Origin: Methylomonas montana | Lineage (GTDB): Bacteria > Pseudomonadota > Gammaproteobacteria > Methylococcales > Methylomonadaceae | DNA length: 64,000 nt | NCBI RefSeq assembly: GCF_030490285.1 | Contig: NZ_CP129884.1 | Span: forward strand, 62,001 to 126,000 | Direction of reading: 5' to 3' | In this document: one piece after another, positions 1 through 64,000 of the stretch | Layout: each line of letters begins with the position of its first letter | How positions within the stretch are numbered: the first letter of the stretch is position 1 | Position numbers and translations under genes: made by a program | Notes under the pieces: generated by a model | What the model was told of the DNA's origin: nothing | What the model saw: the letters and a program-made list of their open reading frames with translations, nothing else | The model's database searches: none

Positions 1-407
<407 letters not shown>

Positions 408-425
408 ACAGGGATTTCTGCTAAA

Positions 426-1214
426 TCAGGGTTCAAACACGCCCAGCGCTCTAAGACAGGACTTACCTAGATCGATGCGCTTGGCCGCATCGGCCGCCTG
501 GACGATGTCGATATTCAACGCAAAACTGTATAGACGGCTGCCATTCGTCACCCATCCCACCCACCAGCCCACACCGGGGTTGGGGGCGTTTAACCAGCCG
601 GTTTTGCCGTACAGGGTCCGGTCGCCGACTTGTTCCAGCTGAACGATCTCGCGGACTTTGGCCTGAACATCGGGAGGAAACGGTAACTCGTCCCGCGCCA
701 GGCGGGCCAGAAAAGCGGTTTGTTCCACCGCGCTAATTTGCAACGGGCCCTCCAGCCAAAACCTGTCGACCGCATCGCCTAGTTCGGCGTTGCCGTATCC
801 CATCGCAGTAACACCGTCGTGCATCCGCGCCAGACCAATGCGCCGGGCCAGTTCCTGATAAATCGGCACATTGGATATTTTGATGGCCTCGCGCAAGCCC
901 ATGTCCCGCTCCCAGGTCTTGAGAAATTGCGGCTGGCCGCCGTAAGGCAGGATGTCGTCGACGCTGTCGACCGCGCCTACCGATAAGCCGATCAGGCTAT
1001 TGGCAATTTTGAACGTAGAAGCCGGGATAAAGCGCATCTCGGCGCGGCCCCGATCATGTCCGATCAAGCGCTGCGCATCGACGTCGTAGAACACGAAAGT
1101 GCCTTGTACGCCGGCCTCGCTGAACAGTTTGCCGAGCGCCGGATTGTCCTGCCAGTCGATGGCGTGAACGTGGCCGGCAAGCAATAGCATCACGGCCGCT
1201 ATAAGATGTTTCAT
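426..1214 (-). CDS. Class D (OXA-type) beta-lactamase
   Basis: The 262-residue protein has a signal peptide (hydrophobic residues 4-13, likely cleavage after HVHA) and all class D active-site motifs in order: S66-T-F-K69 (nucleophilic Ser and carboxylated Lys), S114-N-V, Y140-G-N and K204-T-G. The FWLEGPL segment is also typical of OXA enzymes. It should act in the periplasm, opening beta-lactam rings through an acyl-enzyme. Its start codon directly abuts the stop of the VOC gene at 1215, so it is probably the last gene of the long minus-strand operon that begins near 4934. Which substrates it hydrolyses cannot be read from the sequence. A BlaR-type sensor domain fused to it is absent. Confidence 0.93.
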   Translation of the reverse strand: MKHLIAAVMLLLAGHVHAIDWQDNPALGKLFSEAGVQGTFVFYDVDAQRLIGHDRGRAEMRFIPASTFKIANSLIGLSVGAVDSVDDILPYGGQPQFLKTWERDMGLREAIKISNVPIYQELARRIGLARMHDGVTAMGYGNAELGDAVDRFWLEGPLQISAVEQTAFLARLARDELPFPPDVQAKVREIVQLEQVGDRTLYGKTGWLNAPNPGVGWWVGWVTNGSRLYSFALNIDIVQAADAAKRIDLGKSCLRALGVFEP

Positions 1215-1688
1215 TTAGGATTGCTCGTAGGCTCGTATTAACGTTGCTATGTCGATTTTGGTCATTTGCATCATGGCCTGCATCACCCGTCCGGCTTTCA
1301 CCGGGTCGGGATCGCCGATCAATTCCAGCAGCACATTGGGCACGATCTGCCAGGTGACGCCGAACTGATCGTCCAGCCAGGCGCATTGATTGGTCTTCCC
1401 GCCTTCCGAAAGCTTTTCCCAATAGTGGTCGACTTCCGCTTGAGTTTCGCAGTGTACGACAAACGAAATAGCGGGCGAGAAGTTGTACATCGGGCCGCCG
1501 TTGAGCGCGGTAAATACTTGGCCGTCCAGCTCGAAACTGGCGGTCATCACACTACCTTTCGGTCCCGGCCCGGCATCGCCGTAACGGTTGATGCTCAACA
1601 CCTTCGAGTTCTTGAAAACAGAGACGTAAAAATTCATAGCCTCTTCGGCTTGATGGTCGAACCATAAAAACGGGGTGATTTTTTGCAT
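1215..1688 (-). CDS. VOC-superfamily protein, PhnB / 3-demethylubiquinone methyltransferase-like
   Basis: The 157-residue protein has the beta-alpha-beta-beta-beta pattern of vicinal-oxygen-chelate folds. It contains the family-typical N-terminal ITPFLWFD, the central ALNGGP turn and the C-terminal MMQMTKIDI segment of the group usually annotated as 3-demethylubiquinone-9 3-methyltransferase. That label is misleading, because no SAM-binding motif is present. A real substrate is unknown. A GGAGC ribosome site lies 7 bp before the ATG. It sits between an SRPBCC gene (79 bp upstream) and the beta-lactamase (no gap). The gene at 12732 encodes a related protein with the same C-terminal motif. Confidence 0.85.
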   Translation of the reverse strand: MQKITPFLWFDHQAEEAMNFYVSVFKNSKVLSINRYGDAGPGPKGSVMTASFELDGQVFTALNGGPMYNFSPAISFVVHCETQAEVDHYWEKLSEGGKTNQCAWLDDQFGVTWQIVPNVLLELIGDPDPVKAGRVMQAMMQMTKIDIATLIRAYEQS

Positions 1689-1767
1689 GGGACAAGCTCC
1701 TGGACGGTGTTAAGAGTGGTGCCAAATTCATGGCGGGTGTGTCGTACGGCATCGACGATTCGCCGGT

Positions 1768-2244
1768 TCACAACTCGGCTAGCAACGCCGCAAGCTGGTC
1801 CGTGGCCTTGCCCCAGCCTTCGTGAAAGCCCCTCTCTTCGTGGGTTTTCCGGTCTGCCGCGCTCCAATGCAACACGCGAGCGGTGTAGCGGGTTTGTCCG
1901 CCTTCGTTCTCAAAGGTGATGATGCCGGTCATGAACGGCTTGGCGGAAGGTTCCCAGGCGCAGGTGTAGGCATCGGTAAACACCAGACGCTGGTTTTCGA
2001 CCACCTCCAGATAAACCCCGGTACTCGGAAATTCCTGGCCTTCCGGGCTGCGCATCACGATGGCGCTAACCCCGCCCGGCCGGACATCGAGTTCGGCGGA
2101 AGCCACGCTCCAGGGCTTCGGGCAAAACCACTGCTTGAGCAATGCCGGTTCGGTCCAGGCGCTATAAACTTTCTCCGGCGGCGCATCGATCAGACGCGTC
2201 AATATCAGTTCCCGCGATTCGGCGGCTTCTTCTGTTGGATTCAT
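1768..2244 (-). CDS. SRPBCC / AHSA1-like (Aha1 C-terminal domain) protein
   Basis: I chose the ATG at 2244 because a GAGGAGA ribosome site lies just upstream; the frame stays open further upstream but overlaps the next gene. The 158-residue product shows the START-like SRPBCC order: an N-terminal strand ending in DAPPEKVYSAWTEP, then LLKQWFCPKPW, and a C-terminal GFHEGWGKATDQL helix. This subfamily is often annotated as activator of Hsp90 ATPase 1 family, but free-standing bacterial copies have no shown chaperone role and probably bind a small hydrophobic ligand. Such proteins are common next to ECF41/ECF42 sigma factors. It is 26 bp downstream of another SRPBCC gene. Confidence 0.88.
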   Translation of the reverse strand: MNPTEEAAESRELILTRLIDAPPEKVYSAWTEPALLKQWFCPKPWSVASAELDVRPGGVSAIVMRSPEGQEFPSTGVYLEVVENQRLVFTDAYTCAWEPSAKPFMTGIITFENEGGQTRYTARVLHWSAADRKTHEERGFHEGWGKATDQLAALLAEL

Positions 2245-2270
2245 GATTTTCTCCTCATTAAGACACTGAA

Positions 2271-2798
2271 CTATTTTTCGGCAAGGGACTTCAACGCGGT
2301 TAGACCGTCCTCGAATTTCCCGCCTATCATCTTGTCCATGCTGAACACCAAGCTCATCAGTTTGGAGATGTACGGGCTGGGGCCGAAAATGGCTTGAGTG
2401 ACGCGGGTCGAGCCGCCCTCGGTTTGCAGGATGAATTCCAAGATATTTTGGGCCGGGAAGGGTTTGATGAAATCCATGCGGATCGTGATCTTGGCCGGCG
2501 GCGCCGATTCTAAAATCTCCATGCGTCCCTGACCGATTTCCTGGTTGCCCTCCCATTCGTAAATGGCACCCGGCCCGCTGGCCGCGCCGCTGTATGTACG
2601 CTTCATGCCGGGATCGACTTTTTCCCAGGCCGACCAGGTTTGCATGCTATGTAGATCGTTGATCAGCGGGAAAATCGTTTCCGGCGGCGCCTTGATCAGG
2701 ATAGAGCGCTGGACGCGAAAGGTGTCGGGTTTGGTCGCGGCATAGATCAGCACAGCGACGAGTATTAGGGCTACTACGATTAGAATAGTCTTGATCAT
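2271..2798 (-). CDS. SRPBCC-family protein with N-terminal membrane anchor
   Basis: The 175-residue protein starts with one hydrophobic segment (residues 4-20) that should anchor it to the inner membrane. A polyketide-cyclase-like SRPBCC domain follows, recognisable from SILIKAPPETIFPLINDL and the MQTWSAWEKVDP stretch. The domain forms a hydrophobic cavity in its relatives; the ligand is unknown here. The gene lies in the middle of the minus-strand operon, 46 bp after the DUF1579 gene and 26 bp before the next SRPBCC gene. The membrane anchor makes it the odd one in an otherwise soluble set. Confidence 0.85.
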   Translation of the reverse strand: MIKTILIVVALILVAVLIYAATKPDTFRVQRSILIKAPPETIFPLINDLHSMQTWSAWEKVDPGMKRTYSGAASGPGAIYEWEGNQEIGQGRMEILESAPPAKITIRMDFIKPFPAQNILEFILQTEGGSTRVTQAIFGPSPYISKLMSLVFSMDKMIGGKFEDGLTALKSLAEK

Positions 2799-2844
2799 GG
2801 GGTTGTCCTCTAGGGTTTAAATCGCTAGTCATTAGATTGAGCTG

Positions 2845-3327
2845 CTACTTTATCCGTTGGTAATGTGTCGTCATGAATGGCAGCCATTCCCCATTTCCGT
2901 TCAGCAGGTAAGAGGTCTGCACACGTTGATCGGCGCTGTTTAACTCGATGACATCCCTCTGCTTAACGAACTTGCCGTCGCTCGCGCAACAGGGCCCCTC
3001 GGTATTGAGCGTCAGCACATTTTCCTGGGCATCCAGAGCGCCGTCGTACATCCAGAGATGGCTCATCATCGAACCGACCCAAGTGCCTACAACGCGTTGC
3101 TGTACAGCGTCATAGCCTAGCGTCATCAACATCGTCGCCGGGTCGCCGCCGGGCATTTCGCCGTGGCCCTCGCATAGCACCCAACACTCGCCCAGCGGGC
3201 GCACACTCTCCGAGCCATTGAATTTTTCCGGTGGCTTGCCGGGTTCCACCACGCATTCGGACTCATAAGCCCATTCGCCTACCAGTTGTTGTAGCCATGC
3301 ATGTTCTATATGGGGTTCGGTTTTCAT
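2845..3327 (-). CDS. DUF1579 family protein
   Basis: I chose the ATG at 3327 (160 residues) because GAGGAA lies 5 bp upstream; an earlier ATG at 3354 would overlap the previous stop codon. The protein matches DUF1579 by its opening HAWLQQLVGEWAYESE and by GTWVGSMMSHLWMYDG in the middle. This family folds as a lipocalin-like barrel and often sits beside YCII and VOC genes, but no reaction has been assigned. It starts 10 bp after the YCII gene, so the two are probably translated from one message. Confidence 0.85.
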   Translation of the reverse strand: MKTEPHIEHAWLQQLVGEWAYESECVVEPGKPPEKFNGSESVRPLGECWVLCEGHGEMPGGDPATMLMTLGYDAVQQRVVGTWVGSMMSHLWMYDGALDAQENVLTLNTEGPCCASDGKFVKQRDVIELNSADQRVQTSYLLNGNGEWLPFMTTHYQRIK

Positions 3328-3337
3328 CGTTCTTCCT

Positions 3338-3706
3338 CTATCTTGATGGTTCATCGCTAGGCAGGCCCGGAATTTCGATCAGCGGTCGCACCTCGATAAT
3401 GCCCTTGCGCGCCATCGGAATCTGTTCGGCGATAGCGATGGCATCGTCGAGATTTTGGGCTTCTATCAGGTAATAACCGCCCAATTGCTCGCGCGTCTCT
3501 GCAAACGGGCCGTCGGTGACGAAACGTTTGCCGTCGCGGACCCGGACGCTGGTGGCCAAGGCCGTGGGCTGTAAAGGACTGGCGGCCAGATACTGGCCGT
3601 TGGCTTTGAGTTGGTGCGCCAGTTGAATGGACTCGACATAACAGGCTTCCCGCTCGGTTTCGTCCAGGTTGTTTTCTTCAAAATAAATCAGCAGCATATA
3701 TTTCAT
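3338..3706 (-). CDS. YCII-related (DGPF-motif) protein
   Basis: The 122-residue protein has the start MKYMLLIYFEE and the central TDGPFAETREQLGGYYLIEA motif that define the DGPF/YCII family. The fold is a ferredoxin-like barrel related to muconolactone isomerase. Genes of this type are the hallmark neighbours of ECF42 sigma factors. A GGAGAC ribosome site precedes the ATG. It is the fourth gene of the operon starting at 4934 and is preceded by a glyoxalase-like gene 22 bp away. Its function is not known; regulation by the sigma factor at 7783-9075 is inferred from the promoter at 5095-5124. Confidence 0.9.
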   Translation of the reverse strand: MKYMLLIYFEENNLDETEREACYVESIQLAHQLKANGQYLAASPLQPTALATSVRVRDGKRFVTDGPFAETREQLGGYYLIEAQNLDDAIAIAEQIPMARKGIIEVRPLIEIPGLPSDEPSR

Positions 3707-3728
3707 GACGGTCTCCACGCGAACATGA

Positions 3729-4136
3729 TTAGCCTTGGCAGCTTGCGCCAGGCTCCATATAAAACAGATCCCAGAGATGACCATCCAAATCCTGATAGCC
3801 ATGCTCGTACATGAAGCCATGGTCTTGCGCTTCCTTGACGCGGGTGCCGCCGGCGGCAACGGCCTTGCGTACCATCTCATCGACTTGCTCCCGGCTCTCG
3901 GCGGACAGGCCCACCAGTATTTCGGTGCTGGTCGTCGCATCGGTAATGACTTTGGGCGTGAAGGTCTGGAAAAAATTCTCGGTCACCAGCATCACGTAGA
4001 TGTCATCGCTGACGATCATGCAGGCAGCCTTCTCGTTGGTGAATTGCGGATCGAAGGCGTAACCGAGCTGGGTAAAAAAAGCGATGGAACGACCCAGGTT
4101 TTTGACCGGTAGATTGACGAAAATTTGCGTGGCCAT
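3729..4136 (-). CDS. VOC-superfamily glyoxalase/bleomycin-resistance-like protein
   Basis: The 135-residue protein has two beta-alpha-beta-beta-beta halves. It opens with IFVNLPVKNLGRSIAFF and ends with DLDGHLWDLFYMEP, typical of the lactoylglutathione-lyase-like group in which a glutamate or histidine near the end binds a metal. No specific substrate can be named. A TAGGAG ribosome site is present. It lies 9 bp after the shortened VOC gene and 22 bp before the YCII gene, inside the same operon. Confidence 0.87.
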   Translation of the reverse strand: MATQIFVNLPVKNLGRSIAFFTQLGYAFDPQFTNEKAACMIVSDDIYVMLVTENFFQTFTPKVITDATTSTEILVGLSAESREQVDEMVRKAVAAGGTRVKEAQDHGFMYEHGYQDLDGHLWDLFYMEPGASCQG

Positions 4137-4145
4137 GTTTTGCTC

Positions 4146-4433
4146 CTAATTGTTTGCTTGCAGATAGCTGATGACGTTGAATGTGGCGCCCTGTGGGTCT
4201 TGCAACACGCAGAAGCGTCCGACCTGGGGAATGTCGCGCGGCGGCATGCAAATCGTGCCGCCCATGTCCTCGTCGGCGCATTTCACCAGGGTGTAATCGA
4301 CGCCGGGTAAGGATGCCGGAGCAGGTTCCAGTGTCCAGTTAAACAGTTTGGCGTAAAAACGTTTGGCGGCGTCGGCGTCGCTGGTCAGTAGTTCGCACCA
4401 GCTGAACGCGCCATGCCGATTGCATTGATCCAT
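4146..4433 (-). CDS. VOC-family protein with an internal in-frame deletion
   Basis: This 95-residue protein is a shortened relative of the 132-residue protein at 11603-12001. Both share the start HGAFSWCELLT, then FNWTLEPAP, and the end DIPQVGRFCVLQDPQGA. The middle differs: about 36 residues between two Gly-Gly pairs in the long copy are missing here, with the reading frame kept. The lost part includes the strand and helix that link the two halves of the VOC barrel, so the protein probably cannot form a normal fold on its own, although it might pair differently. The ribosome site and operon position are intact. Confidence 0.72.
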   Translation of the reverse strand: MDQCNRHGAFSWCELLTSDADAAKRFYAKLFNWTLEPAPASLPGVDYTLVKCADEDMGGTICMPPRDIPQVGRFCVLQDPQGATFNVISYLQANN

Positions 4434-4451
4434 GATGTTCTCCTTTTTAGA

Positions 4452-4934
4452 TCAGGCGCAGGCTGTTTGGGATGAAAAGAAAGCCTCCATTCGGCTTTGC
4501 AGTTCGTTCGGGTCGACGTCTTCGATATGCGTGGCAATTAGCCAGTGATGGCCGAAGGGGTCGGTTACAGAACCCATCCGGTCGCCCCAGAATTGGTTGG
4601 TGGGCGGCATGATTTCCTGGGCGCCGGCCTGAATCGCATCGGCAAACACCGCGTCGGTATCGGCGACATACAGAAACTGTTTAACCGGGCTGCCGCCTAG
4701 TGTTTCCGGCGAAACATCGGTGCATTGCGGATTTTCGTCCGAGAGCATGAACATCGAATCGCCGATTTTGAATTCGGCATGGACTATTTTTCCGTCGGGG
4801 GCATTCAGACGAAAGGTTTCGCTAGCGCCGAAGGCTTTCTGATAAAACGCCAATGCCTCGGCGGCGCTGCGGACGACTAGGTACGGAGTTAGCGTGTGAT
4901 AGCCGTCTGGAATTGGTTTGATATTGGTGGGCAT
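4452..4934 (-). CDS. VOC-superfamily PhnB-like protein, first gene of the operon
   Basis: The 160-residue protein belongs to the PhnB-like VOC group: IPDGYHTLTPYLVV at the start, AFYQKAFGASE, then WGDRMGSVTDPFGHHWLIAT near the end. A paralogue lies at 12038-12523 with the same motifs. It is the first gene of a nine-gene minus-strand run ending with the beta-lactamase, with gaps of 0 to 79 bp. The promoter-like element at 5095-5124 lies about 160 bp upstream and probably drives the whole run. The biochemical role is unknown. Confidence 0.87.
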   Translation of the reverse strand: MPTNIKPIPDGYHTLTPYLVVRSAAEALAFYQKAFGASETFRLNAPDGKIVHAEFKIGDSMFMLSDENPQCTDVSPETLGGSPVKQFLYVADTDAVFADAIQAGAQEIMPPTNQFWGDRMGSVTDPFGHHWLIATHIEDVDPNELQSRMEAFFSSQTACA

Positions 4935-4966
4935 GATGATTCTCCTGGTTAAGGGAAACCCTGAAC

Positions 4967-5039
4967 AAGTCCTTCGACAGGCTCAGGTCGAACGGTAAGT
5001 GCTTGATCCGTTCGTGGCGAGCTCGTCGACCCACGGGCG
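4967..5039. repeat. REP-like bipartite inverted repeat
   Basis: Two related arms face each other. Arm one (4967-4995) contains CCTTCGACAGGCTCAGG followed by CGAACGG. Arm two (5008-5039) starts CCGTTCGTGGCGAGC and continues GTCGACC. The reverse complement of arm one lines up with arm two at CCGTTCG, GAGC and GTCGA. I recognise the CTTCGACAGGCTCAGG...CGAACGG pattern as a small dispersed repeat found in many bacterial genomes. Here it lies in the leader between the operon promoter and its first gene, where a hairpin could affect the message. Confidence 0.55.
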
Positions 5040-5094
5040 AAATCAACTCAGTCAGAGTTTCCTGGTTGAGTGGTTATAAATTTTGCTTACTTGG

Positions 5095-5124
5095 TTAGTC
5101 GAACGGTAATCGTCAAAATCGACA
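5095..5124 (-). promoter_or_regulatory. ECF42-type promoter for the 4934-426 operon
   Basis: On the minus strand the -35 box is TGTCGA (5119-5124) and the -10 box is CGACTAA (5095-5101), with 17 bp between them. Three more sites in the window have the same two boxes and the same spacing. The element lies 22 bp beyond the attC-like site at 5146-5197. Confidence 0.7.
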
Positions 5125-5145
5125 TTCCCGCCGAATTTAGTTTCT

Positions 5146-5197
5146 CAATAACACTAGGCGCTACGCCTTTCGGCATCGCCGGGGGTGAACCGTTAGC
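5146..5197 (-). other. Probable attC (integron cassette recombination) site
   Basis: On the minus strand the stop codon of the SRPBCC gene lies inside GCTAACG (R'', 5197-5191). The other end is GTTATTG (R', 5152-5146). Between them the two arms can pair as an imperfect hairpin with bulges, around AC-GGCG-T-GCC on one arm and its complement on the other. The length of 52 bp fits short attC sites. The R' box is poorer than consensus GTTRRRY, so this site is less certain than those at 5644 and 13236. Confidence 0.45.
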
Positions 5198-5615
5198 TGC
5201 TTGCAACTAACGCCTGAAGTTTATCCAGAACCTGCTCATTTGCCGGTTCGACGATATGGGCAATATTCCTAGCCGCTTCTTCGTTATCAAAATCTTGATG
5301 CCAGTGTATGACTGCGCCGCCCTCAATATCTTCAATGGTCACTGTCAGCGTGAAATATGGATTTGAATTATGACGAATCGCGACTTTATTCGGTTCTTCA
5401 ATTTCTTGAAATATGTTTTCGTTTGGGTAGTTTGTGCCATCCGGTCCATGCATCACAAATGACCATTTTCCTTTTGGTTTGAATTCAAAAGTATTGAATG
5501 TATTAGTGAAGCCGGCTGGTCCCCACCATTTTGCCAAAAGTGTCTGATCTGCAAATGCCTTAAATATTTCTTTTGAAGATGCCGTAATCTTTCTCTGATT
5601 TTTAAATACTTTCAT
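5193..5615 (-). CDS. SRPBCC / AHSA1-like protein, cassette-borne
   Basis: The 140-residue protein starts MKVFKNQRKI and carries the AHSA1-type landmarks FADQTLLAKWWGPAGFTNTF and GKWSFVMHGPDG. It probably binds a small ligand in the SRPBCC cavity; nothing more specific is visible. Its codon use is clearly more AT-rich than the genes on either side. The gene sits exactly between two attC-like sites: the message starts 29 bp after the R' box of the site at 5644-5767, and its TAA stop is inside the R'' box of the site at 5146-5197. This is the layout of an integron gene cassette. A ribosome site (AGGAGAT) precedes the start. Confidence 0.87.
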   Translation of the reverse strand: MKVFKNQRKITASSKEIFKAFADQTLLAKWWGPAGFTNTFNTFEFKPKGKWSFVMHGPDGTNYPNENIFQEIEEPNKVAIRHNSNPYFTLTVTIEDIEGGAVIHWHQDFDNEEAARNIAHIVEPANEQVLDKLQALVASS

Positions 5616-5643
5616 CTTGCATCTCCTTTCGGCTTTTTGTAGC

Positions 5644-5767
5644 CGCTAACGTAAAGCTAAGGGGCGCGTCTTTCACGGCAGATTAGCGAAGCCACCGAAG
5701 CTGGAAAATAATCAAACTTTCAAAACCGCCCCGAAAAGGCGAGTCCCGCTTGAGGGTAATGTTAGGC
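5644..5767 (-). other. attC-like integron recombination site, long VCR-like form
   Basis: On the minus strand the site starts with GCCTAAC (R'', 5767-5761), which contains the TAA stop of the YCII gene, and ends with GTTAGCG (R', 5650-5644). Next to R'' is CTCAAGCGGG and next to R' is CCCCTTAGC. These pair as an imperfect helix with two extra bases on one side, the hallmark of L''/L' boxes. The same CTCAAG...GGG and CCCCTTAG words occur in the Vibrio cholerae repeat. The total of 124 bp is within the attC range. Confidence 0.72.
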
Positions 5768-6127
5768 TGCAAAATCTGCTTCCTCATACTCTGGACGAAT
5801 TTCAATGTCAGAGTCTTCTAGCATTGGATTTGGACATCGCTTAACCCATTCGACGGCCTCATCCAGCGATTTAACCTGCCAAATCCAGTAACCGGCAATT
5901 TGATCTTCCGATTCGAGGAATGGGCCGTCGATTACGGTGCGCTGTGTACCAGAGAACCTGACGCGCTTCCCCTGCGAAGTGGGCTTTAAACCAGCGCAAC
6001 CGAGCATAATGCCGGCATTTATTAGCTCCTCATTGTACTTACCCATTGCCGCAAGTATTTCGGAGCTCGGTTTAAAGCCTTCTTTTTCGCTGCCCTTGCT
6101 TGCCTTAACAATAACCATGCATTTCAT
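5762..6127 (-). CDS. YCII-family protein, cassette-borne copy 1
   Basis: The 121-residue protein has the start MKCMVIVKASKGSE and the core TVIDGPFLESEDQIAGYW, a variant of the DGPF motif, and ends in a PMLEDSDIEIRPEYE tail typical of this YCII subgroup. By eye it differs from the copy at 13292-13657 at 13 of 121 positions. Its stop codon is part of the R'' box of the attC-like site at 5644-5767. A GTTAGAC word at 6171-6177, 44 bp upstream of the start, may mark the other edge of the cassette. It lies 65 bp downstream of the YCII gene at 6193 and may be read from that gene's ECF42-type promoter. Confidence 0.9.
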   Translation of the reverse strand: MKCMVIVKASKGSEKEGFKPSSEILAAMGKYNEELINAGIMLGCAGLKPTSQGKRVRFSGTQRTVIDGPFLESEDQIAGYWIWQVKSLDEAVEWVKRCPNPMLEDSDIEIRPEYEEADFAA

Positions 6128-6192
6128 TTAAATTTCTCCTTTTGATGCCAATCTGGCAGTGGCGTTGGATGTCTAACAAATAATATTGCCTG

Positions 6193-6585
6193 CTAAAGCG
6201 AGGCATTCGGATTGGCGAGACCGAGCGCGTATAACGTCCGTTCGTCCTCCGCCACCGGCCGCACCTCGACGCAGCCGAACTTCGCGCCCGGAATGTGCGC
6301 GGCGATCTGGATCGCCTCGTTCAGATCCCGAGCCTCGATCAGGTAATAACCGCCGAGTTGCTCCTTGGTCTCGGCGAAAGGGCCGTCGGTGGTGCTGACC
6401 TTGCCGTTCCGCACTCGCAACGTGATCGCGGCATTGGCCGGCAGCAGCCGATTGCAGCTTAGGTAATGGCCGCCGTCGCGGATGGTTTGGGTAAAGTCGG
6501 CGTATTCTTGGATGTGCTGTTCGGCAATATCGTCCGGCATTTGTTCCAGCACCGTTTCGGCGCAAATCAGGCATAGGTATTTCAT
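6193..6585 (-). CDS. YCII-related (DGPF-motif) protein
   Basis: I chose the ATG at 6585 (130 residues) because GGAGGAAT lies just upstream; an open frame continues to 6666 but runs through the promoter. The protein starts MKYLCLICAE and contains TDGPFAETKEQLGGYYLIEA, the exact DGPF signature. A close paralogue is at 13769-14152. It is preceded by an ECF42-type promoter at 6620-6650 and followed by the cassette-like YCII gene. Family members are the typical partners of ECF42 sigma factors; the activity is unknown. Confidence 0.92.
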   Translation of the reverse strand: MKYLCLICAETVLEQMPDDIAEQHIQEYADFTQTIRDGGHYLSCNRLLPANAAITLRVRNGKVSTTDGPFAETKEQLGGYYLIEARDLNEAIQIAAHIPGAKFGCVEVRPVAEDERTLYALGLANPNASL

Positions 6586-6619
6586 CGTCAATTCCTCCGG
6601 TTTGAGAGTGTTCACGCCG

Positions 6620-6650
6620 AATAGTCGTTTGGGGATAGTCGAATTCGACA
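6620..6650 (-). promoter_or_regulatory. ECF42-type promoter in front of the YCII gene at 6193
   Basis: Minus strand: -35 TGTCGA at 6645-6650, 17 bp spacer, -10 CGACTATT at 6620-6627. The start codon is 35 bp further downstream. The two boxes and spacing match the elements at 5095, 13711 and 14188. Confidence 0.72.
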
Positions 6651-6888
6651 TGTTTGGACAGCCCATGGAAAAAATTTTACGACGACTGTCCGGATCGGGC
6701 GGAAAACCGGCCAGTTAATCTAATTTCGGAAAACTTATGCTGAGCGGTGAGAGGTATTGGTCAAGTTATTAGGGGTAGCAGAAGCCGGTTCGGTTGAAAA
6801 GGTGGGGATGCGATTTAGAACAGCTTGCATCCCTACCTTTCCATTTTACGAAGAAAAATTGATCCGCCATTCACTTGAGGCAGGCAGA

Positions 6889-7515
6889 TTATTTCGCACC
6901 CTTGAATGTGGTGTAGCTGGAGATCAAATTACGGTAATCGGGAATATGATTGGAGAATAGCGCACCCAAGCCCTCGACGTCGTTACGCCAGTCGCGATGC
7001 AGTTCGCAGGCGGTACCAAACCAGGTCATCAATTGCGCGCCCGCCGCCGACATCCGATCCCAGGCGGCGTTTCGGGTCATGTCGTTGAAAGTGCCGGAGG
7101 CATCGGTTACTACAAACACTTGGTAACCCTCAGCCAGCGCCGATAAAGCCGGAAAAGCGACGCAGACTTCCGTGACCACGCCAGCGATGATCAGCTGTTT
7201 CTTGCCGGTGGCTTTGACGGCCTTGACGAAATCCTCGTTGTCCCAGGCATTGATTTGGCCGGGGCGGGCGATATACGGCGCATCCGGGAAGATTTCTTTC
7301 AATTCGGGGACGAGAGGGCCGTTGGGGCCATCCTCGAAACTGGTGGTGAGGATGGTGGGTAGATTGAAGTACTTTGCCAAATCAGCCAGGGCCAACACAT
7401 TGTTTTTGAATTTGTCGGGTTCGATGTCTCGAACCAGAGACAATAATCCGGCCTGATGGTCGACCAGCAGCACGGCAGCATTGTTTTTGTCGAGACGGAG
7501 GTAAGGTGTTGTCAT
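6889..7515 (-). CDS. ycaC: YcaC-like isochorismatase-family hydrolase
   Basis: The 208-residue protein follows E. coli YcaC closely from end to end as far as I recall that sequence, including VLLVDHQAGLLSLVRDIEPD near the start, YIARPGQINAWDNEDFV and CELHRDWRNDVEGL. The cysteine-hydrolase residues Asp19 and Cys118 are in place (VVTEVCVAFP). The family folds as isochorismatase-like hydrolases that form large rings; the physiological substrate of YcaC is unknown. It is a single gene, 267 bp downstream of the ECF42 gene, with an AGGAGAAAT ribosome site. No ECF42-type promoter is visible in front of it. Confidence 0.92.
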   Translation of the reverse strand: MTTPYLRLDKNNAAVLLVDHQAGLLSLVRDIEPDKFKNNVLALADLAKYFNLPTILTTSFEDGPNGPLVPELKEIFPDAPYIARPGQINAWDNEDFVKAVKATGKKQLIIAGVVTEVCVAFPALSALAEGYQVFVVTDASGTFNDMTRNAAWDRMSAAGAQLMTWFGTACELHRDWRNDVEGLGALFSNHIPDYRNLISSYTTFKGAK

Positions 7516-7539
7516 GGTATTTCTCCTAGCTGGTTAAAA

Positions 7540-7584
7540 GGTGCCTGGGCACCGGTTGAAAATCCGCCGTCGCTTGGCGGCGGA
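7540..7584. repeat. Pair of hairpins between ycaC and the sigma factor gene
   Basis: A perfect palindrome GGTGCC-TG-GGCACC lies at 7540-7553. A second stem pairs TCCGCC with GGCGGA at 7563-7584. No T-run follows on either strand, so neither is a clear terminator. They may be remains of a small mobile repeat. Confidence 0.4.
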
Positions 7585-7782
7585 GCGAACCTCGCTTCAC
7601 ATTTGACCAAAACGGCCACTGTTGAAGTCATCAATGGCTTGCAGGATTTCCTGCTAATCGCTTCAACCCGCTGCTCCGCGCTCCCGGACAAATTCGATAG
7701 GAGCGGGACAATTCGCAATACCGGTTTGTGGTATCGGGTAAAAAGCATAGGCTATGGTCGGCGTCGTATTCCAAGTACTTTC

Positions 7783-9075
7783 TTATCCGCGTAGTTCGCT
7801 CAATCTGCGCTCCAGAAAACGTCGCTCCGGTTCTTGGCGAGTCAGCAGTAGCGCTTGTTGGTATGCCGCCACGGCTTCAGCGGTTCTGCCTAGTCGGCGG
7901 TACAGATCGGCCTGCGCGGCGTACACCAGGTGATAAGCGGCTAGGTCGCCGCGCTCGAGGATGGCGTCGATCAGAACTAGTCCGGCGGCTGGTCCGTCGC
8001 GCATCGCCACCGCTACGGCCCTATTCAGTTCGATGACAGGCGACGAATCGGCTAGCATCAATGCCTCGTAAATGACGACGATTTGCGGCCAGTCCGTGGC
8101 GGCGGCATCAGGGGCGTTGGCGTGTACCGCGGCGATGGCGGCTTGCAGGGTGTAGGAGCCGAAGCGGCGCGAAAGCAAAGCTCGGTTCACGAGCGCCGAT
8201 CCTTCCGCGATCTGTGCTCGATTCCACAATGAACGGTTCTGATCGTTCAGCAGGATCAGTTCGCCGTTTGGCGAACTACGCGCGGCGCGGCGCGATTCGT
8301 GCAATAGCATTAATGCCAACAAACCCTGTGCTTCCGGTTCCGGCAATAGCTCGACCAGCAGCCGCCCCAAGCGTATCGCTTCCTCCGACAAATCGTGTCG
8401 GGTCAGTGAGTCGCCTGACGAGGCGGAATAGCCTTCGTTGAACACCAGATAAACCACCCGCAGCACGGAATCCAGGCGATCGGTCAGTTCGGCCTGCGCC
8501 GGTACTTGATAGGGAATGCGGGCGTCGCGGATCTTGGCCTTGGCGCGAACGATGCGTTGGGCGAGGGTTGGCGCCGGCGTCAGGAAGGCGCGGGCGATTT
8601 CCTCAGTCGCCAGGCCGCATACCTCGCGCAGTGTTAGCGCTACTTGGGCGTCCGCCGATAATGCCGGATGACAGCAGGTAAAGATCAGTCGCAGCCGGTC
8701 GTCCTCCAAGCTCTCGTCGTCCCAGGCGTTGTCGGTTTCGCTGGCTGGATCGGCCAAAGCATCGGCATCCTCCAGCACGTCGAAGCGGGCTTGCCGGCGT
8801 AGGCCGTCGATAGCCTTGAAACGGCCGGCCGATACCAGCCAGGCGCGCGGATTGGCCGGCACGCCGTCGCGCGACCATTGTTCCAAGGCGGTTCGGAAGG
8901 CGTCGTGCAGCGCTTCCTCGGCAACATCAAAATCGCCAAGCAGGCGGACCAGCGTGGCAAAAATATGGCGGGATTCGCTACGGTATAGAGCGTTCACTGT
9001 TTCGCGCACGGCATCCTCGTTGGGCGGCGGCAAGTTTGCGGTCACTGCTAAGAGGTCTTCACAATAGTCATTCAT
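7783..9075 (-). CDS. ECF42-type RNA polymerase sigma factor
   Basis: The 430-residue protein has a sigma region 2 (about residues 25-100: IFATLVRLLGDFDVAEEALHDA, then NPRAWLVSAGRFKAIDGLRR) and a sigma region 4 (about 125-190: LTLREVCGLATEEIARAFL, APTLAQRIVRAKAKIR). A long alpha-helical C-terminal extension (190-430) with TPR-like character follows. ECF sigmas are normally about 200 residues; this extension is the mark of group ECF42. That group has no anti-sigma factor and is coded next to DGPF/YCII genes, exactly as here. It probably directs RNA polymerase to the four TGTCGA-N17-CGACTA sites. A weak similar element stands just before its own start (AGTCGA, 16 bp, CAACTA). Confidence 0.93.
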   Translation of the reverse strand: MNDYCEDLLAVTANLPPPNEDAVRETVNALYRSESRHIFATLVRLLGDFDVAEEALHDAFRTALEQWSRDGVPANPRAWLVSAGRFKAIDGLRRQARFDVLEDADALADPASETDNAWDDESLEDDRLRLIFTCCHPALSADAQVALTLREVCGLATEEIARAFLTPAPTLAQRIVRAKAKIRDARIPYQVPAQAELTDRLDSVLRVVYLVFNEGYSASSGDSLTRHDLSEEAIRLGRLLVELLPEPEAQGLLALMLLHESRRAARSSPNGELILLNDQNRSLWNRAQIAEGSALVNRALLSRRFGSYTLQAAIAAVHANAPDAAATDWPQIVVIYEALMLADSSPVIELNRAVAVAMRDGPAAGLVLIDAILERGDLAAYHLVYAAQADLYRRLGRTAEAVAAYQQALLLTRQEPERRFLERRLSELRG

Positions 9076-9656
9076 GTTAGTTGTAGCGTGTTTTCAATCT
9101 CGACTGGGGCGTTTTTGTCGGCATTTCTGACTCGGTAAGCACTCGGCATCATGTTTTCGCCATCGATAAGATCTTACTCGCAGTTCGCCAATTTCGGCCG
9201 GTAAAGCCGCGTTGCACGTCTCTTCGGGGGTAGCCGACACCAATTCAGCTGCAAACCCGGCTAGATTTTGAACGCGGGAGTTAGGCCATAACCCGGCAGT
9301 AAAATTTTTCAAGTAACGGCAGGTGAAGGCTTGAGCGTTGCCATTCAATGTTAAGCTAAATTCTTTAAATCAAACGAACATTGGAAACCAATTTTTTACC
9401 TACCAAGCGAGCTTATTCCGCGATACCCAGCGATTCAAAAGTTGTAGTGCATGCGCGATTACTTGCCGCTTTTTATTTTGCCCCATTTGGGTTATGTTGA
9501 AAACGCTGGAAGCTTGTATTTTCTAGCCAACTTTTTGAGCTATCCGAAGGATACGTGGCTTGACTGAATCAATCGAACGGAAATAGATAGAGCCTGGTTA
9601 GTTTTTGCATTTTTGCTAAAAACTTTTTTGTGTTGCCTGGCATGAGGACATACATC
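9076..9656. other. Intergenic region between the divergent sigma factor and PEP-CTERM genes
   Basis: No convincing gene was found in this stretch. One minus-strand open frame (9094-9348) has no recognisable motif and poor codon structure. The part nearest 9657 is AT-rich and probably holds the promoter of the PEP-CTERM gene. I see no repeat, tRNA or clear terminator. Confidence 0.5.
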
Positions 9657-10436
9657 ATGTATAACTTATTGTCTCGTTCACTTGTCATCCTCGGTGGTTT
9701 ACTGGCAGCGCCCGTGCCGGCGAACGCCGCGCCTATTGTTTTTTCAGGTGCCGGAACGAATGCTGCGAGCATCCAAGGCGTCGTCGATTCTTACCGCGCA
9801 GCCCTAGGGTCAAATCGTCGCGAGATCGATTGGGATGGCGGAGGGCTGCAAACGACGACTAACGCTGGCACGCCATTCAATGGTTTCTTGAACTCGGAAG
9901 GGGTGCTATTTATGACACCAGGGTCAGGTTTCATACAGGCCACCCCGGATGGATTGGTGTCTATCAATCCGACCTATGGGGGATTCGAGACTTTTAGCCC
10001 GTTTCGGCTTTTTACACCGGTCGCCAGTAACATCACCGATGTCTTATTTTATACGCCTGGTTCCAATGGTGCCAATGCTGTCACGATTTCCGGATTCGGC
10101 GCGATTTTCAGCGATGTTGATCTGGTTGCAACCACCTCGCTGCAATATTTCGACCCGAATGGGAATCAACTTGGCACATTCTTCGCCTCGCCACTTGGGG
10201 ATGGCCTTTCCTTTCTTGGTGTGTTGTTTGACGGCGGTGAGCTGGTTTCTAGGGTGAGGATTACCACAGGCACTACTGTCCTGGGACAGAATGACGGGTC
10301 AGGTACTGACGTGGTGGTTATGGATAATTTTATCTACGCAATTCCACAAGCGGATCGAACAGTACCGGAACCTGCCACATGGCTTTTATTAGGTATCGGT
10401 TTGGCGGGGTTTTACTGGAGAAAGCAGAAAGCGTAA
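9657..10436 (+). CDS. PEP-CTERM sorting domain protein
   Basis: I chose the ATG at 9657 because GAGGA lies 7 bp upstream and it gives a clean signal peptide (hydrophobic core LVILGGLLAAPVPANA). The 259-residue protein ends in VPEPATWLLLGIGLAGF followed by WRKQKA. This is the PEP motif, a transmembrane helix and a basic tail, recognised by exosortase in Gram-negative bacteria. The body is rich in Gly, Thr and Asn with predicted beta strands and no catalytic motif, so it is likely a surface or secreted structural protein. No exosortase gene is in this window. Confidence 0.92.
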   Translation: MYNLLSRSLVILGGLLAAPVPANAAPIVFSGAGTNAASIQGVVDSYRAALGSNRREIDWDGGGLQTTTNAGTPFNGFLNSEGVLFMTPGSGFIQATPDGLVSINPTYGGFETFSPFRLFTPVASNITDVLFYTPGSNGANAVTISGFGAIFSDVDLVATTSLQYFDPNGNQLGTFFASPLGDGLSFLGVLFDGGELVSRVRITTGTTVLGQNDGSGTDVVVMDNFIYAIPQADRTVPEPATWLLLGIGLAGFYWRKQKA

Positions 10437-10584
10437 AAGATCATTTACCACCATGGTCTATACCTTAATCCTCGTCTTTGATTTCAATGCCTCTCCTGAC
10501 CAATCGTCATTGCCAGTAATAATTTATCCACCCCGCCAGGCTCATCTTAGATTGCGCACCCCGACTCCATTCTTTCCAGAACGG

Positions 10585-11505
10585 CTATCGGACTTGCAAT
10601 CCGTCTATGGCATGCCCGTAGACACCCGCCATTCCATTATCTGAATCCTTGATGTCATACTTCGACACCCACGGCAGCCAGCCGTGCTCTTTGGTGTGTA
10701 TTCGGTAGGTCTTGTTCTTGATGGCTACTCCGTCAATCGGATCACCATAGATTCCGGCCATGCCGTTATCTTCATCGCTGATATCCATCTTTTTAACCGG
10801 TGCTAGCCAGCCATGTTTTGCGGTGTGCACCCTGTATTCGGTGCCCGCAACCGCTAAACCGTCTATCGGCTTACCAAAGCTTCCCGCATAGCCGTCATCG
10901 GTATCATCGACTTGGTTAACAGGCGGCAACCACCCGCCGCCCTTGATATGAACCTGAATTGTGGTCGCGTTGCCTTTGGGCTCAGTTGGGGTTGTGCTAC
11001 CGCTGCCGCTTGCGCCAGTCCATCGAAGTATATAGTTCCATGGGTAGTTATAATATTTAAGTACCTCGATCTCATGGCCGTTTTGGTCGCCGGGTTTGCC
11101 GTCTGTTCCATCTGAATTGTCGCCTTTCTCGTTCCATGAAGCTTGTACGAGACATTTCTTGCCATGGTATTTACCGGGGCCGTCGTAAATATCTAGGTAA
11201 AAAGCGACGTGTCCTTTGTGTTTCTTTGTTTTTTTATCATAGTAGTCATAGAGTAGGATATCACCACGCTTCTTACTGGATTCGGAGATGGTTTTCCAGC
11301 CCCTTGCCACCAGATTGTCACGCATATCGCCCGTGTATGACGCGCCTCCGATATCAAATCCCCCATGTTTCAGGGCTGTACACACCAGGCTGGAACAGTC
11401 ATAATCGGGTTTGCCTTTTCGTCCTTCCGAGCCCCAGTTATAGCCGTGTGAGTCGTCGTTAGCGATATCGACGGCGAATTTAAGTGCTTTTTCTAAATTT
11501 GGCAT
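10585..11505 (-). CDS. Endolysin-like cysteine peptidoglycan hydrolase with three C-terminal repeats
   Basis: The 306-residue protein has an N-terminal amidase/NlpC-CHAP-like domain: GYNWGSEGRKGKPDYDCSSL with the likely nucleophile Cys37, and KGHVAFY with His99. A Gly/Ser/Thr linker near 170-180 leads to three repeats of about 42 residues (roughly 183-222, 225-264, 267-305). Each has the pattern hydrophobic-H-x-GWL-x-PV or WV, then D-x-D-N/G-G-x-AG and a final I-D-G. This resembles bacteriophage lysins of the Amidase_5 type and the C-terminal repeats of Firmicutes phage and autolysin proteins. No signal peptide is seen, as in endolysins that need a holin. A GAGGTAAT ribosome site precedes the ATG. 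No other phage gene is nearby. Confidence 0.8.
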   Translation of the reverse strand: MPNLEKALKFAVDIANDDSHGYNWGSEGRKGKPDYDCSSLVCTALKHGGFDIGGASYTGDMRDNLVARGWKTISESSKKRGDILLYDYYDKKTKKHKGHVAFYLDIYDGPGKYHGKKCLVQASWNEKGDNSDGTDGKPGDQNGHEIEVLKYYNYPWNYILRWTGASGSGSTTPTEPKGNATTIQVHIKGGGWLPPVNQVDDTDDGYAGSFGKPIDGLAVAGTEYRVHTAKHGWLAPVKKMDISDEDNGMAGIYGDPIDGVAIKNKTYRIHTKEHGWLPWVSKYDIKDSDNGMAGVYGHAIDGLQVR

Positions 11506-11602
11506 TTGGATTACCTCTTATTGTCATGGTAAGTTCAAAGATCAGGGATACGCCATTTGCGGCGTCTCCCTAAGACCAAGGGCGTTCTACAAACCAGCCT
11601 CA

Positions 11603-12001
11603 TCAGCCGCAATGCTGAAAATAGGTTATGGCGCTGATCATGGCGCCTTGCGGGTCTTGCAGCACGCAGAAGCGTCCGACCTGAGGAATATCCTGCGGCG
11701 GCAAACAAATTTTTCCGCCCAGTTCCACGGCCAGCTCTGCGGTGGCATCGACATCGTCGACCGTGACATAAACACCCCAATGCGGTGGCACGCCTTCGGC
11801 GGTGGCTGGTAACTTCATCATGCCGCCGGCCGGTTCGCTACCGTATTTCACCAGGGTGTATTCCATTTCCGGGGTGGATATAGGCGCCGGTTCCAGCGTC
11901 CAATTGAACAGCTTGCCGTAAAACTGTTTGGCGGCATCGGTATCGGTGGTCAGTAGTTCGCACCAGCTAAAGGCGCCGTGCGTATTGCAGGGTTGATTCA
12001 T
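11603..12001 (-). CDS. VOC-superfamily protein, full-length paralogue of 4146-4433
   Basis: The 132-residue protein starts with HGAFSWCELLTTDTDAA and ends with DIPQVGRFCVLQDPQGA, and holds the central GVYVTVDDVDATAELAVELG that the shorter copy lacks. It has two complete beta-alpha-beta-beta-beta modules, like the glyoxalase-type VOC proteins. The substrate is unknown. It lies 36 bp downstream of a PhnB-like VOC gene, mirroring the pair 4452/4146 in the first group, and is probably the last gene of the second group. Confidence 0.88.
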   Translation of the reverse strand: MNQPCNTHGAFSWCELLTTDTDAAKQFYGKLFNWTLEPAPISTPEMEYTLVKYGSEPAGGMMKLPATAEGVPPHWGVYVTVDDVDATAELAVELGGKICLPPQDIPQVGRFCVLQDPQGAMISAITYFQHCG

Positions 12002-12037
12002 GATTTTTCTCCGTTGATTGAATAGGTTTGCAGCTTG

Positions 12038-12523
12038 TCAGTTGTCGCGACTTTGATTCGCGGCGAAGAAAGTCTCCATCCGCTCTTGCAATTCGCTCGG
12101 GTCGATGTCTTCGACATGGGTCGCGACCAACCAATGATGGCCGAAGGGATCGACCAGCGAGCCCATACGGTCGCCCCAGAACTGATTTTCGACCGGCATG
12201 GTTTCCTTGGCGCCAGCCGCAATCGCCCGAGAAAACACCGCATCGGCATCGGTCACATACAAATGCAATTTGACGGTGCTGCCGCCCAGGGTTTGCGGCG
12301 ACGTAGAATTCGGATTCGGATATTCGTCCGAGAGCATGAAATTCGATTCACCGATCTTGAATTCGGCATGACCCACTTTGCCGTCCGGCATATGCAGGCG
12401 TAGTACTTCGCTGGCACCGAAGGCCTTTTTATAAAACGCCAGCGCCGCGTCTGCGTCATGGACCGTCAGGTAGGGAGTGACGGTATGGCAACCGTCTGGA
12501 ATAGGTTTGATTTGTGTGGTCAT
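12038..12523 (-). CDS. VOC-superfamily PhnB-like protein, paralogue of 4452-4934
   Basis: The 161-residue protein shares with 4452-4934 the start IKPIPDGCHTVTPYL, AFYKKAFGASE, and FWGDRMGSLVDPFGHHWLVAT. The fold is VOC; no catalytic claim can be made beyond that. An AGAGGAATT ribosome site precedes the ATG. The 208 bp upstream hold a possible, degenerate attC-like site (12557-12730) but no ECF42-type promoter, so it may be read from the promoter at 13711-13741. Confidence 0.88.
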   Translation of the reverse strand: MTTQIKPIPDGCHTVTPYLTVHDADAALAFYKKAFGASEVLRLHMPDGKVGHAEFKIGESNFMLSDEYPNPNSTSPQTLGGSTVKLHLYVTDADAVFSRAIAAGAKETMPVENQFWGDRMGSLVDPFGHHWLVATHVEDIDPSELQERMETFFAANQSRDN

Positions 12524-12556
12524 AAATTCCTCTTGTTTGTGAAAAATGTTTTGTGT

Positions 12557-12730
12557 GCTTAACGCACTTCTCAGTCGCGAGAGAACCGAGTCGGCTGAAG
12601 AAAACTGTTATCCCGCCTGTCGTTCAAGCAGGAACATACTCCCCTTGCGTCGAAATCGGCAGGCTCAGGACCAGAAGGTCGTTCGTCATCTACCCATTGC
12701 GACTCCGCGTGTAGGCTTCCACGTTGTCAC
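12557..12730 (-). other. Possible degenerate attC-like site
   Basis: Minus strand: GACAAC at 12728-12723 could be R'', and GTTAAGC at 12563-12557 fits the R' consensus GTTRRRY. AGTCGC (12704-12699) pairs perfectly with GCGACT (12578-12573) inside it. At 174 bp it is long, and R'' is poor. It lies just where a cassette end would be expected, after the VOC gene at 12732, but is much less convincing than the site at 13236. Confidence 0.25.
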
Positions 12731-12731
12731 C

Positions 12732-13217
12732 TCAACCGCGGACCGCCGCCTCGATTGCAGCGATATCGATCTTTTTCATCTGCATCATCGCATCGAAAGC
12801 GCGCTTGGCAGCGGCAGGATCCGAACCGGTGATCGAGCTCGTCAAAGCCAACGGAGTAATCTGCCAGGACAGGCCCCATTTGTCCTTGCACCAGCCGCAC
12901 GCGCTCTCTTCTCCGCCGTTGCCGACGATGGCGTTCCAGTAGCGATCCGTTTCAGCCTGGTCAGCGGTTGCGACCTGAAACGAGAATGCCCAGTTGTGAT
13001 TGACCTCGGGTCCGCCGTTAAGCCCGAGGCACGGAATGCCCATCACGGTAAACTCGACCGTCAACACATCCCCTTTCTTCCCGGACGGAAAGTCTCCTGG
13101 GGCACGGTGTACCGCGCCGACGGATGAATCGGGGAAGGTCTTGGCGTAAAACCGCGCTGCGTCTTCGGCATCGCCGTTGTACCAAAGGCAAATCGTGTTT
13201 TTTGCAGGTTTCATCAT
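12732..13217 (-). CDS. VOC-superfamily protein, PhnB / 3-demethylubiquinone methyltransferase-like
   Basis: The 161-residue protein starts KPAKNTICLWYNGDAEDAA and contains LGLNGGPEVNHNWAFSF and a final MMQMKKIDIAAIEAA, placing it in the same VOC subgroup as 1215-1688. No SAM-binding motif is present, so the methyltransferase name should not be taken literally. The start codon lies 19 bp after the R' box of the attC-like site at 13236-13296, with GGAGGAGGG as ribosome site. It therefore looks like the second cassette of this group. GC content is close to the genome average, unlike the SRPBCC cassette at 5193. Confidence 0.88.
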   Translation of the reverse strand: MMKPAKNTICLWYNGDAEDAARFYAKTFPDSSVGAVHRAPGDFPSGKKGDVLTVEFTVMGIPCLGLNGGPEVNHNWAFSFQVATADQAETDRYWNAIVGNGGEESACGWCKDKWGLSWQITPLALTSSITGSDPAAAKRAFDAMMQMKKIDIAAIEAAVRG

Positions 13218-13235
13218 GACCCTCCTCCATCGGTG

Positions 13236-13296
13236 GGATAACGCCTAAATCAGGCCAATCCGCGAAAAGCGGCTTCGGCTTGACTGAATGGTTAGC
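13236..13296 (-). other. attC-like integron recombination site, 61 bp
   Basis: Minus strand: R'' GCTAACC (13296-13290) contains the TAA stop of the YCII gene; R' GTTATCC (13242-13236) ends it. The arms pair through TAAC/GTTA, then TCAAGCC with GGCCTGA, then an inner CCGC-TTTTC-GCGG hairpin, with unpaired bases on one side. Length, box order, imperfect pairing and position between two short genes are all as in cassette-type attC sites. Confidence 0.72.
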
Positions 13297-13657
13297 ATGC
13301 AAAATCCGCCTCCTCATACTCCGGACGAATTTCAATGTCGGAGTCATCCAGCATTGGATTTGGACATCGCTTCACCCATTCGACGGCCTCATCTAACGAG
13401 TTAACCTGCCAAAACCAGTAACCGGCAATTTGATCTTCCGATTCGAGGAATGGGCCGTCGATTACCGTGCGCTGCGTACCGGAGAACCTGACGCGCTTTC
13501 CCTGCGAAGTGGGCTTTAAGCCACCACAATCCAGCATGATGCCGGCCTTTGTTAGCTCATCATTGTACTTACCCATTGCCGCAAGTATTTCGGAGCTCGG
13601 ATTAAAACCCTGTTTTTCGCTGTCCTTACTTGCCTTAACAATAATCATGCATTTCAT
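13292..13657 (-). CDS. YCII-family protein, cassette-borne copy 2
   Basis: The 121-residue protein is a near copy of 5762-6127, with 13 differences by eye, and keeps TVIDGPFLESEDQIAGYW and the PMLDDSDIEIRPEYE tail. About 40 bp of upstream sequence around a CTGCCAGAT word are also shared between the copies, so the duplication included the leader. Here the leader carries a complete ECF42-type promoter (13711-13741), which copy 1 lacks. The stop codon lies in the attC-like site at 13236-13296. The function of this YCII subgroup is unknown. Confidence 0.9.
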   Translation of the reverse strand: MKCMIIVKASKDSEKQGFNPSSEILAAMGKYNDELTKAGIMLDCGGLKPTSQGKRVRFSGTQRTVIDGPFLESEDQIAGYWFWQVNSLDEAVEWVKRCPNPMLDDSDIEIRPEYEEADFAC

Positions 13658-13710
13658 TAAATTTCCCTCTTTTCAGCCGATCTGGCAGTGGAATTGGAGG
13701 CCTGACAATC

Positions 13711-13741
13711 AATAGTCGAATTGAGTTTGCTGAAATCGACA
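13711..13741 (-). promoter_or_regulatory. ECF42-type promoter in front of YCII copy 2
   Basis: Minus strand: -35 TGTCGA at 13736-13741, 17 bp spacer, -10 CGACTATT at 13711-13718. The start codon of the YCII gene is about 53 bp downstream. The neighbouring gene stop at 13769 is only 28 bp upstream. Confidence 0.72.
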
Positions 13742-13768
13742 ATTCGCCCTAAATTTATTTAAAATTAT

Positions 13769-14152
13769 CTAACAGGCTAAGTGCGCGGCCGGAAGCCCCA
13801 GTGTCTGCGAGTCTTCGGCAACCGGCCTCACTTCGACGCAGCCCAATTTAGCTCCCGGTATTCTTGAAGCCACCTGTATCGCCTCGTTCAAATCCGTGGC
13901 TTCGATCAGGAAGTAACCACCTAGCTGTTCCTTGGTTTCCGCAAACGGCCCGTCGGTCGTCGTCACTTTGCCATTCCGCACGCGCAGCGTAATCGCCGTA
14001 TTGGCGGGCAACAAACGATTACAGCCCAGGTAATGGCCACTGTCTTTGATGGCTTGCGAGAATGCCATGTATTCGTCAAAGTGCTTGGCTGCATCGCCTT
14101 CCGTCATTTGCTCAATCAAGGTTTCGCCACAAATCAGGCATAGGTATTTCAT
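13769..14152 (-). CDS. YCII-related (DGPF-motif) protein, paralogue of 6193-6585
   Basis: The 127-residue protein starts MKYLCLICGE and contains TDGPFAETKEQLGGYFLIEA. It keeps the same order of motifs as 6193-6585, including LGCNRLLPANTAITLRVRNGKV, with changes mainly in the first third and the last ten residues. It is headed by the ECF42-type promoter at 14188-14218. A GTTAGAT word overlaps its stop codon (13767-13773) and resembles an attC R' box, which may mark where the next cassette joined. Molecular function is unknown. Confidence 0.92.
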   Translation of the reverse strand: MKYLCLICGETLIEQMTEGDAAKHFDEYMAFSQAIKDSGHYLGCNRLLPANTAITLRVRNGKVTTTDGPFAETKEQLGGYFLIEATDLNEAIQVASRIPGAKLGCVEVRPVAEDSQTLGLPAAHLAC

Positions 14153-14187
14153 GTTCGGCTCCTGTGAGTTAAAAACGATTTACACCT

Positions 14188-14218
14188 AATAGTCGTATAG
14201 GGTTCGAGCATTTCGACA
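14188..14218 (-). promoter_or_regulatory. ECF42-type promoter in front of the YCII gene at 13769
   Basis: Minus strand: -35 TGTCGA at 14213-14218, 17 bp spacer, -10 CGACTATT at 14188-14195; the start codon is 36 bp downstream. The distance to the start is nearly the same as for its paralogue at 6620-6650. Confidence 0.72.
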
Positions 14219-14286
14219 TAGCCGGGATAGAAACCCGAAAAAAATTCGCACCACTCGCTACCGTTTTGAACTCTTTGATTTTTTCT

Positions 14287-14533
14287 TCAAGCCGGCGATG
14301 CGTCGCACAGCTCAGCCAAGTTGCAAACCAAGTTTTGTAGCGCCACCCCGATTTCAGTCGGCGAATCCTCCTGAATATAGTGGATACCCTTCACCGAGAC
14401 TTCCTGCTGATTTCGCCAAGTGCGGCAAAAAGCCAGCGCGCGGCCCGTCAGCAGCGCGGCCAGACCAAGGTTGGTCCACGAACAGCCGGAAGCTTGCAGC
14501 GTTAGCCAGCCATGAATTCCTGTCGTCGCTACT
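14287..14533 (-). pseudogene. Haloalkane dehalogenase remnant, C-terminal part with a frameshift
   Basis: Reading the minus strand back from TGA at 14289-14287 gives a 3' segment with LLTGRALAFCRTWRNQQEVS and then VKGIHYIQEDSPTEIGVAL. This is the end of haloalkane dehalogenases of the alpha/beta-hydrolase fold, including the catalytic His-containing HYIQEDSP loop. Further upstream the similarity jumps to another frame (WLANAASFRLFVDQP), which corresponds to the preceding strand, so one frameshift lies near 14445-14460. The N-terminal two thirds, with the nucleophile Asp, are absent. It lies between the second YCII group and the MocR gene. The boundaries are approximate. Confidence 0.7.
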
Positions 14534-14644
14534 CGGCCATTGTTATCTCGTTAACAACGTCCCAGCATTAACGCTGAAACTGCGATTTTATGAAATAATG
14601 CACGCCCCGCGATCTTGAAAACAGAGCCACTTAGATCGAATGTT

Positions 14645-16096
14645 ATGGAACCAATTTTTGAATTAGCCATTGCTCTTCCGGCACCAGGTTCAGGAAATTT
14701 GCTTAGGGAACTGCATCGGCAGTTACGCTCCGCCATCATCAACGGCCGATTGCAACCCGGCACGCGCCTGCCGGCGACCCGACGCTTCGCCGCGATTGTT
14801 GGGGTATCGCGTAATACTGCGGTGGCGGTTTACGATATGCTGCAAAGCCAGGGTTATATCGATATTCGCCCTGGGGCCGGGGCATTCGTCGCCCAGCACA
14901 TTTGCCGACATTCGCCGCAGACCGTCGATTCCCAAGCCGACGCTCGATTGAACCCATTTTGGCGCAATCCGCCTTTGCCGTCGCTATCGTTTCAGCCGCC
15001 TTATCGCTTTGATTTCAGGATTGGCCTATCCGACAATTCAAACTTCCCGTATCCGATATGGCAGCGCTTACTACTGCGCTCTCAACGTAACCTTGCGAAA
15101 ATGCTGAGCCATTATGCCGACCCGCAGGGTCAGTCCCGTTTGCGGGCGGCCATTGCCGGCCATATATCATTCGCCCGCGCCGTGGCCTGTCAAACGGACG
15201 ATATTTTGATTACCACCGGCGTTCAGCAGGGGCTGGATTTGCTGGCTAGAATATTAGTCACACCCGGTCAGACTTTGGTGGCGATTGAAGATCCCGGTTA
15301 TCAGCCGGCAAGCGTCGCTTTTACCGCGGCAGGCGCCCAGATCATCAGAATTCCGGTGGATGCAGAAGGCATAAGGGTGGGGGACATTCCGCCACAGACT
15401 CGCGTGATTTACGTAACGCCAACTCATCAATTCCCTTTGGGCCACACACTGTCGATGCGCCGCCGTACCGCTCTGATTGAATTCGCCCAACGCCATCGGG
15501 CGGTCATCGTCGAAGACGATTACGACAGTGAATTTCGCTACAGCCGCAATCCGCTCGATGCCTTACAGACGCTTGACCGGAGTGGACAGGTGTTTTATCT
15601 GGGTACGTTTTCGAAAAGCCTGTTTCCGGCCTTGCGTCTGGGGTTCGTGGTCGTACCGGGATGGGCCAGAACGGCTCTTATATCCGCAAAACGATTTAGC
15701 GATTGGCATAGTCCGGTGCTGGAACAGGAAACCCTGGCCTCATACATCGCCGAAGGCCATCTGGCGCGGCATATCCGCAGAATGCGCAAGATCTATGGTG
15801 ACCGGCATACCACGCTAGTTTCCTCGATAAGTCGTCACTGCCCGGACTTATTGGAACCGATTTCAGCCCCATGTGGACTGCATATGACGGCGTTGCTAAA
15901 AGATCAGCGCTTGCAAGCGGAAGACATCGCCGAGCGCGCGGCGGATAAAGGCATGGGACTCTATGCGTTGACACGCTATCCCATCGCGAAAAGTAGTTTG
16001 AACGGCTTTGCCTTTGGCTTAGGCATGATAAACAGCACATGCATAGACGAGGCGATCGTCCAACTCGCCACATTGATGCGGGAAGTTCCTCGCTAG
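14645..16096 (+). CDS. MocR-family transcriptional regulator (GntR HTH fused to aminotransferase domain)
   Basis: I took the ATG at 14645 (483 residues); an upstream TTG would add ten residues without a ribosome site. Residues 15-80 form a GntR-type winged helix (LHRQLRSAIINGRLQPGTRL, then GVSRNTAVAVYDML). Residues 120-483 form a fold type I aminotransferase domain with the PLP lysine in GTFSKSLFPALRLGF and the VEDDYDSEFRY strand. MocR proteins use this domain as a sensor for PLP or amino-compound ligands. The gene is divergent from the YCII group, so it might regulate it, but PdxR-like control of vitamin B6 genes is an alternative and no such genes are nearby. Confidence 0.93.
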   Translation: MEPIFELAIALPAPGSGNLLRELHRQLRSAIINGRLQPGTRLPATRRFAAIVGVSRNTAVAVYDMLQSQGYIDIRPGAGAFVAQHICRHSPQTVDSQADARLNPFWRNPPLPSLSFQPPYRFDFRIGLSDNSNFPYPIWQRLLLRSQRNLAKMLSHYADPQGQSRLRAAIAGHISFARAVACQTDDILITTGVQQGLDLLARILVTPGQTLVAIEDPGYQPASVAFTAAGAQIIRIPVDAEGIRVGDIPPQTRVIYVTPTHQFPLGHTLSMRRRTALIEFAQRHRAVIVEDDYDSEFRYSRNPLDALQTLDRSGQVFYLGTFSKSLFPALRLGFVVVPGWARTALISAKRFSDWHSPVLEQETLASYIAEGHLARHIRRMRKIYGDRHTTLVSSISRHCPDLLEPISAPCGLHMTALLKDQRLQAEDIAERAADKGMGLYALTRYPIAKSSLNGFAFGLGMINSTCIDEAIVQLATLMREVPR

Positions 16097-16587
16097 TCGT
16101 TAGACGGTTTGACGAATGCCAGAGTTAAAGCCTATGTCTTGAACCAAACTTACAATATCGATAATGGTATGCTCCCAAAAGTGACGCTACGCTTATCCGC
16201 CCTGTTGTCAGATTGAATTTTTAAACAAACTACTGGGATAAACAGGCTGCTGTATAGACTAAACCAGTCGTTCATTGGAAACTGGTGTCTGACTCTTTGG
16301 GGGCGGGCAGCGGCCTTGGCCTCGCCAAAAATTTTAACGCCAGTTGTCAAGGGCGGCGAATTCATAGTTTCGGCTATTTTGCGACCTACAAAGATTTCGG
16401 AGTGTGCAATCACAAACCAGGAAGCAGTCGCTTAAAGTTGGCCATCACCTGCGTGCATGGCCTTGTTAAGCGATGCGTATGCGCAACGAAATATGAGAAT
16501 CAGTTTTGCCGGCAACTTCAGGCCGGATTACGCTTGCTGCGGGGTTTCGCCTTGCTCAACCCCGTCCTATGCCAATCACACCGCCGG
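16097..16587. other. Gene-poor interval with cassette-like features
   Basis: No supported gene was found. A GTTAGAC word lies 2 bp after the MocR stop (16099-16105) and an attC-like element ends at 16471. A perfect CGGGGTT...AACCCCG hairpin with an 11-base loop occupies 16540-16564, without a T-run. Short open frames on both strands have no recognisable motif. Confidence 0.4.
16332..16471 (+). other. Possible attC-like site on the plus strand
   Basis: TTTAACG (16333-16339) could be R'' and GTTAAGC (16465-16471) fits R'. CAAGGGC near the left end can pair with GGCCTTG next to R'. The arms are separated by a large bulge and no gene is visible on the upstream side, so the call is weak. Confidence 0.25.
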
Positions 16588-17043
16588 TTACGTAAAATAT
16601 AGCTCGCGCAATTGACGCATCGTGGTGGCGCTTAACTCTTTGCCATCGCTTTTGCGGCTAACCGTGTACACGCCTTTGACGAAAACGATTTCCTCGCCTT
16701 CGTTAGCAAAGCCAACGACATTATGATTGGCGTCGAAAGGAATACGATGCAGGCCGCCGTTGTGGCTGTTGAAGTCGGCGATAATTCCCATGTGTGGCGG
16801 GTTTTTAACTGAATCCCACCAAGGCAGTTTGCCGGCGTCGTGCGCCCAGGTTTCGCTCAGGGCTTCCGGCGGCAGGCAGCGCTCTACCAGCCGTTGGCCG
16901 ACCACAGCATATTGCAGACGGCTGATTTTCTCGGGTTCGGAGCCCACCATATCCCGACATTCAAGAATATCGCCATTCAGAAATGCATCCGTTGAAGAAA
17001 CGACGCGGTTCCAAGCGCCGTCAAGATTTTTGTGTTCAAACAT
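16588..17043 (-). CDS. Hypothetical protein, 151 residues
   Basis: I do not recognise this protein. It is soluble, has no signal peptide and no membrane helix, and is rich in aromatic and acidic residues. It shows a hydrophobic beta-like stretch near the end (NVVGFANEGEEIVFVKGVYT). An AGGGGAAT ribosome site lies before the ATG, and the codon use is normal for this genome, so it is probably real. It stands alone between two intergenic stretches with no obvious functional context. Confidence 0.6.
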   Translation of the reverse strand: MFEHKNLDGAWNRVVSSTDAFLNGDILECRDMVGSEPEKISRLQYAVVGQRLVERCLPPEALSETWAHDAGKLPWWDSVKNPPHMGIIADFNSHNGGLHRIPFDANHNVVGFANEGEEIVFVKGVYTVSRKSDGKELSATTMRQLRELYFT

Positions 17044-17446
17044 TTCATTCCCCTTAGTCTATTTGATTTGGAAAGACATCAATAGCCAAGCAAAATCATG
17101 ACCAATTACCGCTGGCTTCAAAATACGGAAATAATAAACCGGCAATAACCGTTTGTTTTTTAAAAATTAAAATAGAAAGATGTCGCTTCGCTGGCAAACC
17201 TAAAACCCGCAAAAATAAGCCTATTCGCCGGAATGCTTAACAAGAATCCGACAATTTATCGAATTCCCGACAAAAACAGTCGGAATTATAGGGTTATTGG
17301 CGCAAACTTATTTCCGTATTGAAAACCGCAACAGATTCTTGCATATTTTGAGTGATTGAAAGACCTGGTTCCTTCAGAATCAGTGGTCGGCAATACTGCG
17401 GAACCGGTGGCGGATTTACGATGGAATACGCGGCAAGTGTTGGGTG
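17044..17446. other. Gene-free interval with an AT-rich palindrome
   Basis: No gene was found. The main structure is an imperfect hairpin at 17262-17287 whose arms are AATTCCCGAC and GTCGGAATT, without a T-run on either side. The half near 17100-17300 is AT-rich. Nothing else stands out. Confidence 0.45.
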
Positions 17447-17929
17447 TCAGCCTTGGCTGCTCAGGCTGCGCATGACCTGATGCCAGCCAGCTTCCGCGTC
17501 GGAGCCGACCTGTTCGAATACTGTTTGCAACTGTTGCATCTGCGTGCCGGTCAGTTGCGTTTCCAATTCCGCACCGCTTGACGTCAAGGACAGTTCTCTT
17601 ACCCGCTTGTCATGCTCGGCCGTATCGATAGCGACCAGCTGCATTTCCACTAATTGTCGCAAAGGCGCGTTCAGAGCTTGTTTGCTGACGCCTAGCATGC
17701 TCAGCAGCGCGTTGACCGACATTCGCGGATTGCGGCCGACGAAATAGAGGATGCGGTGGTGCACCCGCCCCAGGCCGCGTTCGGCCAGGATACGGTCGGG
17801 CTGTACGGTAAAGGCGCGGTAGCCGAAATAAAACTGCTCGATAGCCAGGCACAATGCAGCTTCGCGCGGCCGCGAAGCCAATGTGTCGTCAAGTGGGATA
17901 TTGTCGATAGCGGATATTTGGTCAACCAT
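17447..17929 (-). CDS. MarR-family transcriptional regulator
   Basis: The 160-residue protein has a winged helix-turn-helix of MarR type (residues 50-115: RVHHRILYFVGRNPRMSVNA, GVSKQALNAPLRQLVEMQLV, then the wing HDKRVRELSLTSSG) framed by dimerisation helices. MarR proteins are usually repressors released by small ligands. It is divergent from an aminotransferase gene. Two matching 15-bp inverted repeats lie at 17921-17935 and 17969-17983, one overlapping its own start codon, so it probably represses itself and the neighbour. The ligand cannot be read from the sequence; amino acids or amines would fit the neighbour. Confidence 0.92.
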   Translation of the reverse strand: MVDQISAIDNIPLDDTLASRPREAALCLAIEQFYFGYRAFTVQPDRILAERGLGRVHHRILYFVGRNPRMSVNALLSMLGVSKQALNAPLRQLVEMQLVAIDTAEHDKRVRELSLTSSGAELETQLTGTQMQQLQTVFEQVGSDAEAGWHQVMRSLSSQG

Positions 17930-17935
17930 ATTGAC
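17921..17935. promoter_or_regulatory. Putative MarR operator 1
   Basis: GTCAA-CCATA-TTGAC is a perfect inverted repeat of 5-bp arms. It overlaps the start codon of the MarR gene (17929). The following bases, ATTATA, are similar after both copies. Confidence 0.6.
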
Positions 17936-17968
17936 ATTATAGGCAGGTAGCCGTTAGCATGGCTATAG

Positions 17969-17983
17969 GTCAACTTTATTGAC
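17969..17983. promoter_or_regulatory. Putative MarR operator 2
   Basis: GTCAA-CTTTA-TTGAC has the same arms and spacing as operator 1; the centres are 48 bp apart. It ends 7 bp before the first ATG of the aminotransferase gene. Confidence 0.6.
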
Positions 17984-17990
17984 ATTTATA

Positions 17991-19160
17991 ATGCCCGCCA
18001 TGAACCAATTGTCGCCGCAACAGCCTATCCGTTTTTCCGCTCGTACCCAAGACCTGCATCCGTCGCCGATTCGCGAAATCCTGGCGGTTGTCGATCAACC
18101 CGGCATGATTTCCTTCGCCGGCGGATTGCCTTCGCTGGATAGTTTTCCGCAATTCAATTTAGCAGCCATGCCGCAGCACATGCTGCAATACGGCGCCAGC
18201 GAAGGCGAACAGGAGTTGCGCGAGCGGATCGCCGAAGACATGCAAAGCCTGGGCTTGCAATGCTCCGCCGAACAGGTGTTGATCTTGTCCGGCTCGCAGC
18301 AAGGCATCGATCTGGTCGCCAAGCTGTTCATCGATCCCGGTACGCCGGTCGCGGTGGAAGCGCCGACTTATCTGGCGGCTTTGCAGGTATTTCGCTTTTT
18401 CGGCGCGCGCTACGTGGCTTACGATGCCGGGGCACCCGATCTGGACCAGTTGCGGCGGGAAAAGCCGGCGTTTGCCTATGCAATACCCACGTTTCAGAAC
18501 CCCAGCGGCCGCTGCCTGGATACAGCGGAACGCGCCGCATTGGCCGCCGCCTGCGATGCCGCCAATATTCCTTTGTTTGAAGACGATCCCTACCGCGATT
18601 TGGTCTATGACGCATGCGAACGCACGCCGGTTTGCGCCAGTTTGCAGCGGGCGCCGTGGATTTATCAAGGCTCGTTTTCGAAGAGTCTGGCACCGGGCTT
18701 ACGTTTAGGCTATCTGGTGGCTTCGCCGGAATTGCTGCCGTTTTTGACCCGTTTGAAGCAGGCGGCCGACTTACACAGCAATCGTGTCAGTCAGTGGCTG
18801 GTGTTGCAGCAACTCAACGATCCGGTCCGCGCCCAGCAGCTGGTGGATTTGGCCGAACATTATCGGCAGCGCCGCGACGCGTTCGAAGCCGCGCTACGCC
18901 GCCATTTTTCCGATCTGGCCAGTTGGCAAACCCCGCCCGGCGGATTGTTTTTCTGGCTGACGCTGAATCGCCGCATCGATACCCGCAAGCTGTTGCCCAA
19001 GGCTATCGAAGCGGGCGTGGCTTTTATGCCCGGCGAACCCTTCTTGCCGATGGCGGTGGACGCTTGCGGCCAGTTACGCCTGAACTTCAGTCACGCCGAT
19101 GAGGCGCAGGCCGAGTTGGGGCTGGGTAAATTGGCGGAGTTGGTTAGGAACTTCGTCTGA
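17991..19160 (+). CDS. PLP-dependent aminotransferase, class I/II (LysN/Aro8-like subgroup)
   Basis: The protein is 389 residues from ATG 17991, or 386 from ATG 18000; neither has a clear ribosome site. It is a fold type I enzyme: ISFAGGLPS near the start, SGSQQGIDLVAKLF, FQNPSGRC, FEDDPYRDLVYD, and the PLP lysine in GSFSKSLAPGLRLGYL. This pattern belongs to 2-aminoadipate or aromatic/branched-chain amino acid aminotransferases of the multi-substrate type, also the aminotransferase half of MocR proteins, but no DNA-binding domain is present here. The substrate is not certain. Control by the divergent MarR protein is suggested by the two operators. Confidence 0.93.
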   Translation: MPAMNQLSPQQPIRFSARTQDLHPSPIREILAVVDQPGMISFAGGLPSLDSFPQFNLAAMPQHMLQYGASEGEQELRERIAEDMQSLGLQCSAEQVLILSGSQQGIDLVAKLFIDPGTPVAVEAPTYLAALQVFRFFGARYVAYDAGAPDLDQLRREKPAFAYAIPTFQNPSGRCLDTAERAALAAACDAANIPLFEDDPYRDLVYDACERTPVCASLQRAPWIYQGSFSKSLAPGLRLGYLVASPELLPFLTRLKQAADLHSNRVSQWLVLQQLNDPVRAQQLVDLAEHYRQRRDAFEAALRRHFSDLASWQTPPGGLFFWLTLNRRIDTRKLLPKAIEAGVAFMPGEPFLPMAVDACGQLRLNFSHADEAQAELGLGKLAELVRNFV

Positions 19161-19222
19161 CCCGGTCGAACTGCTCGGGCCAGCGATTCCTATGGAAAAA
19201 GCTCGATTGATCGCTTGGCGCA

Positions 19223-19885
19223 TTAGCGGGCTTGGCTAGCAAAGTCGGCGAGCAGTTGGGGTAGTTGCAACATATCGTCAAACAGCACGTTATTTTCGGC
19301 TGGAGGCAAGCCCACTTCGGTATTTTGCAGATACTGAAATGCTTGCATCCCCGCTGTGCCGGCAGCCGTAACACCCACCTCACTATCTTCTACCACCGCA
19401 CATCGGCCGGGCGAAAAGCCCATGGTGCGGGCGGCATATTGGAATAGGTCGGGCTCCGGTTTCCAGGAGCCGACCTGGTACGAACTAAAGATGTAATCGC
19501 CAAAGTGCGGCGCCAGGCCGCTAACCTGTAACCCTTGGCGGATTTTCATAACAGGTCCGCTCGAGGCGACGCATTTGGGAAAGTGCGTAGCCTCGAGCAT
19601 CTCCAGAACGCCGGGCATTGGTTTTAATTCGCGCGCGAACAGTTCCGCAACATGCTGGCGATAATGCCGTTCAAAGGTGTCGGGCAGTTTCAGGCCAAGA
19701 CGGCTTTCGAGATCGGCCAGAATGGGGGCTAATTTTTGGCCGCGATACCGGGTTATCAGCGACGTCAAGCTGTCATCCAACTGTGGAAGCAGATCGAGAA
19801 ACGCTTGATTGCAAAGTCCTTCGCTGTCAACCAGTGTGCCGTCCAGATCAAAAATGACGCAGATAAGTCCTTTGTAATTTGTCAT
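19223..19885 (-). CDS. HAD-superfamily phosphatase (beta-phosphoglucomutase / YieH-like)
   Basis: The 220-residue protein has HAD motif I FDLDGTLVDSE (residues 12-22), with a helical cap next. Motif II is CVASSGP, the Lys of motif III is in SWKPEPDLF, and motif IV is VVEDSEVGVTAA. This is the subgroup of sugar-phosphate phosphatases and phosphomutases; E. coli YieH, a 6-phosphogluconate phosphatase, is the closest I can name from memory. It is not co-transcribed with the aminotransferase, which is convergent with it. It lies 25 bp downstream of an AraC-type regulator gene on the same strand. Confidence 0.9.
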   Translation of the reverse strand: MTNYKGLICVIFDLDGTLVDSEGLCNQAFLDLLPQLDDSLTSLITRYRGQKLAPILADLESRLGLKLPDTFERHYRQHVAELFARELKPMPGVLEMLEATHFPKCVASSGPVMKIRQGLQVSGLAPHFGDYIFSSYQVGSWKPEPDLFQYAARTMGFSPGRCAVVEDSEVGVTAAGTAGMQAFQYLQNTEVGLPPAENNVLFDDMLQLPQLLADFASQAR

Positions 19886-19910
19886 GCTCGTATCGTGATT
19901 GATCGGAAGC

Positions 19911-20717
19911 CTAGCGTTGCAGCCTCGCTAATTTATGCAAACCCACCGTCGGCGCGGCACCGAAGGTCTTGCGAAATTCGTGGCTGAAATGGGCGGAATC
20001 GGAAAAACCGGTGGCGTGCGCGGCGGTCGTGAAGTTGTGGCCCTTGATGACTTCGCGTATCGCCTGCCGCATCCGGTTCCAGCCACGATAACGGCGAAAC
20101 GGCACGCCGATCTGCTGGCTGAACAGGTGCTGAAACCGGGAAGGGGACAGTCCTACGTTGGCGGCCAGCGCGATGACCGAGGTCAGGTCGTCGCCTTGCT
20201 CGAATAAAAACTCGACGATTTGGCCGATGCGCAGGTCAATCGCGTCGGCGTTTGCCCGCCGTTTGGCGTATTCCAGCAGATCTGCCAAGGGCTGCGCGCT
20301 CCAATGAGGATCGTAGCGGTCTTCGTAAAGATCGCGCATGAAGGCGATTTCACCACCATTGCCCACCAAGGCGCCGTTGACCGAGCGGGTGTTACGGGTT
20401 AAGGGTAATAGTGCCTCGACGCCGGCAATGGTTGGTTCGATGTAAAACACCGCCAGCGGATCGCCACCCGCATCCAGCTCGTGCAACACGCCGGCCGGAA
20501 TCACCGCCGTGCGGCAGGACAGCCAATCGCTGCCTGCTATTTTTAAGCGAAACTTCCCGTAGAGTCCGGCCAGAAACACCGGGGCGCCGTGTTGATGGTT
20601 GGCGTTGTAGTACAACGGGCCGCAAAAAAAGGTACGGCCGTCGCTGATGTCCCAAAGTGCGTCAAATGGGCTGGCGGTAACCGCAGCACGTTCATACAAG
20701 CGAGGTGTATCGGTCAT
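19911..20717 (-). CDS. AraC-family transcriptional regulator
   Basis: The 268-residue protein has an N-terminal cupin-like sensing part (about 20-110, with the CGPLYYNANHQHGAP segment). A C-terminal pair of helix-turn-helix motifs follows (about 165-262: SVIALAANVGLSPSRFQHLF, then AAHATGFSDSAHFSHEFRKT). The second motif is the conserved AraC signature. The N-terminal His residues could bind a metal or polar ligand. The gene is upstream of the HAD gene and divergent from the small membrane protein at 20862, either of which may be its target. Confidence 0.92.
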   Translation of the reverse strand: MTDTPRLYERAAVTASPFDALWDISDGRTFFCGPLYYNANHQHGAPVFLAGLYGKFRLKIAGSDWLSCRTAVIPAGVLHELDAGGDPLAVFYIEPTIAGVEALLPLTRNTRSVNGALVGNGGEIAFMRDLYEDRYDPHWSAQPLADLLEYAKRRANADAIDLRIGQIVEFLFEQGDDLTSVIALAANVGLSPSRFQHLFSQQIGVPFRRYRGWNRMRQAIREVIKGHNFTTAAHATGFSDSAHFSHEFRKTFGAAPTVGLHKLARLQR

Positions 20718-20861
20718 TGTTTATGCTCCCTGTTGCGTCCAGCCAGCCGACATTTTGCCAGGCAGTCTAGTCAAAGCGCTTGCGCTTGGCAACGGGGTTC
20801 GGGCGTTTGCCCTTGGGGCATTCGATAACCGGGACCAAAGTCCATCAAAATGAGGATAAAC

Positions 20862-21323
20862 ATGACCAATCAAAAATTTCCACGCGAACCGATGGCAAAT
20901 GTCTTTTTGCTGGCGTTTGCGATATTCTGTCTGACGATAGCGTTGAGCATCGCCTGGCTGCTGGGCATCACGCTATTTTTTCCCGACGGCGTGTTGGCCG
21001 GCCACCTGGTCGAACGGGCCGACATTATCCGCGCCCACATCGATTACCTGATGATGGCCCAATTTCTGTTCATTTTCTTTTTATTGTTCCGGCAATACGC
21101 CATCGCTCCGCCGGTCTGGGTGGTGGCAGCCTGTTGCTTTGGGGCGTTTTTCAACCCCTTGGCATTTTTGCTCAGAGGCTTGTCGGCCAAGCCGGACGCC
21201 TCGGCTCTGCCGGTCGAACCGCATTTCCCGATTCAAGCCGGCATCAGTTTTACACTGACGACGGTCGGATTTCTGGCGGCGACGATTCTGGTGGCCAGGG
21301 CTGCCTGGAAGTCGAGATCGTAG
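20862..21323 (+). CDS. Small integral membrane protein, four predicted helices
   Basis: I chose the ATG at 20862 (153 residues) because GAGGATAAAC precedes it. Hydrophobic segments occur at about 10-35, 58-78, 85-105 and 122-145. No catalytic motif is seen and I do not recognise the family. It is divergent from the AraC regulator, 144 bp apart, and could be its target, for example as a transporter or stress-response membrane protein, but that is only inference from position. Confidence 0.75.
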   Translation: MTNQKFPREPMANVFLLAFAIFCLTIALSIAWLLGITLFFPDGVLAGHLVERADIIRAHIDYLMMAQFLFIFFLLFRQYAIAPPVWVVAACCFGAFFNPLAFLLRGLSAKPDASALPVEPHFPIQAGISFTLTTVGFLAATILVARAAWKSRS

Positions 21324-21438
21324 CATCCTTGGTGCAAACCTATCGTTAGCGCTGGGGAGACGACTTAAAGCCAGTTTGACAAAGTTCATAAATAGACTTA
21401 TTTTTAGTCAAAGTCTTAAATAAGTTTCTGGAGGGCTT

Positions 21439-21843
21439 ATGTTGGCAACGGCTAAAGCACAATTACCGGCCGATAACGCGATGGTGGCTGGCGCCGCTTT
21501 GCGGACGTTTTTCAATATTGCCGACGCCTGGCGACTGAATGTCGAACAGGCCATGGCGTTGTTGGGGCTGGATTCGCGCAGCACCTATTTTAAATGGAAG
21601 AAAAATCCGGAAACGGCCAGCCTGAACGCGGATAAATTGGAAAGGCTGTCGTATATCTTCGGCATTTATAAGGCCTTGCAGATTTTGCTGCCCAAGCCGG
21701 AAGCGGCCGATGGCTGGCTGCATCAACCCAATCAGGCGATGCCGTTTGCCGGACAAACCGCGCTGCAACGCATGCTGTCGGGGCGGGTGGCGGATTTATA
21801 TGTGGTGCGCCAGTATCTGGACGCCCAATGCGGTTGGGCCTGA
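21439..21843 (+). CDS. Xre/MbcA/ParS-type antitoxin
   Basis: The 134-residue protein has a helical N-terminal DNA-binding region (ALRTFFNIADAWRLNVEQAM, LGLDSRSTYFKWKKNP). A C-terminal toxin-binding part follows, ending in the MbcA/ParS/Xre signature WLHQPNQAMPFAGQTALQRM. This is the antitoxin of RES-type toxin-antitoxin systems. Its TGA stop overlaps the ATG of the RES gene (TGATG), so the two are translated together. Antitoxins of this class bind the toxin and repress their own promoter; the region just before 21439 is AT-rich and probably carries it. Confidence 0.92.
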   Translation: MLATAKAQLPADNAMVAGAALRTFFNIADAWRLNVEQAMALLGLDSRSTYFKWKKNPETASLNADKLERLSYIFGIYKALQILLPKPEAADGWLHQPNQAMPFAGQTALQRMLSGRVADLYVVRQYLDAQCGWA

Positions 21844-22541
21844 TGCCCGCACCCAAGATCAGCCGGATAGACTGGCGGCCTTGCTGGCGGCTGGTGCCCA
21901 GCCGGTTTCCGCCAACCGGTTTGTTCGACAGGGTGGCAGACCCGGCCGATCTGGAGGTGGTGTTTGCCATTGAGGCGCTGACCAACGACCGCTTGCGCGA
22001 CGAAGCCGGCGATATCCGGTTGGTCGCAGCAGAAGACAGGGTTGCCGGGCCGGGTACCACGCCGATCATGGCCGCATTTACCCATCTTAATCCGGAAGGC
22101 AGCCGGTTTAGCGACGGCAGTTATGGCGTGTATTACGCGGCCAACGACATCGATACCGCGATCAGCGAGACTCGCTTTCATCGCGGCCGCTTTTTAGCGG
22201 CGACCCAACAAGCGCCAATCGAGATCGACATGCGTAGTTACGCTTCCGATTTGGCTGCCGATCTGCACGACATTCGCGGCAAGCAAACCGAAATCCCCGA
22301 TATTTATGATGCCGACACAGGCAATTACGCTGCCGCGCAAACCATGGCCAGGCAATTGCGCGCGGACGGATCGAACGGCATCGTTTATTCCAGCGTGCGA
22401 GCCGCGGGCGGCGAATGTGTGGCAGTATTTAAGCCGCGCTTGTTGTCGCCGGTCAAACAAGGCGCGCATTATTGCTATGTCTGGGACGGCCGCCAAATCG
22501 GTGCGGTTTATAAAAAAGAACTTTACCATCCCGGTGTTTAA
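21843..22541 (+). CDS. RES-family toxin (NAD+ phosphorylase type)
   Basis: The 232-residue protein starts at the ATG that overlaps the antitoxin stop. It has the RES fold landmarks: WRLVPSRFPPTG with a conserved Arg, SRFSDGSYGVYYAANDIDTA followed by ISETRFHRG, and SNGIVYSSVRAAGGECVAVF with the conserved Ser near the end. Characterised RES toxins such as MbcT break down NAD+, and the residues seen are compatible with that. The full-length frame and intact motifs suggest an active toxin. The MEKHLA gene starts 9 bp downstream and may share the transcript. Confidence 0.92.
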   Translation: MPAPKISRIDWRPCWRLVPSRFPPTGLFDRVADPADLEVVFAIEALTNDRLRDEAGDIRLVAAEDRVAGPGTTPIMAAFTHLNPEGSRFSDGSYGVYYAANDIDTAISETRFHRGRFLAATQQAPIEIDMRSYASDLAADLHDIRGKQTEIPDIYDADTGNYAAAQTMARQLRADGSNGIVYSSVRAAGGECVAVFKPRLLSPVKQGAHYCYVWDGRQIGAVYKKELYHPGV

Positions 22542-22550
22542 TCGATAGCC

Positions 22551-23027
22551 ATGCTTGATTTGCCAGTACCCAGTCAGGAAAACGATTTTTACGAGAACCA
22601 TATCGAATTGCTGTTGAACAGCTATCGGCGTCTGCTGGGCAGGCCTTTGCTGGAACCATCCGCCGGATTGCCGCTAGGTCAGCAAGTATTTGAAGCGGAT
22701 TTCGCGTTGCTGTCGCATAACACCGACGCCGACCCGTTATTCAATTACGCCAACCAAACCGCTCTGGATTTATTCGAGCTGTCTTGGTCGGAGTTTGTCG
22801 GCCTGCCGTCGCGCTTTTCCGCGGAGCCGGTCAACCGTGAGGAACGCGAACGCTTGCTGAATCAGGTTGCCAGCCAGGGTTATATCGACAATTACGCCGG
22901 AGTGCGTATCGCCAAATCAGGCAAACGTTTTTTGATCGAGCGGGCGGTGGTGTGGAACGTCTACGATAACCAGCGGAACTATTACGGCCAGGCCGCTTGT
23001 TTTAGCGACTGGCGCTTGTTACCCTGA
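22551..23027 (+). CDS. MEKHLA-domain protein (PAS-like)
   Basis: The 158-residue protein matches the free-standing MEKHLA domain: FYENHIELLLNSYRRLLGRP at the start, DADPLFNYANQTALDLFELS, GLPSRFSAEPVNREER, and the RFLIERAVVWNVYD strand. The domain is related to PAS sensors and is also found at the end of plant class III HD-Zip proteins. The bacterial role is unknown. It follows the RES toxin by 9 bp, which is unusual; whether this is a functional link or chance cannot be told. Confidence 0.88.
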   Translation: MLDLPVPSQENDFYENHIELLLNSYRRLLGRPLLEPSAGLPLGQQVFEADFALLSHNTDADPLFNYANQTALDLFELSWSEFVGLPSRFSAEPVNREERERLLNQVASQGYIDNYAGVRIAKSGKRFLIERAVVWNVYDNQRNYYGQAACFSDWRLLP

Positions 23028-23067
23028 AATTAATCCTTCCGTTCAACTCACAGTCTGCGAGAAATTT

Positions 23068-23544
23068 ATGCTGAAAACATCCTTAAAACGTGGCGGCCGC
23101 GTATGCTGCGGATTGTTGCTAATGCTGGCTGGCGCGGCGCAGGCCGATGAAGTGGGTTGCATAACCACGGCCTGGAAACTGATCGGCGCCAATCACAAAG
23201 TTTGCGTGGATGTGTTCGAAGACCCGAAAATTCCGAATGTGATTTGCCATATCAGCCAGGCCAGAACCGGCGGTATTTCCGGCGGCTTGGGCCTGGCCGA
23301 AGACCCGTCGCAGTTTTCCTTGGCTTGCCAGCAAATCGGTCCGATCAACTTGCCGGCCAAATTGCCAAACGAGGAAACCGTGTTTTCGGAAAGCACCTCG
23401 CTATTGTTCAAGTCCACCAACATTACCCGTTTGTGGGATGCCAAGCACAATACCCTGGTTTATCTAGCGATTAGCCGGAAAGTCATCGAAGGCGCGCCGG
23501 CCAATAGCGTATCCACGGTGCCGGTGATGCCTTGGGGGAAATAA
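23068..23544 (+). CDS. creA: CreA family protein
   Basis: The 158-residue protein has a signal peptide (hydrophobic LLLMLAGAAQA). The body is very like E. coli CreA: GCITTAWKLIGANHKVCVD, VICHISQARTGGISGGLGLAED and CQQIGPINL. Paired cysteines suggest a disulphide and a periplasmic location. CreA is conserved in proteobacteria, but its function is not established. It appears as a single gene here, without the CreBCD two-component genes found in enterobacteria. Confidence 0.92.
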   Translation: MLKTSLKRGGRVCCGLLLMLAGAAQADEVGCITTAWKLIGANHKVCVDVFEDPKIPNVICHISQARTGGISGGLGLAEDPSQFSLACQQIGPINLPAKLPNEETVFSESTSLLFKSTNITRLWDAKHNTLVYLAISRKVIEGAPANSVSTVPVMPWGK

Positions 23545-23584
23545 GACGGCGGCCGGCGCGGCTTATGTCGCCCGCGCCGATAGC

Positions 23585-25516
23585 CTATAAAGCTGTGTTT
23601 ATCGGCTCATCCGCGTTGGGTTTGATCCATTTCAACAAGGCCTCGTAAAGCGTCGCCGGCAGTATCGGTTTACCGATGAAATCGTTCATGCCGGCCGCGA
23701 GGCAGTGTTGGTAATCGCTATTCATCACGTTGGCGGTCATCGCGATTACCGGCATATCGCGGCAAGACGGGATTTGCCTGAGCAGCCGGGTGGCTTGGTA
23801 GCCGTCCATTACCGGCATTTGCACATCCATCAGCACGCAGTCGTATTCGTTTTGGCGCAGCTTATTCAAGGCGAGTTCGCCGTTTTCGGCAATATCCACT
23901 TGCAGCTGGGCTTGTTCCAATAACTCGATGGCGACGATCCGATTGATCTCGTTGTCCTCCACCAGCAATACCCGCGCGCCAAAAAGCTGGCGTAATTTGC
24001 CGACGTCGATGCTGGCGCGGTGGCGGCGAATCTGAAAATTACGGATCGTGGTCAGGTCGGAGACGCCGAGCAGCACGTTAAAGGTAAAGGTGGAGCCGAT
24101 GTTGGCTCGGCTGCTGACGTCTATCATGCCGCCCATTTGTTCTATCAGTTGCTTGGAGATAATCAAGCCCAGGCCGGTGCCGCCATAGTTGCGGGTTACG
24201 CTGCTGTCGCCCTGACTAAAGGCTTGAAACAGCTTGGTTTGCTGTTCGGTAGTGATGCCGATGCCGGTGTCGCTGATGGCGAATTGCAGGCGGACGGATT
24301 GGGCGTTGCGGCTCAGTTCATTAAAGCTGACTTTTACCTCGCCATGCTCGGTAAACTTGATGGCGTTGCCGATCAGGTTGATCAGGATTTGTTGGAGCCG
24401 TTGCGGATCGCCGACCACCGCGTGATAGCTTTGCTCCGATATCGGCCGAATCAGCCGAATACCCTTATTCGAGCTCAACTGAGTCATCGTCGAAAACACA
24501 TGTTCCAGCATTTCCTCCAGCAGGAAGGGGATGGTTTCCAATGGCATCTTGCCGGCTTCCATTTTGGAAAAGTCCAGAATGTCGTTGATCAGCGTCATCA
24601 GCGAATGCGCCGACGATTCCACCCGCTTCAAATACTCGCGTTGCTTGAAGCTGAGTTGGCTGTTCAGACATAGCTCGACCAAGCCGACAATCGCATTCAT
24701 TGGTGTGCGGATCTCGTGGCTCATATTGGCCAGGAACTGGCTCTTGGCTTGGTTGGCCGATTCGGCGTCGCGTTTGGCGGATTCCAACTCGCTGGTTCGG
24801 TTGCGAACCTGGCTTTCCAGATCGGTTTCGTGGGCCTGTATCTGCGCCAGCATATTGTTAAACGCTTCGGCCAGGTCGCTGATTTCGTCGTTGCCGGTAT
24901 ACTGCGCGCGTCGGCTGTAATCGTGGTCTTTTTCAATTTGCCGCGCGGTATTGGCCAGCCGGAGCAGCGGCCCCAAAAAGGAGCGTTGCAAGCGCTGCAC
25001 ATACAGCGCCACGATGCTCAGCGCGATCAGGATAATGCCGGTGTCGGCCGCCGTGTTGATTATCAGGGTGTGATAATCCTGTTTCAGGCTGGCAATCAGC
25101 GTGATGTGGCCAACAATCTGTTGATTTTTATGCAGGATAGGTTGCGTGACCTGCCGAGTTTTGGGTAGCCAGTCCGGCCACCAGGCATGCCAATTGGATG
25201 CGGATTTTTCATAGCGAACTAGCGTCTTGCCGTTTGGCGTTTGAATTTGGCCGCTGATAATGTCCGGATCGTGCGCCAGCGCATCCAGCACTTCCTGAGC
25301 GGTTTGGCTATCGTCGAACAGCAGTGCAAAACTGCTGTTCTGTCCGATCATGTTGGCAGTCAAAGTCAACTTTTGGCCGATGGCTTGCTGCAAGGCGGTA
25401 TATTCGCGGATCGACAACGAAATCGTCGCCACTAGCAGACTCAATATCACCATGAGCCGCAGAATATTGCTCAATTTGCGGCTGATGGAAATACGAGGGG
25501 GTGTCGACACTGTCAT
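23585..25516 (-). CDS. Hybrid sensor histidine kinase/response regulator
   Basis: The 643-residue protein has two membrane helices (about 19-36 and 157-173) around a periplasmic CHASE8-like sensor, then HAMP (about 174-230) and a coiled coil. HisKA has the phosphorylated His267 in SHEIRTPMN; HATPase carries GNAIKFT, DTGIGI and GGTGLGL. A C-terminal receiver has the acceptor Asp564 in [12 protein letters not shown]. It lacks an Hpt domain, so the phosphate must leave through another protein. The start codon overlaps the YfiR-like gene stop (ATGA). With the TonB receptor and YfiR genes it forms one operon, suggesting outer-membrane or periplasmic signal input. Confidence 0.94.
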
Positions 25517-26025
25517 TCTATGATCTCGGCCATCCGGAGTAATTTCGAGCTTAGCTTAAGATCGGCTGATCTTACCACCGCTAAATTTACCACCAGTTTC
25601 AGTCTATTGTCGCGCAACGTAAATTGCACCATGCCGCCACGATAGGCAAAATCCTCCACATCGCTGACCAATAAAATATGTAAGGTCCGGGCTTGTGTAG
25701 ATAATACCGAATCCAGAGCGGCGAGCTCGCTCAAAAATAAAATGCTGCATTGTTCTAGATTGGGCCTGCCGGTAAGATCGACATGAATGGATTTGCCGTC
25801 GATTTGCTGTCCTTCCAAGGCCGGCAGGTAAGCGCTTATCGGGCTGGCGCCTTGCAAACAGATGGTGATTGGTGTGGAGCTCGGCCATTGTGCCAGTTCG
25901 GCAAAATGAAAAAGATAAGCGGTTTTTAGCTGAAACTCCCGGTTTATGCCGCTGCCATCCGCCGCCTTGGCCAAACCGGTTAGCCAAACGCAGATGCTGA
26001 GTAGCAAAAGTGTGGGCAGGCGCAT
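25513..26025 (-). CDS. YfiR-family periplasmic protein (DUF4154)
   Basis: I chose the ATG at 26025 (170 residues), which gives a good signal peptide ([16 protein letters not shown]). The mature part shows the YfiR landmarks: [18 protein letters not shown], the CSILFLSE strand, [20 protein letters not shown] and the [17 protein letters not shown] ending. In Pseudomonas, YfiR is a periplasmic repressor of a diguanylate cyclase; here the output partner is a histidine kinase instead. It follows the TonB receptor by 16 bp and overlaps the kinase by 4 bp. Confidence 0.9.
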
Positions 26026-26041
26026 GGACACTGATAACCGA

Positions 26042-28081
26042 TTAAAAGCGCCAGGTGACTTGCGCCAAATAACCGCGCTGTATCTGGCTGGCGACCGGAA
26101 TATACAACACATCGTTAAATTCCGGATGCTGATTGTCCAGCAGGTTTTGCCCGACTAACGATAGTTCCAGGTTTTTATGCGGGTGCCAGCCCAGGCGTAA
26201 ATCCAGTGCAACATAGTTCGGTATCTGGCGGCGATTGACTTCGATAGCATCGACGTAACGGCCCCAGGCATCGAGTTCGATCTCGTCGGTGAGATTGAAC
26301 ATCGAGCGTAGCGACAAGTTATGCTGCGGATTGACTTTTTGTTCGGCCAAGGGATCGAGAAACCAGGTTTGGCTCTGGTCGACGTTGGCGTCGAGCTGGA
26401 TGCCGCTATAAGAGGCTTGTATACGCCAATCGTGATTTATTCGATAGTTAAGCGACAGCTCCAGACCGTAACTTTTGACTTGCCGGTAATTGCCTATGCT
26501 GGTGGGAACGACGGGCGTTGTCTGGTTAAAGCGTGGATCGATAACAGGCGAGCCGGCAATTCTGACGCCTTGCAGCCGATCGTAAATGTTGTAAAACAAG
26601 GCGGTATCCAAATCGAGACTATTGGAAATCTGCCAGCGCCAGCCGAGTTCGAAGGCCAGCAAGTTTTCGGTGCGCATGCTTCGGTCCGCTTCGGCCAGGA
26701 AAAATGTTTGTTGCGCATCGGGAATCGGCAGAAATAGCCGGATGCTTTGCTGGGCGCGGTTAGGCAGCGTGACCGCGCGGGAGACGCCGGCCCAAAGTTG
26801 GTGGCGCTTGTGCGGCGTCCATAACAGCCGGGCATTCGGCTCGGTTTCCCAACCGGTATAGGTGAAATGCTCCACCCGGTTGCCGATGGTCAGCTGCAGA
26901 TGGTCGGTTAAATCGATCTGATCCTGCGCAAACAGCCCGACATTGTGTTGGGTAAATTGGTCCGGGTTGAAAGCTAAGGTCAGACTATTCTCGAAGCTGT
27001 CGTTGATGGTCTGATAATTAAGGCCCCACATCAACTTATGGCCGGCAAATGCCGGGATACTGTGCTGAAAATCCAGCACATACTGCGAACGGCTCATCCG
27101 ATTCACCGCCAGTTGCCATTCGGTTTGGGTAAAGGCCATGTTCAGCCGCCAATTGTGGCCGGCATCGGTCTGATGCGACCAAGTACTCTGCAAGCTGCCG
27201 GCGACCCCGTCCTTACCGAAGTCGTCGAGCTGCCAAAGCGGCGGCTGCGGCGAGGTTTTGCCGATAAAGTAACTGTTCAGCCGATAGCGCGATACATTGG
27301 CTTCCAGCATCAGTTTATCCTGCGCGCTCAGCTGACTGTCCAAACGGAAGTTGGCGTTTTCGGCATTGCCGGCGTCATGAGTACCCTGCTGGCCGTTCAT
27401 GTCGATGCTGGCGTCGCGTACCACGGCATTGAGCGTGCCGCGCAGGTAGGTGGAATCCGATAATTTCTGGCCGTAACGAATTCCACCAAAGCCGCGTTCC
27501 TCGGTGCCGCCGCCGGCGCTGATCAGGCCGCCTTGCGTATCGCGGGCCGAACGGGTGATGATGTTGATGGTGCCGTTGACCGCATTGGCCCCCCACAGAC
27601 TGCCGCTGGGGCCGCGCAATACTTCAATCCGTTCGATGTCTTGCAGCAAGGGGTTTTGCTGTCCCCAATACACGCCGCTGATCAACGGGTCGTAGATGCT
27701 GCGGCCGTCCACCATCACTTGCAGTTTGTTGGCGTACAAATCATTAAAACCGCGCGCGCTGGCCGCCCAGTTCCAGGCATTGAGCTTGGCGACATTCATG
27801 CCGGGCACCATCCGCAACACCTCGGGCAGGCTGGTGGCGCCGGAGCGGCGAATGTCCTCCGAAGTGATCACAAACGCCGCGGCCGGACTGTCCTTGACGG
27901 TTTGCGATTGGCGGGCCAGCTCGGAGACATCCTGTTCGGTCAGTTCCTCCCAGCTTAAGCGCAGCAGCTCGCTGGTGGATTCGACGGCAGAGGCATTTTC
28001 CTGAGCAACGGCATCGCCATACGCGAGGCAGATCGAAAAACACAGGCTGGCGAATGGGCGCGAATAACGATTCAAAGGCAT
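26042..28081 (-). CDS. TonB-dependent outer-membrane receptor
   Basis: The 679-residue protein has a signal peptide, an early SWEELTEQDVSELARQSQTV segment and a plug domain (about 65-180: AAFVITSEDIRRSGATSLPE, RGFNDLYANKLQVMVDGRSI, IEVLRGPSGSLWGANAVNG). A beta barrel follows, ending in GYLAQVTWRF with a terminal Phe. The ligand is unknown; this receptor type (QTVKDSPAAAFVITSEDIRR) is often found with YfiR-like and sensor kinase genes. It is the first gene of that three-gene operon. No Fur box was clearly seen upstream. Confidence 0.94.
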   Translation of the reverse strand: MPLNRYSRPFASLCFSICLAYGDAVAQENASAVESTSELLRLSWEELTEQDVSELARQSQTVKDSPAAAFVITSEDIRRSGATSLPEVLRMVPGMNVAKLNAWNWAASARGFNDLYANKLQVMVDGRSIYDPLISGVYWGQQNPLLQDIERIEVLRGPSGSLWGANAVNGTINIITRSARDTQGGLISAGGGTEERGFGGIRYGQKLSDSTYLRGTLNAVVRDASIDMNGQQGTHDAGNAENANFRLDSQLSAQDKLMLEANVSRYRLNSYFIGKTSPQPPLWQLDDFGKDGVAGSLQSTWSHQTDAGHNWRLNMAFTQTEWQLAVNRMSRSQYVLDFQHSIPAFAGHKLMWGLNYQTINDSFENSLTLAFNPDQFTQHNVGLFAQDQIDLTDHLQLTIGNRVEHFTYTGWETEPNARLLWTPHKRHQLWAGVSRAVTLPNRAQQSIRLFLPIPDAQQTFFLAEADRSMRTENLLAFELGWRWQISNSLDLDTALFYNIYDRLQGVRIAGSPVIDPRFNQTTPVVPTSIGNYRQVKSYGLELSLNYRINHDWRIQASYSGIQLDANVDQSQTWFLDPLAEQKVNPQHNLSLRSMFNLTDEIELDAWGRYVDAIEVNRRQIPNYVALDLRLGWHPHKNLELSLVGQNLLDNQHPEFNDVLYIPVASQIQRGYLAQVTWRF

Positions 28082-28186
28082 GACAATCGAGACGTCGAAA
28101 GCGAAGGTAACGGCTATTATAAGTGAGCGGCGTGTTCAGGCAATTAGGCTATTGCCTGGATAAAGGCCAACCCGCCGTTGCGGGTA

Positions 28187-29035
28187 TCAGAACAAAGCCG
28201 TTATCGAATCCAATTCCTTGTCGTTCAGGTCGAAATCGAAAATGGCCAAGTCGTCCCGCATATGCTGTGCCGAGGTGGTGCCGGTCAGCGGCACGATACC
28301 GATCCGGTTCAAATAGCGGAAAAAGATTTGGGCCGGGCTGCGCTGGTATTTTTCCGCCAGATTTTTCAGGACGGTATCAGCCAACAGCTTAGGATTGGCG
28401 GTCAGCGTCCAGAAACTTTGATAAACGATATGGTGTTGCCGGCAAAATTCGCGGATGGTTACGTCGTATCCGCTGTCGGCGTAAAACCGGTTCTGGATCA
28501 GCGCCGGTTTGAGCGTAGCGCTGTGATACAAAAATTCGAACAGCTCAGGATCGTAGCAATTACTGATGCCCAACTGCTTGGCACCGCCGTCGTCAACGAT
28601 ATTTTCCATGGCCTGCCAAGCTTCCAGCAATTGTGGGCGATTGGCCAGCGGTGAATGTAACACCAAGCCATCCAGGTAATCGGTTTGCAGATTTTTCAAC
28701 GAGGTTTGAAACGATTGCGCGACTTGCTTGGCTAGGCTGGCCTCGGCGTCGTAGGGGATGCGTAGCGGATCCTGACCGTTTAAGGGCGTAAATTTGGTTT
28801 GCAAATAAAGTTCGGATCGAGCCAGACCCAGTTTCCGGCAAGCCGCTGCAATGCCCTCGCCAACCCCGGCTTCGTGATAATGCTTGGGCTGGCAGGCGGT
28901 GTCGATGCCGCGAAAGCCAGTGGAGATGGCTTGTTCCACTAACGCGGCGGTACGTTCCTGCTTCCAAGCCGTGCCATATATGATGCCCGGCATACGCACG
29001 CCGGCGGCGGAGATGATAAAGTCGTTGGCGTTCAT
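28187..29035 (-). CDS. Aldo/keto reductase
   Basis: I chose the ATG at 29035 (282 residues) because GGGAG lies 6 bp upstream. It is a TIM-barrel NADPH-dependent oxidoreductase of the AKR family: FRGIDTACQPKHYHEAGVGE, QTKFTP with the catalytic Lys, DGLVLHSPLAN with the His, GISNCYDPELFEF, and GIVPLTGTTSAQH with cofactor contacts. The usual DTAxxY is replaced by DTACQPKHY, a variant also seen in fungal and some bacterial AKRs, where the Tyr sits two residues later. The substrate is unknown. It is a single gene on this strand. Confidence 0.9.
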   Translation of the reverse strand: MNANDFIISAAGVRMPGIIYGTAWKQERTAALVEQAISTGFRGIDTACQPKHYHEAGVGEGIAAACRKLGLARSELYLQTKFTPLNGQDPLRIPYDAEASLAKQVAQSFQTSLKNLQTDYLDGLVLHSPLANRPQLLEAWQAMENIVDDGGAKQLGISNCYDPELFEFLYHSATLKPALIQNRFYADSGYDVTIREFCRQHHIVYQSFWTLTANPKLLADTVLKNLAEKYQRSPAQIFFRYLNRIGIVPLTGTTSAQHMRDDLAIFDFDLNDKELDSITALF

Positions 29036-29330
29036 ATCGGCTCCCGAAAAAGCCATGATCTTCGGTGATCCTTGTCCTATCGTCAATTCGGGTGAGGGCT
29101 GAAATCGCCAGTTCGGTAATGGTATTGCCGCCGTTGGCGCGAAAAAAGCAATATTCGATTTGATTGAATATAGTTGGCAGAGCCCATTCTGCGACGGATT
29201 TCCGAGAAGCTTCGCTAAATGTACCGCAAGGGTTATCGAGAGGATTCAGCGTAAATGCCTGAGTCTATTGCCTAGAGTCTGGCGATCATGGATGATGTGC
29301 GCAACCCTCAATGCTCACATGGAGAATACG

Positions 29331-30053
29331 ATGAAACTCAGGTTTCTATTAGCGGCGCTCTTATTGCTTTCTTGTCGGCAGACTTTTGCGGCATTGGTCG
29401 GAATTCATTTTGCGGGCGTCATCAATCAGGCAGAGGATTCGACCCTCGCTGTTTATAAAGATCCCAGTGCGGCATGGCTGTTGGAGTTGCAGTCCAAGTT
29501 CCAAATCGGTACGGCGGTTTCCGGCAATTTCTATTATGACTCCGAAGCGTTGCCTGTCAGCAGCGATGTCGAGGGCGGCGACACGGAAAACGTGTATCCC
29601 ATTACCTCCGTCGATCTATCCAGCAATGGATTTACCGGACATGCGAATGGCGGGGAGCTGTCAATTATCGATGGCTTCTATGGAAACTTCGATCAATATG
29701 TCGTGTGGGCGGATATTGATAACGACATAAGCAGTTCCGGCACGATTGCGCCGTTGTATTCTGCGGGCCTAAGTATCGTTGACGACACTGAGCTACTGTT
29801 TTCAAATGGTAATTTGCCTCTTCTGCCACCGGATATCACCCTGTATCCCGAGCGGCACATATCTCTAATGTTTGTAAAGGATGTGAATAATCCCGACCAA
29901 GGGAAGTTTGCGATCAATGCCACGCTAGCCTCTCTGGAGGTGGTGGCGGTACCTATTCCGGCGGCGCTGTGGTTGTTTGGGTCCGGGCTATGCGGTCTTT
30001 TGCTAACGGGCCGGCGCACGCTAGGGTTCAAGTTCATGAAGCAAGTCGCCTAG
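29331..30053 (+). CDS. VPLPA-CTERM/PEP-CTERM-like exported protein
   Basis: I chose the ATG at 29331 (240 residues) with GGAGAATAC before it. The signal peptide is LRFLLAALLLLSCRQTFA. The body has Gly/Asp-rich repeats and predicted beta strands. The C-terminus contains VPIPAALWLFGSGLCGLLL followed by basic GRR, the VPxPAxxWLFGSG variant of exosortase sorting signals common in Methylococcales and relatives. A further tail of about ten residues (LGFKFMKQVA) follows the basic stretch, longer than usual. It is probably processed and placed on the cell surface. Confidence 0.88.
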   Translation: MKLRFLLAALLLLSCRQTFAALVGIHFAGVINQAEDSTLAVYKDPSAAWLLELQSKFQIGTAVSGNFYYDSEALPVSSDVEGGDTENVYPITSVDLSSNGFTGHANGGELSIIDGFYGNFDQYVVWADIDNDISSSGTIAPLYSAGLSIVDDTELLFSNGNLPLLPPDITLYPERHISLMFVKDVNNPDQGKFAINATLASLEVVAVPIPAALWLFGSGLCGLLLTGRRTLGFKFMKQVA

Positions 30054-30282
30054 CTGCCACGTAGCCAAGTAGTGGCTACTGCTTTTGTGTCCCATGCGGA
30101 ATGAAATAATCGGCGGGGCGTGAGGTATCGCCTTCTCCTGGTCGAAGATTTGCTTAAGCCGGGCCGAGCGTTCTTCGAAAATATCCGCCCAGGCTAATAG
30201 GCCCGAGTCGCGCAATTTTAGTTCGCGACAATGGCGATTGCGGTTCGGTATAGTGTCCTTCTCTCACTGCCGATTGGCCGAC

Positions 30283-30753
30283 ATGAAAAAACTCCTACTT
30301 ACCCTGCTGGCTATCCTGCTTATCATTGAAGAATGGTTGTGGGATTTTCTATCGGCCTGCGCTCATTATCTGGCCTTGCTGCTCAGGCTGGAAAGTGTCG
30401 AGCGTTGGCTCAGTCAAACCACACCGGCGATGGCTTTGCTGGCCTTTACCATCCCGGTGTTGATCGTGACGCCTATCAATCTGGCGGCCTTGTCGCTGAT
30501 ATTGCACGGCTTGCTGCTGCAGGGCATTTTGCTGGAAGTGTTCGCCAAGTTGCTCGGCACCTTGCTGGTGGCGCGGGTGTTTAAATTGACCAAGCCGCAA
30601 TTGTTGACGTTTGCTGTTATTGCCTTTGTTTATCACACCGTAATGGGCTGGCTGCAATGGGCGCACGCCAAGATAGTCGACACCGAGATTTACTGCTGGT
30701 CGCGGCAGGTAAAAGCGCAGGTGAAGGCGAAAGTTAAAGAGTGGTTGGGATAA
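30283..30753 (+). CDS. Small membrane protein, three to four helices
   Basis: The 156-residue protein has hydrophobic segments at about 3-16, 22-32, 50-75, 80-100 and 108-125, and ends in a basic coiled-coil-like tail (QVKAQVKAKVKEWLG). I do not recognise a named family. The tail has the pattern of an amphipathic helix that could lie along the membrane. It is convergent with the zinc-ribbon gene downstream and has no operon partner. Confidence 0.72.
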   Translation: MKKLLLTLLAILLIIEEWLWDFLSACAHYLALLLRLESVERWLSQTTPAMALLAFTIPVLIVTPINLAALSLILHGLLLQGILLEVFAKLLGTLLVARVFKLTKPQLLTFAVIAFVYHTVMGWLQWAHAKIVDTEIYCWSRQVKAQVKAKVKEWLG

Positions 30754-30776
30754 TTTCGGGGCAATTTAAATAGCAC

Positions 30777-31526
30777 TTACTCCGGTTTCGAGTTGGTCAG
30801 CGCTTGCCGCTGCTTTAACAACACATAGCCGCAGCCAATCAGCGAAGCAATCATCAACATCGCACCGATCAGCTGTGCCAATTTGGCCAGCAGATGATCC
30901 TGCGCCAACAGGTCGGATTCGGTCAGTAAATATTCCCAATCATGAAATCCGTAAGGCGCGGAATGGCCGAAATTGCCGCCCAGCAACGGCAATTGTCCGG
31001 CGCGGGCGTCGTTGATATACGGCGCGATGTCCAGGAAATTCTCGCCTACCCACCATAAACATAAGCCGGCGCCGTAGGGATCGCGAGTTTTTAATAACAA
31101 GGTCAGCATGCAAATCATCGGCATCATGATTTGTCCCAACGTGCCGCCCAGCGAGGTGATAAATTGCCCGAATGGCCGGAAAATCAGATGGCCGGCTTCG
31201 TGAAACGGCAGGTTGACCAGGTGCAGAAACGATTCGCCGGCCGAGTTGCTGGCTAGGCCCGGTGTGATCAGCAGCCAGCTCCAGAGTAAAAATCCAGGTA
31301 ATAATAGGCAACGGCCTAGAAAGACGGCTTCGTTATCCCGGTAGGTGTCATTGCCAAAAAGCGTGTCCGCGGCTGGGTCTATCTGAATCACGACTTGCGG
31401 GCGTTCCGCCGCCGGCGTGCTTGAGTTGCCGTGGTATTTATAGTATTTGGCAAAGACGATGCCGCAGTGAGGACAGGTTTCCTCGGTAGGCTGCACGTCC
31501 CGGTTACACTTTGGGCATTGTTTCAC
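30777..31526 (-). CDS. Zinc-ribbon membrane protein with an HEAGH motif
   Basis: I chose the GTG at 31526 (249 residues) because GGAGG lies 7 bp upstream and the product then starts with a zinc ribbon, C4-x2-C7 and C17-x2-C20 (CPKC, CPHC). Four or five membrane helices follow. Between them lies NLPFHEAGHLIF, an HExxH motif of the type found in M50-like membrane metalloproteases, with a later ENFLDIAPY that could give a third ligand. Whether it is a protease or a pseudo-enzyme cannot be decided. It is divergent from the GNAT gene. Confidence 0.8.
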   Translation of the reverse strand: MKQCPKCNRDVQPTEETCPHCGIVFAKYYKYHGNSSTPAAERPQVVIQIDPAADTLFGNDTYRDNEAVFLGRCLLLPGFLLWSWLLITPGLASNSAGESFLHLVNLPFHEAGHLIFRPFGQFITSLGGTLGQIMMPMICMLTLLLKTRDPYGAGLCLWWVGENFLDIAPYINDARAGQLPLLGGNFGHSAPYGFHDWEYLLTESDLLAQDHLLAKLAQLIGAMLMIASLIGCGYVLLKQRQALTNSKPE

Positions 31527-31674
31527 TAAAGGCCTCCGGGTTTGATGGGTGACGAATCGGCGTTCGGTTTTGCCGATATACCTTAGCAGCAAGGCCGGGA
31601 TTTATTATTTTTCGGCGAGATTTTTATTTGAGCGTTCGGCAATTTGTCGAACTAGACGGATTTTGAGGTTAACG

Positions 31675-32214
31675 ATGTTGGAGCTGACATTTACCAAAGC
31701 CGAGCCGGCCGACGCGGAGTCGCTGGTTCGGCTGATCAATTCGGCGTATCGCGGCGAATCCAGCCGGCAGGGCTGGACGACCGAAGCCGATTTGCTGGAT
31801 GGCCGTAGAACCGATGTCGAGGATGTTCTGAATCTAATCGCCGCCGCCGATTCGCTGATCCTGTTGTGTCGACAGGGTGGTGAGTTGCGGGGTTCGGTAC
31901 ATTTGCAGTATCAGGATAGACAAGTACAAATAGGCATGCTGGCGGTCGATCCGGCGCTGCAAGGCCAGGGGATAGGTAAACGGTTGTTGGCAGCCGCCGA
32001 AGCGCAAGCCCGGCAGTCGTGGACGGTTGAGCGTTTGCTGATGGCGGTGATTCCCTGCCGCGAAGAATTGATCGCCTTTTATGAACGGCGCGGTTACCGG
32101 CGTACCGGAATTATAAAGGATTTTCCGGCGAATCCGGCGCTGTGGCTACCCAAAGTGACGGGCTTGTCCTTGGAACTTTTGGAAAAACCGCTTGGCCTTT
32201 CCGCCGCCGAGTAA
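31675..32214 (+). CDS. GNAT-family N-acetyltransferase
   Basis: I chose the ATG at 31675 (179 residues) with TGAGG before it. It has the GNAT core: a first strand/helix with FTKAEPADAESLVRLINSAY, the strand IGMLAVDPALQGQGIGKRLL (the Q-x-x-G-x-G acetyl-CoA loop), and FYERRGYRRTGIIKDFP with the conserved Tyr. The substrate is unknown. It stands divergent to the zinc-ribbon protein and convergent with the Lon-like gene, 8 bp apart, so it is probably a single transcription unit. Confidence 0.92.
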   Translation: MLELTFTKAEPADAESLVRLINSAYRGESSRQGWTTEADLLDGRRTDVEDVLNLIAAADSLILLCRQGGELRGSVHLQYQDRQVQIGMLAVDPALQGQGIGKRLLAAAEAQARQSWTVERLLMAVIPCREELIAFYERRGYRRTGIIKDFPANPALWLPKVTGLSLELLEKPLGLSAAE

Positions 32215-32221
32215 ACATTTT

Positions 32222-34606
32222 TTATCCGGTTTCGGTCTCCTTATCGTCGTCGGATGTCATCTCCGATATTTCTTTCAATCTTGCCACCGCTTTGAAGTTG
32301 ACACTGCCTTCCGGATATTGGCCTTCGGCGTTCATCGTGCCGGCTTCCTGGCCGGTTAGTAGGCTTAACGCTTCGTCGACATTCGACACGGTGTAAATCG
32401 CAAACAGACCTTGATCAACGGCATCCACCACTTGCTGTTTCAGCATCAGGTTGCGTTTGTTGGACTCGGGAATGATCACCGCTTGTTGGCCGGTTAGGCC
32501 ACGTGCTGCACACAAACTGAAAAAGCCTTCGATTTTTTCGTTGACACCGCCGATGGCTTGCACTTCGCCGTATTGATTGATCGAGCCGGTCATCGCGAAA
32601 CCTTGCCGGATCGGTGTGCGGGTCAAGGCGGAAATCAGGCAGCACAATTCGGCCAACGAGGCGCTGTCGCCGTCGATATGGCCGTAGGATTGTTCCATCG
32701 CGATACTGGCCGAGATCGCCAGCGGAAATTGCTGGGCGTAACAGTGGCCGAGATAGCCGCTCAAAATCATCACGCCTTTGGAATGGATGGGCTGCCCCAA
32801 TTCCACTTCCCGCTCGATGTCGACGATGCCTCTGGAGCCGGGATGCACGGTGGCGGTGATCCGCGCCGGCGCGCCGAAACTGCTGCCGCCGATGTCCATC
32901 ACCGTCAGACCGTTGACCTTGCCGATGGCTTCGCCGTCGGTATCGATCAGGATGGTGCCTTCCAGCATTTCTTCCAGAATCGCTTCGGCGATGCGGCCGT
33001 TACGTTGTTCGCGGGCCGATAGCGCCAGTTCGACCTCGGCTTTGTCAATGTTGGCGGCATGGGTTTGGCTGGCCAGTAAATTGGCCTCGGCGATGATTTC
33101 CAGGCAGCTATTCACGTGTGCGGACAGGCGCTGCTGATTTTCCGCCAGCCGGCAACTATGCTCGATTAGCCGCAGTAAAGCGCCGTCGGTCAAGGTTTTG
33201 GCGCCGGAATCGGCGGCATGGCGTTTCAGCAACTGCACGAATTGGCCGACATTGTCCGGGCTGCGTTTGATGTGGTCGTCGAAGTCGGCCAACACCCGGA
33301 ACATCTCGTTGAATTCGCTATCCAGTTCTTCCAGCAGATAATAAATGTCGCGCGAGCCGACCAGAATCACCTTGACGTTGAGCGGGATCACGCCGGGTTT
33401 CAGGGTGATGGTGTTGATGCCCAGCTCGGAATAAGGCGACTCGATTTCGATGCGGCCAGCCTGTAGCGCCCGCTTCAAGCCTTCCCAGACGAAAGGGTAA
33501 GTCAGGATTTTCTCGGCATCCAGGATCAGATAGCCGCCGTTGGCGCGATGCAGCGAGCCGGGGCAGATACGTCGGTAATTGGTGACCAGCGTACCTTGAT
33601 CGCTGACGTATTCGATGCGGCCGAACAGGTTTTGATAAATCGGATGCGGCTCGTAGATCACCGGCGCGCCGTTGCCATCGTGTTTGCAATCCACCAGGAT
33701 ATTGGGTAGATATTGCTCGATCAGGGCCAGGCGTTTGGCGATGATCTCACGGCTGTCCTGGCTGCGGCTGGGCATCAGCATGTCGCCGATGGTGTTGCCC
33801 AGGTTTTTTTCGACTTCCGCCAGATAGGTGATCACGTCGTCGACGTTTTGGTATTTGTCGTTCAGCTCGGCCAGCAAGGGTTCCAGCGCCTGCTTGATGG
33901 TGTCGTTGTCGAGCTGGCGGATTTCCTCGACCAGCGTGCGTCGCCATTGCGGCAATTCCAGCAACACGTCGCCGAGAAATTCTTCCAGTTCCTCGGTATG
34001 TTGATGGAAGGCGTCGCGCTCGGCTTGCGGCAGCAGCGTGAATTGTTCTTCGTCCAGAGCCTTGTCGTTGCGGATCGGCAGGAAGGTGATGGTGTCGCTG
34101 TCCCGGTATAGCGCCACGCTCATCTCGCGGGCCTTGGTGTCGACCAGGTCGATAGCGCTGTTGTAGCGCTGATTGAAACGTCGCTCTATCGCTGTTTTTT
34201 TCTGCTGATAACTGGGGCTTTCGAAAGCGGCCGGAAAGGTGGCCAGTACATCGTCGATCAGTTTTTCGATGTCCTTGGCAAAACTGTGGCCTTCGCCGGA
34301 CGGCAGTTCGACAGCCACCGGCTCGCGCTGGTTCTCAAAATTGTCGACATAGGCATAGGACAGCGGCGATTCCTGTTGCTCGGCATAAGCGTTCAGGTAA
34401 TGGCTGACCATCGATAAGCGGCCGGTGCCGGGATCGCCCATCACGAAGATATTGTAGCCTGGCGCTTTCATCGCGATGCCGAAAGCCAGGGCCGATTGCG
34501 CCCGGTTTTGACCGAGGATGCCGTTATGCTGGGCGGGCGGGGCGACGTTGGGTAGATCGATGGCCAGCTTGAGGGCCGATACCGGCAGTTTTAAATGTTC
34601 GAGCAT
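32222..34606 (-). CDS. Lon-like ATP-dependent protease (YcbZ/LonH type)
   Basis: The 794-residue protein has an N-terminal AAA-type domain with a variant Walker A GDPGTGRLS (Arg in place of Lys, as usual in this family) and a helical middle part. A second ATPase-like section contains RANGGYLILDAEK. The C-terminal S16 protease domain has the Ser/Lys dyad Ser648 (DGDSASLAEL) and Lys691 (GGVNEKIEGFF). It ends with about 35 acidic residues not typical of the core. E. coli YcbZ is the nearest named relative I recall. It is followed 8 bp upstream on the same strand by ribA, so the two may be co-transcribed. Confidence 0.92.
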   Translation of the reverse strand: MLEHLKLPVSALKLAIDLPNVAPPAQHNGILGQNRAQSALAFGIAMKAPGYNIFVMGDPGTGRLSMVSHYLNAYAEQQESPLSYAYVDNFENQREPVAVELPSGEGHSFAKDIEKLIDDVLATFPAAFESPSYQQKKTAIERRFNQRYNSAIDLVDTKAREMSVALYRDSDTITFLPIRNDKALDEEQFTLLPQAERDAFHQHTEELEEFLGDVLLELPQWRRTLVEEIRQLDNDTIKQALEPLLAELNDKYQNVDDVITYLAEVEKNLGNTIGDMLMPSRSQDSREIIAKRLALIEQYLPNILVDCKHDGNGAPVIYEPHPIYQNLFGRIEYVSDQGTLVTNYRRICPGSLHRANGGYLILDAEKILTYPFVWEGLKRALQAGRIEIESPYSELGINTITLKPGVIPLNVKVILVGSRDIYYLLEELDSEFNEMFRVLADFDDHIKRSPDNVGQFVQLLKRHAADSGAKTLTDGALLRLIEHSCRLAENQQRLSAHVNSCLEIIAEANLLASQTHAANIDKAEVELALSAREQRNGRIAEAILEEMLEGTILIDTDGEAIGKVNGLTVMDIGGSSFGAPARITATVHPGSRGIVDIEREVELGQPIHSKGVMILSGYLGHCYAQQFPLAISASIAMEQSYGHIDGDSASLAELCCLISALTRTPIRQGFAMTGSINQYGEVQAIGGVNEKIEGFFSLCAARGLTGQQAVIIPESNKRNLMLKQQVVDAVDQGLFAIYTVSNVDEALSLLTGQEAGTMNAEGQYPEGSVNFKAVARLKEISEMTSDDDKETETG

Positions 34607-34614
34607 GGCGTTTG

Positions 34615-35223
34615 TTATTCGCTGTCCGGCATCGAGAGCATGTGGCTCATGCGTTCGGCTTTGGTTTTCAGATATTCAAGGTTGTCTTGATGAATGCGAG
34701 TTTCGATGGCGATGCGGCCGTGAACCTGAATGCCAAGCTTGGTCAGTTCGTCGATTTTCTGCGGATTGTTAGTTATCAACTCGATGGAGCGCACCTGCAA
34801 GTTGTTCAGGATGAGCGCGGCGATGTCGTACTGGCGCTCGTCGGCCAAATGGCCGAGCTTGATATTGGCATCGACGGTATCCAGGCCTTGGTCCTGCAAA
34901 TTGTAAGCCTGCAATTTTTTCAGCAAACCGATGCCGCGGCCTTCCTGGCGCAGATAGATCAGCACGCCGCAACCGGCGGTATTGATCATGTCCAGCGCCA
35001 TATCCAGTTGTTCGCCACAATCGCAACGCCGCGAGCCCAACACGTCGCCGGTGAAGCACTCGGAATGGATGCGTACCGGCACGTCTTCCTTGCCGGCCAC
35101 GTCTCCCTTGACGAAGGCGACGTGTTCTTTTTTATCGAGGCTGTTGCTGTAGTAGTGCAGAATGAATTCGCCGTGCTTGGTGGGAATCCGGGTTTGAACT
35201 TTATCTTCTATGCTTGCTTTCAC
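34615..35223 (-). CDS. ribA: GTP cyclohydrolase II
   Basis: I chose the GTG at 35223 (202 residues), which matches the family length; the frame is open upstream without a better start. It carries out the first step of riboflavin synthesis, opening the GTP ring to a diaminopyrimidine. The zinc ligands are in HSECFTGDVLGSRRCDCGEQL, the catalytic stretch is LIYLRQEGRGIGLLKKLQAY, and the DANIKLGHLADERQYDIAA and LITNNPQKIDEL segments are typical. The monofunctional form, without a RibB domain, fits gammaproteobacteria. Confidence 0.94.
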   Translation of the reverse strand: MKASIEDKVQTRIPTKHGEFILHYYSNSLDKKEHVAFVKGDVAGKEDVPVRIHSECFTGDVLGSRRCDCGEQLDMALDMINTAGCGVLIYLRQEGRGIGLLKKLQAYNLQDQGLDTVDANIKLGHLADERQYDIAALILNNLQVRSIELITNNPQKIDELTKLGIQVHGRIAIETRIHQDNLEYLKTKAERMSHMLSMPDSE

Positions 35224-35249
35224 TGATATTGAAATCCTTAATGCGCGGC

Positions 35250-35501
35250 TTAAATTGGCAAAAGCCGACGACTGCATGGATGCAGGAGGTAGGGCAACGC
35301 CGGGAGCGGTTGCCGAGAGCCTTTCTGAATCGCTTGTTCCAAAACGATTGAGAAAGGCTCCAGGCCTTGATGTTTGGCTTTGCGGCGGTATTGGGTTTTG
35401 TCGGCGTAGGTTTGCGCTTTGTTGAAGCGATGGGCGAATTTCGCCACCGGATTTTTAATGGGTTTGTCGTCCAAACCCTTGCTTGGGTTTTGTTTTCTCA
35501 T
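35250..35501 (-). CDS. Small conserved protein (DUF7230-like)
   Basis: The 83-residue protein is basic and hydrophilic, with the core NPVAKFAHRFNKAQTYADKT followed by RRKAKHQG. I recall similar small proteins in Vibrio, Shewanella and other gammaproteobacteria with the same KNPVAKF...FNKAQ pattern. The last 25 residues after EPFSIVLEQ are less like the others. No function is known. It lies 26 bp upstream of ribA on the same strand and faces away from mnmG. Confidence 0.65.
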   Translation of the reverse strand: MRKQNPSKGLDDKPIKNPVAKFAHRFNKAQTYADKTQYRRKAKHQGLEPFSIVLEQAIQKGSRQPLPALPYLLHPCSRRLLPI

Positions 35502-35555
35502 GCTTTTTTCTCCGTAAGCTATTAAAATAACGTTTTATTTGAACATAGATTGCCT

Positions 35556-37424
35556 GTGAAATTCCAGAAAGACTTTGATGTGATCGTAGTGGGCGGCGGC
35601 CATGCCGGCACCGAGGCGGCGCTGGCTGCCGCCCGCTCTGGTGCGCAAACCCTGTTATTGTCGCAAAACATCGAAACCTTGGGGCAGATGAGCTGCAACC
35701 CGGCGATCGGCGGGATCGGCAAAGGCCATCTGGTCAAGGAAGTCGATGCGCTGGGCGGCATCATGGCGCAAGCGATTGATAAAGGCGGTATTCAGTTCCG
35801 CATCCTCAATGCCAGCAAAGGTCCGGCGGTGCGGGCGACGCGGGCTCAAGCCGACCGGATGCTTTACAAGCAAGCCGTGCGTAGCGCATTGGAAAATCAG
35901 GCGAATTTGGCTTTGTTTCAGCAAACTGTCTCCGATTTGTTGGTCGAAGGCGATCGCGTGGTGGGTGTAAAAACCCAGATGGGTCTGGAATTTAATGCCA
36001 AGGCAGTAGTGTTGACCGCCGGGACTTTTTTGGCTGGACGGATTCATATCGGTCTGGAGAATTATAGCGGTGGACGCGCCGGCGATGCGGCGTCGATTGC
36101 GCTGGCCGAGCGTTTGCGCGAATTACCTTTCCGTATCGGCCGCTTGAAAACCGGCACGCCGGCGCGCATCGACGGTAGAACTATCGACTACAGCAAATTG
36201 CAGGAACAGCACGGCGACACGCCGCTGCCGGTGTTTTCGTTTATGGGTAGTCGCGAACAGCATCCGCGCCAAGTCTGCTGTCATATCACCCGCACCAATC
36301 AAGAAACCCACGACATCATCCGCTCCGGTCTGGATCGGTCGCCGATGTATTCCGGCATCATCGAGGGCGTGGGCCCGCGTTACTGCCCGTCCATCGAAGA
36401 CAAAGTGGTGCGCTTCGCCGATCGCGATTCCCATCAGATTTTCGTTGAGCCGGAAGGTTTGACCACCAACGAAGTCTACCCAAACGGCATTTCCACCAGT
36501 TTGCCATTCGACATTCAATACCGCTTCATCCGCACCATGCTGGGTTTCGAGAATGCGGAAATCGTCCGTCCCGGTTATGCGATCGAATACGATTTCTTCG
36601 ATCCGCGCGATTTGAAAAACTCGTTGGAAACCAAGCACATGAACGCTTTGTTCTTCGCCGGCCAGATCAACGGTACTACCGGCTATGAAGAAGCCGCCGC
36701 ACAAGGCTTGATCGCCGGCCTCAACGCCGCGCGTCTGGCCAAAGGTTTGGAAAGCTGGTGCCCCGGTCGGGAGGAAGCCTATATTGGCGTGATGATAGAC
36801 GACCTGATCACTCGCGGCACGTCCGAACCCTACCGGATGTTTACCAGTCGCGCCGAATACCGTTTACAGCTGCGCGAGGACAATGCCGATCTGCGCTTGA
36901 CCGAACAAGGCCGCGAACTGGGTTTGGTTGACGACGCCCGCTGGCAACGTTTTGAAGAAAAGCGCGAAGCCATCGCCAATCTGCAAGGCAAGCTGGCCAA
37001 AAAATGGATACGAACGGAAAGCGACGAAGCCGCGCTGGCCGAGCAATTATGGGGCAAAAAACTGTTGAAAGAAGCCAGTCTGATGGAAATGCTGCGCCGG
37101 CCGGAAGTGGATGTCGAGAATCTGCTGCGTTTTAGTGATGAAACCGAAGTCGATGAGCAAGTTGCCGAGCAGGTGGCGATCCAGGCCAAATACGCCGGTT
37201 ATATCGACAGGCAGCAAACCGAGATCAACCGTACTCAACGCTATGAGCATTTGAAGTTGCCGGAAAATGTCGATTACAGTTTGGTTTCCGGTTTGTCCAA
37301 CGAAGTTAGCGAAAAACTGAAAAAGCAGCGTCCGGAAACCTTGGGGCAAGCCTCGCGAATTCCCGGCATTACCCCGGCGGCCATATCGCTGCTGTTGGTG
37401 CACCTGAAAAAGAAAAGCGCTTGA
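35556..37424 (+). CDS. mnmG: tRNA uridine 5-carboxymethylaminomethyl modification enzyme MnmG
   Basis: I chose the GTG at 35556 (622 residues); a TTG two codons earlier is possible and neither has a clear ribosome site. It has the FAD-binding start [20 protein letters not shown], the MnmG-specific [20 protein letters not shown], the [18 protein letters not shown] loop, the [18 protein letters not shown] segment, and the C-terminal helical domain that binds MnmE. With MnmE it makes the cmnm5 group at U34 of several tRNAs. mnmE is not in this window. rsmG follows with a 1-bp overlap. Confidence 0.97.
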
Positions 37425-38050
37425 TGGACGTTTGTCGCGATAAGCTTGAGCAGGGTTTAAATGCCTTGTCCCTGGATATTGGTGGCGAGCGTACCGATGC
37501 ATTGATGCGCTTCATCAATTTAATAGCGAAATGGAACAAGGCCTATAACCTGACCGCCGTGCGCGATCCATTGGAAATGGTGAGTCTGCACATTCTGGAT
37601 AGTCTGGCGATTTTGCCCTATCTGCAAGCGCCGCGCGTTGCCGACATCGGTACCGGCGCCGGCTTGCCCGGTATTCCGTTGGCGGTCTGTCTTCCGGATT
37701 GGCATTTCACCTTGGTCGATTCCAATTCCAAAAAAACCCGTTTCGTGCAGCAGGCGGTGCTGGAGTTAAAGCTGAAAAATGTCGAAGTGGTGCATAGTCG
37801 CGTTGAGCTGTTGCAGCCGGAGGAATTGTTTTCTACGGTGATCTGCCGGGCCTTTGCCAGCATGAACGACATTCTGCAATTGACCGGCCATTTGCTGGCC
37901 GAGGACGGTGTGTTGTTGGCGATGAAAGGCCAGCAGCCTGAGCAGGAGCTGATAGACTTGGCCGAAACATACAGCGTGATTCCGCTGACGGTACCCGGCA
38001 TAGCGGCCGAACGCTGCCTGATTCGACTGGAGAAACCCAAGCATGGCTAA
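37424..38050 (+). CDS. rsmG: 16S rRNA (guanine527-N7)-methyltransferase RsmG
   Basis: The 208-residue protein starts at the ATG sharing its A with the mnmG stop. It has the SAM-binding motif VADIGTGAGLPGIPLA and the upstream NLTAVRDPLEMVSLHILDSL typical of RsmG (GidB). It methylates G527 in the 530 loop of 16S rRNA; loss gives low-level streptomycin resistance in other bacteria. mnmG-rsmG order and overlap are conserved in most gammaproteobacteria. Its stop overlaps parA by 8 bp. Confidence 0.96.
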   Translation: MDVCRDKLEQGLNALSLDIGGERTDALMRFINLIAKWNKAYNLTAVRDPLEMVSLHILDSLAILPYLQAPRVADIGTGAGLPGIPLAVCLPDWHFTLVDSNSKKTRFVQQAVLELKLKNVEVVHSRVELLQPEELFSTVICRAFASMNDILQLTGHLLAEDGVLLAMKGQQPEQELIDLAETYSVIPLTVPGIAAERCLIRLEKPKHG

Positions 38051-38819
38051 GATTATCGCGATTACCAATCAAAAGGGCGGTGTCGGCAAGACCACGACCA
38101 GTGTCAATCTGGCGGCGGCGCTGGCGGCGACCAAGCGCAAGATATTGCTGATCGATCTGGACCCGCAGGGCAACGCGGCAATGGGCTGTGGCGTGAACAA
38201 GGACGAGATTCAGTATTCCAGCTGCGAATTGTTGCTGGAGGAAGTGCCGGTCTCGGAAATTATCGTCAAAAACAAACAGCTGGGTTTTGACCTGATTCCC
38301 GGCAATGCCGACCTGACCGCCGCCGAAGTGCAGTTGATGAGCGCCCAGCATCGCGAGCGGCGCCTGGCCGATGCGTTGATAACGATAAAAGATCAATACG
38401 ATTACATCTTGATCGACTGCCCGCCGTCCTTGAATATGCTGACCTTGAACGCGATGGTGGCTGCCAACAGTGTGTTGATTCCGATGCAATGCGAATATTA
38501 TTCGCTGGAAGGCTTGTCCTCGTTGATGTCGACCTTGCGCAGTATCCGCGATAGCGTTAATCCGGGTTTGTATCTGGAAGGTATTTTGCGGACCATGGTC
38601 GATAGCCGCAGCCGTTTAGGCAAGGATGTTTCCGATCAATTGATCGAGTATTTTGGCGACAAAGTCTTTCGAACCACCATTCCCAGAAACATCCGCCTAG
38701 CCGAGGCGCCTAGTCATGGCGTGCCGGTGCTGGCTTACGATAAGGCTTCGCGCGGCGCGGTAGCCTATATCGCGCTGGCCGGCGAGATGATCAGAAAAGA
38801 AAAAGCGGCTAAAAAATGA
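38043..38819 (+). CDS. parA: Chromosome partitioning ATPase ParA (Soj)
   Basis: The 258-residue protein has the deviant Walker A of ParA/MinD ATPases (NQKGGVGKTTTSVNLA, residues 8-23), switch I with DLDPQGNAAMG, and YDYILIDCPPS as switch II. It moves ParB-parS complexes after replication by binding DNA in its ATP form. The gene overlaps both rsmG and parB, so the three are translated as a unit. The surrounding order is the one seen close to the origin in Pseudomonas and relatives. Confidence 0.97.
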   Translation: MAKIIAITNQKGGVGKTTTSVNLAAALAATKRKILLIDLDPQGNAAMGCGVNKDEIQYSSCELLLEEVPVSEIIVKNKQLGFDLIPGNADLTAAEVQLMSAQHRERRLADALITIKDQYDYILIDCPPSLNMLTLNAMVAANSVLIPMQCEYYSLEGLSSLMSTLRSIRDSVNPGLYLEGILRTMVDSRSRLGKDVSDQLIEYFGDKVFRTTIPRNIRLAEAPSHGVPVLAYDKASRGAVAYIALAGEMIRKEKAAKK

Positions 38820-39664
38820 TGCATAAAAAACGCGGATTAGGGCGAGGTTTAAGCGAATTGCTGGGTGACGTCAGTGCGCCGGTGACGGAAAAGCCCCAAG
38901 ACACTCAAAGCCTGCCGATCGAATTTTTGCAGCGTGGCAAATATCAGCCGCGTAAGGACATGGATCCGGACAAACTGAAGGAGTTATCCGATTCGATCGC
39001 CGCGCAAGGCATTATTCAGCCAATCATCGTCCGTAAGATCGACGGCGAAAAATACGAAATCATCGCCGGCGAGCGCCGCTGGCGCGCCGCGCAGCTGGCG
39101 GAATTGCAGGATGTGCCGGTATTGATCAAGGATATCGACGACCGTTCGGTGATGGCAATCGCCTTGATCGAAAACATTCAGCGCGAGGATTTGAATGCGC
39201 TGGAAGAGGCGGAAGCCTTGCATCGTTTACAGGACGAATTCGAGCTGACGCATCAGCAAATTGCCACGGCGGTAGGCAAGTCGCGCACCACGGTCACCAA
39301 TCTATTACGCCTGCTGGAACTAGCTGGCGAAGTCAAAACCATGCTGGGCAAGGGCTTGCTGGAGATGGGGCATGCGCGTGCGCTACTGGGTTTGGACGAG
39401 GTCAAGCAGATAGAGATCGCCAATAAGGCGGTCAAGCAAGGCCTGACTGTCAGGGCGGTGGAAAAGCTGGTTCGCGAACAGCATGAAGAAAAGCCGGCTG
39501 CCGTCAGAAAAGTCGATCCCGATACTTTGCGCTTGCAGCAAGAGCTTAGCGAAAGAACCGGTGCAAAAGTGGAAATCAATCATCAAAGCAGCGGCAAAGG
39601 CAAATTGGTTTTTAGTTACACCAGCTTGGAAGAGTTGGAAGGCATTATTAAAAAAATCAATTAA
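38816..39664 (+). CDS. parB: Chromosome partitioning protein ParB (Spo0J)
   Basis: The 282-residue protein starts RGLGRGLSELLGD and has the CTP-binding boxes: QPRKDMDPDKLKELSDSI, GEIIAGERRWRAAQLA-like (EIIAGERRWRAAQLAEL) and ALIENIQREDLNALEEAE. A KorB-type HTH follows (LTHQQIATAVGKSRTTVTNL), with a C-terminal dimerisation part. It should bind parS and spread as a clamp. I did not find a perfect copy of the parS consensus TGTTTCACGTGAAACA in this window. Overlap with parA is 4 bp. Confidence 0.96.
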   Translation: MMHKKRGLGRGLSELLGDVSAPVTEKPQDTQSLPIEFLQRGKYQPRKDMDPDKLKELSDSIAAQGIIQPIIVRKIDGEKYEIIAGERRWRAAQLAELQDVPVLIKDIDDRSVMAIALIENIQREDLNALEEAEALHRLQDEFELTHQQIATAVGKSRTTVTNLLRLLELAGEVKTMLGKGLLEMGHARALLGLDEVKQIEIANKAVKQGLTVRAVEKLVREQHEEKPAAVRKVDPDTLRLQQELSERTGAKVEINHQSSGKGKLVFSYTSLEELEGIIKKIN

Positions 39665-39955
39665 CGCCGAGGCTGCTGAATGCTGGATTGTCGGCCGTTG
39701 GCAGTGTCAATGTCGCGTTGCCGTCAGAAAGGTTGCAATTTGTTGACTTTGCTACAGCTGCAAAAATGCCGCAATACAATAAATCAAAGGCTTATCTGTT
39801 GGCATGAGGTTTGCTATATCTGCTGGAGTCGTAAATCACGGGTAAAGTCTATGGTTTATGTTCGCCCCGGTTCTGGCGGGTGTCGAGAGTCAAGTTCAGT
39901 CATTCATTTAATGATGGGCGATGTGATTGCCCTCGAGCCGGTGGGGGCGGTTACC

Positions 39956-39984
39956 TTGCTTTAGATGTGCTGGCTGGATATAAT
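39956..39984 (+). promoter_or_regulatory. Sigma70-type promoter of the atp operon
   Basis: TTGCTT (39956-39961), 17 bp spacer, TATAAT (39979-39984) preceded by TGG, a near-extended -10. The atpI start is 30 bp downstream. The interval from the parB stop (39665) to here holds no convincing gene. Confidence 0.65.
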
Positions 39985-40013
39985 CGCCCAGCTCAAGACG
40001 AAAGGGGAAGTGA

Positions 40014-41163
<1,150 letters not shown>

Positions 41164-41178
41164 CAGTTTTATTTTTAA

Positions 41179-41490
<312 letters not shown>

Positions 41491-41508
41491 TTACCCACAT
41501 CGATCTGT

Positions 41509-41534
41509 CGCGGAAGGTTAACGCCTTCGCCGCG
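41509..41534 (+). other. Intercistronic hairpin between atpE and atpF
   Basis: CGCGGAAGG pairs with CCTTCGCCGCG around a TTAACG loop, with a small bulge. There is no T-run, so it is unlikely to stop transcription. It could protect the atpE message and help its higher expression. Confidence 0.5.
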
Positions 41535-41595
41535 TGCCGCAATCTTGCGCCAGCGGGCAGATTAGAATAACAACGGCATTACGAGGAAAGCATCA

Positions 41596-42069
41596 ATGAG
41601 CATCAATGCTACTCTGATCGGGCAGATGATAACTTTCACACTTCTGGTTTGGTTTACCATGAAGTATGTCTGGCCGCCGATCATTGCCGCTCTGGAAGAG
41701 CGCAAAACCAAAATCGCCCAAGGTTTGGCGGCGGCCGAGAAAGGCCAGGAAGAGATTAAGCTGGCTGAGAAGAAAGCCAAGACCCTATTGAAGGAAGCGA
41801 AAGAGCAGTCGGTCGAGATCGTTAGCGCCGCGCAAAAACGCGCCAATCAGGTGGTTGAAGAATCGAAAGATCAGGCTAAGAAAGAAGGCGAGCGTTTGCT
41901 CGAAGCAGCAAAAGCCCAGATAGAACAGGAAATGCTGCAAGCTAGAGAAAGCTTGCGCAAAGAGGTGTCTTCACTGGCCTTGCGTGCCGCCGAACAGATT
42001 TTGAAAGAAGAAATCGATAAAGCCAAGCACCAGGATATTCTCAGCAGAGCAGCGGATCAATTGGGTTAA
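41596..42069 (+). CDS. atpF: ATP synthase F0 subunit b
   Basis: The 157-residue protein has one N-terminal membrane helix (about 5-24, [20 protein letters not shown]) followed by a long charged helix ([20 protein letters not shown] onward). Two copies dimerise to form the peripheral stalk linking F0 to F1. The length and the WPPI turn are standard. It is preceded by the atpE hairpin and ends 3 bp before atpH. Confidence 0.96.
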
Positions 42070-42072
42070 GCG

Positions 42073-42603
42073 ATGGCTGAATTATCGACATTAGCAAGAC
42101 CTTACGCGGAAGCAGCTTTTAAACGGGCCAAGGAAACAGGTGCATCTAAACAATGGTCCGATTCATTAGCGTTTTTGTCTTTGGTAATCCAGGATGAGGC
42201 ATTGGCGACCATTGTCAAAAATCCCAGGGTTGGCAAACAGAATACAGCACAACTGGTCCTTGATATTTGCCAGGATCAGATACACGACGAAGCCAAGAAT
42301 CTTCTCAAAGTGTTGATAGAAAATGACAAGCTGCCGTTGTTGCCGGAAATTTCGGTGATGTTCGAGCAGTTAAAGGCGGACGACGAAGGTTACGTCAATG
42401 TTGATTTGTACAGTGCATACTCGCTAACAAAAGCCGAGCAAGGCAAATACGTTGCCATGCTGGAAAAGCTTTTGCATAAAAAGGTCAATGCAACCGTTTC
42501 TGTCGACAAATCGTTAATTGGGGGCATCCTCGCCAAAGCCGGCGACAAAGTCATTGACGGTTCTATCAAAGGCCAGCTTCATCAATTAGCTAAAAGACTT
42601 TAA
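42073..42603 (+). CDS. atpH: ATP synthase F1 subunit delta
   Basis: The 176-residue protein starts with ELSTLARPYAEAAFKRAKET, the N-terminal helical domain that binds the top of the F1 alpha subunits. It ends with VDKSLIGGILAKAGDKVIDG and SIKGQLHQLAKRL, typical of subunit delta. It joins the peripheral stalk to F1. It starts 3 bp after atpF and is 21 bp before atpA. Confidence 0.96.
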   Translation: MAELSTLARPYAEAAFKRAKETGASKQWSDSLAFLSLVIQDEALATIVKNPRVGKQNTAQLVLDICQDQIHDEAKNLLKVLIENDKLPLLPEISVMFEQLKADDEGYVNVDLYSAYSLTKAEQGKYVAMLEKLLHKKVNATVSVDKSLIGGILAKAGDKVIDGSIKGQLHQLAKRL

Positions 42604-42624
42604 GAGTTAGAGCGGGAAAATAAA

Positions 42625-44166
42625 ATGCAATTAAATCCATCAGAAATAAGTGATCTGATTAAAAAGAAGATCGAGAATTTCGACGCCCATATCGAGGCAC
42701 ATACCGAGGGCACCGTAGTCAGCGTCACCGACGGTATCGTTCGGGTTCACGGTCTGTCGGAAGCCATGCAGGGCGAAATGCTGGAATTTCCTGGCGGCTC
42801 TTACGGCATGGCTTTGAACCTGGAAAGAGACTCGGTTGGTGTGGTAATGCTGGGTGCTTATCAGCACATTACCGAAGGCGATACCGTTAAATGTACCGGT
42901 CGCATTCTGGAAGTGCCGGTAGGTGAAGCACTGCTGGGCCGCGTGGTCGATGCATTGGGTAACCCCATCGACGGTAAAGGTGCCATCGAAACCAATCTGA
43001 GCTCGCCTATCGAAAAAATTGCTCCTGGTGTTATCGCCAGACAATCGGTCGATCAGCCCGTGCAAATCGGTTTGAAAGCGATCGATTCGATGATCCCTGT
43101 TGGTCGTGGCCAACGTGAGTTGATCATCGGCGACAGACAGACCGGTAAAACGGCCATTGCTGTCGATGCGATCATCAATCAAAAAGGCACCGGCATCAAA
43201 TGTATTTATGTTGCTATCGGCCAAAAACGTTCTTCAATTGCCAACGTGGTTCGCAAATTGGAAGAGCACGGCGCGATGGAGCACACTATCATCGTGGTAG
43301 CTTCGGCATCCGAATCAGCGGCGTTGCAATTTATTGCACCGTACACCGGTTGCTCAATGGGCGAATATTTCCGCGACATCGGCGAAGATGCTCTGATCAT
43401 TTATGACGATTTGACCAAGCAAGCTTGGGCGTATCGCCAAATATCCTTGTTGCTGCGTCGTCCGCCAGGTCGTGAAGCCTACCCAGGCGACGTGTTCTAC
43501 ATCCACTCGCGCTTGCTGGAGCGCGCGGCTCGCATCAATGCGGCCGAAGTCGAGAAGTTGACCAATGGCAAGGTAAAAGGCAAAACCGGTTCATTGACCG
43601 CGTTGCCGATTATCGAAACCCAAGGCGGCGACGTTTCCGCGTTCGTTCCGACCAACGTGATTTCGATCACCGATGGCCAGATCTTCCTGGAAACCGGTCT
43701 GTTCAACTCCGGTATTCGTCCTGCGGTTAACGCCGGTCTGTCGGTATCGCGGGTCGGTGGTGCGGCGCAAACCAAGATCATCAAAAAACTGGGCGGCGGT
43801 ATTCGTCTTGATTTGGCTCAGTTCCGCGAACTGGCTGCGTTTGCTCAGTTTGCGTCCGATTTGGACGAAAGCACCCGTAAGCAAATCGAACGCGGTCAAC
43901 GCGTGACCGAACTGATGAAGCAAAATCAATATGCGCCGATGTCGGTCGCGGAAATGAGTGTTTCCTTGTATGCCGCTAATGCCGGATTCCTGGATAGCCT
44001 GGAAGTCAAACAAGTCCGCGCTTTCGAGGCTGCACTACTTGATTATATGAATTCCGAAGAAGCCGAGCTGATTGCCAAAATCAACGAGAAAGGCGACTAC
44101 AACGACGACATTCAAAAAGGCATTCACAGTGCCATCGAACGTTTCGTTAAGAACGGTAGCTGGTAA
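42625..44166 (+). CDS. atpA: ATP synthase F1 subunit alpha
   Basis: The 513-residue protein begins [20 protein letters not shown] and holds the Walker [14 protein letters not shown], the arginine-finger region [15 protein letters not shown], and the standard C-terminal helical domain ending RFVKNGSW. It forms the non-catalytic sites of the alpha3beta3 ring. Length and order are exactly as in other gammaproteobacteria. Confidence 0.98.
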
Positions 44167-44177
44167 AGGGTCCGCAC

Positions 44178-45041
44178 ATGGCTGTTGGCAAAGAAATACG
44201 TACCAAGATCGCGAGTATTAAAAATACTCAGAAGATTACTCGGGCCATGGAAATGGTGGCGGCGAGCAAGATGCGTAAAACCAAGGACAGAATGCAGGCG
44301 ACCCGTCCGTATTCTAAAAAGATAAGCCAGATCATCAAACATCTGGCCCAAGCTAATCCTGAGTATAAGCATCCGTTCTTGAATGAGCGGCCCGTCAAAC
44401 GGGTGGGTATTATCGTGGTCAGCTCCGATAGAGGCTTGTGCGGCGGGTTGAATGCCAACTTGTTCAGAAAGACCTTGGCCGAATTACAGCAATGGCACGG
44501 CGACAATATCGAAGCGGATATTTGCGCCATCGGCAGTAAAGCCGCCAGCTTTTTCAGTATGATCAATGCCAATCTGGTCGGCCAAGTCTCCAAATTGGGC
44601 GATACGCCGCATCAGAGCGATATTATCGGCACTATCAAGATTATGCTGGATGCATTTACCAGCGGCCGGATCGATCAGCTGTTTTTGATCAGCAACGAGT
44701 TTGTCAATACCATGACCCAAAAACCGGTCGTGGAAAAATTGTTGCCGGTAGCTGTCGGTGAGCTGGAGCAAGGTATGTCCAGCCGTTGGGATTATCTGTA
44801 CGAGCCGAACGCCAAGGACGTGCTGGATAGTTTGTTGATCCGTTACGTGGAATCCGTGGTTTTCCAAGGTTTGGTGGAAAACAATGCCTGCGAACAGGCT
44901 GCCCGCATGGTAGCTATGAAGAGTGCATCCGACAATGCCGGAAACATCATCAAGGAATTGCAGTTGATTTATAACAAAGCCAGACAGGCGGCAATTACCC
45001 AGGAAATTTCCGAGATCGTTGCCGGTGCTGCGGCTGTATAG
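44178..45041 (+). CDS. atpG: ATP synthase F1 subunit gamma
   Basis: The 287-residue protein starts [20 protein letters not shown] followed by [11 protein letters not shown], the N-terminal helix of the central rotor shaft. It ends with [20 protein letters not shown] and IVAGAAAV, the C-terminal helix that turns inside the alpha3beta3 ring. The [16 protein letters not shown] segment is also typical. It follows atpA by 11 bp. Confidence 0.97.
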
Positions 45042-45065
45042 CGCATTCAAGACAAGTTTAGATAG

Positions 45066-46460
<1,395 letters not shown>

Positions 46461-46484
46461 ACCACCTCATAGGAGAGTTTTATC

Positions 46485-46907
46485 ATGGCAATGACAATTC
46501 ATGTGGACATCGTCAGCGCGGAGCAGGAAATTTTTTCCGGCTTGGCTGAAATGGTATTCGCACCGGCCGAAATGGGCGATGTCGGTATCGCGCCGCGACA
46601 TGCGCCTTTGATTACCAAGCTTAAACCGGGCGAAGTACGAGTCAAATTGAGCGATAAGGAATCGCAGGCGTTTTACGTCTCCGGTGGTTTTTTGGAAGTT
46701 CAGCCGCACTTGGTCACCGTTTTGGCGGATACCGCGATTAGAGCGAAAGACATAGACGAAGCGGCGGCATTGCAAGCCAAAGCCAGAGCGGAAGAAATGT
46801 TGAGCGATAAATCCGGCAAATACGACTATGCAATGGCTCAAGCCGAATTGGCACAAGCCGTGAATCAATTGAGAACCCTGGAAAAATTAAGAAAGCGTGG
46901 CGCATAA
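46485..46907 (+). CDS. atpC: ATP synthase F1 subunit epsilon
   Basis: The 140-residue protein starts [20 protein letters not shown], with the beta sandwich containing [20 protein letters not shown]. It ends in two helices ([18 protein letters not shown] and the [19 protein letters not shown] stretch) that can inhibit ATP hydrolysis. It is the last gene of the operon and is followed by the terminator at 46931-46966. Confidence 0.97.
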
Positions 46908-46930
46908 TCCACTAATTGCGTAAAAATATA

Positions 46931-46966
46931 AGCCCGATGAACGCCTGCGTCATCGGGCTTTTTTTG
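46931..46966 (+). terminator. Rho-independent terminator after the atp operon
   Basis: AGCCCGATGA pairs with TCATCGGGCT across the loop ACGCCTGCG, directly followed by a run of T. This is a strong intrinsic terminator. glmU starts 15 bp after its T-run, so glmU is probably read through at low level or has a promoter overlapping it. Confidence 0.9.
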
Positions 46967-46980
46967 TTTAAGGAATAGCG

Positions 46981-48402
46981 ATGTCGATTAAAACCATAAT
47001 CCTGGCAGCGGGACAAGGCACTCGGATGCGTTCGTCCCGGCCGAAAGTGCTGCATGAAATTGCCAATAAGGCTTTGTTGCAACATGTCTACGAAACTAGT
47101 TTTTCGCTGGAAAACAATCAGATATTCATCATCTACGGTCACGGTGGCGAGACGGTCAAGCAAGCCTTGAATGAGTTCGACGCGACCTGGATCGAACAAA
47201 AGCAGCAACTCGGTACCGGACATGCGGTGCAGCAAGCTATTCATCACGTAGACGATCCGGATACGGTATTGATTCTGTACGGCGACGTGCCTTTATTGAA
47301 GGCTCGGACCATACAAACGCTGCTGCATAAAGTCAGTCTGTCGTCTTTGGCCTTGCTGACCGTCAACCTCGACGACCCGACCGGTTATGGGCGTATCGTT
47401 CGCGACAAAGACCATGCGGTGCTCAAAATTGTCGAGCAGAAAGACGCAAACGAAGTCGAGGCGCAAATTAGGGAAGGCAACACCGGCATCTTGGCGTGCA
47501 AAGGCAGTCAATTGAAACAATGGTTGTCCAGGCTGAGTAACAATAATGCGCAAAACGAATATTATTTGACCGACATTATTGAAATGGCGGTGGAAGATGG
47601 TTTGAGCATTGAAACCACTCAAGCCGGAAGTCAGGACGAAGTGCTGGGGGTCAATAATCGTAGCCAGCTGGCACATCTGGAGCGCGTGTATCAACTCGAA
47701 CAAGCTCAATCGCTAATGGAAAAAGGCGTGACTTTACGGGATCCTAGTAGGGTTGATGTCCGAGGCAGTTTCGCCGAATTAGGCCAGGATATCGACGTGG
47801 ACGTCAACGTGATATTCGAAGGCGTGAATCGCATCGGTTCCAACGTCAAAATCGGTCCCAACTGCCTGATTAAGAACGCCAGCATCGCAAATGGCGTCGA
47901 AATTCTAGCCAATAGCGTGATCGAGGATGCCGTAGTCGGCGCAGCTAGTAGGATAGGGCCATTCGCCCGACTGCGGCCACAGACCGAACTGGCGGATCAT
48001 GTTCACATCGGCAATTTCGTCGAAATTAAAAAATCCAGCGTCGCGACCGGTAGCAAGATTAACCATTTAAGTTATATCGGCGACAGCGAAGTGGGTAGCA
48101 AGGTTAATATCGGCGCCGGTACCATTACCTGCAATTACGATGGCGTCAATAAATTCAAGACCGTTATCGAGGACGGTGCGTTTATTGGCTCCGATACCCA
48201 GTTGGTGGCGCCGGTTACGGTCGGCAAAAATGCTACGATAGGCGCAGGATCGACGATCACTAAGGATACGCCTGCGGATCAGTTGACCCTTAGCCGAACC
48301 AAACAGCTTAGCGTGCCGACTTGGCAAAGACCGGTTAAAAAGGCAGAGATTGTTCCAGACAATCTTCTGCACACCCAACATCCCTGTAAGTCGGAGAAAT
48401 GA
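46981..48402 (+). CDS. glmU: Bifunctional UDP-N-acetylglucosamine pyrophosphorylase / glucosamine-1-phosphate acetyltransferase
   Basis: The 473-residue protein has an N-terminal uridyltransferase domain (ILAAGQGTRMRSSRPKVLHE, LYGDVPLL, EYYLTDIIEMA) and a C-terminal left-handed beta helix of hexapeptide repeats (about 245-440, with GPFARLRPQTELADHVHIGN and IGAGTITCNYDGVNKFKT). It makes UDP-GlcNAc for peptidoglycan and LPS. glmS follows with one base between stop and start, so the two pathway steps are co-expressed. Confidence 0.97.
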   Translation: MSIKTIILAAGQGTRMRSSRPKVLHEIANKALLQHVYETSFSLENNQIFIIYGHGGETVKQALNEFDATWIEQKQQLGTGHAVQQAIHHVDDPDTVLILYGDVPLLKARTIQTLLHKVSLSSLALLTVNLDDPTGYGRIVRDKDHAVLKIVEQKDANEVEAQIREGNTGILACKGSQLKQWLSRLSNNNAQNEYYLTDIIEMAVEDGLSIETTQAGSQDEVLGVNNRSQLAHLERVYQLEQAQSLMEKGVTLRDPSRVDVRGSFAELGQDIDVDVNVIFEGVNRIGSNVKIGPNCLIKNASIANGVEILANSVIEDAVVGAASRIGPFARLRPQTELADHVHIGNFVEIKKSSVATGSKINHLSYIGDSEVGSKVNIGAGTITCNYDGVNKFKTVIEDGAFIGSDTQLVAPVTVGKNATIGAGSTITKDTPADQLTLSRTKQLSVPTWQRPVKKAEIVPDNLLHTQHPCKSEK

Positions 48403-48403
48403 T

Positions 48404-50233
48404 ATGTGTGGCATAGTCGCAGGCGTGGCCCAACGCAACGTGGTGCCGATCTTGATCGAAGGGCTGAAGCGTCTGGAATATCGTGGTTATGATTCGGCCG
48501 GATTGGCGGTTATCAAGAACGGTGAGATCTTCAGAAAGCGCGAATTGGGTAAGGTCAAGGGCCTGGAGGCCTTGATTGCGGCCGATCCCATCGACGGTAA
48601 TATCGGCATTGCTCATACCCGTTGGGCTACCCACGGCAAACCCAGTACTCGCAACGCTCACCCGCACGTGAGCCGCGACAAGGTGGCGGTGGTGCATAAC
48701 GGTATCATCGAGAACCACGATCACCTACGGGCTGCATTGAAACAGAACGGTTTTGAATTCACTTCGGAAACCGACACCGAAGTCATCGTTCATAAAATTG
48801 TCGAAGACTTGCAAGCCACTGACAGCCTGTTGGACGCGGTAAAAGCCACCGTCGCTACCTTGCAAGGTGCCTATGCGCTGGGTGTGGTGTATATCGACAG
48901 GCCGGATACTTTGATCGCTTGCCGCAAGGGCAGTCCATTGGTGATTGGCATCGGTATCGGCGAATATTTTATAGCATCGGATATCGCCGCTTTGCTGCCC
49001 GTGACCCAGCGATTTATCTTCCTGGAAGATGGCGATATAGCCGAACTAAAAATCGATAGCCTGGTGATTTACGATGAGAACGACCACCGTGTCGAACGGC
49101 CGGTTGTCGAAAGCCAGCTCAAGGCGGATTCGGTAGACAAAGGTAAATACCGCCACTACATGCTCAAGGAAATCTACGAGCAAGCCTGGGCGACGTCGGA
49201 AACCCTGGAAGGCCGTTTTATCAATAACCGTTTGCTGGATTCCGCGTTCGGTCACAATGCCGCCGAAGTCTTCGATCAAATTAAATCGGTACAGATTTTG
49301 GCTTGCGGTACCAGCTATCACGCCGGTTTGGTTGCGCGCTACTGGTTCGAAAAACTGGCCAGAGTGCCGTGCGCGATCGAAGTGGCCAGCGAATTCAGAT
49401 ACCGCAATCCGGTCATTTCGGCCGACACCCTGGTCGTCACTATTTCCCAATCCGGAGAAACCGCCGACACGCTGGCGGCGCTGCAGGAAGCCAAACGCCT
49501 CGGCGTCAAGCATTCTTTGGTGATTTGTAACGCGCCGGAAAGTTCGCTGGTGCGCGAATCCGAACTGGTGTTGATGACCCGTGCCGGCCCGGAAATCGGT
49601 GTCGCCTCGACCAAGGCCTTCACGACTCAGTTGGTAGCCTTGTTGATGTTGATCATTGCCGTCGGCCGCCGCTTTGCATTGACCAAGGAACTCGAAGAAA
49701 CTATCGTTTCCGAGTTGTTCAGCTTGCCCGGCAACATCGAAAAAGTATTGAAGCTGGATAACACCATCGAGTTGCTGTCGCAGCGTTTTGCCGACAAACA
49801 CAACGCGCTGTTCTTAGGTCGCGGCACCCATTACCCGATCGCGATGGAAGGTGCATTGAAACTCAAGGAAATTTCCTACATCCACGCCGAAGCCTACCCC
49901 GCCGGAGAACTGAAACATGGCCCTCTGGCATTGATCGATGCGGAAATGCCGGTGATCACCGTGGCGCCCAACAACAACTTGCTGGAAAAACTGAAATCCA
50001 ATATTCAGGAAGTTAGCGCCCGTGGCGGCCAATTGATCGTGTTCATGGACGAGGAGCTGGCGGAAAGCGGCGATGAAAACGTGCAGATCGTCAAAATGCC
50101 TAGCGTCGCCAATATCATTTCGCCCATCGTCTACACCATCCCGCTGCAGCTATTGTCGTATTACGTCGCGGTGTTGAAAGGTACCGATGTCGATCAACCG
50201 CGCAATTTAGCCAAATCGGTGACGGTGGAGTAA
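48404..50233 (+). CDS. glmS: Glutamine-fructose-6-phosphate aminotransferase (isomerizing)
   Basis: I chose the ATG at 48404 so that the product (609 residues) starts MCGIVAG, leaving Cys2 as the glutaminase nucleophile after Met removal. The N-terminal Ntn domain includes LEYRGYDSAGLAV and HTRWATHGKPSTRNAHPH. Two SIS domains follow (ACGTSYHAGLVARYWFEKLA, SQSGETADTLAAL) and the end is DVDQPRNLAKSVTVE. It makes glucosamine-6-phosphate. No GlmS ribozyme is expected in gammaproteobacteria, and the 1-bp gap to glmU leaves no room for one. Confidence 0.98.
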   Translation: MCGIVAGVAQRNVVPILIEGLKRLEYRGYDSAGLAVIKNGEIFRKRELGKVKGLEALIAADPIDGNIGIAHTRWATHGKPSTRNAHPHVSRDKVAVVHNGIIENHDHLRAALKQNGFEFTSETDTEVIVHKIVEDLQATDSLLDAVKATVATLQGAYALGVVYIDRPDTLIACRKGSPLVIGIGIGEYFIASDIAALLPVTQRFIFLEDGDIAELKIDSLVIYDENDHRVERPVVESQLKADSVDKGKYRHYMLKEIYEQAWATSETLEGRFINNRLLDSAFGHNAAEVFDQIKSVQILACGTSYHAGLVARYWFEKLARVPCAIEVASEFRYRNPVISADTLVVTISQSGETADTLAALQEAKRLGVKHSLVICNAPESSLVRESELVLMTRAGPEIGVASTKAFTTQLVALLMLIIAVGRRFALTKELEETIVSELFSLPGNIEKVLKLDNTIELLSQRFADKHNALFLGRGTHYPIAMEGALKLKEISYIHAEAYPAGELKHGPLALIDAEMPVITVAPNNNLLEKLKSNIQEVSARGGQLIVFMDEELAESGDENVQIVKMPSVANIISPIVYTIPLQLLSYYVAVLKGTDVDQPRNLAKSVTVE

Positions 50234-50243
50234 GTCGATCGAT

Positions 50244-50984
50244 ATGAATATTTCGTTTGAAATAGTGCCGCGTAGCCTGGAAGCTTTCGACGAGCAATAT
50301 GCCTTTGTACAAAAGCTGGATGACGGCATCAATATCATCAATGTACCGGACATCCAGCGCTTCGATACGCGCAGTTGGGAATTGGCGATTCGTATCGATC
50401 GTAGTAAGTACCGTTTTATTCCGCACTTTCGAGCCATCGATTTCAAAATCGAAAGCGGAGAGCTATACCGAATCATCGAAAACTATGAACTCGATAGCGT
50501 GTTACTGGTGACGGGGGATCCGCCGGAAGGCTTGAAGCGGGCTTTTTACAACACTGACGTGGTGGATCTGATCCGAGCCGTGCGTCAGCGTTTTCCCGGT
50601 TTGAACATCTACGCGGGTTTCGATCCACATCGGCAGGGCTTACAGGATGAATGTGACTACACTCAACGCAAAGCCGAGGCCGGCGCGACTGGTTTTTTCT
50701 CGCAGCCTTTTTACGATCATCGTTTGGTCGATATTTATGCCGAGCATATGCAAGGCTTGGATACCTATATCGGCATCAGCCCCATCACGACGATGGCGTC
50801 TAAAAATTATTGGGAAGTCAAAAATAAGGTCAAGTTTCCGGTGAGTTTTCGTCCGGATTATGACTGGAATGTCGAGTTTGCCAACAACTTGATTGCCTCT
50901 GCCGCGGCTAATAATTTAAATATCTACTTCATGCCGATCAGGATTGATTTGCATAAATATTTTGAAAGAATAAAGCTGGTTTAA
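50244..50984 (+). CDS. Methylenetetrahydrofolate reductase-like protein (short MetF relative)
   Basis: The 246-residue protein resembles MetF-type FAD TIM barrels: ISFEIVPRSLEAFDEQYAFV at the start, the SVLLVTGDPPEG strand-turn, AGATGFFSQPFYDHRLVDIY and the GISPITTMASKNYW segment. It is shorter than MetF (about 290 residues) and lacks the usual C-terminal part. Canonical MetF uses NADH to make 5-methyl-THF; for this short form the reaction is not proven and it could serve one-carbon metabolism differently in a methylotroph. It starts 10 bp after glmS. Confidence 0.75.
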   Translation: MNISFEIVPRSLEAFDEQYAFVQKLDDGINIINVPDIQRFDTRSWELAIRIDRSKYRFIPHFRAIDFKIESGELYRIIENYELDSVLLVTGDPPEGLKRAFYNTDVVDLIRAVRQRFPGLNIYAGFDPHRQGLQDECDYTQRKAEAGATGFFSQPFYDHRLVDIYAEHMQGLDTYIGISPITTMASKNYWEVKNKVKFPVSFRPDYDWNVEFANNLIASAAANNLNIYFMPIRIDLHKYFERIKLV

Positions 50985-51357
50985 TAGTAACTTTGACATC
51001 ACTGGTATCCGCTAAATTCCGCAATTTGCCTTATTGCATATTCCTATCAAACCGGACCAAATTTTGAAGTCCTAAGTTTGGCCAGAAGACTAAGCCGTGT
51101 TAATTAAAGATCGCATGTTGTCAAACTGTCGTAATACAAGATAGCTATTTTATTGTTGGCGGTTTAAGGCTTTGATGGCAAGCTTTGCTCACCCTGACTG
51201 TTAATTGTGAATATTACAACGGCAAGCAACAGCTCGAAAACGAGCCATCAAAATCCTCTGCGTGGGCCTGTAAAAATTCAACTAACAATATAGAGATGCT
51301 TAACAGTGCCGACCTTTGATGTTAAATAATGGTAAAAAGCCCTAGTGCCGCAATAAA
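50985..51357. other. Gene-free AT-rich interval
   Basis: No gene was found. A perfect hairpin GCTCG-AAAA-CGAGC lies at 51232-51245 without a T-run. Base composition drops towards AT here and stays low to about 52.6 kb. Confidence 0.45.
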
Positions 51358-51807
51358 ATGAAATTTAGTGTTTTAGTAAAAAAGCTATCAAATCCTCGTG
51401 TTAGAAGACGATTAAAAATTGGCCTCTCTGTTTGGGGTGTAGCGATTGTAATTGGTCTGATTTTTAAACTTGCCTATGATATTGGTTATTTTAAGGCCCA
51501 GTCACTTATAAATGATAAAAACGCTGCAATGCCTATTGCACGCACAGTGCTGACAATGGAATCTGCCCAGCGCATAGTGTCTGGCGCGCTAAAAGAAGAT
51601 CCTAATAATCCAAAAACAATTGTAAATCAGATTATTGATAACAATCAGAAACTCTCTACTATTATTATAGAAAACAATAAGCAAAAACAAATTGCTTGGA
51701 TTATAGATCTGCGTTTGTTTTTTACCGGCGATCTATTTAATGATAAAGGCTATAATTTAACTGAATCTATAGAGTATCAACACAATATCAATGGTGGCAA
51801 CCATTAA
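51358..51807 (+). CDS. Hypothetical single-pass membrane protein
   Basis: The 149-residue protein has a basic start (VRRRLKIGL), one membrane helix at about 25-41 (SVWGVAIVIGLIFKLAYDI), and a soluble part rich in Asn, Ile and Lys. I do not recognise a family. Codons are AT-rich compared with the rest of the window, suggesting recent acquisition. No ribosome site of standard strength is visible before the ATG. Confidence 0.55.
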   Translation: MKFSVLVKKLSNPRVRRRLKIGLSVWGVAIVIGLIFKLAYDIGYFKAQSLINDKNAAMPIARTVLTMESAQRIVSGALKEDPNNPKTIVNQIIDNNQKLSTIIIENNKQKQIAWIIDLRLFFTGDLFNDKGYNLTESIEYQHNINGGNH

Positions 51808-51852
51808 TCGTAATGTATTAGCCGCTTTTAGAAGAGTTGCAGATAAAGTAGC

Positions 51853-52449
51853 TTAACCATGAGTTCGAAATTGCGTTGATACACCCTCTTCGTTATATAT
51901 TGCCTTGCCTCGGCCTAGTATATTGTCACGGCCAGTTTCAGCGAAAGCCAATATATGCGAGGCCAATTTATCAGCAATTTTCAGTTGTTTTAGCGCATTT
52001 GCCAGGGTTTCTATAACGACATCATAGTTATCATCGTCCGGTTGTAATCTAAGTAGATGCGAGTGCGCAGGACAAAGTAAAACAAGATCAGACTTTTGCT
52101 CGCCACCAATAATATCCCCAGTAACGAACATCTCAAGGAAAGCAAAATCCCGATTATTCACCAAACTTGGATGAGCATTACCTCTCGCGAATGCTGCCGT
52201 GAAAAATTTATCCGCTAATTCTGAAACGTGTTTTAGGTTAACGCCATTTATATTGACCAATGCGTTTATCAGTGATTTCAAAGGCCCGGTTTGCTCAACG
52301 ATAGGTCTAGTGTAAAAATATCGATTAACTCGGTAGTCATCCAGTAGATTTTGGTAAAAAATATCGATGATATTGGAAATTAGGTTTTCATCAGATAAAT
52401 CGCTGCGATTAAACTCTAATTTTTGGGTGGCAGTTTTATTTTCGGTCAT
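51853..52449 (-). CDS. Truncated-globin-like protein, 198 residues
   Basis: The first half (about residues 15-110) has the helical pattern of group I truncated hemoglobins: LISNIIDIFYQNLLDDYRVN, a YFYTRPIVEQTGPLKSLINA stretch where others have F-x-G-x-D, and NLKHVSELADKFFTAAFARG with a His. The second half is unlike normal trHbs and has no known motif. The proximal His cannot be assigned with certainty, so heme binding is not shown. AT-rich codons and the isolated position fit an acquired gene. I consider the globin label tentative. Confidence 0.5.
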   Translation of the reverse strand: MTENKTATQKLEFNRSDLSDENLISNIIDIFYQNLLDDYRVNRYFYTRPIVEQTGPLKSLINALVNINGVNLKHVSELADKFFTAAFARGNAHPSLVNNRDFAFLEMFVTGDIIGGEQKSDLVLLCPAHSHLLRLQPDDDNYDVVIETLANALKQLKIADKLASHILAFAETGRDNILGRGKAIYNEEGVSTQFRTHG

Positions 52450-52906
52450 TTTAATTCTCCATGTACTATATTGAAATATGGTAATTGTTATAGTCGAGCT
52501 ATCAATTTCTGGAGATAATACAAAATCCCTGCATTAGGAACGGCGTGACGGCATGTCATCGAAAGATTATTAACACAAAATTTGCAAAACGCCATGGCTA
52601 ACAATTTGATTGTGGTAAGTTGTTGTTTTTATTTTGATATTTATGATGTTCTGGTGTTGTTAATGTATGATTGAAATGGATATTGCATACATGGACGTCA
52701 CTACCCCTATAGAGTTCAGATTTCAAAGTCGTATCCACTAATAGCGCGAGCAACAATTGCATAGATACCAAGCCGAAAAAGTCTCCAGCATTGCTTGCGG
52801 CAATACTTGAAAGCACAGAGTCTTTTTCCAAATCCAAGACGCATCGCTCGCGGCTGAAATCAATCATTTATAATGGCCGGATGCCTATTTGCCGCCAGTT
52901 TCATCC

Positions 52907-53899
52907 ATGATCGATACCCTGTACATCGAAGCCGCTATCGAGCAGCATCCGCGCGTGGCGGCGATTCGCCGGCGTTTTCCCGATGCGCGGACGATCGTTT
53001 GCGAGCGTTACGGCGAGGTGTTCAATCCCAAAGCGCAAAATTTTCGACTGCAAAAACAGCATCCGGCCTTGATATTGGCCGAGAAGTATCAAAAATTCGT
53101 ATTGGCGGCGCCGGACGGCTACGGCATCGGCGGCCAAAGGAATTATTATTTCTCGCACATGCTCAATTGTTTGTACGACTGCCGGTACTGCTTTTTGCAG
53201 GGCATGTATCAGTCGGCCAATTATGTATTGTTCGTGAATTATGAGGATTTTCAGCAGCAAATCCGCCAAACCTGCCTGGAAACGCCGGAGCAAGATGTTT
53301 ACTTTTTCTCGGGTTACGATTGCGACAGCCTGGCCTTCGAGCCGGTCACCGGTTTTGCCGAGCAGTTTTTGCCGGTGTTCGCCGACCTATCCAATGCCTG
53401 GCTGGAATTGCGTACCAAGAGCACGCAGATCAGAAGTTTGTTGAATCGCGAGGTGGTGCCGCGCTGCGTGGTGGCTTTTAGCCTATCGCCGGACGCGGTG
53501 GCCGACAAGGTGGAGGCCAAGGCGCCAAACGTGGCCAAACGCATCGAAGCCGCCGCCAAGTTGCAGCAGCAAGGTTGGCAAATCGGCTTGCGTTTTGATC
53601 CCTTGATTTACCAGCACGATAACCGCCGGCAATACCGGGCCTTGTTCGAACAGGTGTTCGCAGCTATCGACGCACAAACTTTGCATTCGGTCAGCCTGGG
53701 CGTGTTTCGTTTGCCGGAACAATATTTCAAAAAAATCCATAAGCTGTATCCGGACGAAAAATTGTTCGCCAGCCCGCTGCAAACTGCGTCGGGCATGGTG
53801 TCTTATCGCGCCGATCTGGAGCAAGCAATGACGGCGGAATGTTCGGCGATGTTGTTGGAATACATTCCGCCAGCCAAATTTTTTCCATGCACACTGTAA
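52907..53899 (+). CDS. Radical SAM protein of the spore-photoproduct-lyase-like family
   Basis: I chose the ATG at 52907 (330 residues). The radical-SAM cysteines are in NCLYDCRYCFLQGMYQ (C-x3-C-x2-C). The rest follows the SPL-like family: DARTIVCERYGEVFNPKAQN, YFSHMLNC, ELRTKSTQIRSLL, RFDPLIYQ. In sporeformers SPL repairs the spore photoproduct in DNA, but this non-sporeforming branch has no proven substrate; DNA repair or another radical reaction is possible. It starts a run of five overlapping genes; its end overlaps the SDR gene by 13 bp. Confidence 0.9.
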   Translation: MIDTLYIEAAIEQHPRVAAIRRRFPDARTIVCERYGEVFNPKAQNFRLQKQHPALILAEKYQKFVLAAPDGYGIGGQRNYYFSHMLNCLYDCRYCFLQGMYQSANYVLFVNYEDFQQQIRQTCLETPEQDVYFFSGYDCDSLAFEPVTGFAEQFLPVFADLSNAWLELRTKSTQIRSLLNREVVPRCVVAFSLSPDAVADKVEAKAPNVAKRIEAAAKLQQQGWQIGLRFDPLIYQHDNRRQYRALFEQVFAAIDAQTLHSVSLGVFRLPEQYFKKIHKLYPDEKLFASPLQTASGMVSYRADLEQAMTAECSAMLLEYIPPAKFFPCTL

Positions 53900-54600
53900 A
53901 GCGCACGGTGCTGGTAACGGGCGCCAGTTCCGGCATCGGCCGGGCGATTGCCCGGCTGTTATTAGCTGACGGCCATCGAGTGATAGGCACCGCCAGAGAC
54001 AGCGGCCGCTTCGGCCGTCCCGATCCGAATTTCGTCGGCATGGCGCTGGACCTGGCAAAATTGGCCGAGATTCCGGCATTCGCCAAGCAAATCCAAAACA
54101 ACTTCCCGGAACTGGATGCGGTGGTGTTTGCGGCCGGTTACGGCCAATTCGGCGGTCTGGAACAGTTTTCGTTCGAGCAGATCGAAAATCTGATGACTGT
54201 CAATTTCACTGCCCAGGCCTTTCTGACGCGGGCGCTATTGCCGAAATTAAAGCAAAAAACTCACGCCAGCCTGGTCTATATCGGCTCGGAAGCGGCCTTA
54301 AAAGGCAGCCGCAACGGCAGCATCTATTGCGCCAGCAAATTCGCGTTGCGCGGTTTTACCCAGGCTTTGCGCGACGAATGCGGTAAAAGCGCGGTGCGGG
54401 TGTCCTTGGTGAATCCGGGCATGGTCGATACCGCATTTTTTGATACATTGTCGTTCGCCCCTGGCAAGCAGCCCGGCCAAGCGTTATCGGCCGGCGACGT
54501 TGCCGATGCCGTTGCCTATATCCTGCAAGCCGGCCCGCATTGTGCAATCGACGAAATCAATCTGAATCCGCCCAGCAAAGTCATCGAATTTAAGAAATAA
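53887..54600 (+). CDS. Short-chain dehydrogenase/reductase
   Basis: I chose the ATG at 53887 (237 residues), which gives a normal SDR start. It has the cofactor motif VLVTGASSGIGRAIARLL, the NAG-like VFAAGYGQFGG, the catalytic Ser of YIGSEAALKGS, the Y-x-x-x-K of YCASKFALRG, and LVNPGMVDTAFF. Substrate unknown. The coupling to a radical SAM gene by overlap suggests a shared pathway or only shared transcription. Confidence 0.92.
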   Translation: MHTVKRTVLVTGASSGIGRAIARLLLADGHRVIGTARDSGRFGRPDPNFVGMALDLAKLAEIPAFAKQIQNNFPELDAVVFAAGYGQFGGLEQFSFEQIENLMTVNFTAQAFLTRALLPKLKQKTHASLVYIGSEAALKGSRNGSIYCASKFALRGFTQALRDECGKSAVRVSLVNPGMVDTAFFDTLSFAPGKQPGQALSAGDVADAVAYILQAGPHCAIDEINLNPPSKVIEFKK

Positions 54601-54606
54601 ACCCAG

Positions 54607-56211
54607 ATGCTAGCCAAACTCATCGTTTATTGCGCTTACTACTTGAAATCCGCCGATTGGTATCGCAGAGCTAAGCTGTTTTTCTACGACCTGCTCGAAA
54701 ATAGCCATAGCCGCAAAAAGAAATATTTCGACGCGACGATGATCGGCTTGCTGATTTTGAGCGTGATTTTTCTGATTTACGACATCGAACACGCAGACAG
54801 CAAGATGGGCGGCTATTTCGAGCTGGCGATACTAATGGTGTTCATTGTCGAATATTTAATCAGGGGTTGGATTTATTCCGACTCTTATAAAGTAATCATT
54901 GAGGAATACGAAAAAGCGCTGTATTTGAATCTGGATTTCAATCTAGCCGGCGTCTTTAAAAAAGCCGTTGTCCGGGATATCGAATATATCTCCTCGCCGT
55001 TCGCGATTATCGACATCCTGGCCATATTGCCCAGCTACCGGCCACTGGACATCTTGCGCATCTTCATCATCTTCCGGCTGTTTAAATTATTCCGTTATTC
55101 CGATAGCGCCAAATTGTTTGCCGACGCGCTAGCCAGCAAACGCTACGAGTTGGTCACGCTGCTGGTATTTACCTGTTTTCTGGTGTTTATCGCCAGTGTG
55201 TCGATTTACATGTTCGAATATCAAGCGGTCCGTAGCGGCATCCACAACCTGTTCGACGCCTTTTATTGGACCATCGTTACGCTGGCTACCGTGGGCTATG
55301 GCGACATTACGCCCCAAACCACCGGCGGCCGCTGGGTGACCATTTTCCTGATACTGGCCAGCCTGGGTGTGTTGTCGTTCTTCACCTCCATCCTGATCAC
55401 CGCGTTCAGCGAAAAAATGCTGTCGGTACGCGAAGGCAGGGTATATGCCGAGTTGGAACGTTACGACAACTTCATCATCATTTGCGGTTTCGGCCGGGTT
55501 GGTCAGGAAATCGCCCGGCATTTGCATAATGATCGGCAAAAGTTCGTGGTGATCGACAGGGTTCCGGCCAGGATAGCCTTGGCCAAGAAGCGCGGATATC
55601 TGGCGATCGAAAGCGACGCCAGCAACAATGAAGTATTGATCAATGCCGGTATTTGCCGGGGCGCCAGCGCCATTCTCTGTATTACCGGCGACGACGTGAT
55701 CAACGTTTACATTACCTTGACCAGTCGCCATTTGAATAAAGGTTTGCGTATCATTTCCCGCGCCAACCGCCACGACAATGTCAACAAACTGTATCAGGCC
55801 GGCGCGGATAATGTGATCAGGCCCTTCGAGATTGCCGGTTTGTTGGCGGCGGAATTCGTCGGCCAGCCCGTGGCCTTCGAGGCCATCTCCGGCATCCTGC
55901 ACAATCAGACCGAAATCGTGATGGAATCGGTATTGGTCAGCGAAAAATCGGCGCTCGACGATCAACAGATCGGCCAACTGGACTTGCAGCAACGCAAGCT
56001 GACCCTACTCGGCGTGATCAGCGATAACCCTATCCATTTGAAGCACAAGAATAAATACCAGGTCAAACAACAACACTTTTATTTCAATCCGGAAGCGCAA
56101 TTCATCCTGCGCCACGGCGACATGCTGGTATTGCTGGGCCGTAAATACGGCATCGATCATTTTCGCGACCAAGTGGAACAGCGCCGCTTATTTAGCAGGA
56201 AGCCTGCATGA
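54607..56211 (+). CDS. Voltage-gated-type potassium channel with a C-terminal RCK domain
   Basis: The 534-residue protein has six predicted membrane helices, the selectivity filter TVGYGD at 228-233, and an S4-like segment rich in Arg (ILRIFIIFRLFKLFRYSD). It continues into an RCK/TrkA-N domain (FIIICGFGRVGQEIARHLHN) and a TrkA-C-like end. This is the Kv-type bacterial channel plan with cytosolic ligand gating. The last codons (ATGA) overlap the RCK gene at 56208, whose product may complete the gating ring. Confidence 0.93.
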   Translation: MLAKLIVYCAYYLKSADWYRRAKLFFYDLLENSHSRKKKYFDATMIGLLILSVIFLIYDIEHADSKMGGYFELAILMVFIVEYLIRGWIYSDSYKVIIEEYEKALYLNLDFNLAGVFKKAVVRDIEYISSPFAIIDILAILPSYRPLDILRIFIIFRLFKLFRYSDSAKLFADALASKRYELVTLLVFTCFLVFIASVSIYMFEYQAVRSGIHNLFDAFYWTIVTLATVGYGDITPQTTGGRWVTIFLILASLGVLSFFTSILITAFSEKMLSVREGRVYAELERYDNFIIICGFGRVGQEIARHLHNDRQKFVVIDRVPARIALAKKRGYLAIESDASNNEVLINAGICRGASAILCITGDDVINVYITLTSRHLNKGLRIISRANRHDNVNKLYQAGADNVIRPFEIAGLLAAEFVGQPVAFEAISGILHNQTEIVMESVLVSEKSALDDQQIGQLDLQQRKLTLLGVISDNPIHLKHKNKYQVKQQHFYFNPEAQFILRHGDMLVLLGRKYGIDHFRDQVEQRRLFSRKPA

Positions 56212-56912
56212 AAAATATCGCCGTGTTCGGTTATAACCGGCTGTCGTTCGAGGCGATCAGCCGCCTGGATAAAGAACTCTATCAAATCACCGTGATCGAT
56301 CACGATCCGACCAAGGCCGCGCTGGCCCGCGAAAATGGCTTCGAAACTGCCAATATCGATTTCCGCAGCGACGACGATTTAAAGTTGGTCGGCATCGGCG
56401 CGCATATCGATACGCTGTTTTGCTTTTTCGATACGGATTCCGACAACGTGTTTCTGACTTTGTCGGCACGCGCCCTGGATAAGGAACTGAACATTGTCGC
56501 CATCGTCGATAGTCCGGAATCGGCCGAAAAGCTATTGGCGGCCGGCGCCAACAAGATCATCGACCCTTATGAAATCTGTGGTCGCAAGATTCACGACATG
56601 CTGAAAAGGCCGGACATCAACGATATTTTTGATCATACTGTATTCGGCAGGCACGACCTGCATCTGGCCGAGGTGACGATTCCGGAAAACAGCTATCTGG
56701 AGGACGCTCATGTCAACCAGCTGCAATTGAGTTCGCGGTACAATTTACTGCTGATCGGCATCGTCAACAAACAGATCAACGAGCAACTGCATTTCGTGAC
56801 CGAGGAATTCGACCGCCGCTTGAGCGTCGGCGATATTCTGGTCATTTTAGGCCCCTCACGGGAAATTAGAGCTTTCAAAAAAGACGTCGAAAATGAATTT
56901 TGTAAAATTTAG
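56208..56912 (+). CDS. TrkA-type RCK protein
   Basis: The 234-residue protein has an RCK_N Rossmann domain (NIAVFGYNRLSFEAISRLDK, VIDHDPTKAALARENGFE) and a TrkA-C domain (DLHLAEVTIPENSYLEDAHV). There is no membrane part. It is thus a soluble regulator, most simply a partner of the channel just upstream. The first motif, GYNRLS, departs from the usual GxGxxG, so nucleotide binding may be altered. It overlaps dsbB by 20 bp. Confidence 0.9.
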   Translation: MKNIAVFGYNRLSFEAISRLDKELYQITVIDHDPTKAALARENGFETANIDFRSDDDLKLVGIGAHIDTLFCFFDTDSDNVFLTLSARALDKELNIVAIVDSPESAEKLLAAGANKIIDPYEICGRKIHDMLKRPDINDIFDHTVFGRHDLHLAEVTIPENSYLEDAHVNQLQLSSRYNLLLIGIVNKQINEQLHFVTEEFDRRLSVGDILVILGPSREIRAFKKDVENEFCKI

Positions 56913-57390
56913 TCCGCGTATCTGTTTTTTTCTGGGCTTTGCCGCTTGCGCATCCTTGCTGGCGACCGGCGCGTATTTACAGTTTGTCGAAGAACTGGAG
57001 CCTTGCCCGCTGTGCATTTCGCAGCGACTAGCCATCCTGGCCACCGGCGTGGTGTTTTTGCTGGCCGCGCTGCATAACCGAGGGCGTAAAGTCTATGCAG
57101 TTTTGAGTGCACTTATTGCGTTGATTGGTGCCAGTATTTCGGCGCGTCATGTCTGGCTGCAACATTTGCCGCCCGAGGAAGTACCGGAATGCAGTCCCGG
57201 TCTGGAATATGTGTTTCAACATTTTCCCCTGGCCGACACCGTCAAATTAATGCTGACTGGCACCGGCGAATGCGCCAAGGTCGATTGGACTTTGCTGGGA
57301 TTGAGTATTCCAGCCTGGACCTTGTTCGCGTTTGTGTTGTTGGCGGGTTGGGGCATGTTGCAATTTTTTTACAAGACTGACAGTCGTTAG
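56893..57390 (+). CDS. dsbB: Disulfide bond formation protein DsbB
   Basis: The 165-residue protein has four membrane helices and two periplasmic cysteine pairs: C38-P-L-C41 in ELEPCPLCISQRLAI, and C100 with C127. It reoxidises DsbA and passes electrons to quinone. The conserved Arg next to the first pair (SQRLAIL) is present. It is the last gene in the overlapping run; no dsbA is in the window. Confidence 0.94.
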   Translation: MNFVKFSPRICFFLGFAACASLLATGAYLQFVEELEPCPLCISQRLAILATGVVFLLAALHNRGRKVYAVLSALIALIGASISARHVWLQHLPPEEVPECSPGLEYVFQHFPLADTVKLMLTGTGECAKVDWTLLGLSIPAWTLFAFVLLAGWGMLQFFYKTDSR

Positions 57391-57773
57391 TCGGGCAAGC
57401 CGCTCACCAAAGGTGCCGGGCTTGGAAATGGGCCGAGATGCCTAAATCGGTGCAGCTATCCGACAGCCACTGCATCGGATCGATACAGTCCGGCAACAGG
57501 TTATGCACAAAAACGGGGCAAGACATTTTCGACTTGTCAATCGGTGCCAGCAATAATTAACACAGATTAATTTTGTTCATAAGTCATTGATTTTTAAAGG
57601 TTCAATGATTTGGCTGAAATTTACGCAATTTAACAAATTTGCAATAAAAACCGATACTAAGCATAGCCTTCAAAACGCAATCCACAGAGTTATCCACAGC
57701 TTTTGTGGGTAACTTGGATTCCTCAATCTAGTTAAAGACTTAGCGGCGCAATATCAAAAAAACATCATCATAC
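57391..57773. other. Intergenic region with a DnaA-box cluster
   Basis: Two exact DnaA boxes are present: TTATGCACA (57501-57509) and TTATCCACA (57690-57698). TGTGGGTAA (57704-57712, reverse) is one base off, and an AT-rich part (about 57555-57660) lies between. The cluster is followed 62 bp later by priA. It may be a regulatory site of DnaA, a secondary origin-like element or the origin itself. Confidence 0.6.
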
Positions 57774-59978
57774 ATGCCTAATTGTGAAGCCTCCCGCAAA
57801 TTGATTTTTAAAATTGCGGTGCCTGTTCCGCTGGATAGGCTGTTCGATTATCTTGCGCCAACTGGCTGTCATCCGGCCGGATTACAGCCGGGAATCAGGA
57901 TATTGGTGCCATTCGGCAAACGCACGCAAGTGGGCGTGTTATTGGCTATCGAGGACAGTTCGGCAGTCGATAGCGAGCGCCTGAAACAAGCCATCGAAAT
58001 TCTGGATGAGAAACCACTGTTATCGGAACGGGATTTACGCCTGTTGCATTGGGCTAGCCGTTATTATCACCATCCGCTCGGCGAAGTGCTGGCGGCGGCG
58101 TTTCCGGTAGCGCTTCGCCAAGGCCGGCCGGCACTGTTGCAACGGCAGCGATTTTTCGGCCTCACCCCGCAAGGTCTGCAAACCTTACCGGAACAGTTAC
58201 GGCGCTCGATCAAACAGCAAGCCTTATTGGCTTTACTGCAAGCTGCGGGCAGCGCTATTCCCAGCGCCGCGCTGATCGAGCATAAGCCGGCATTGAAGGC
58301 CTTGCTGGAAAAAGGCCTGGTGATAGAACAAGAATCCGCGCCAGCCACACGCTATGTCGCTTCGACTGCCTTGCCTGCCAATCCGGAGCAACAAGTGGCG
58401 ATAGACGCGGTGGTTGCCAATCTGGGTCGGTTTGCGGTGTCATTGCTGGAGGGCGTGACCGGCAGCGGTAAGACCGAAGTGTATATGCAAGTCATCGCCA
58501 AGGTGCTGGAGCAAGGCAAGCAGGTATTGGTATTACTCCCGGAAATCAGCCTGACACCGCAATTGGAGCAACGCTTTCAACAGCGTTTTGCTGTGAACAT
58601 GGTGTCCACCCATTCCAAATTGACCGACAAGCAGCGTTTGCAAGCCTGGCTAAGCATGCAACAGGGGCAGGCGGCGATCATGCTCGGCACTCGCTCGGCC
58701 TTGTTCACACCGTTAAAACGGCCCGGCCTGATTATTCTCGACGAAGAGCACGACGCTTCCTTCAAGCAACAGGAGGGCTTCCGCTTTTCCGCACGCGATG
58801 TGGCGATAACCCGAGCCAAGGGTTTGGGCATTCCGGTGCTGCTGGGCTCGGCGACGCCGTCGCTGGAGAGCATGGCGAATGGTAGCCAGGGCCGTTATCA
58901 ATTGCTGCATTTACCCAATCGGGCCGGCAACGCCTCGGCGCCGAGCTTCCAGTTGCTGGATATCCGCAACAAACGCATGCAAGCCGGCTTATCGGAGCCG
59001 CTGCTCGCCGAAATCCAAACCACGTTGGCTAAAAATCAACAAGCGCTGATCTTCCTGAATCGGCGCGGCTATGCGCCGGTACAGATTTGCCATGGCTGCG
59101 GCTGGGTATCGCGCTGCCGGCGCTGCGACGCCAATCTGGTGATTCACGCCGCCGAACGCCTGCTGCGTTGCCATCATTGCGGTAGCGAACAGCCCTTGCC
59201 CAAGCAATGTCCGGCCTGCAAGACTGGGGAGTTGCAAGCGCTGGGTCTGGGCACCGAACGCATCGAACAGACTCTGGAAGCTTTGTTTCCGGACAAGGTT
59301 ATCGTGCGCCTGGACCGGGACACCACTCAGCGCAAAGGCTCCTTGGAAACTTATCTTGAGCAAATTCACGAAGGCCGGGCCGATATTATTCTGGGCACGC
59401 AAATGCTGGCCAAGGGCCACCATTTCCCGGCGGTAACGCTGGTGGCAATTTTGGATATCGATAGCGGACTGTTCAGCATCGACTATCACGGCAGCGAAAG
59501 GCTGGCGCAATTGATTGTTCAGGTGGCAGGTCGGGCCGGCCGCGCCGATCAGCCTGGTAAAGTAATATTGCAAACCCGGCACCCACAACATCCTTTGCTC
59601 GACACCTTATTAAGCCAAGGTTATCGGGCTTTCGCGCAAACTGCGCTCGACGAGCGGTGCCAGGCCGGCTTGCCGCCTTTCAGCCATCAAGCATTGCTCA
59701 GGGTGCAAGCCGGCAAGGCCGAAGTGCCGCAACAATTTTTACAGGCTGTTTGCCAGATGATCGTCGAGTTGAATCCGGGTAAAGTTCAGGTATTGGGCCC
59801 GGTGACGGCGCCGATGGCCAGACGCGCGGGTTTGTTCCGTTTCCAGTTGCTGTTGCAGAGTCCGCAGCGCAAGGAATTGCACCATTTGCTGGATCGGCTG
59901 CTACCTGCGATTTATGCGTTGAAAGAATCCAAAAAGGTGCGCTGGTCGCTGGATGTCGATCCGCTGGATTTGTACTAG
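57774..59978 (+). CDS. priA: Primosomal helicase PriA
   Basis: The 734-residue protein has the N-terminal DNA-binding domain (IAVPVPLDRLFDYLAP-like start). It has helicase motifs with Walker A GVTGSGKTEVYMQV and DEEH (IILDEEHDASFKQQEG), and a Cys-rich zinc insert (CHGCGWVSRCRRCDANLV, CHHCG, CPACKTGEL). The end is LDVDPLDLY. It restarts stalled replication forks by loading the primosome. The DnaA boxes lie immediately before it. It is a complete gene of usual length. Confidence 0.97.
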   Translation: MPNCEASRKLIFKIAVPVPLDRLFDYLAPTGCHPAGLQPGIRILVPFGKRTQVGVLLAIEDSSAVDSERLKQAIEILDEKPLLSERDLRLLHWASRYYHHPLGEVLAAAFPVALRQGRPALLQRQRFFGLTPQGLQTLPEQLRRSIKQQALLALLQAAGSAIPSAALIEHKPALKALLEKGLVIEQESAPATRYVASTALPANPEQQVAIDAVVANLGRFAVSLLEGVTGSGKTEVYMQVIAKVLEQGKQVLVLLPEISLTPQLEQRFQQRFAVNMVSTHSKLTDKQRLQAWLSMQQGQAAIMLGTRSALFTPLKRPGLIILDEEHDASFKQQEGFRFSARDVAITRAKGLGIPVLLGSATPSLESMANGSQGRYQLLHLPNRAGNASAPSFQLLDIRNKRMQAGLSEPLLAEIQTTLAKNQQALIFLNRRGYAPVQICHGCGWVSRCRRCDANLVIHAAERLLRCHHCGSEQPLPKQCPACKTGELQALGLGTERIEQTLEALFPDKVIVRLDRDTTQRKGSLETYLEQIHEGRADIILGTQMLAKGHHFPAVTLVAILDIDSGLFSIDYHGSERLAQLIVQVAGRAGRADQPGKVILQTRHPQHPLLDTLLSQGYRAFAQTALDERCQAGLPPFSHQALLRVQAGKAEVPQQFLQAVCQMIVELNPGKVQVLGPVTAPMARRAGLFRFQLLLQSPQRKELHHLLDRLLPAIYALKESKKVRWSLDVDPLDLY

Positions 59979-60152
59979 CCAAGTTCGCCGAAATCCGGCT
60001 AATTTCGTTCGGTTTATGTAATAATTCCCGCCTTTTGCGAAGGATCGCAGCTAACCCCATAGACATCTGAATCGGTAACCCTGAGCAGTAGAATTGCACG
60101 GTTGCAAATTAGGTGCCTATGCCTATAACTAAAATAAAGCAGGTATATTTCA

Positions 60153-60905
60153 ATGTGTTGGAGTGGAGAAGCGTCAGGCGTTTTGGCTGCCGCCGGTTTA
60201 ACGACCGCCGTTTATGTTGCGTACAAGGGCGAATCCAAGGAGCTATGGATTCCATTAACCTATTTTGCCTTGATGGAGCTGCTGCAAGCGGCAACTTATG
60301 TGTATATCAATTTATGTGATAACCCCAATAATCAGGTACTGACTTTGCTTGGTTATCTACATATCGCATTTCAACCGTTTTTCGTGAATATGGTGGCGAT
60401 GTATTTCATCCCGGAAAGCGTCAAACTCAAAATCAGAACTACCGTTTATACCTTGTGCGCGATCAGCTCGCTGGCGATGTTGATCAAGATGTATCCGTTC
60501 GCTTGGGCCGGCGAGTGCGTGCCCGGCACTGAGGGTTTCTGCGGCGCGCAAACCTGTTCGGTGTCCGGCGCTTGGCACATAGCCTGGCAAATGCCTTTGA
60601 ACGGTTTGATGTCTCAGCCTGTGACTTGGTTGTTTGGTTTTAACTGGGGTTTACATGCCTTCGCTTATATTTTGGCGGCGTTTTATTTGCCTCTGATGTA
60701 CGGTTCCTGGCGTTTCGTGGCGTTTCACTATTTGATCGGGCCTTGGATTTCCGACGTCACCACCGACGATCCAAATGAATATTGCGCGGTTTGGTGCCTG
60801 TTCTCGATCGCGCTGTGTGTATCGGTGATTAAGACCCCGATCAGAAAGCATTTGCACGTCAAGAAATGGCCATTCTATCAACGCGAAGTGGGCGACAGCC
60901 TGTAA
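60153..60905 (+). CDS. Multi-pass membrane protein (I think DUF5765)
   Basis: The 250-residue protein is very hydrophobic with about seven helices, starting MCWSGEASGVLAAAGLTTAV and with a conserved-looking loop containing ECVPGTEGFCGAQTCSVSGA with four Cys. I recall this family as DUF5765, found in several methylotrophs and other proteobacteria, without known function. The first helix resembles 7TM proteins of the opsin-like type in size, but no retinal Lys can be named. The nitroreductase gene starts 4 bp after its stop. Confidence 0.75.
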   Translation: MCWSGEASGVLAAAGLTTAVYVAYKGESKELWIPLTYFALMELLQAATYVYINLCDNPNNQVLTLLGYLHIAFQPFFVNMVAMYFIPESVKLKIRTTVYTLCAISSLAMLIKMYPFAWAGECVPGTEGFCGAQTCSVSGAWHIAWQMPLNGLMSQPVTWLFGFNWGLHAFAYILAAFYLPLMYGSWRFVAFHYLIGPWISDVTTDDPNEYCAVWCLFSIALCVSVIKTPIRKHLHVKKWPFYQREVGDSL

Positions 60906-60909
60906 GCTT

Positions 60910-61581
60910 ATGACTATCAATAAACAAGAAATTCTCGACGCTTTTGGGTTTCGCCACGCTTGCAAGGAATTCGACGCCGAGCGCAAAATCGACGCCGACG
61001 ATTTCGAGTTTATTCTGGAAATAGCGCGCTTATCGCCCAGTTCCTTCGGTCTGGAGCCTTGGCAGTTTCTGGTGGTGCAGAATCCGGACTTGCGCGAGAA
61101 ACTGCGTCAATACACCTGGGGTGGGCAAAAGCAACTGCCCACCGCCAGCCATGTCGTGCTGACGTTGGTCCGCAAGAGCTATTTCATGCGTTACGACAGC
61201 GAGTATCTGTATCGCCTGATGCGCGAAGTACAAAAGTTTCCCGAAGATCAGGCAAAAACCCGTACCGCAGTGATAGAGAAGTTTCAGCGTAGCGATTTTA
61301 ATTTGCTGGAATCGGAGCGAGCGATCACCGACTGGGCGACTCGGCAGACTTATCTGCCGCTGGCCAATATGATGACCGCTGCGGCGATGATAGGCATCGA
61401 TTCTTGCCCTATAGAAGGTTTCGAGCGCACAGATTTGGAGCGGGTGTTAGCGGAAGCAGCCGATGTCAATCTGGAACACTGGTCGGTCGCCTATCTGCTT
61501 GCCTTTGGCTACCGGAAGAATCCGCCAGCGCGGCCGAAAACCCGGCAGGAACGTGACGCGGTGGTGCGCTGGCTGGATTAG
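60910..61581 (+). CDS. Nitroreductase-family NAD(P)H:FMN oxidoreductase
   Basis: The 223-residue protein has the nitroreductase landmarks: FRHACKEFDAERKI, LSPSSFGLEPWQFLVV with FMN contacts, and LANMMTAAAMIGIDSCPIEG followed by the GYRKNPPARPKTR tail. It should bind FMN and work as a homodimer; the natural substrate is usually a quinone or flavin. It is 4 bp downstream of the membrane protein gene and its last four bases overlap the convergent NlpC/P60 gene. Confidence 0.92.
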   Translation: MTINKQEILDAFGFRHACKEFDAERKIDADDFEFILEIARLSPSSFGLEPWQFLVVQNPDLREKLRQYTWGGQKQLPTASHVVLTLVRKSYFMRYDSEYLYRLMREVQKFPEDQAKTRTAVIEKFQRSDFNLLESERAITDWATRQTYLPLANMMTAAAMIGIDSCPIEGFERTDLERVLAEAADVNLEHWSVAYLLAFGYRKNPPARPKTRQERDAVVRWLD

Positions 61582-62135
61582 TTCAGCCGGCAGCTGGTCT
61601 TGTCGATATCGTTCAGGGATAGCGAATATCGTGCTTGTGGGCGGCGGACGCCAATGAAGCGCTCCCGCCAATAGGGCTGCCTTAAATCCGACACCATCAC
61701 CCGGCCGGTGTGAGCGCTGGGAGCATGCACGAAATGTTCGTCGCCGACATAAATACCGACATGCGAAAACGGCCGGTCGGTAGTGAAAAACAACAGGTCG
61801 CCGGGTTGGCGCTGCTCGGGTTGCACCGCCGGCAATTGCCTGGCTAAGGACTGAGTGTCTCGCGGTAAACGCACCCCCTGGCGGTTATAGACGTAGTACA
61901 CTAAACCGCTGCAATCGAAGCCCTGGCTGGGCGATTCCCCGCCGTACACATAAGGTTTACCCTGCAATTGCAGCGCTTCGCTAGCGGCAATCTGGTTGCC
62001 GCCCTCGGCTGCGGGTAAGGCTGTAATAGGTGTTTTTTCGTTACTGGCGCAGCCGGTAAGCTGGCTAATTAACACAGCCGCCAACAACTGACTCAGCAGT
62101 AAAAAAGTTCGGCAGTGAGTGCGAAAAATGGACAT
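61578..62135 (-). CDS. NlpC/P60-family lipoprotein endopeptidase
   Basis: I chose the ATG at 62135 (185 residues), which gives a clean lipoprotein signal LLAAVLISQLTGC; an ATG eight codons earlier is possible. The NlpC/P60 domain has the nucleophile in FDCSGLVYYVYNRQG, the His in FSHVGIYVGD and the third polar residue in FVHAPS. It should cleave peptidoglycan stem peptides while anchored in the outer membrane, like MepS (Spr). Confidence 0.93.
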   Translation of the reverse strand: MSIFRTHCRTFLLLSQLLAAVLISQLTGCASNEKTPITALPAAEGGNQIAASEALQLQGKPYVYGGESPSQGFDCSGLVYYVYNRQGVRLPRDTQSLARQLPAVQPEQRQPGDLLFFTTDRPFSHVGIYVGDEHFVHAPSAHTGRVMVSDLRQPYWRERFIGVRRPQARYSLSLNDIDKTSCRLN

Positions 62136-62312
62136 CGGTGTTATCGACAACAAAATCATCAGTTTGCATATTATAGACAGCCTATTTGTCGCGCGCGCTG
62201 TTTATTGCATATCCCACTCCAAACCGGTCCTCCATTCCGATACGATTAAGCTAGGGGTGAACGACGGCTATTGAAAATGGCGAATTGTGCAGTCGACCCG
62301 ACCGCCTAACTT

Positions 62313-62329
62313 GGCATAACGCTTATGCC
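62313..62329. repeat. Perfect 17-bp palindrome
   Basis: GGCATAA-CGC-TTATGCC lies at the left edge of the 21-bp tandem repeat. It is not followed by a T-run. Confidence 0.5.
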
Positions 62330-62616
62330 TGGGCGGCTTTCGCCGTCGCCCCGAAGGCTTACTCGGCATCGAAGGGGCACTTCGGAAGATCGGCGGGATA
62401 CTTCCGAAGTACCCCTTAGACCTTCCGGGCGACCTCGTCGAGTTTCCGAAGTACCCCGGCGATATTCGTAAGTACCCGGTCGATCTTTTGTTCATCCACG
62501 CCGACCTTTTTAGGTTCCAAGTCGATCTTCCGCTAATCCAGGTCGAGTTTTTTAAGTATCAAGCCAATGCTAGGTACTATCAGGCCGATTATTTGAGAGT
62601 CCAAGTAAGGCGAAAC
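62323..62616 (-). repeat. Degenerate 21-bp tandem repeat, about 14 units
   Basis: Unit starts can be placed every 21 bp from 62323 to 62596 with no slip in register. The clearest units start at 62407, 62449 and 62470 (AAGTACC then GGYCGAT or a variant, then TT and a final G/T). Units drift strongly at both ends. The period equals seven codons. Confidence 0.75.
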
Positions 62617-62721
62617 GGGAAATAAACTATCATCCGCTATCGAAGCGTTAGTGCTGGACCGGCGGGTGTCGACCCCTTTGAGACATTCGGATATAGATTT
62701 AAACATCCCAATAGCGGTCAT
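62323..62721 (-). pseudogene. Decayed heptad-repeat (coiled-coil-like) gene
   Basis: In the minus-strand frame starting at ATG 62721 the tandem repeat reads as seven-residue units with a regular Leu/Ile/Val pattern, for example GLILKKLD, QKIDRVLTNIA and GVLRKLDEVARKV. Three stop codons interrupt that same frame, at 62535-62533, 62418-62416 and 62361-62359, while the repeat register is kept across them. I read this as a former coiled-coil coding region now decaying. The first 62 codons, ending with the first stop, could still be translated. No name can be given. It lies 20 bp downstream of the AT-rich gene at 62742. Confidence 0.55.
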
Positions 62722-62741
62722 TTGAATGGTAACCTCTGATT

Positions 62742-63812
62742 TTACCGACCTACGCCGCTTTCCGCACGGGGTCGGCGGGATGATTGGGCGGGTTTAGCTT
62801 GATTTATTTTATTTACGAGAATGTTTTGCTGCTGCTGAGTAATTAGTAGTTCTTTTAATATCTGAGTTTGCTCTGCCGCGATCTTACTATCATTTTCTTT
62901 TTGATTGAGCGATAAGCTATTTGACTTTTCGGACTGTTTGGACTCTTCAATTGAATGATATAGAGAGTAAGCGCTTACCCCTAATGATAAAACACCGACT
63001 ATTACTGATAATGCCAATGTCCACATAGCTATGTGAATATTTTTTTCCTGGCTTTTTTCATCCTGTTTTTGTTTTAATCTAATGTCGATTAAAGCACTTG
63101 TTACAGCATCGTTGATGCCTCCAATCAAAGTAGCCATTGTGTTTGTCGTTTCATTAAGTGAATCAACTCTTTTGGTTTGCTCAATTACTGCCGTTAATAC
63201 CTTTTTAATTGGCATATTTGCATAATCGATCTTAGGCATTGAAATAGAAGGACCGCTGATCGACAAGTTGCCCGCGACCATTGCTTGTAGTCGTTTGGTA
63301 GTATCCGCATTCTTTATAAAAAGTCCTTTTGTGTATTCTGAAATATCCCCTCCCAATTTATCTATTATTTTTTTTGTAAAATCTCTATTTTCAGCGATTT
63401 GTATCCGGATTATACTAGCAAGCTTGGCTGTAGGATCTAGTGGATTATTATTGTCATCAGTGCTGATTTCTTGTTTATCGTTTTCTAAAAAAGTCTTCGC
63501 AAATAATTGAATATCTCTTTCGGTAAGTTTATTCCCTTCAATAGCATTTAAAGACGTGTCTGGTTGTTTACCATCAATTGTTGAATCTGTTGCTACCGCA
63601 AGCAATAGAGATTTGACTAATTCGTTATCACTGATTTCTAGATTTGGTGATATTTTGGTTAGGACCCCTACTGACAGATACCCAGTTTTTATTTTCAAGA
63701 TACCTAAATTTTCAGTCTTTAAAGTAAAAGGCGGGGGAGCGCCAGGTATAGAAAGTGTTTTTTTGGGAGTTGCTCCGCTTATGAAGTTTTCTTTTTCTGA
63801 CATATTGGTCAT
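62742..63812 (-). CDS. Hypothetical membrane-anchored protein, AT-rich
   Basis: I chose the ATG at 63812 (356 residues); an in-frame TTG at 63866 is less likely. The N-terminal 250 residues are polar, then one hydrophobic segment (about 265-290, TLALSVIVGVLSLGVSAYSL), then a coiled-coil-like C-terminus rich in Gln, Asn, Lys and Glu (SKIAAEQTQILKELLITQQQ). The last 18 residues (AKPAQSSRRPRAESGVGR) are GC-rich and look added from another source. The rest is strongly AT-rich, unlike the window. I do not recognise the family; phage-defence or structural roles are possible but not supported. Confidence 0.65.
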   Translation of the reverse strand: MTNMSEKENFISGATPKKTLSIPGAPPPFTLKTENLGILKIKTGYLSVGVLTKISPNLEISDNELVKSLLLAVATDSTIDGKQPDTSLNAIEGNKLTERDIQLFAKTFLENDKQEISTDDNNNPLDPTAKLASIIRIQIAENRDFTKKIIDKLGGDISEYTKGLFIKNADTTKRLQAMVAGNLSISGPSISMPKIDYANMPIKKVLTAVIEQTKRVDSLNETTNTMATLIGGINDAVTSALIDIRLKQKQDEKSQEKNIHIAMWTLALSVIVGVLSLGVSAYSLYHSIEESKQSEKSNSLSLNQKENDSKIAAEQTQILKELLITQQQQNILVNKINQAKPAQSSRRPRAESGVGR

Positions 63813-64000
63813 TTTTAAATATTTCCTTATTACAAGATGGAGTTCTGCAAACTTTAATTTTTCCAACTACGAATAATTCGCAACTTTCGAGAGAGCAGCG
63901 GGTAAGTAGTACTATCCTTTTCACTCATGGATGATAATTTTCACATATTAATTGATTTTTGAAGCAGTCAGTCGCGACCGACAGAAATTGGCCGCACCAA

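Follow-up and report, generated by a model that had tools for sequence, protein, structure and literature searches.

At a distance from the integron promoter, gene cassettes generally show little expression. Insertion of integron cassettes at attG sites was reportedly described by Loot et al. (2024, Nat Microbiol). In two papers, attC sites without a neighbouring integron integrase are termed CALIN or SALIN (PMC12690207, PMC12444791), and the same papers describe cassettes that insert at genomic sites that are neither attI nor attC, where a putative upstream promoter may express the first cassette (PMC12444791, PMC12690207). ECF42 sigma factors, as presented in a further paper, carry a C-terminal TPR extension and have adjacent YCII genes (PMC8999054).

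The locus considered here belongs to Methylomonas montana (GCF_030490285.1) and lies in a window of 64,000 nt, the whole stretch of DNA that was analysed (NZ_CP129884.1, forward strand, positions 62,001-126,000). Its sequence indicates that integron cassettes were inserted, at precisely defined boundaries, into two clusters bearing ECF42-type promoter-like sites, and suggests that such cassettes can furnish new genes to an existing regulon.

Methods

Three covariance models of attC were built from integron arrays, and window sequence was excluded from all of them. R1 comprised 6 sites of the organism's own array, R2 31 sites of its own and genus arrays, and R3 94 sites of its own, genus and class arrays. 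Relatives of the YCII-B genes were surveyed with R2 and R3 at 85 loci, made up of 80 of the 402 scan finds and a further 5.

Table 1. Features of the two clusters and their inserts (window positions)
Feature	Position	Strand	Remarks
VOC1, cluster 1 host gene	4452..4934	-	
P2, putative ECF42-type promoter upstream of VOC1	5096..5124	-	motif match; conserved across genus loci
Proposed terminal attC of insert 1	5146-5197	-	decayed or not attC; ends at insert border
Insert 1, two cassettes	about 5152..6176	-	right border at either 5152 or 5158; place empty in G017 (L177)
SRPBCC (AHSA1) cassette gene	5193..5615	-	Pfam; 40% GC
attC1	5643-5768	-	26.7 / 42.7 / 41.7 bits with R1 / R2 / R3; E 6e-7 with R3
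YCII-B1 cassette gene	5762..6127	-	Pfam; cassette with homologous attC in Methylovulum
YCII-A1, cluster 1 host gene	6193..6582	-	Pfam; gene order conserved in genus
P1, putative ECF42-type promoter upstream of YCII-A1	6622..6650	-	motif match
ECF42-type sigma factor	7783..9075	-	Pfam: regions 2 and 4, DUF6596, TPR
VOC1b, cluster 2 host gene	12038..12523	-	Pfam; VOC1 paralogue
Proposed terminal attC of insert 2	12557-12730	-	decayed; ends at insert border
Insert 2, two cassettes	12563..13705	-	flanks, once joined, match the P2 leaders at 7 genus loci
VOCdmu2 (3-dmu-9_3-mt) cassette gene	12732..13217	-	Pfam; relatives flanked by attC
attC2	13235-13297	-	21.0 bits with R3 (E 0.018)
YCII-B2 cassette gene	13292..13657	-	Pfam; protein 90% identical to YCII-B1
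P2b, putative ECF42-type promoter	13713..13741	-	motif match; 7 bp upstream of insert 2
YCII-A2, cluster 2 host gene	13769..14152	-	Pfam
P1b, putative ECF42-type promoter upstream of YCII-A2	14190..14218	-	motif match

Results

Of the four attC-like sites proposed by an earlier note on this DNA, two are supported by the covariance models, attC1 strongly and attC2 moderately; the sites at 5146-5197 and 12557-12730 have no model support, yet both end at insertion borders. Under each of the three models attC1 is the top match in the window. attC2 was found with R3 when the whole window was searched unfiltered, the best match after it scoring 11.8 bits; R2 gave none under default filters, and with the filters off its search of 16 kb scored this site at 10.5 bits (E 0.44); R1 gave no match at E up to 10. 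With R3 there was no match to 5146-5197 at E up to 10, and the 11.0 bits obtained at 12556-12614 are noise. An R3-supported attC was found 3' of both YCII-B genes and none 3' of the SRPBCC and VOCdmu2 genes; some relatives of VOCdmu2 do bear one at their 3' end. The earlier note had named missing covariance matches at the two better sites, together with relatives that have the same genes but no cassette-precise boundaries, as evidence against its reading; the outcome favoured the note, as matches were obtained at both sites (at 13235-13297 only with the broadest model, R3, at a low E), and the relative G017 is empty at the first place.

Two finer details of that note were borne out: the gene stop codon lies within R'' at three sites, and about 18 and 28 bp separate R' of the two good sites from the start of the next gene. 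When folded as single strands, the four window sites were not singled out from shuffles (z +1.3, -0.9, -0.5 and +0.5); two attC sites of the organism's own array gave z of -2.2 and -4.6. A filter combining the R''/R' pattern with folding was dropped as evidence because it returned far too many candidates on all sequence. An Rfam scan of the window gave 0 matches; to our knowledge, Rfam holds no attC family.

Insert 1, which consists of YCII-B1 with attC1 followed by the SRPBCC gene with its proposed terminal attC, sits at G^TT between YCII-A1 and P2 and starts 16 bp past the YCII-A1 stop codon. This place is empty in G017, a draft genome of the same genus (locus L177), and YCII-A, P2 and VOC1 follow one another uninterrupted in 9 of 21 genus loci. 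Insert 2 consists of YCII-B2 with attC2 followed by VOCdmu2 with its proposed decayed terminal attC, and begins 7 bp downstream of CGACTA, the -10-like element of P2b. G^TT insertion borders are seen in the empty site of L177 and in the joined flanks, with the left border of insert 2 reading G^TC and the right border of insert 1 being ambiguous by 6 bp. Comparison with related genomes, along the lines that the earlier note had proposed, bore out insert 1 directly; for insert 2 no relative was found empty at this place with the same downstream gene, and its joined flanks were matched to VOC1 leaders instead. Within the proposed terminal attC of insert 2, a segment of 167 bp (12563-12729) is absent in G029.

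The similarity between YCII-B1 and YCII-B2 runs from the G^T border to about R'', and their attC sites differ. GC content is 40% in the SRPBCC gene and 48-49% in the YCII-B genes, lower than in the other cluster genes (53-62%); VOCdmu2, at 58%, is like the host genes. VOCdmu2 was at one point considered a host gene of cluster 2, a view overturned by relatives of it that are attC-flanked integron cassettes. Matches to the SRPBCC gene at E 1e-25 occur in 3 of 369 class genomes, its own included, the best elsewhere being 45% identical, and its plasmid relatives are below 60% in all 159 records; those of YCII-B1 reach at most 64.7% among the matches listed.

The sigma factor has a C-terminal TPR extension and a YCII neighbour, as expected of ECF42. 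The motif TGTCGA-N17-CGACTA, which we take to be the ECF42 promoter motif, has exactly 4 matches in the 64 kb, all in this region (mean of 100 shuffles, 0.00), and precedes the cluster genes; matches lie upstream of the cassettes as well, as the earlier note had stated. These predicted promoters are a property of the host clusters: they lie outside the cassettes and are also found, conserved, in other genomes with cassette-free clusters. Going by position only, the cassettes may have been captured under sigma factor control. A sigma-70 and terminator scan gave no more matches than in shuffles.

The statement that no intI is present in the window proved correct, and none adjoins the window cassettes. 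The sole match above cut-off lies outside, at C1:229389-230336, and is full-length and intact (TIGR02249, 465.5 bits; cut-off 265); it also matches the IntI4 structure 2A3V over its full length. This gene and its cassette array are 154-162 kb from the window cassettes on the same chromosome, so that "without an integrase" is true locally but fails as a property of the organism. A further 12 attC sites (E < 0.05) lie beyond both the array and the window, which indicates that cassettes are scattered over the genome.

Methylovulum miyakonense has the YCII cassette of insert 1 at another point of its own cluster of this kind, and the attC that goes with it there is homologous. VOCdmu2 has attC on both sides in other genomes; it is found in the large arrays of G620 and G461, and with attC in or adjoining the ECF42 clusters of G569 and G598. 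In the YCII-B survey the Methylovulum locus was the only one at E < 0.1 with R2; R3 gave Methylovulum at E 0.017 and L143 at E 0.059. With attC at so few of the 85 loci, YCII-B genes are not generally carried on cassettes.

Discussion

It is quite probable, in our view, that two units were captured by integron recombination into paralogous ECF42-promoter clusters at genomic attG-type sites. Each cluster would have taken up one two-cassette unit at an ordinary genomic G^TT, and the recombination was probably carried out by the IntI of the resident integron or of an earlier host. Unit 1, being close behind YCII-A1, should be co-transcribed from P1. Unit 2 would start about at the expected transcription start of P2b, and because so few bases separate it from CGACTA, P2b, the VOC1 promoter in relatives, would serve the cassettes first. 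The cassettes would presumably be transcribed by the ECF42 holoenzyme, and joining the regulon may be of benefit.

It is also conceivable, if unlikely, that the integron insertions are genuine but hit the ECF42 clusters fortuitously, with no useful expression of the cassettes from the ECF42-type promoters. Cassettes with seemingly unrelated genes are indeed scattered over the genome, and ECF42 regions are not significantly richer in attC than controls (3/32 against 1/26, Fisher p 0.62; 2/30 against 1/26, p 1.0, when regions are picked by the sigma gene alone). However, the cassettes carry the same kinds of gene (YCII, VOC, SRPBCC) that the clusters have as host genes, one cassette family occurs in such clusters of two genera at different points, VOCdmu2 with attC recurs in or beside the clusters of G569 and G598, and insert 2 starts directly behind P2b.

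Insert 2 would not be a plain insertion if a native YCII gene between P2 and VOC1b had gained an attC (cassette birth), or had been swapped for a cassette copy by homologous exchange, which we consider improbable. YCII-B-like genes (45-50% identity) occupy this gap in four family genomes (G620, G561, G515 and G514), so that insert 2 may in part have taken the place of a resident gene, and the attC sites of YCII-B1 and YCII-B2 differ despite 90% gene identity, the similarity stopping about at R''. Yet this similarity starts at the G^T border, joining the flanks of insert 2 restores a P2 leader, and in their grouping the two genes join the Methylovulum cassette rather than the resident genes, though with mixed support (99/26). 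A reading of the attC-like sites as hairpins that arose by chance next to ordinary regulon genes is largely refuted and very improbable indeed: folding energies no better than those of shuffles and two sites of four lacking model support would agree with it, but models independent of the window recognise attC1 and attC2, the site in G017 is empty, and the same gene in Methylovulum is followed by a homologous attC.

For capture of the two units by integron recombination we count the recognition of attC1 and attC2 by window-independent models, the borders, the empty site in G017, the uninterrupted genus loci, the Methylovulum cassette, the attC sites and arrays of VOCdmu2, the organism's own intI, the scattered attC sites and the lower GC of the SRPBCC and YCII-B genes. 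Against it count the failure of both terminal attC sites with the model, the moderate score of attC2 and its being missed by R1, the 6 bp ambiguity in insert 1, the want of a same-gene empty relative for insert 2, the GC of VOCdmu2, the YCII-B-like genes in the P2-VOC1b position and the lack of a significant attC excess in ECF42 regions.

More tentatively, and with some doubt, the Methylococcales cassette pool might act as a supply line for ECF42 regulons, YCII, VOC and SRPBCC cassettes being repeatedly inserted at attG-type sites and read from ECF42 promoters. The sigma factor would then take over from the Pc promoter of the integron, and since YCII proteins have been proposed as partners of ECF42 sigma factors, a cassette taken up in this way might even alter the regulation of the sigma factor itself. 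These natural insertions put cassettes at a putative dedicated stress-type promoter; one relative has an empty site, and a further genus bears the same cassette at another position in such a cluster. How genomic cassette insertions come to be expressed and kept is thereby directly testable in methanotrophs. Cassette insertion could also explain why ECF42 clusters differ in gene content. Our literature search found no paper joining integron gene cassettes with an ECF sigma factor regulon, and none on Methylomonas gene cassettes and integrase. Cassettes were known before to insert at attG-type sites of genomes; as far as searched, its repetition in ECF42 clusters and the placement right behind an ECF42-type promoter are new.

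The window resembles CALIN and SALIN in having attC cassettes away from intI in a genome with an integrase elsewhere, but its two supported attC sites are about 7.5 kb apart, each alone, within host clusters of conserved order, and their partner sites are without model support; by usual attC clustering, sites this far apart are two single-attC loci. As in attG insertion, the cassettes stand at genomic positions other than attI or attC, and a putative promoter ahead of them may drive the first one, whereas here the events are natural and repeated in one kind of cluster, with an alternative-sigma-type promoter at one insert border. In the Methylovulum miyakonense integron (L226), 12 of 13 attC matches are 122-125 bp, the length class of attC1, and 10 sites rank among its nearest (67-74% identical); the window cassette, however, is not in an array, and attC1 is nearer to the attC that follows VOCdmu2 in G569 (83%). 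The sigma factor, with its TPR extension and YCII neighbours, is like those of known ECF42 systems, from which the window cluster differs in being partly integron-borne.

Gene clusters and attC sites

The window (G000:C1:62001-126000, within a genome of 4.63 Mb in one contig) carries two paralogous gene clusters, both on the minus strand (see table). The sequence TGTCGA-N17-CGACTA, which we take to be the ECF42 motif, occurs four times in the 64 kb, each time within the two clusters. The sigma factor of cluster 1 has matches to region 2, region 4, DUF6596 and TPR; passages of a review (PMC8999054) give ECF42 factors a C-terminal extension rich in TPR and suggest that YCII neighbours may help to regulate them. 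VOC2 (95 aa) is internally shortened relative to its paralogue VOC2b (132 aa). A transpeptidase-domain gene (PF00905), class D beta-lactamase-like by eye, lies at the end of cluster 1, and between the clusters there are a plus-strand PEP-CTERM-like gene (by eye) and an NlpC/P60 or endolysin-like gene.

Coordinates of the clusters, inserts and attC sites (window positions unless a contig is named)
Feature	Position	Strand	Model
Cluster 1 start: sigma factor, isochorismatase-family gene, YCII-A1	7783-9075 (sigma factor)	-	
Cluster 1, rest: VOC1, VOC2, VOC3, YCII-C, DUF1579, SRPBCC2, AHSA1, VOC-type gene (3-dmu-9_3-mt)	to 1215	-	
Cluster 2: YCII-A2, then VOC1b, VOC2b		-	
Transpeptidase-domain gene	426-1214		
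VOC2	4146-4433		
VOC2b	11603-12001		
Genes between the clusters	9630-11505		
Insert 1: YCII-B1 with attC1, SRPBCC gene	5152-6176	-	
attC1	5643-5768		R3
Insert 2: YCII-B2 with attC2, VOCdmu2	12563-13705	-	
attC2	13235-13297		R3
Resident intI	C1:229389-230336		
Chromosomal integron	G000:C1:229389-239300		
12 dispersed attC	G000:C1 653992, 672136, 832280, 1160468, 1309643, 1310860, 4059882, 4060314, 4060895, 4280010, 4320147, 4474144		R3

The resident intI scores 465.5 bits against a cut-off of 265, and its product matches the IntI4 structure 2A3V over its full length (query 14-328). It adjoins an attC array, with about 10-11 attC sites in the chromosomal integron (loci L009 and L018). A putative IS3-type transposase pair, judged by eye, lies within this array (L018, about 4460-5690).

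As circularity was to be avoided, the covariance models of attC were trained on integron arrays alone: R1 on 6 sites of the resident array, R2 on 31 sites from this array and those of the genus, and R3 on 94 sites, for which class arrays were drawn on as well. In an unfiltered search of the window, R3 gave 41.7 bits to attC1 (E 6.3e-7) and 21.0 bits to attC2 (E 0.018), the best score after these being 11.8 bits (E 1.7). The earlier note had proposed four attC sites; these two are upheld by R3, and the other two are without model support, since 12556-12614 reached 11.0 bits and 5146-5197 was absent from the match list of the same search. attC2 was missed by R1, was matched by R2 only without filters (E 0.44) and stood at E 1.3 in a fast whole-genome scan with R3; in such a scan with R2, attC1 was found at E 0.8 with a shortened alignment. 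Folding energies gave no independent support for the attC sites.

Borders of the inserts

VOC1 is present in 21 of the 37 genus genomes, our own counted. YCII-A, the promoter sequence P2 and VOC1 are consecutive, with no insert, at 9 of 21 loci from other genus genomes, and at the remaining 12 either YCII-A or P2 is absent within the fetched flank; neither YCII-B nor the SRPBCC gene was among the best matches listed at the 21 genus loci. The closest locus, from a draft genome (G017; 340 contigs, 77% complete), has the empty-site sequence CGCTTTAGCAGGCAAACTAGCTGTTAGAGTTATTGCGGAAATAAATTCGGCGGGAATGTCGAT. Compared with it, the window matches on the left to about ...TTTG, continues with the cassette TTAGACATCC, and matches again from TTATTGAGAAACTAAATTCGGCGGGAATGTCGAT. 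The start TTAGAC/TCAGGC is assigned to the cassette because it and the sequence downstream are common to both YCII-B copies, although their flanks differ. On the right, the border of insert 1 is GTG^TTATTG or 6 bp earlier.

The left border of insert 2 is CGACTATTGATTG^TCAGGCC, 7 bp after the CGACTA of P2b, the counterpart of P2 in cluster 2, and its right border is GTGCG^TTAAGCACACAAA. When joined, its flanks align with P2 leaders at 7 genus loci, where the gene is VOC1 rather than VOC1b. The G029 contig begins within VOCdmu2, and there GAGG^TTAGGCATACAAAAC is the junction between this gene and the VOC1b leader; exactly at that junction the window has 167 bp extra (12563-12729), nearly coinciding with the weakest of the sites proposed earlier. 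In four genomes of the family the P2-VOC1b position is occupied by a YCII-B-like gene (45-50%), so insert 2 may in part replace a resident gene; a tree separating those resident genes from YCII-B has mixed support (99/26). The GC content of VOCdmu2 is like that of host genes, which was counted against reading it as a cassette.

Relatives of the cassette genes

At E 1e-20, YCII-B turned up in 5 of the 61 near genomes, our own being one of these; identity in the others does not exceed 63%. The species collection gave 402 candidates; among the 80 best, which were kept, that of Methylovulum has 91% identity and the next 78%. Methylovulum miyakonense carries the YCII-B gene together with attC, flanked by DUF1579 and the remnant of an SRPBCC2 gene (L047 5949-6600); identity to the window is 89% in an alignment of 505 columns. 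SRPBCC2 homology restarts where the attC ends, and about the first 440 bp of that gene are missing. Cassette insertion there accompanies this loss from the SRPBCC gene, only its last codons being left after the attC. The Methylovulum genome has an intI of its own some 300 kb from this locus, and 12 of the 13 attC matches in its array are 122-125 bp long.

VOCdmu2 was found at E 1e-60 in 17 of 251 order genomes, our own included, and all 18 loci outside our own genome were scanned for attC. Sites lie close to the gene on both sides in G598, G620 and, with one weak score, G461; G508, G518 and G569 (E 0.066 in the last) have a site on one side. Weaker scores near G524 and G495 were left out of this count. 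In G569, VOCdmu2 and an attC 83% identical to attC1 (18.3 bits, E 1.2 with R3 in a large scan) share a cluster with a sigma gene, YCII-A and VOC1. In G598 the ECF42 cluster is followed by a glutathione S-transferase-like gene (by eye) and VOCdmu2, each with an attC.

Cassettes in other regions

DUF6596 sigma factors occur in 30 of 201 family genomes. We scanned 32 ECF42 regions: for 30 of them the sigma gene was the criterion, and the other two were the Methylovulum cluster, included as a known cassette holder, and one G029 contig lacking a sigma gene; L261 and L262, with VOCdmu2 in large arrays, were also scanned and excluded from the count. At E < 0.1, attC was found in 3 of the 32 (G598, G545 and Methylovulum), or 2 of the 30, as against 1 of 26 controls, no significant excess (Fisher p 0.62 and 1.0). 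In G545 the sites lie beside a gene that resembles a transposase by eye and also at other places, and on inspection no regulon-type genes were visible preceding them. One of 40.4 bits is just before the ECF42 sigma gene, adjoining the transposase-like gene (L252 4538-6346). A strong attC of 39.3 bits lies in a control region of G515 (L281 8078-8150).

Our own genome has 12 more attC at E < 0.05 outside the array and window, far from the integrase. An open frame ends near the attC at 11 of 13 dispersed sites inspected, and no genes of the ECF42 kind were seen by eye at these 13. Cassette scattering is general in this genome.

Mechanism and comparison with known systems

At the level of sequence, the region combines attC sites, cassette-type borders, an empty site and promoter sequences outside the cassettes, and the genome holds an intact integrase. 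IntI would insert the cassettes at attG-type sites, and they would be transcribed from P1, a promoter sequence of cluster 1, and from P2b. Insertion at attG-type sites is credited to Loot et al. 2024 in passages of PMC12444791 and PMC12690207, and a passage of the latter refers to CALINs whose first cassettes have a putative promoter upstream; judged by those passages, the arrangement thus represents a variant on a type already described. Our literature search found no published report of repeated cassette insertion in ECF42 clusters or of placement directly behind an ECF42-type promoter. Within the literature searched, the new elements are this repetition in ECF42 clusters and the position right after an ECF42-type promoter.
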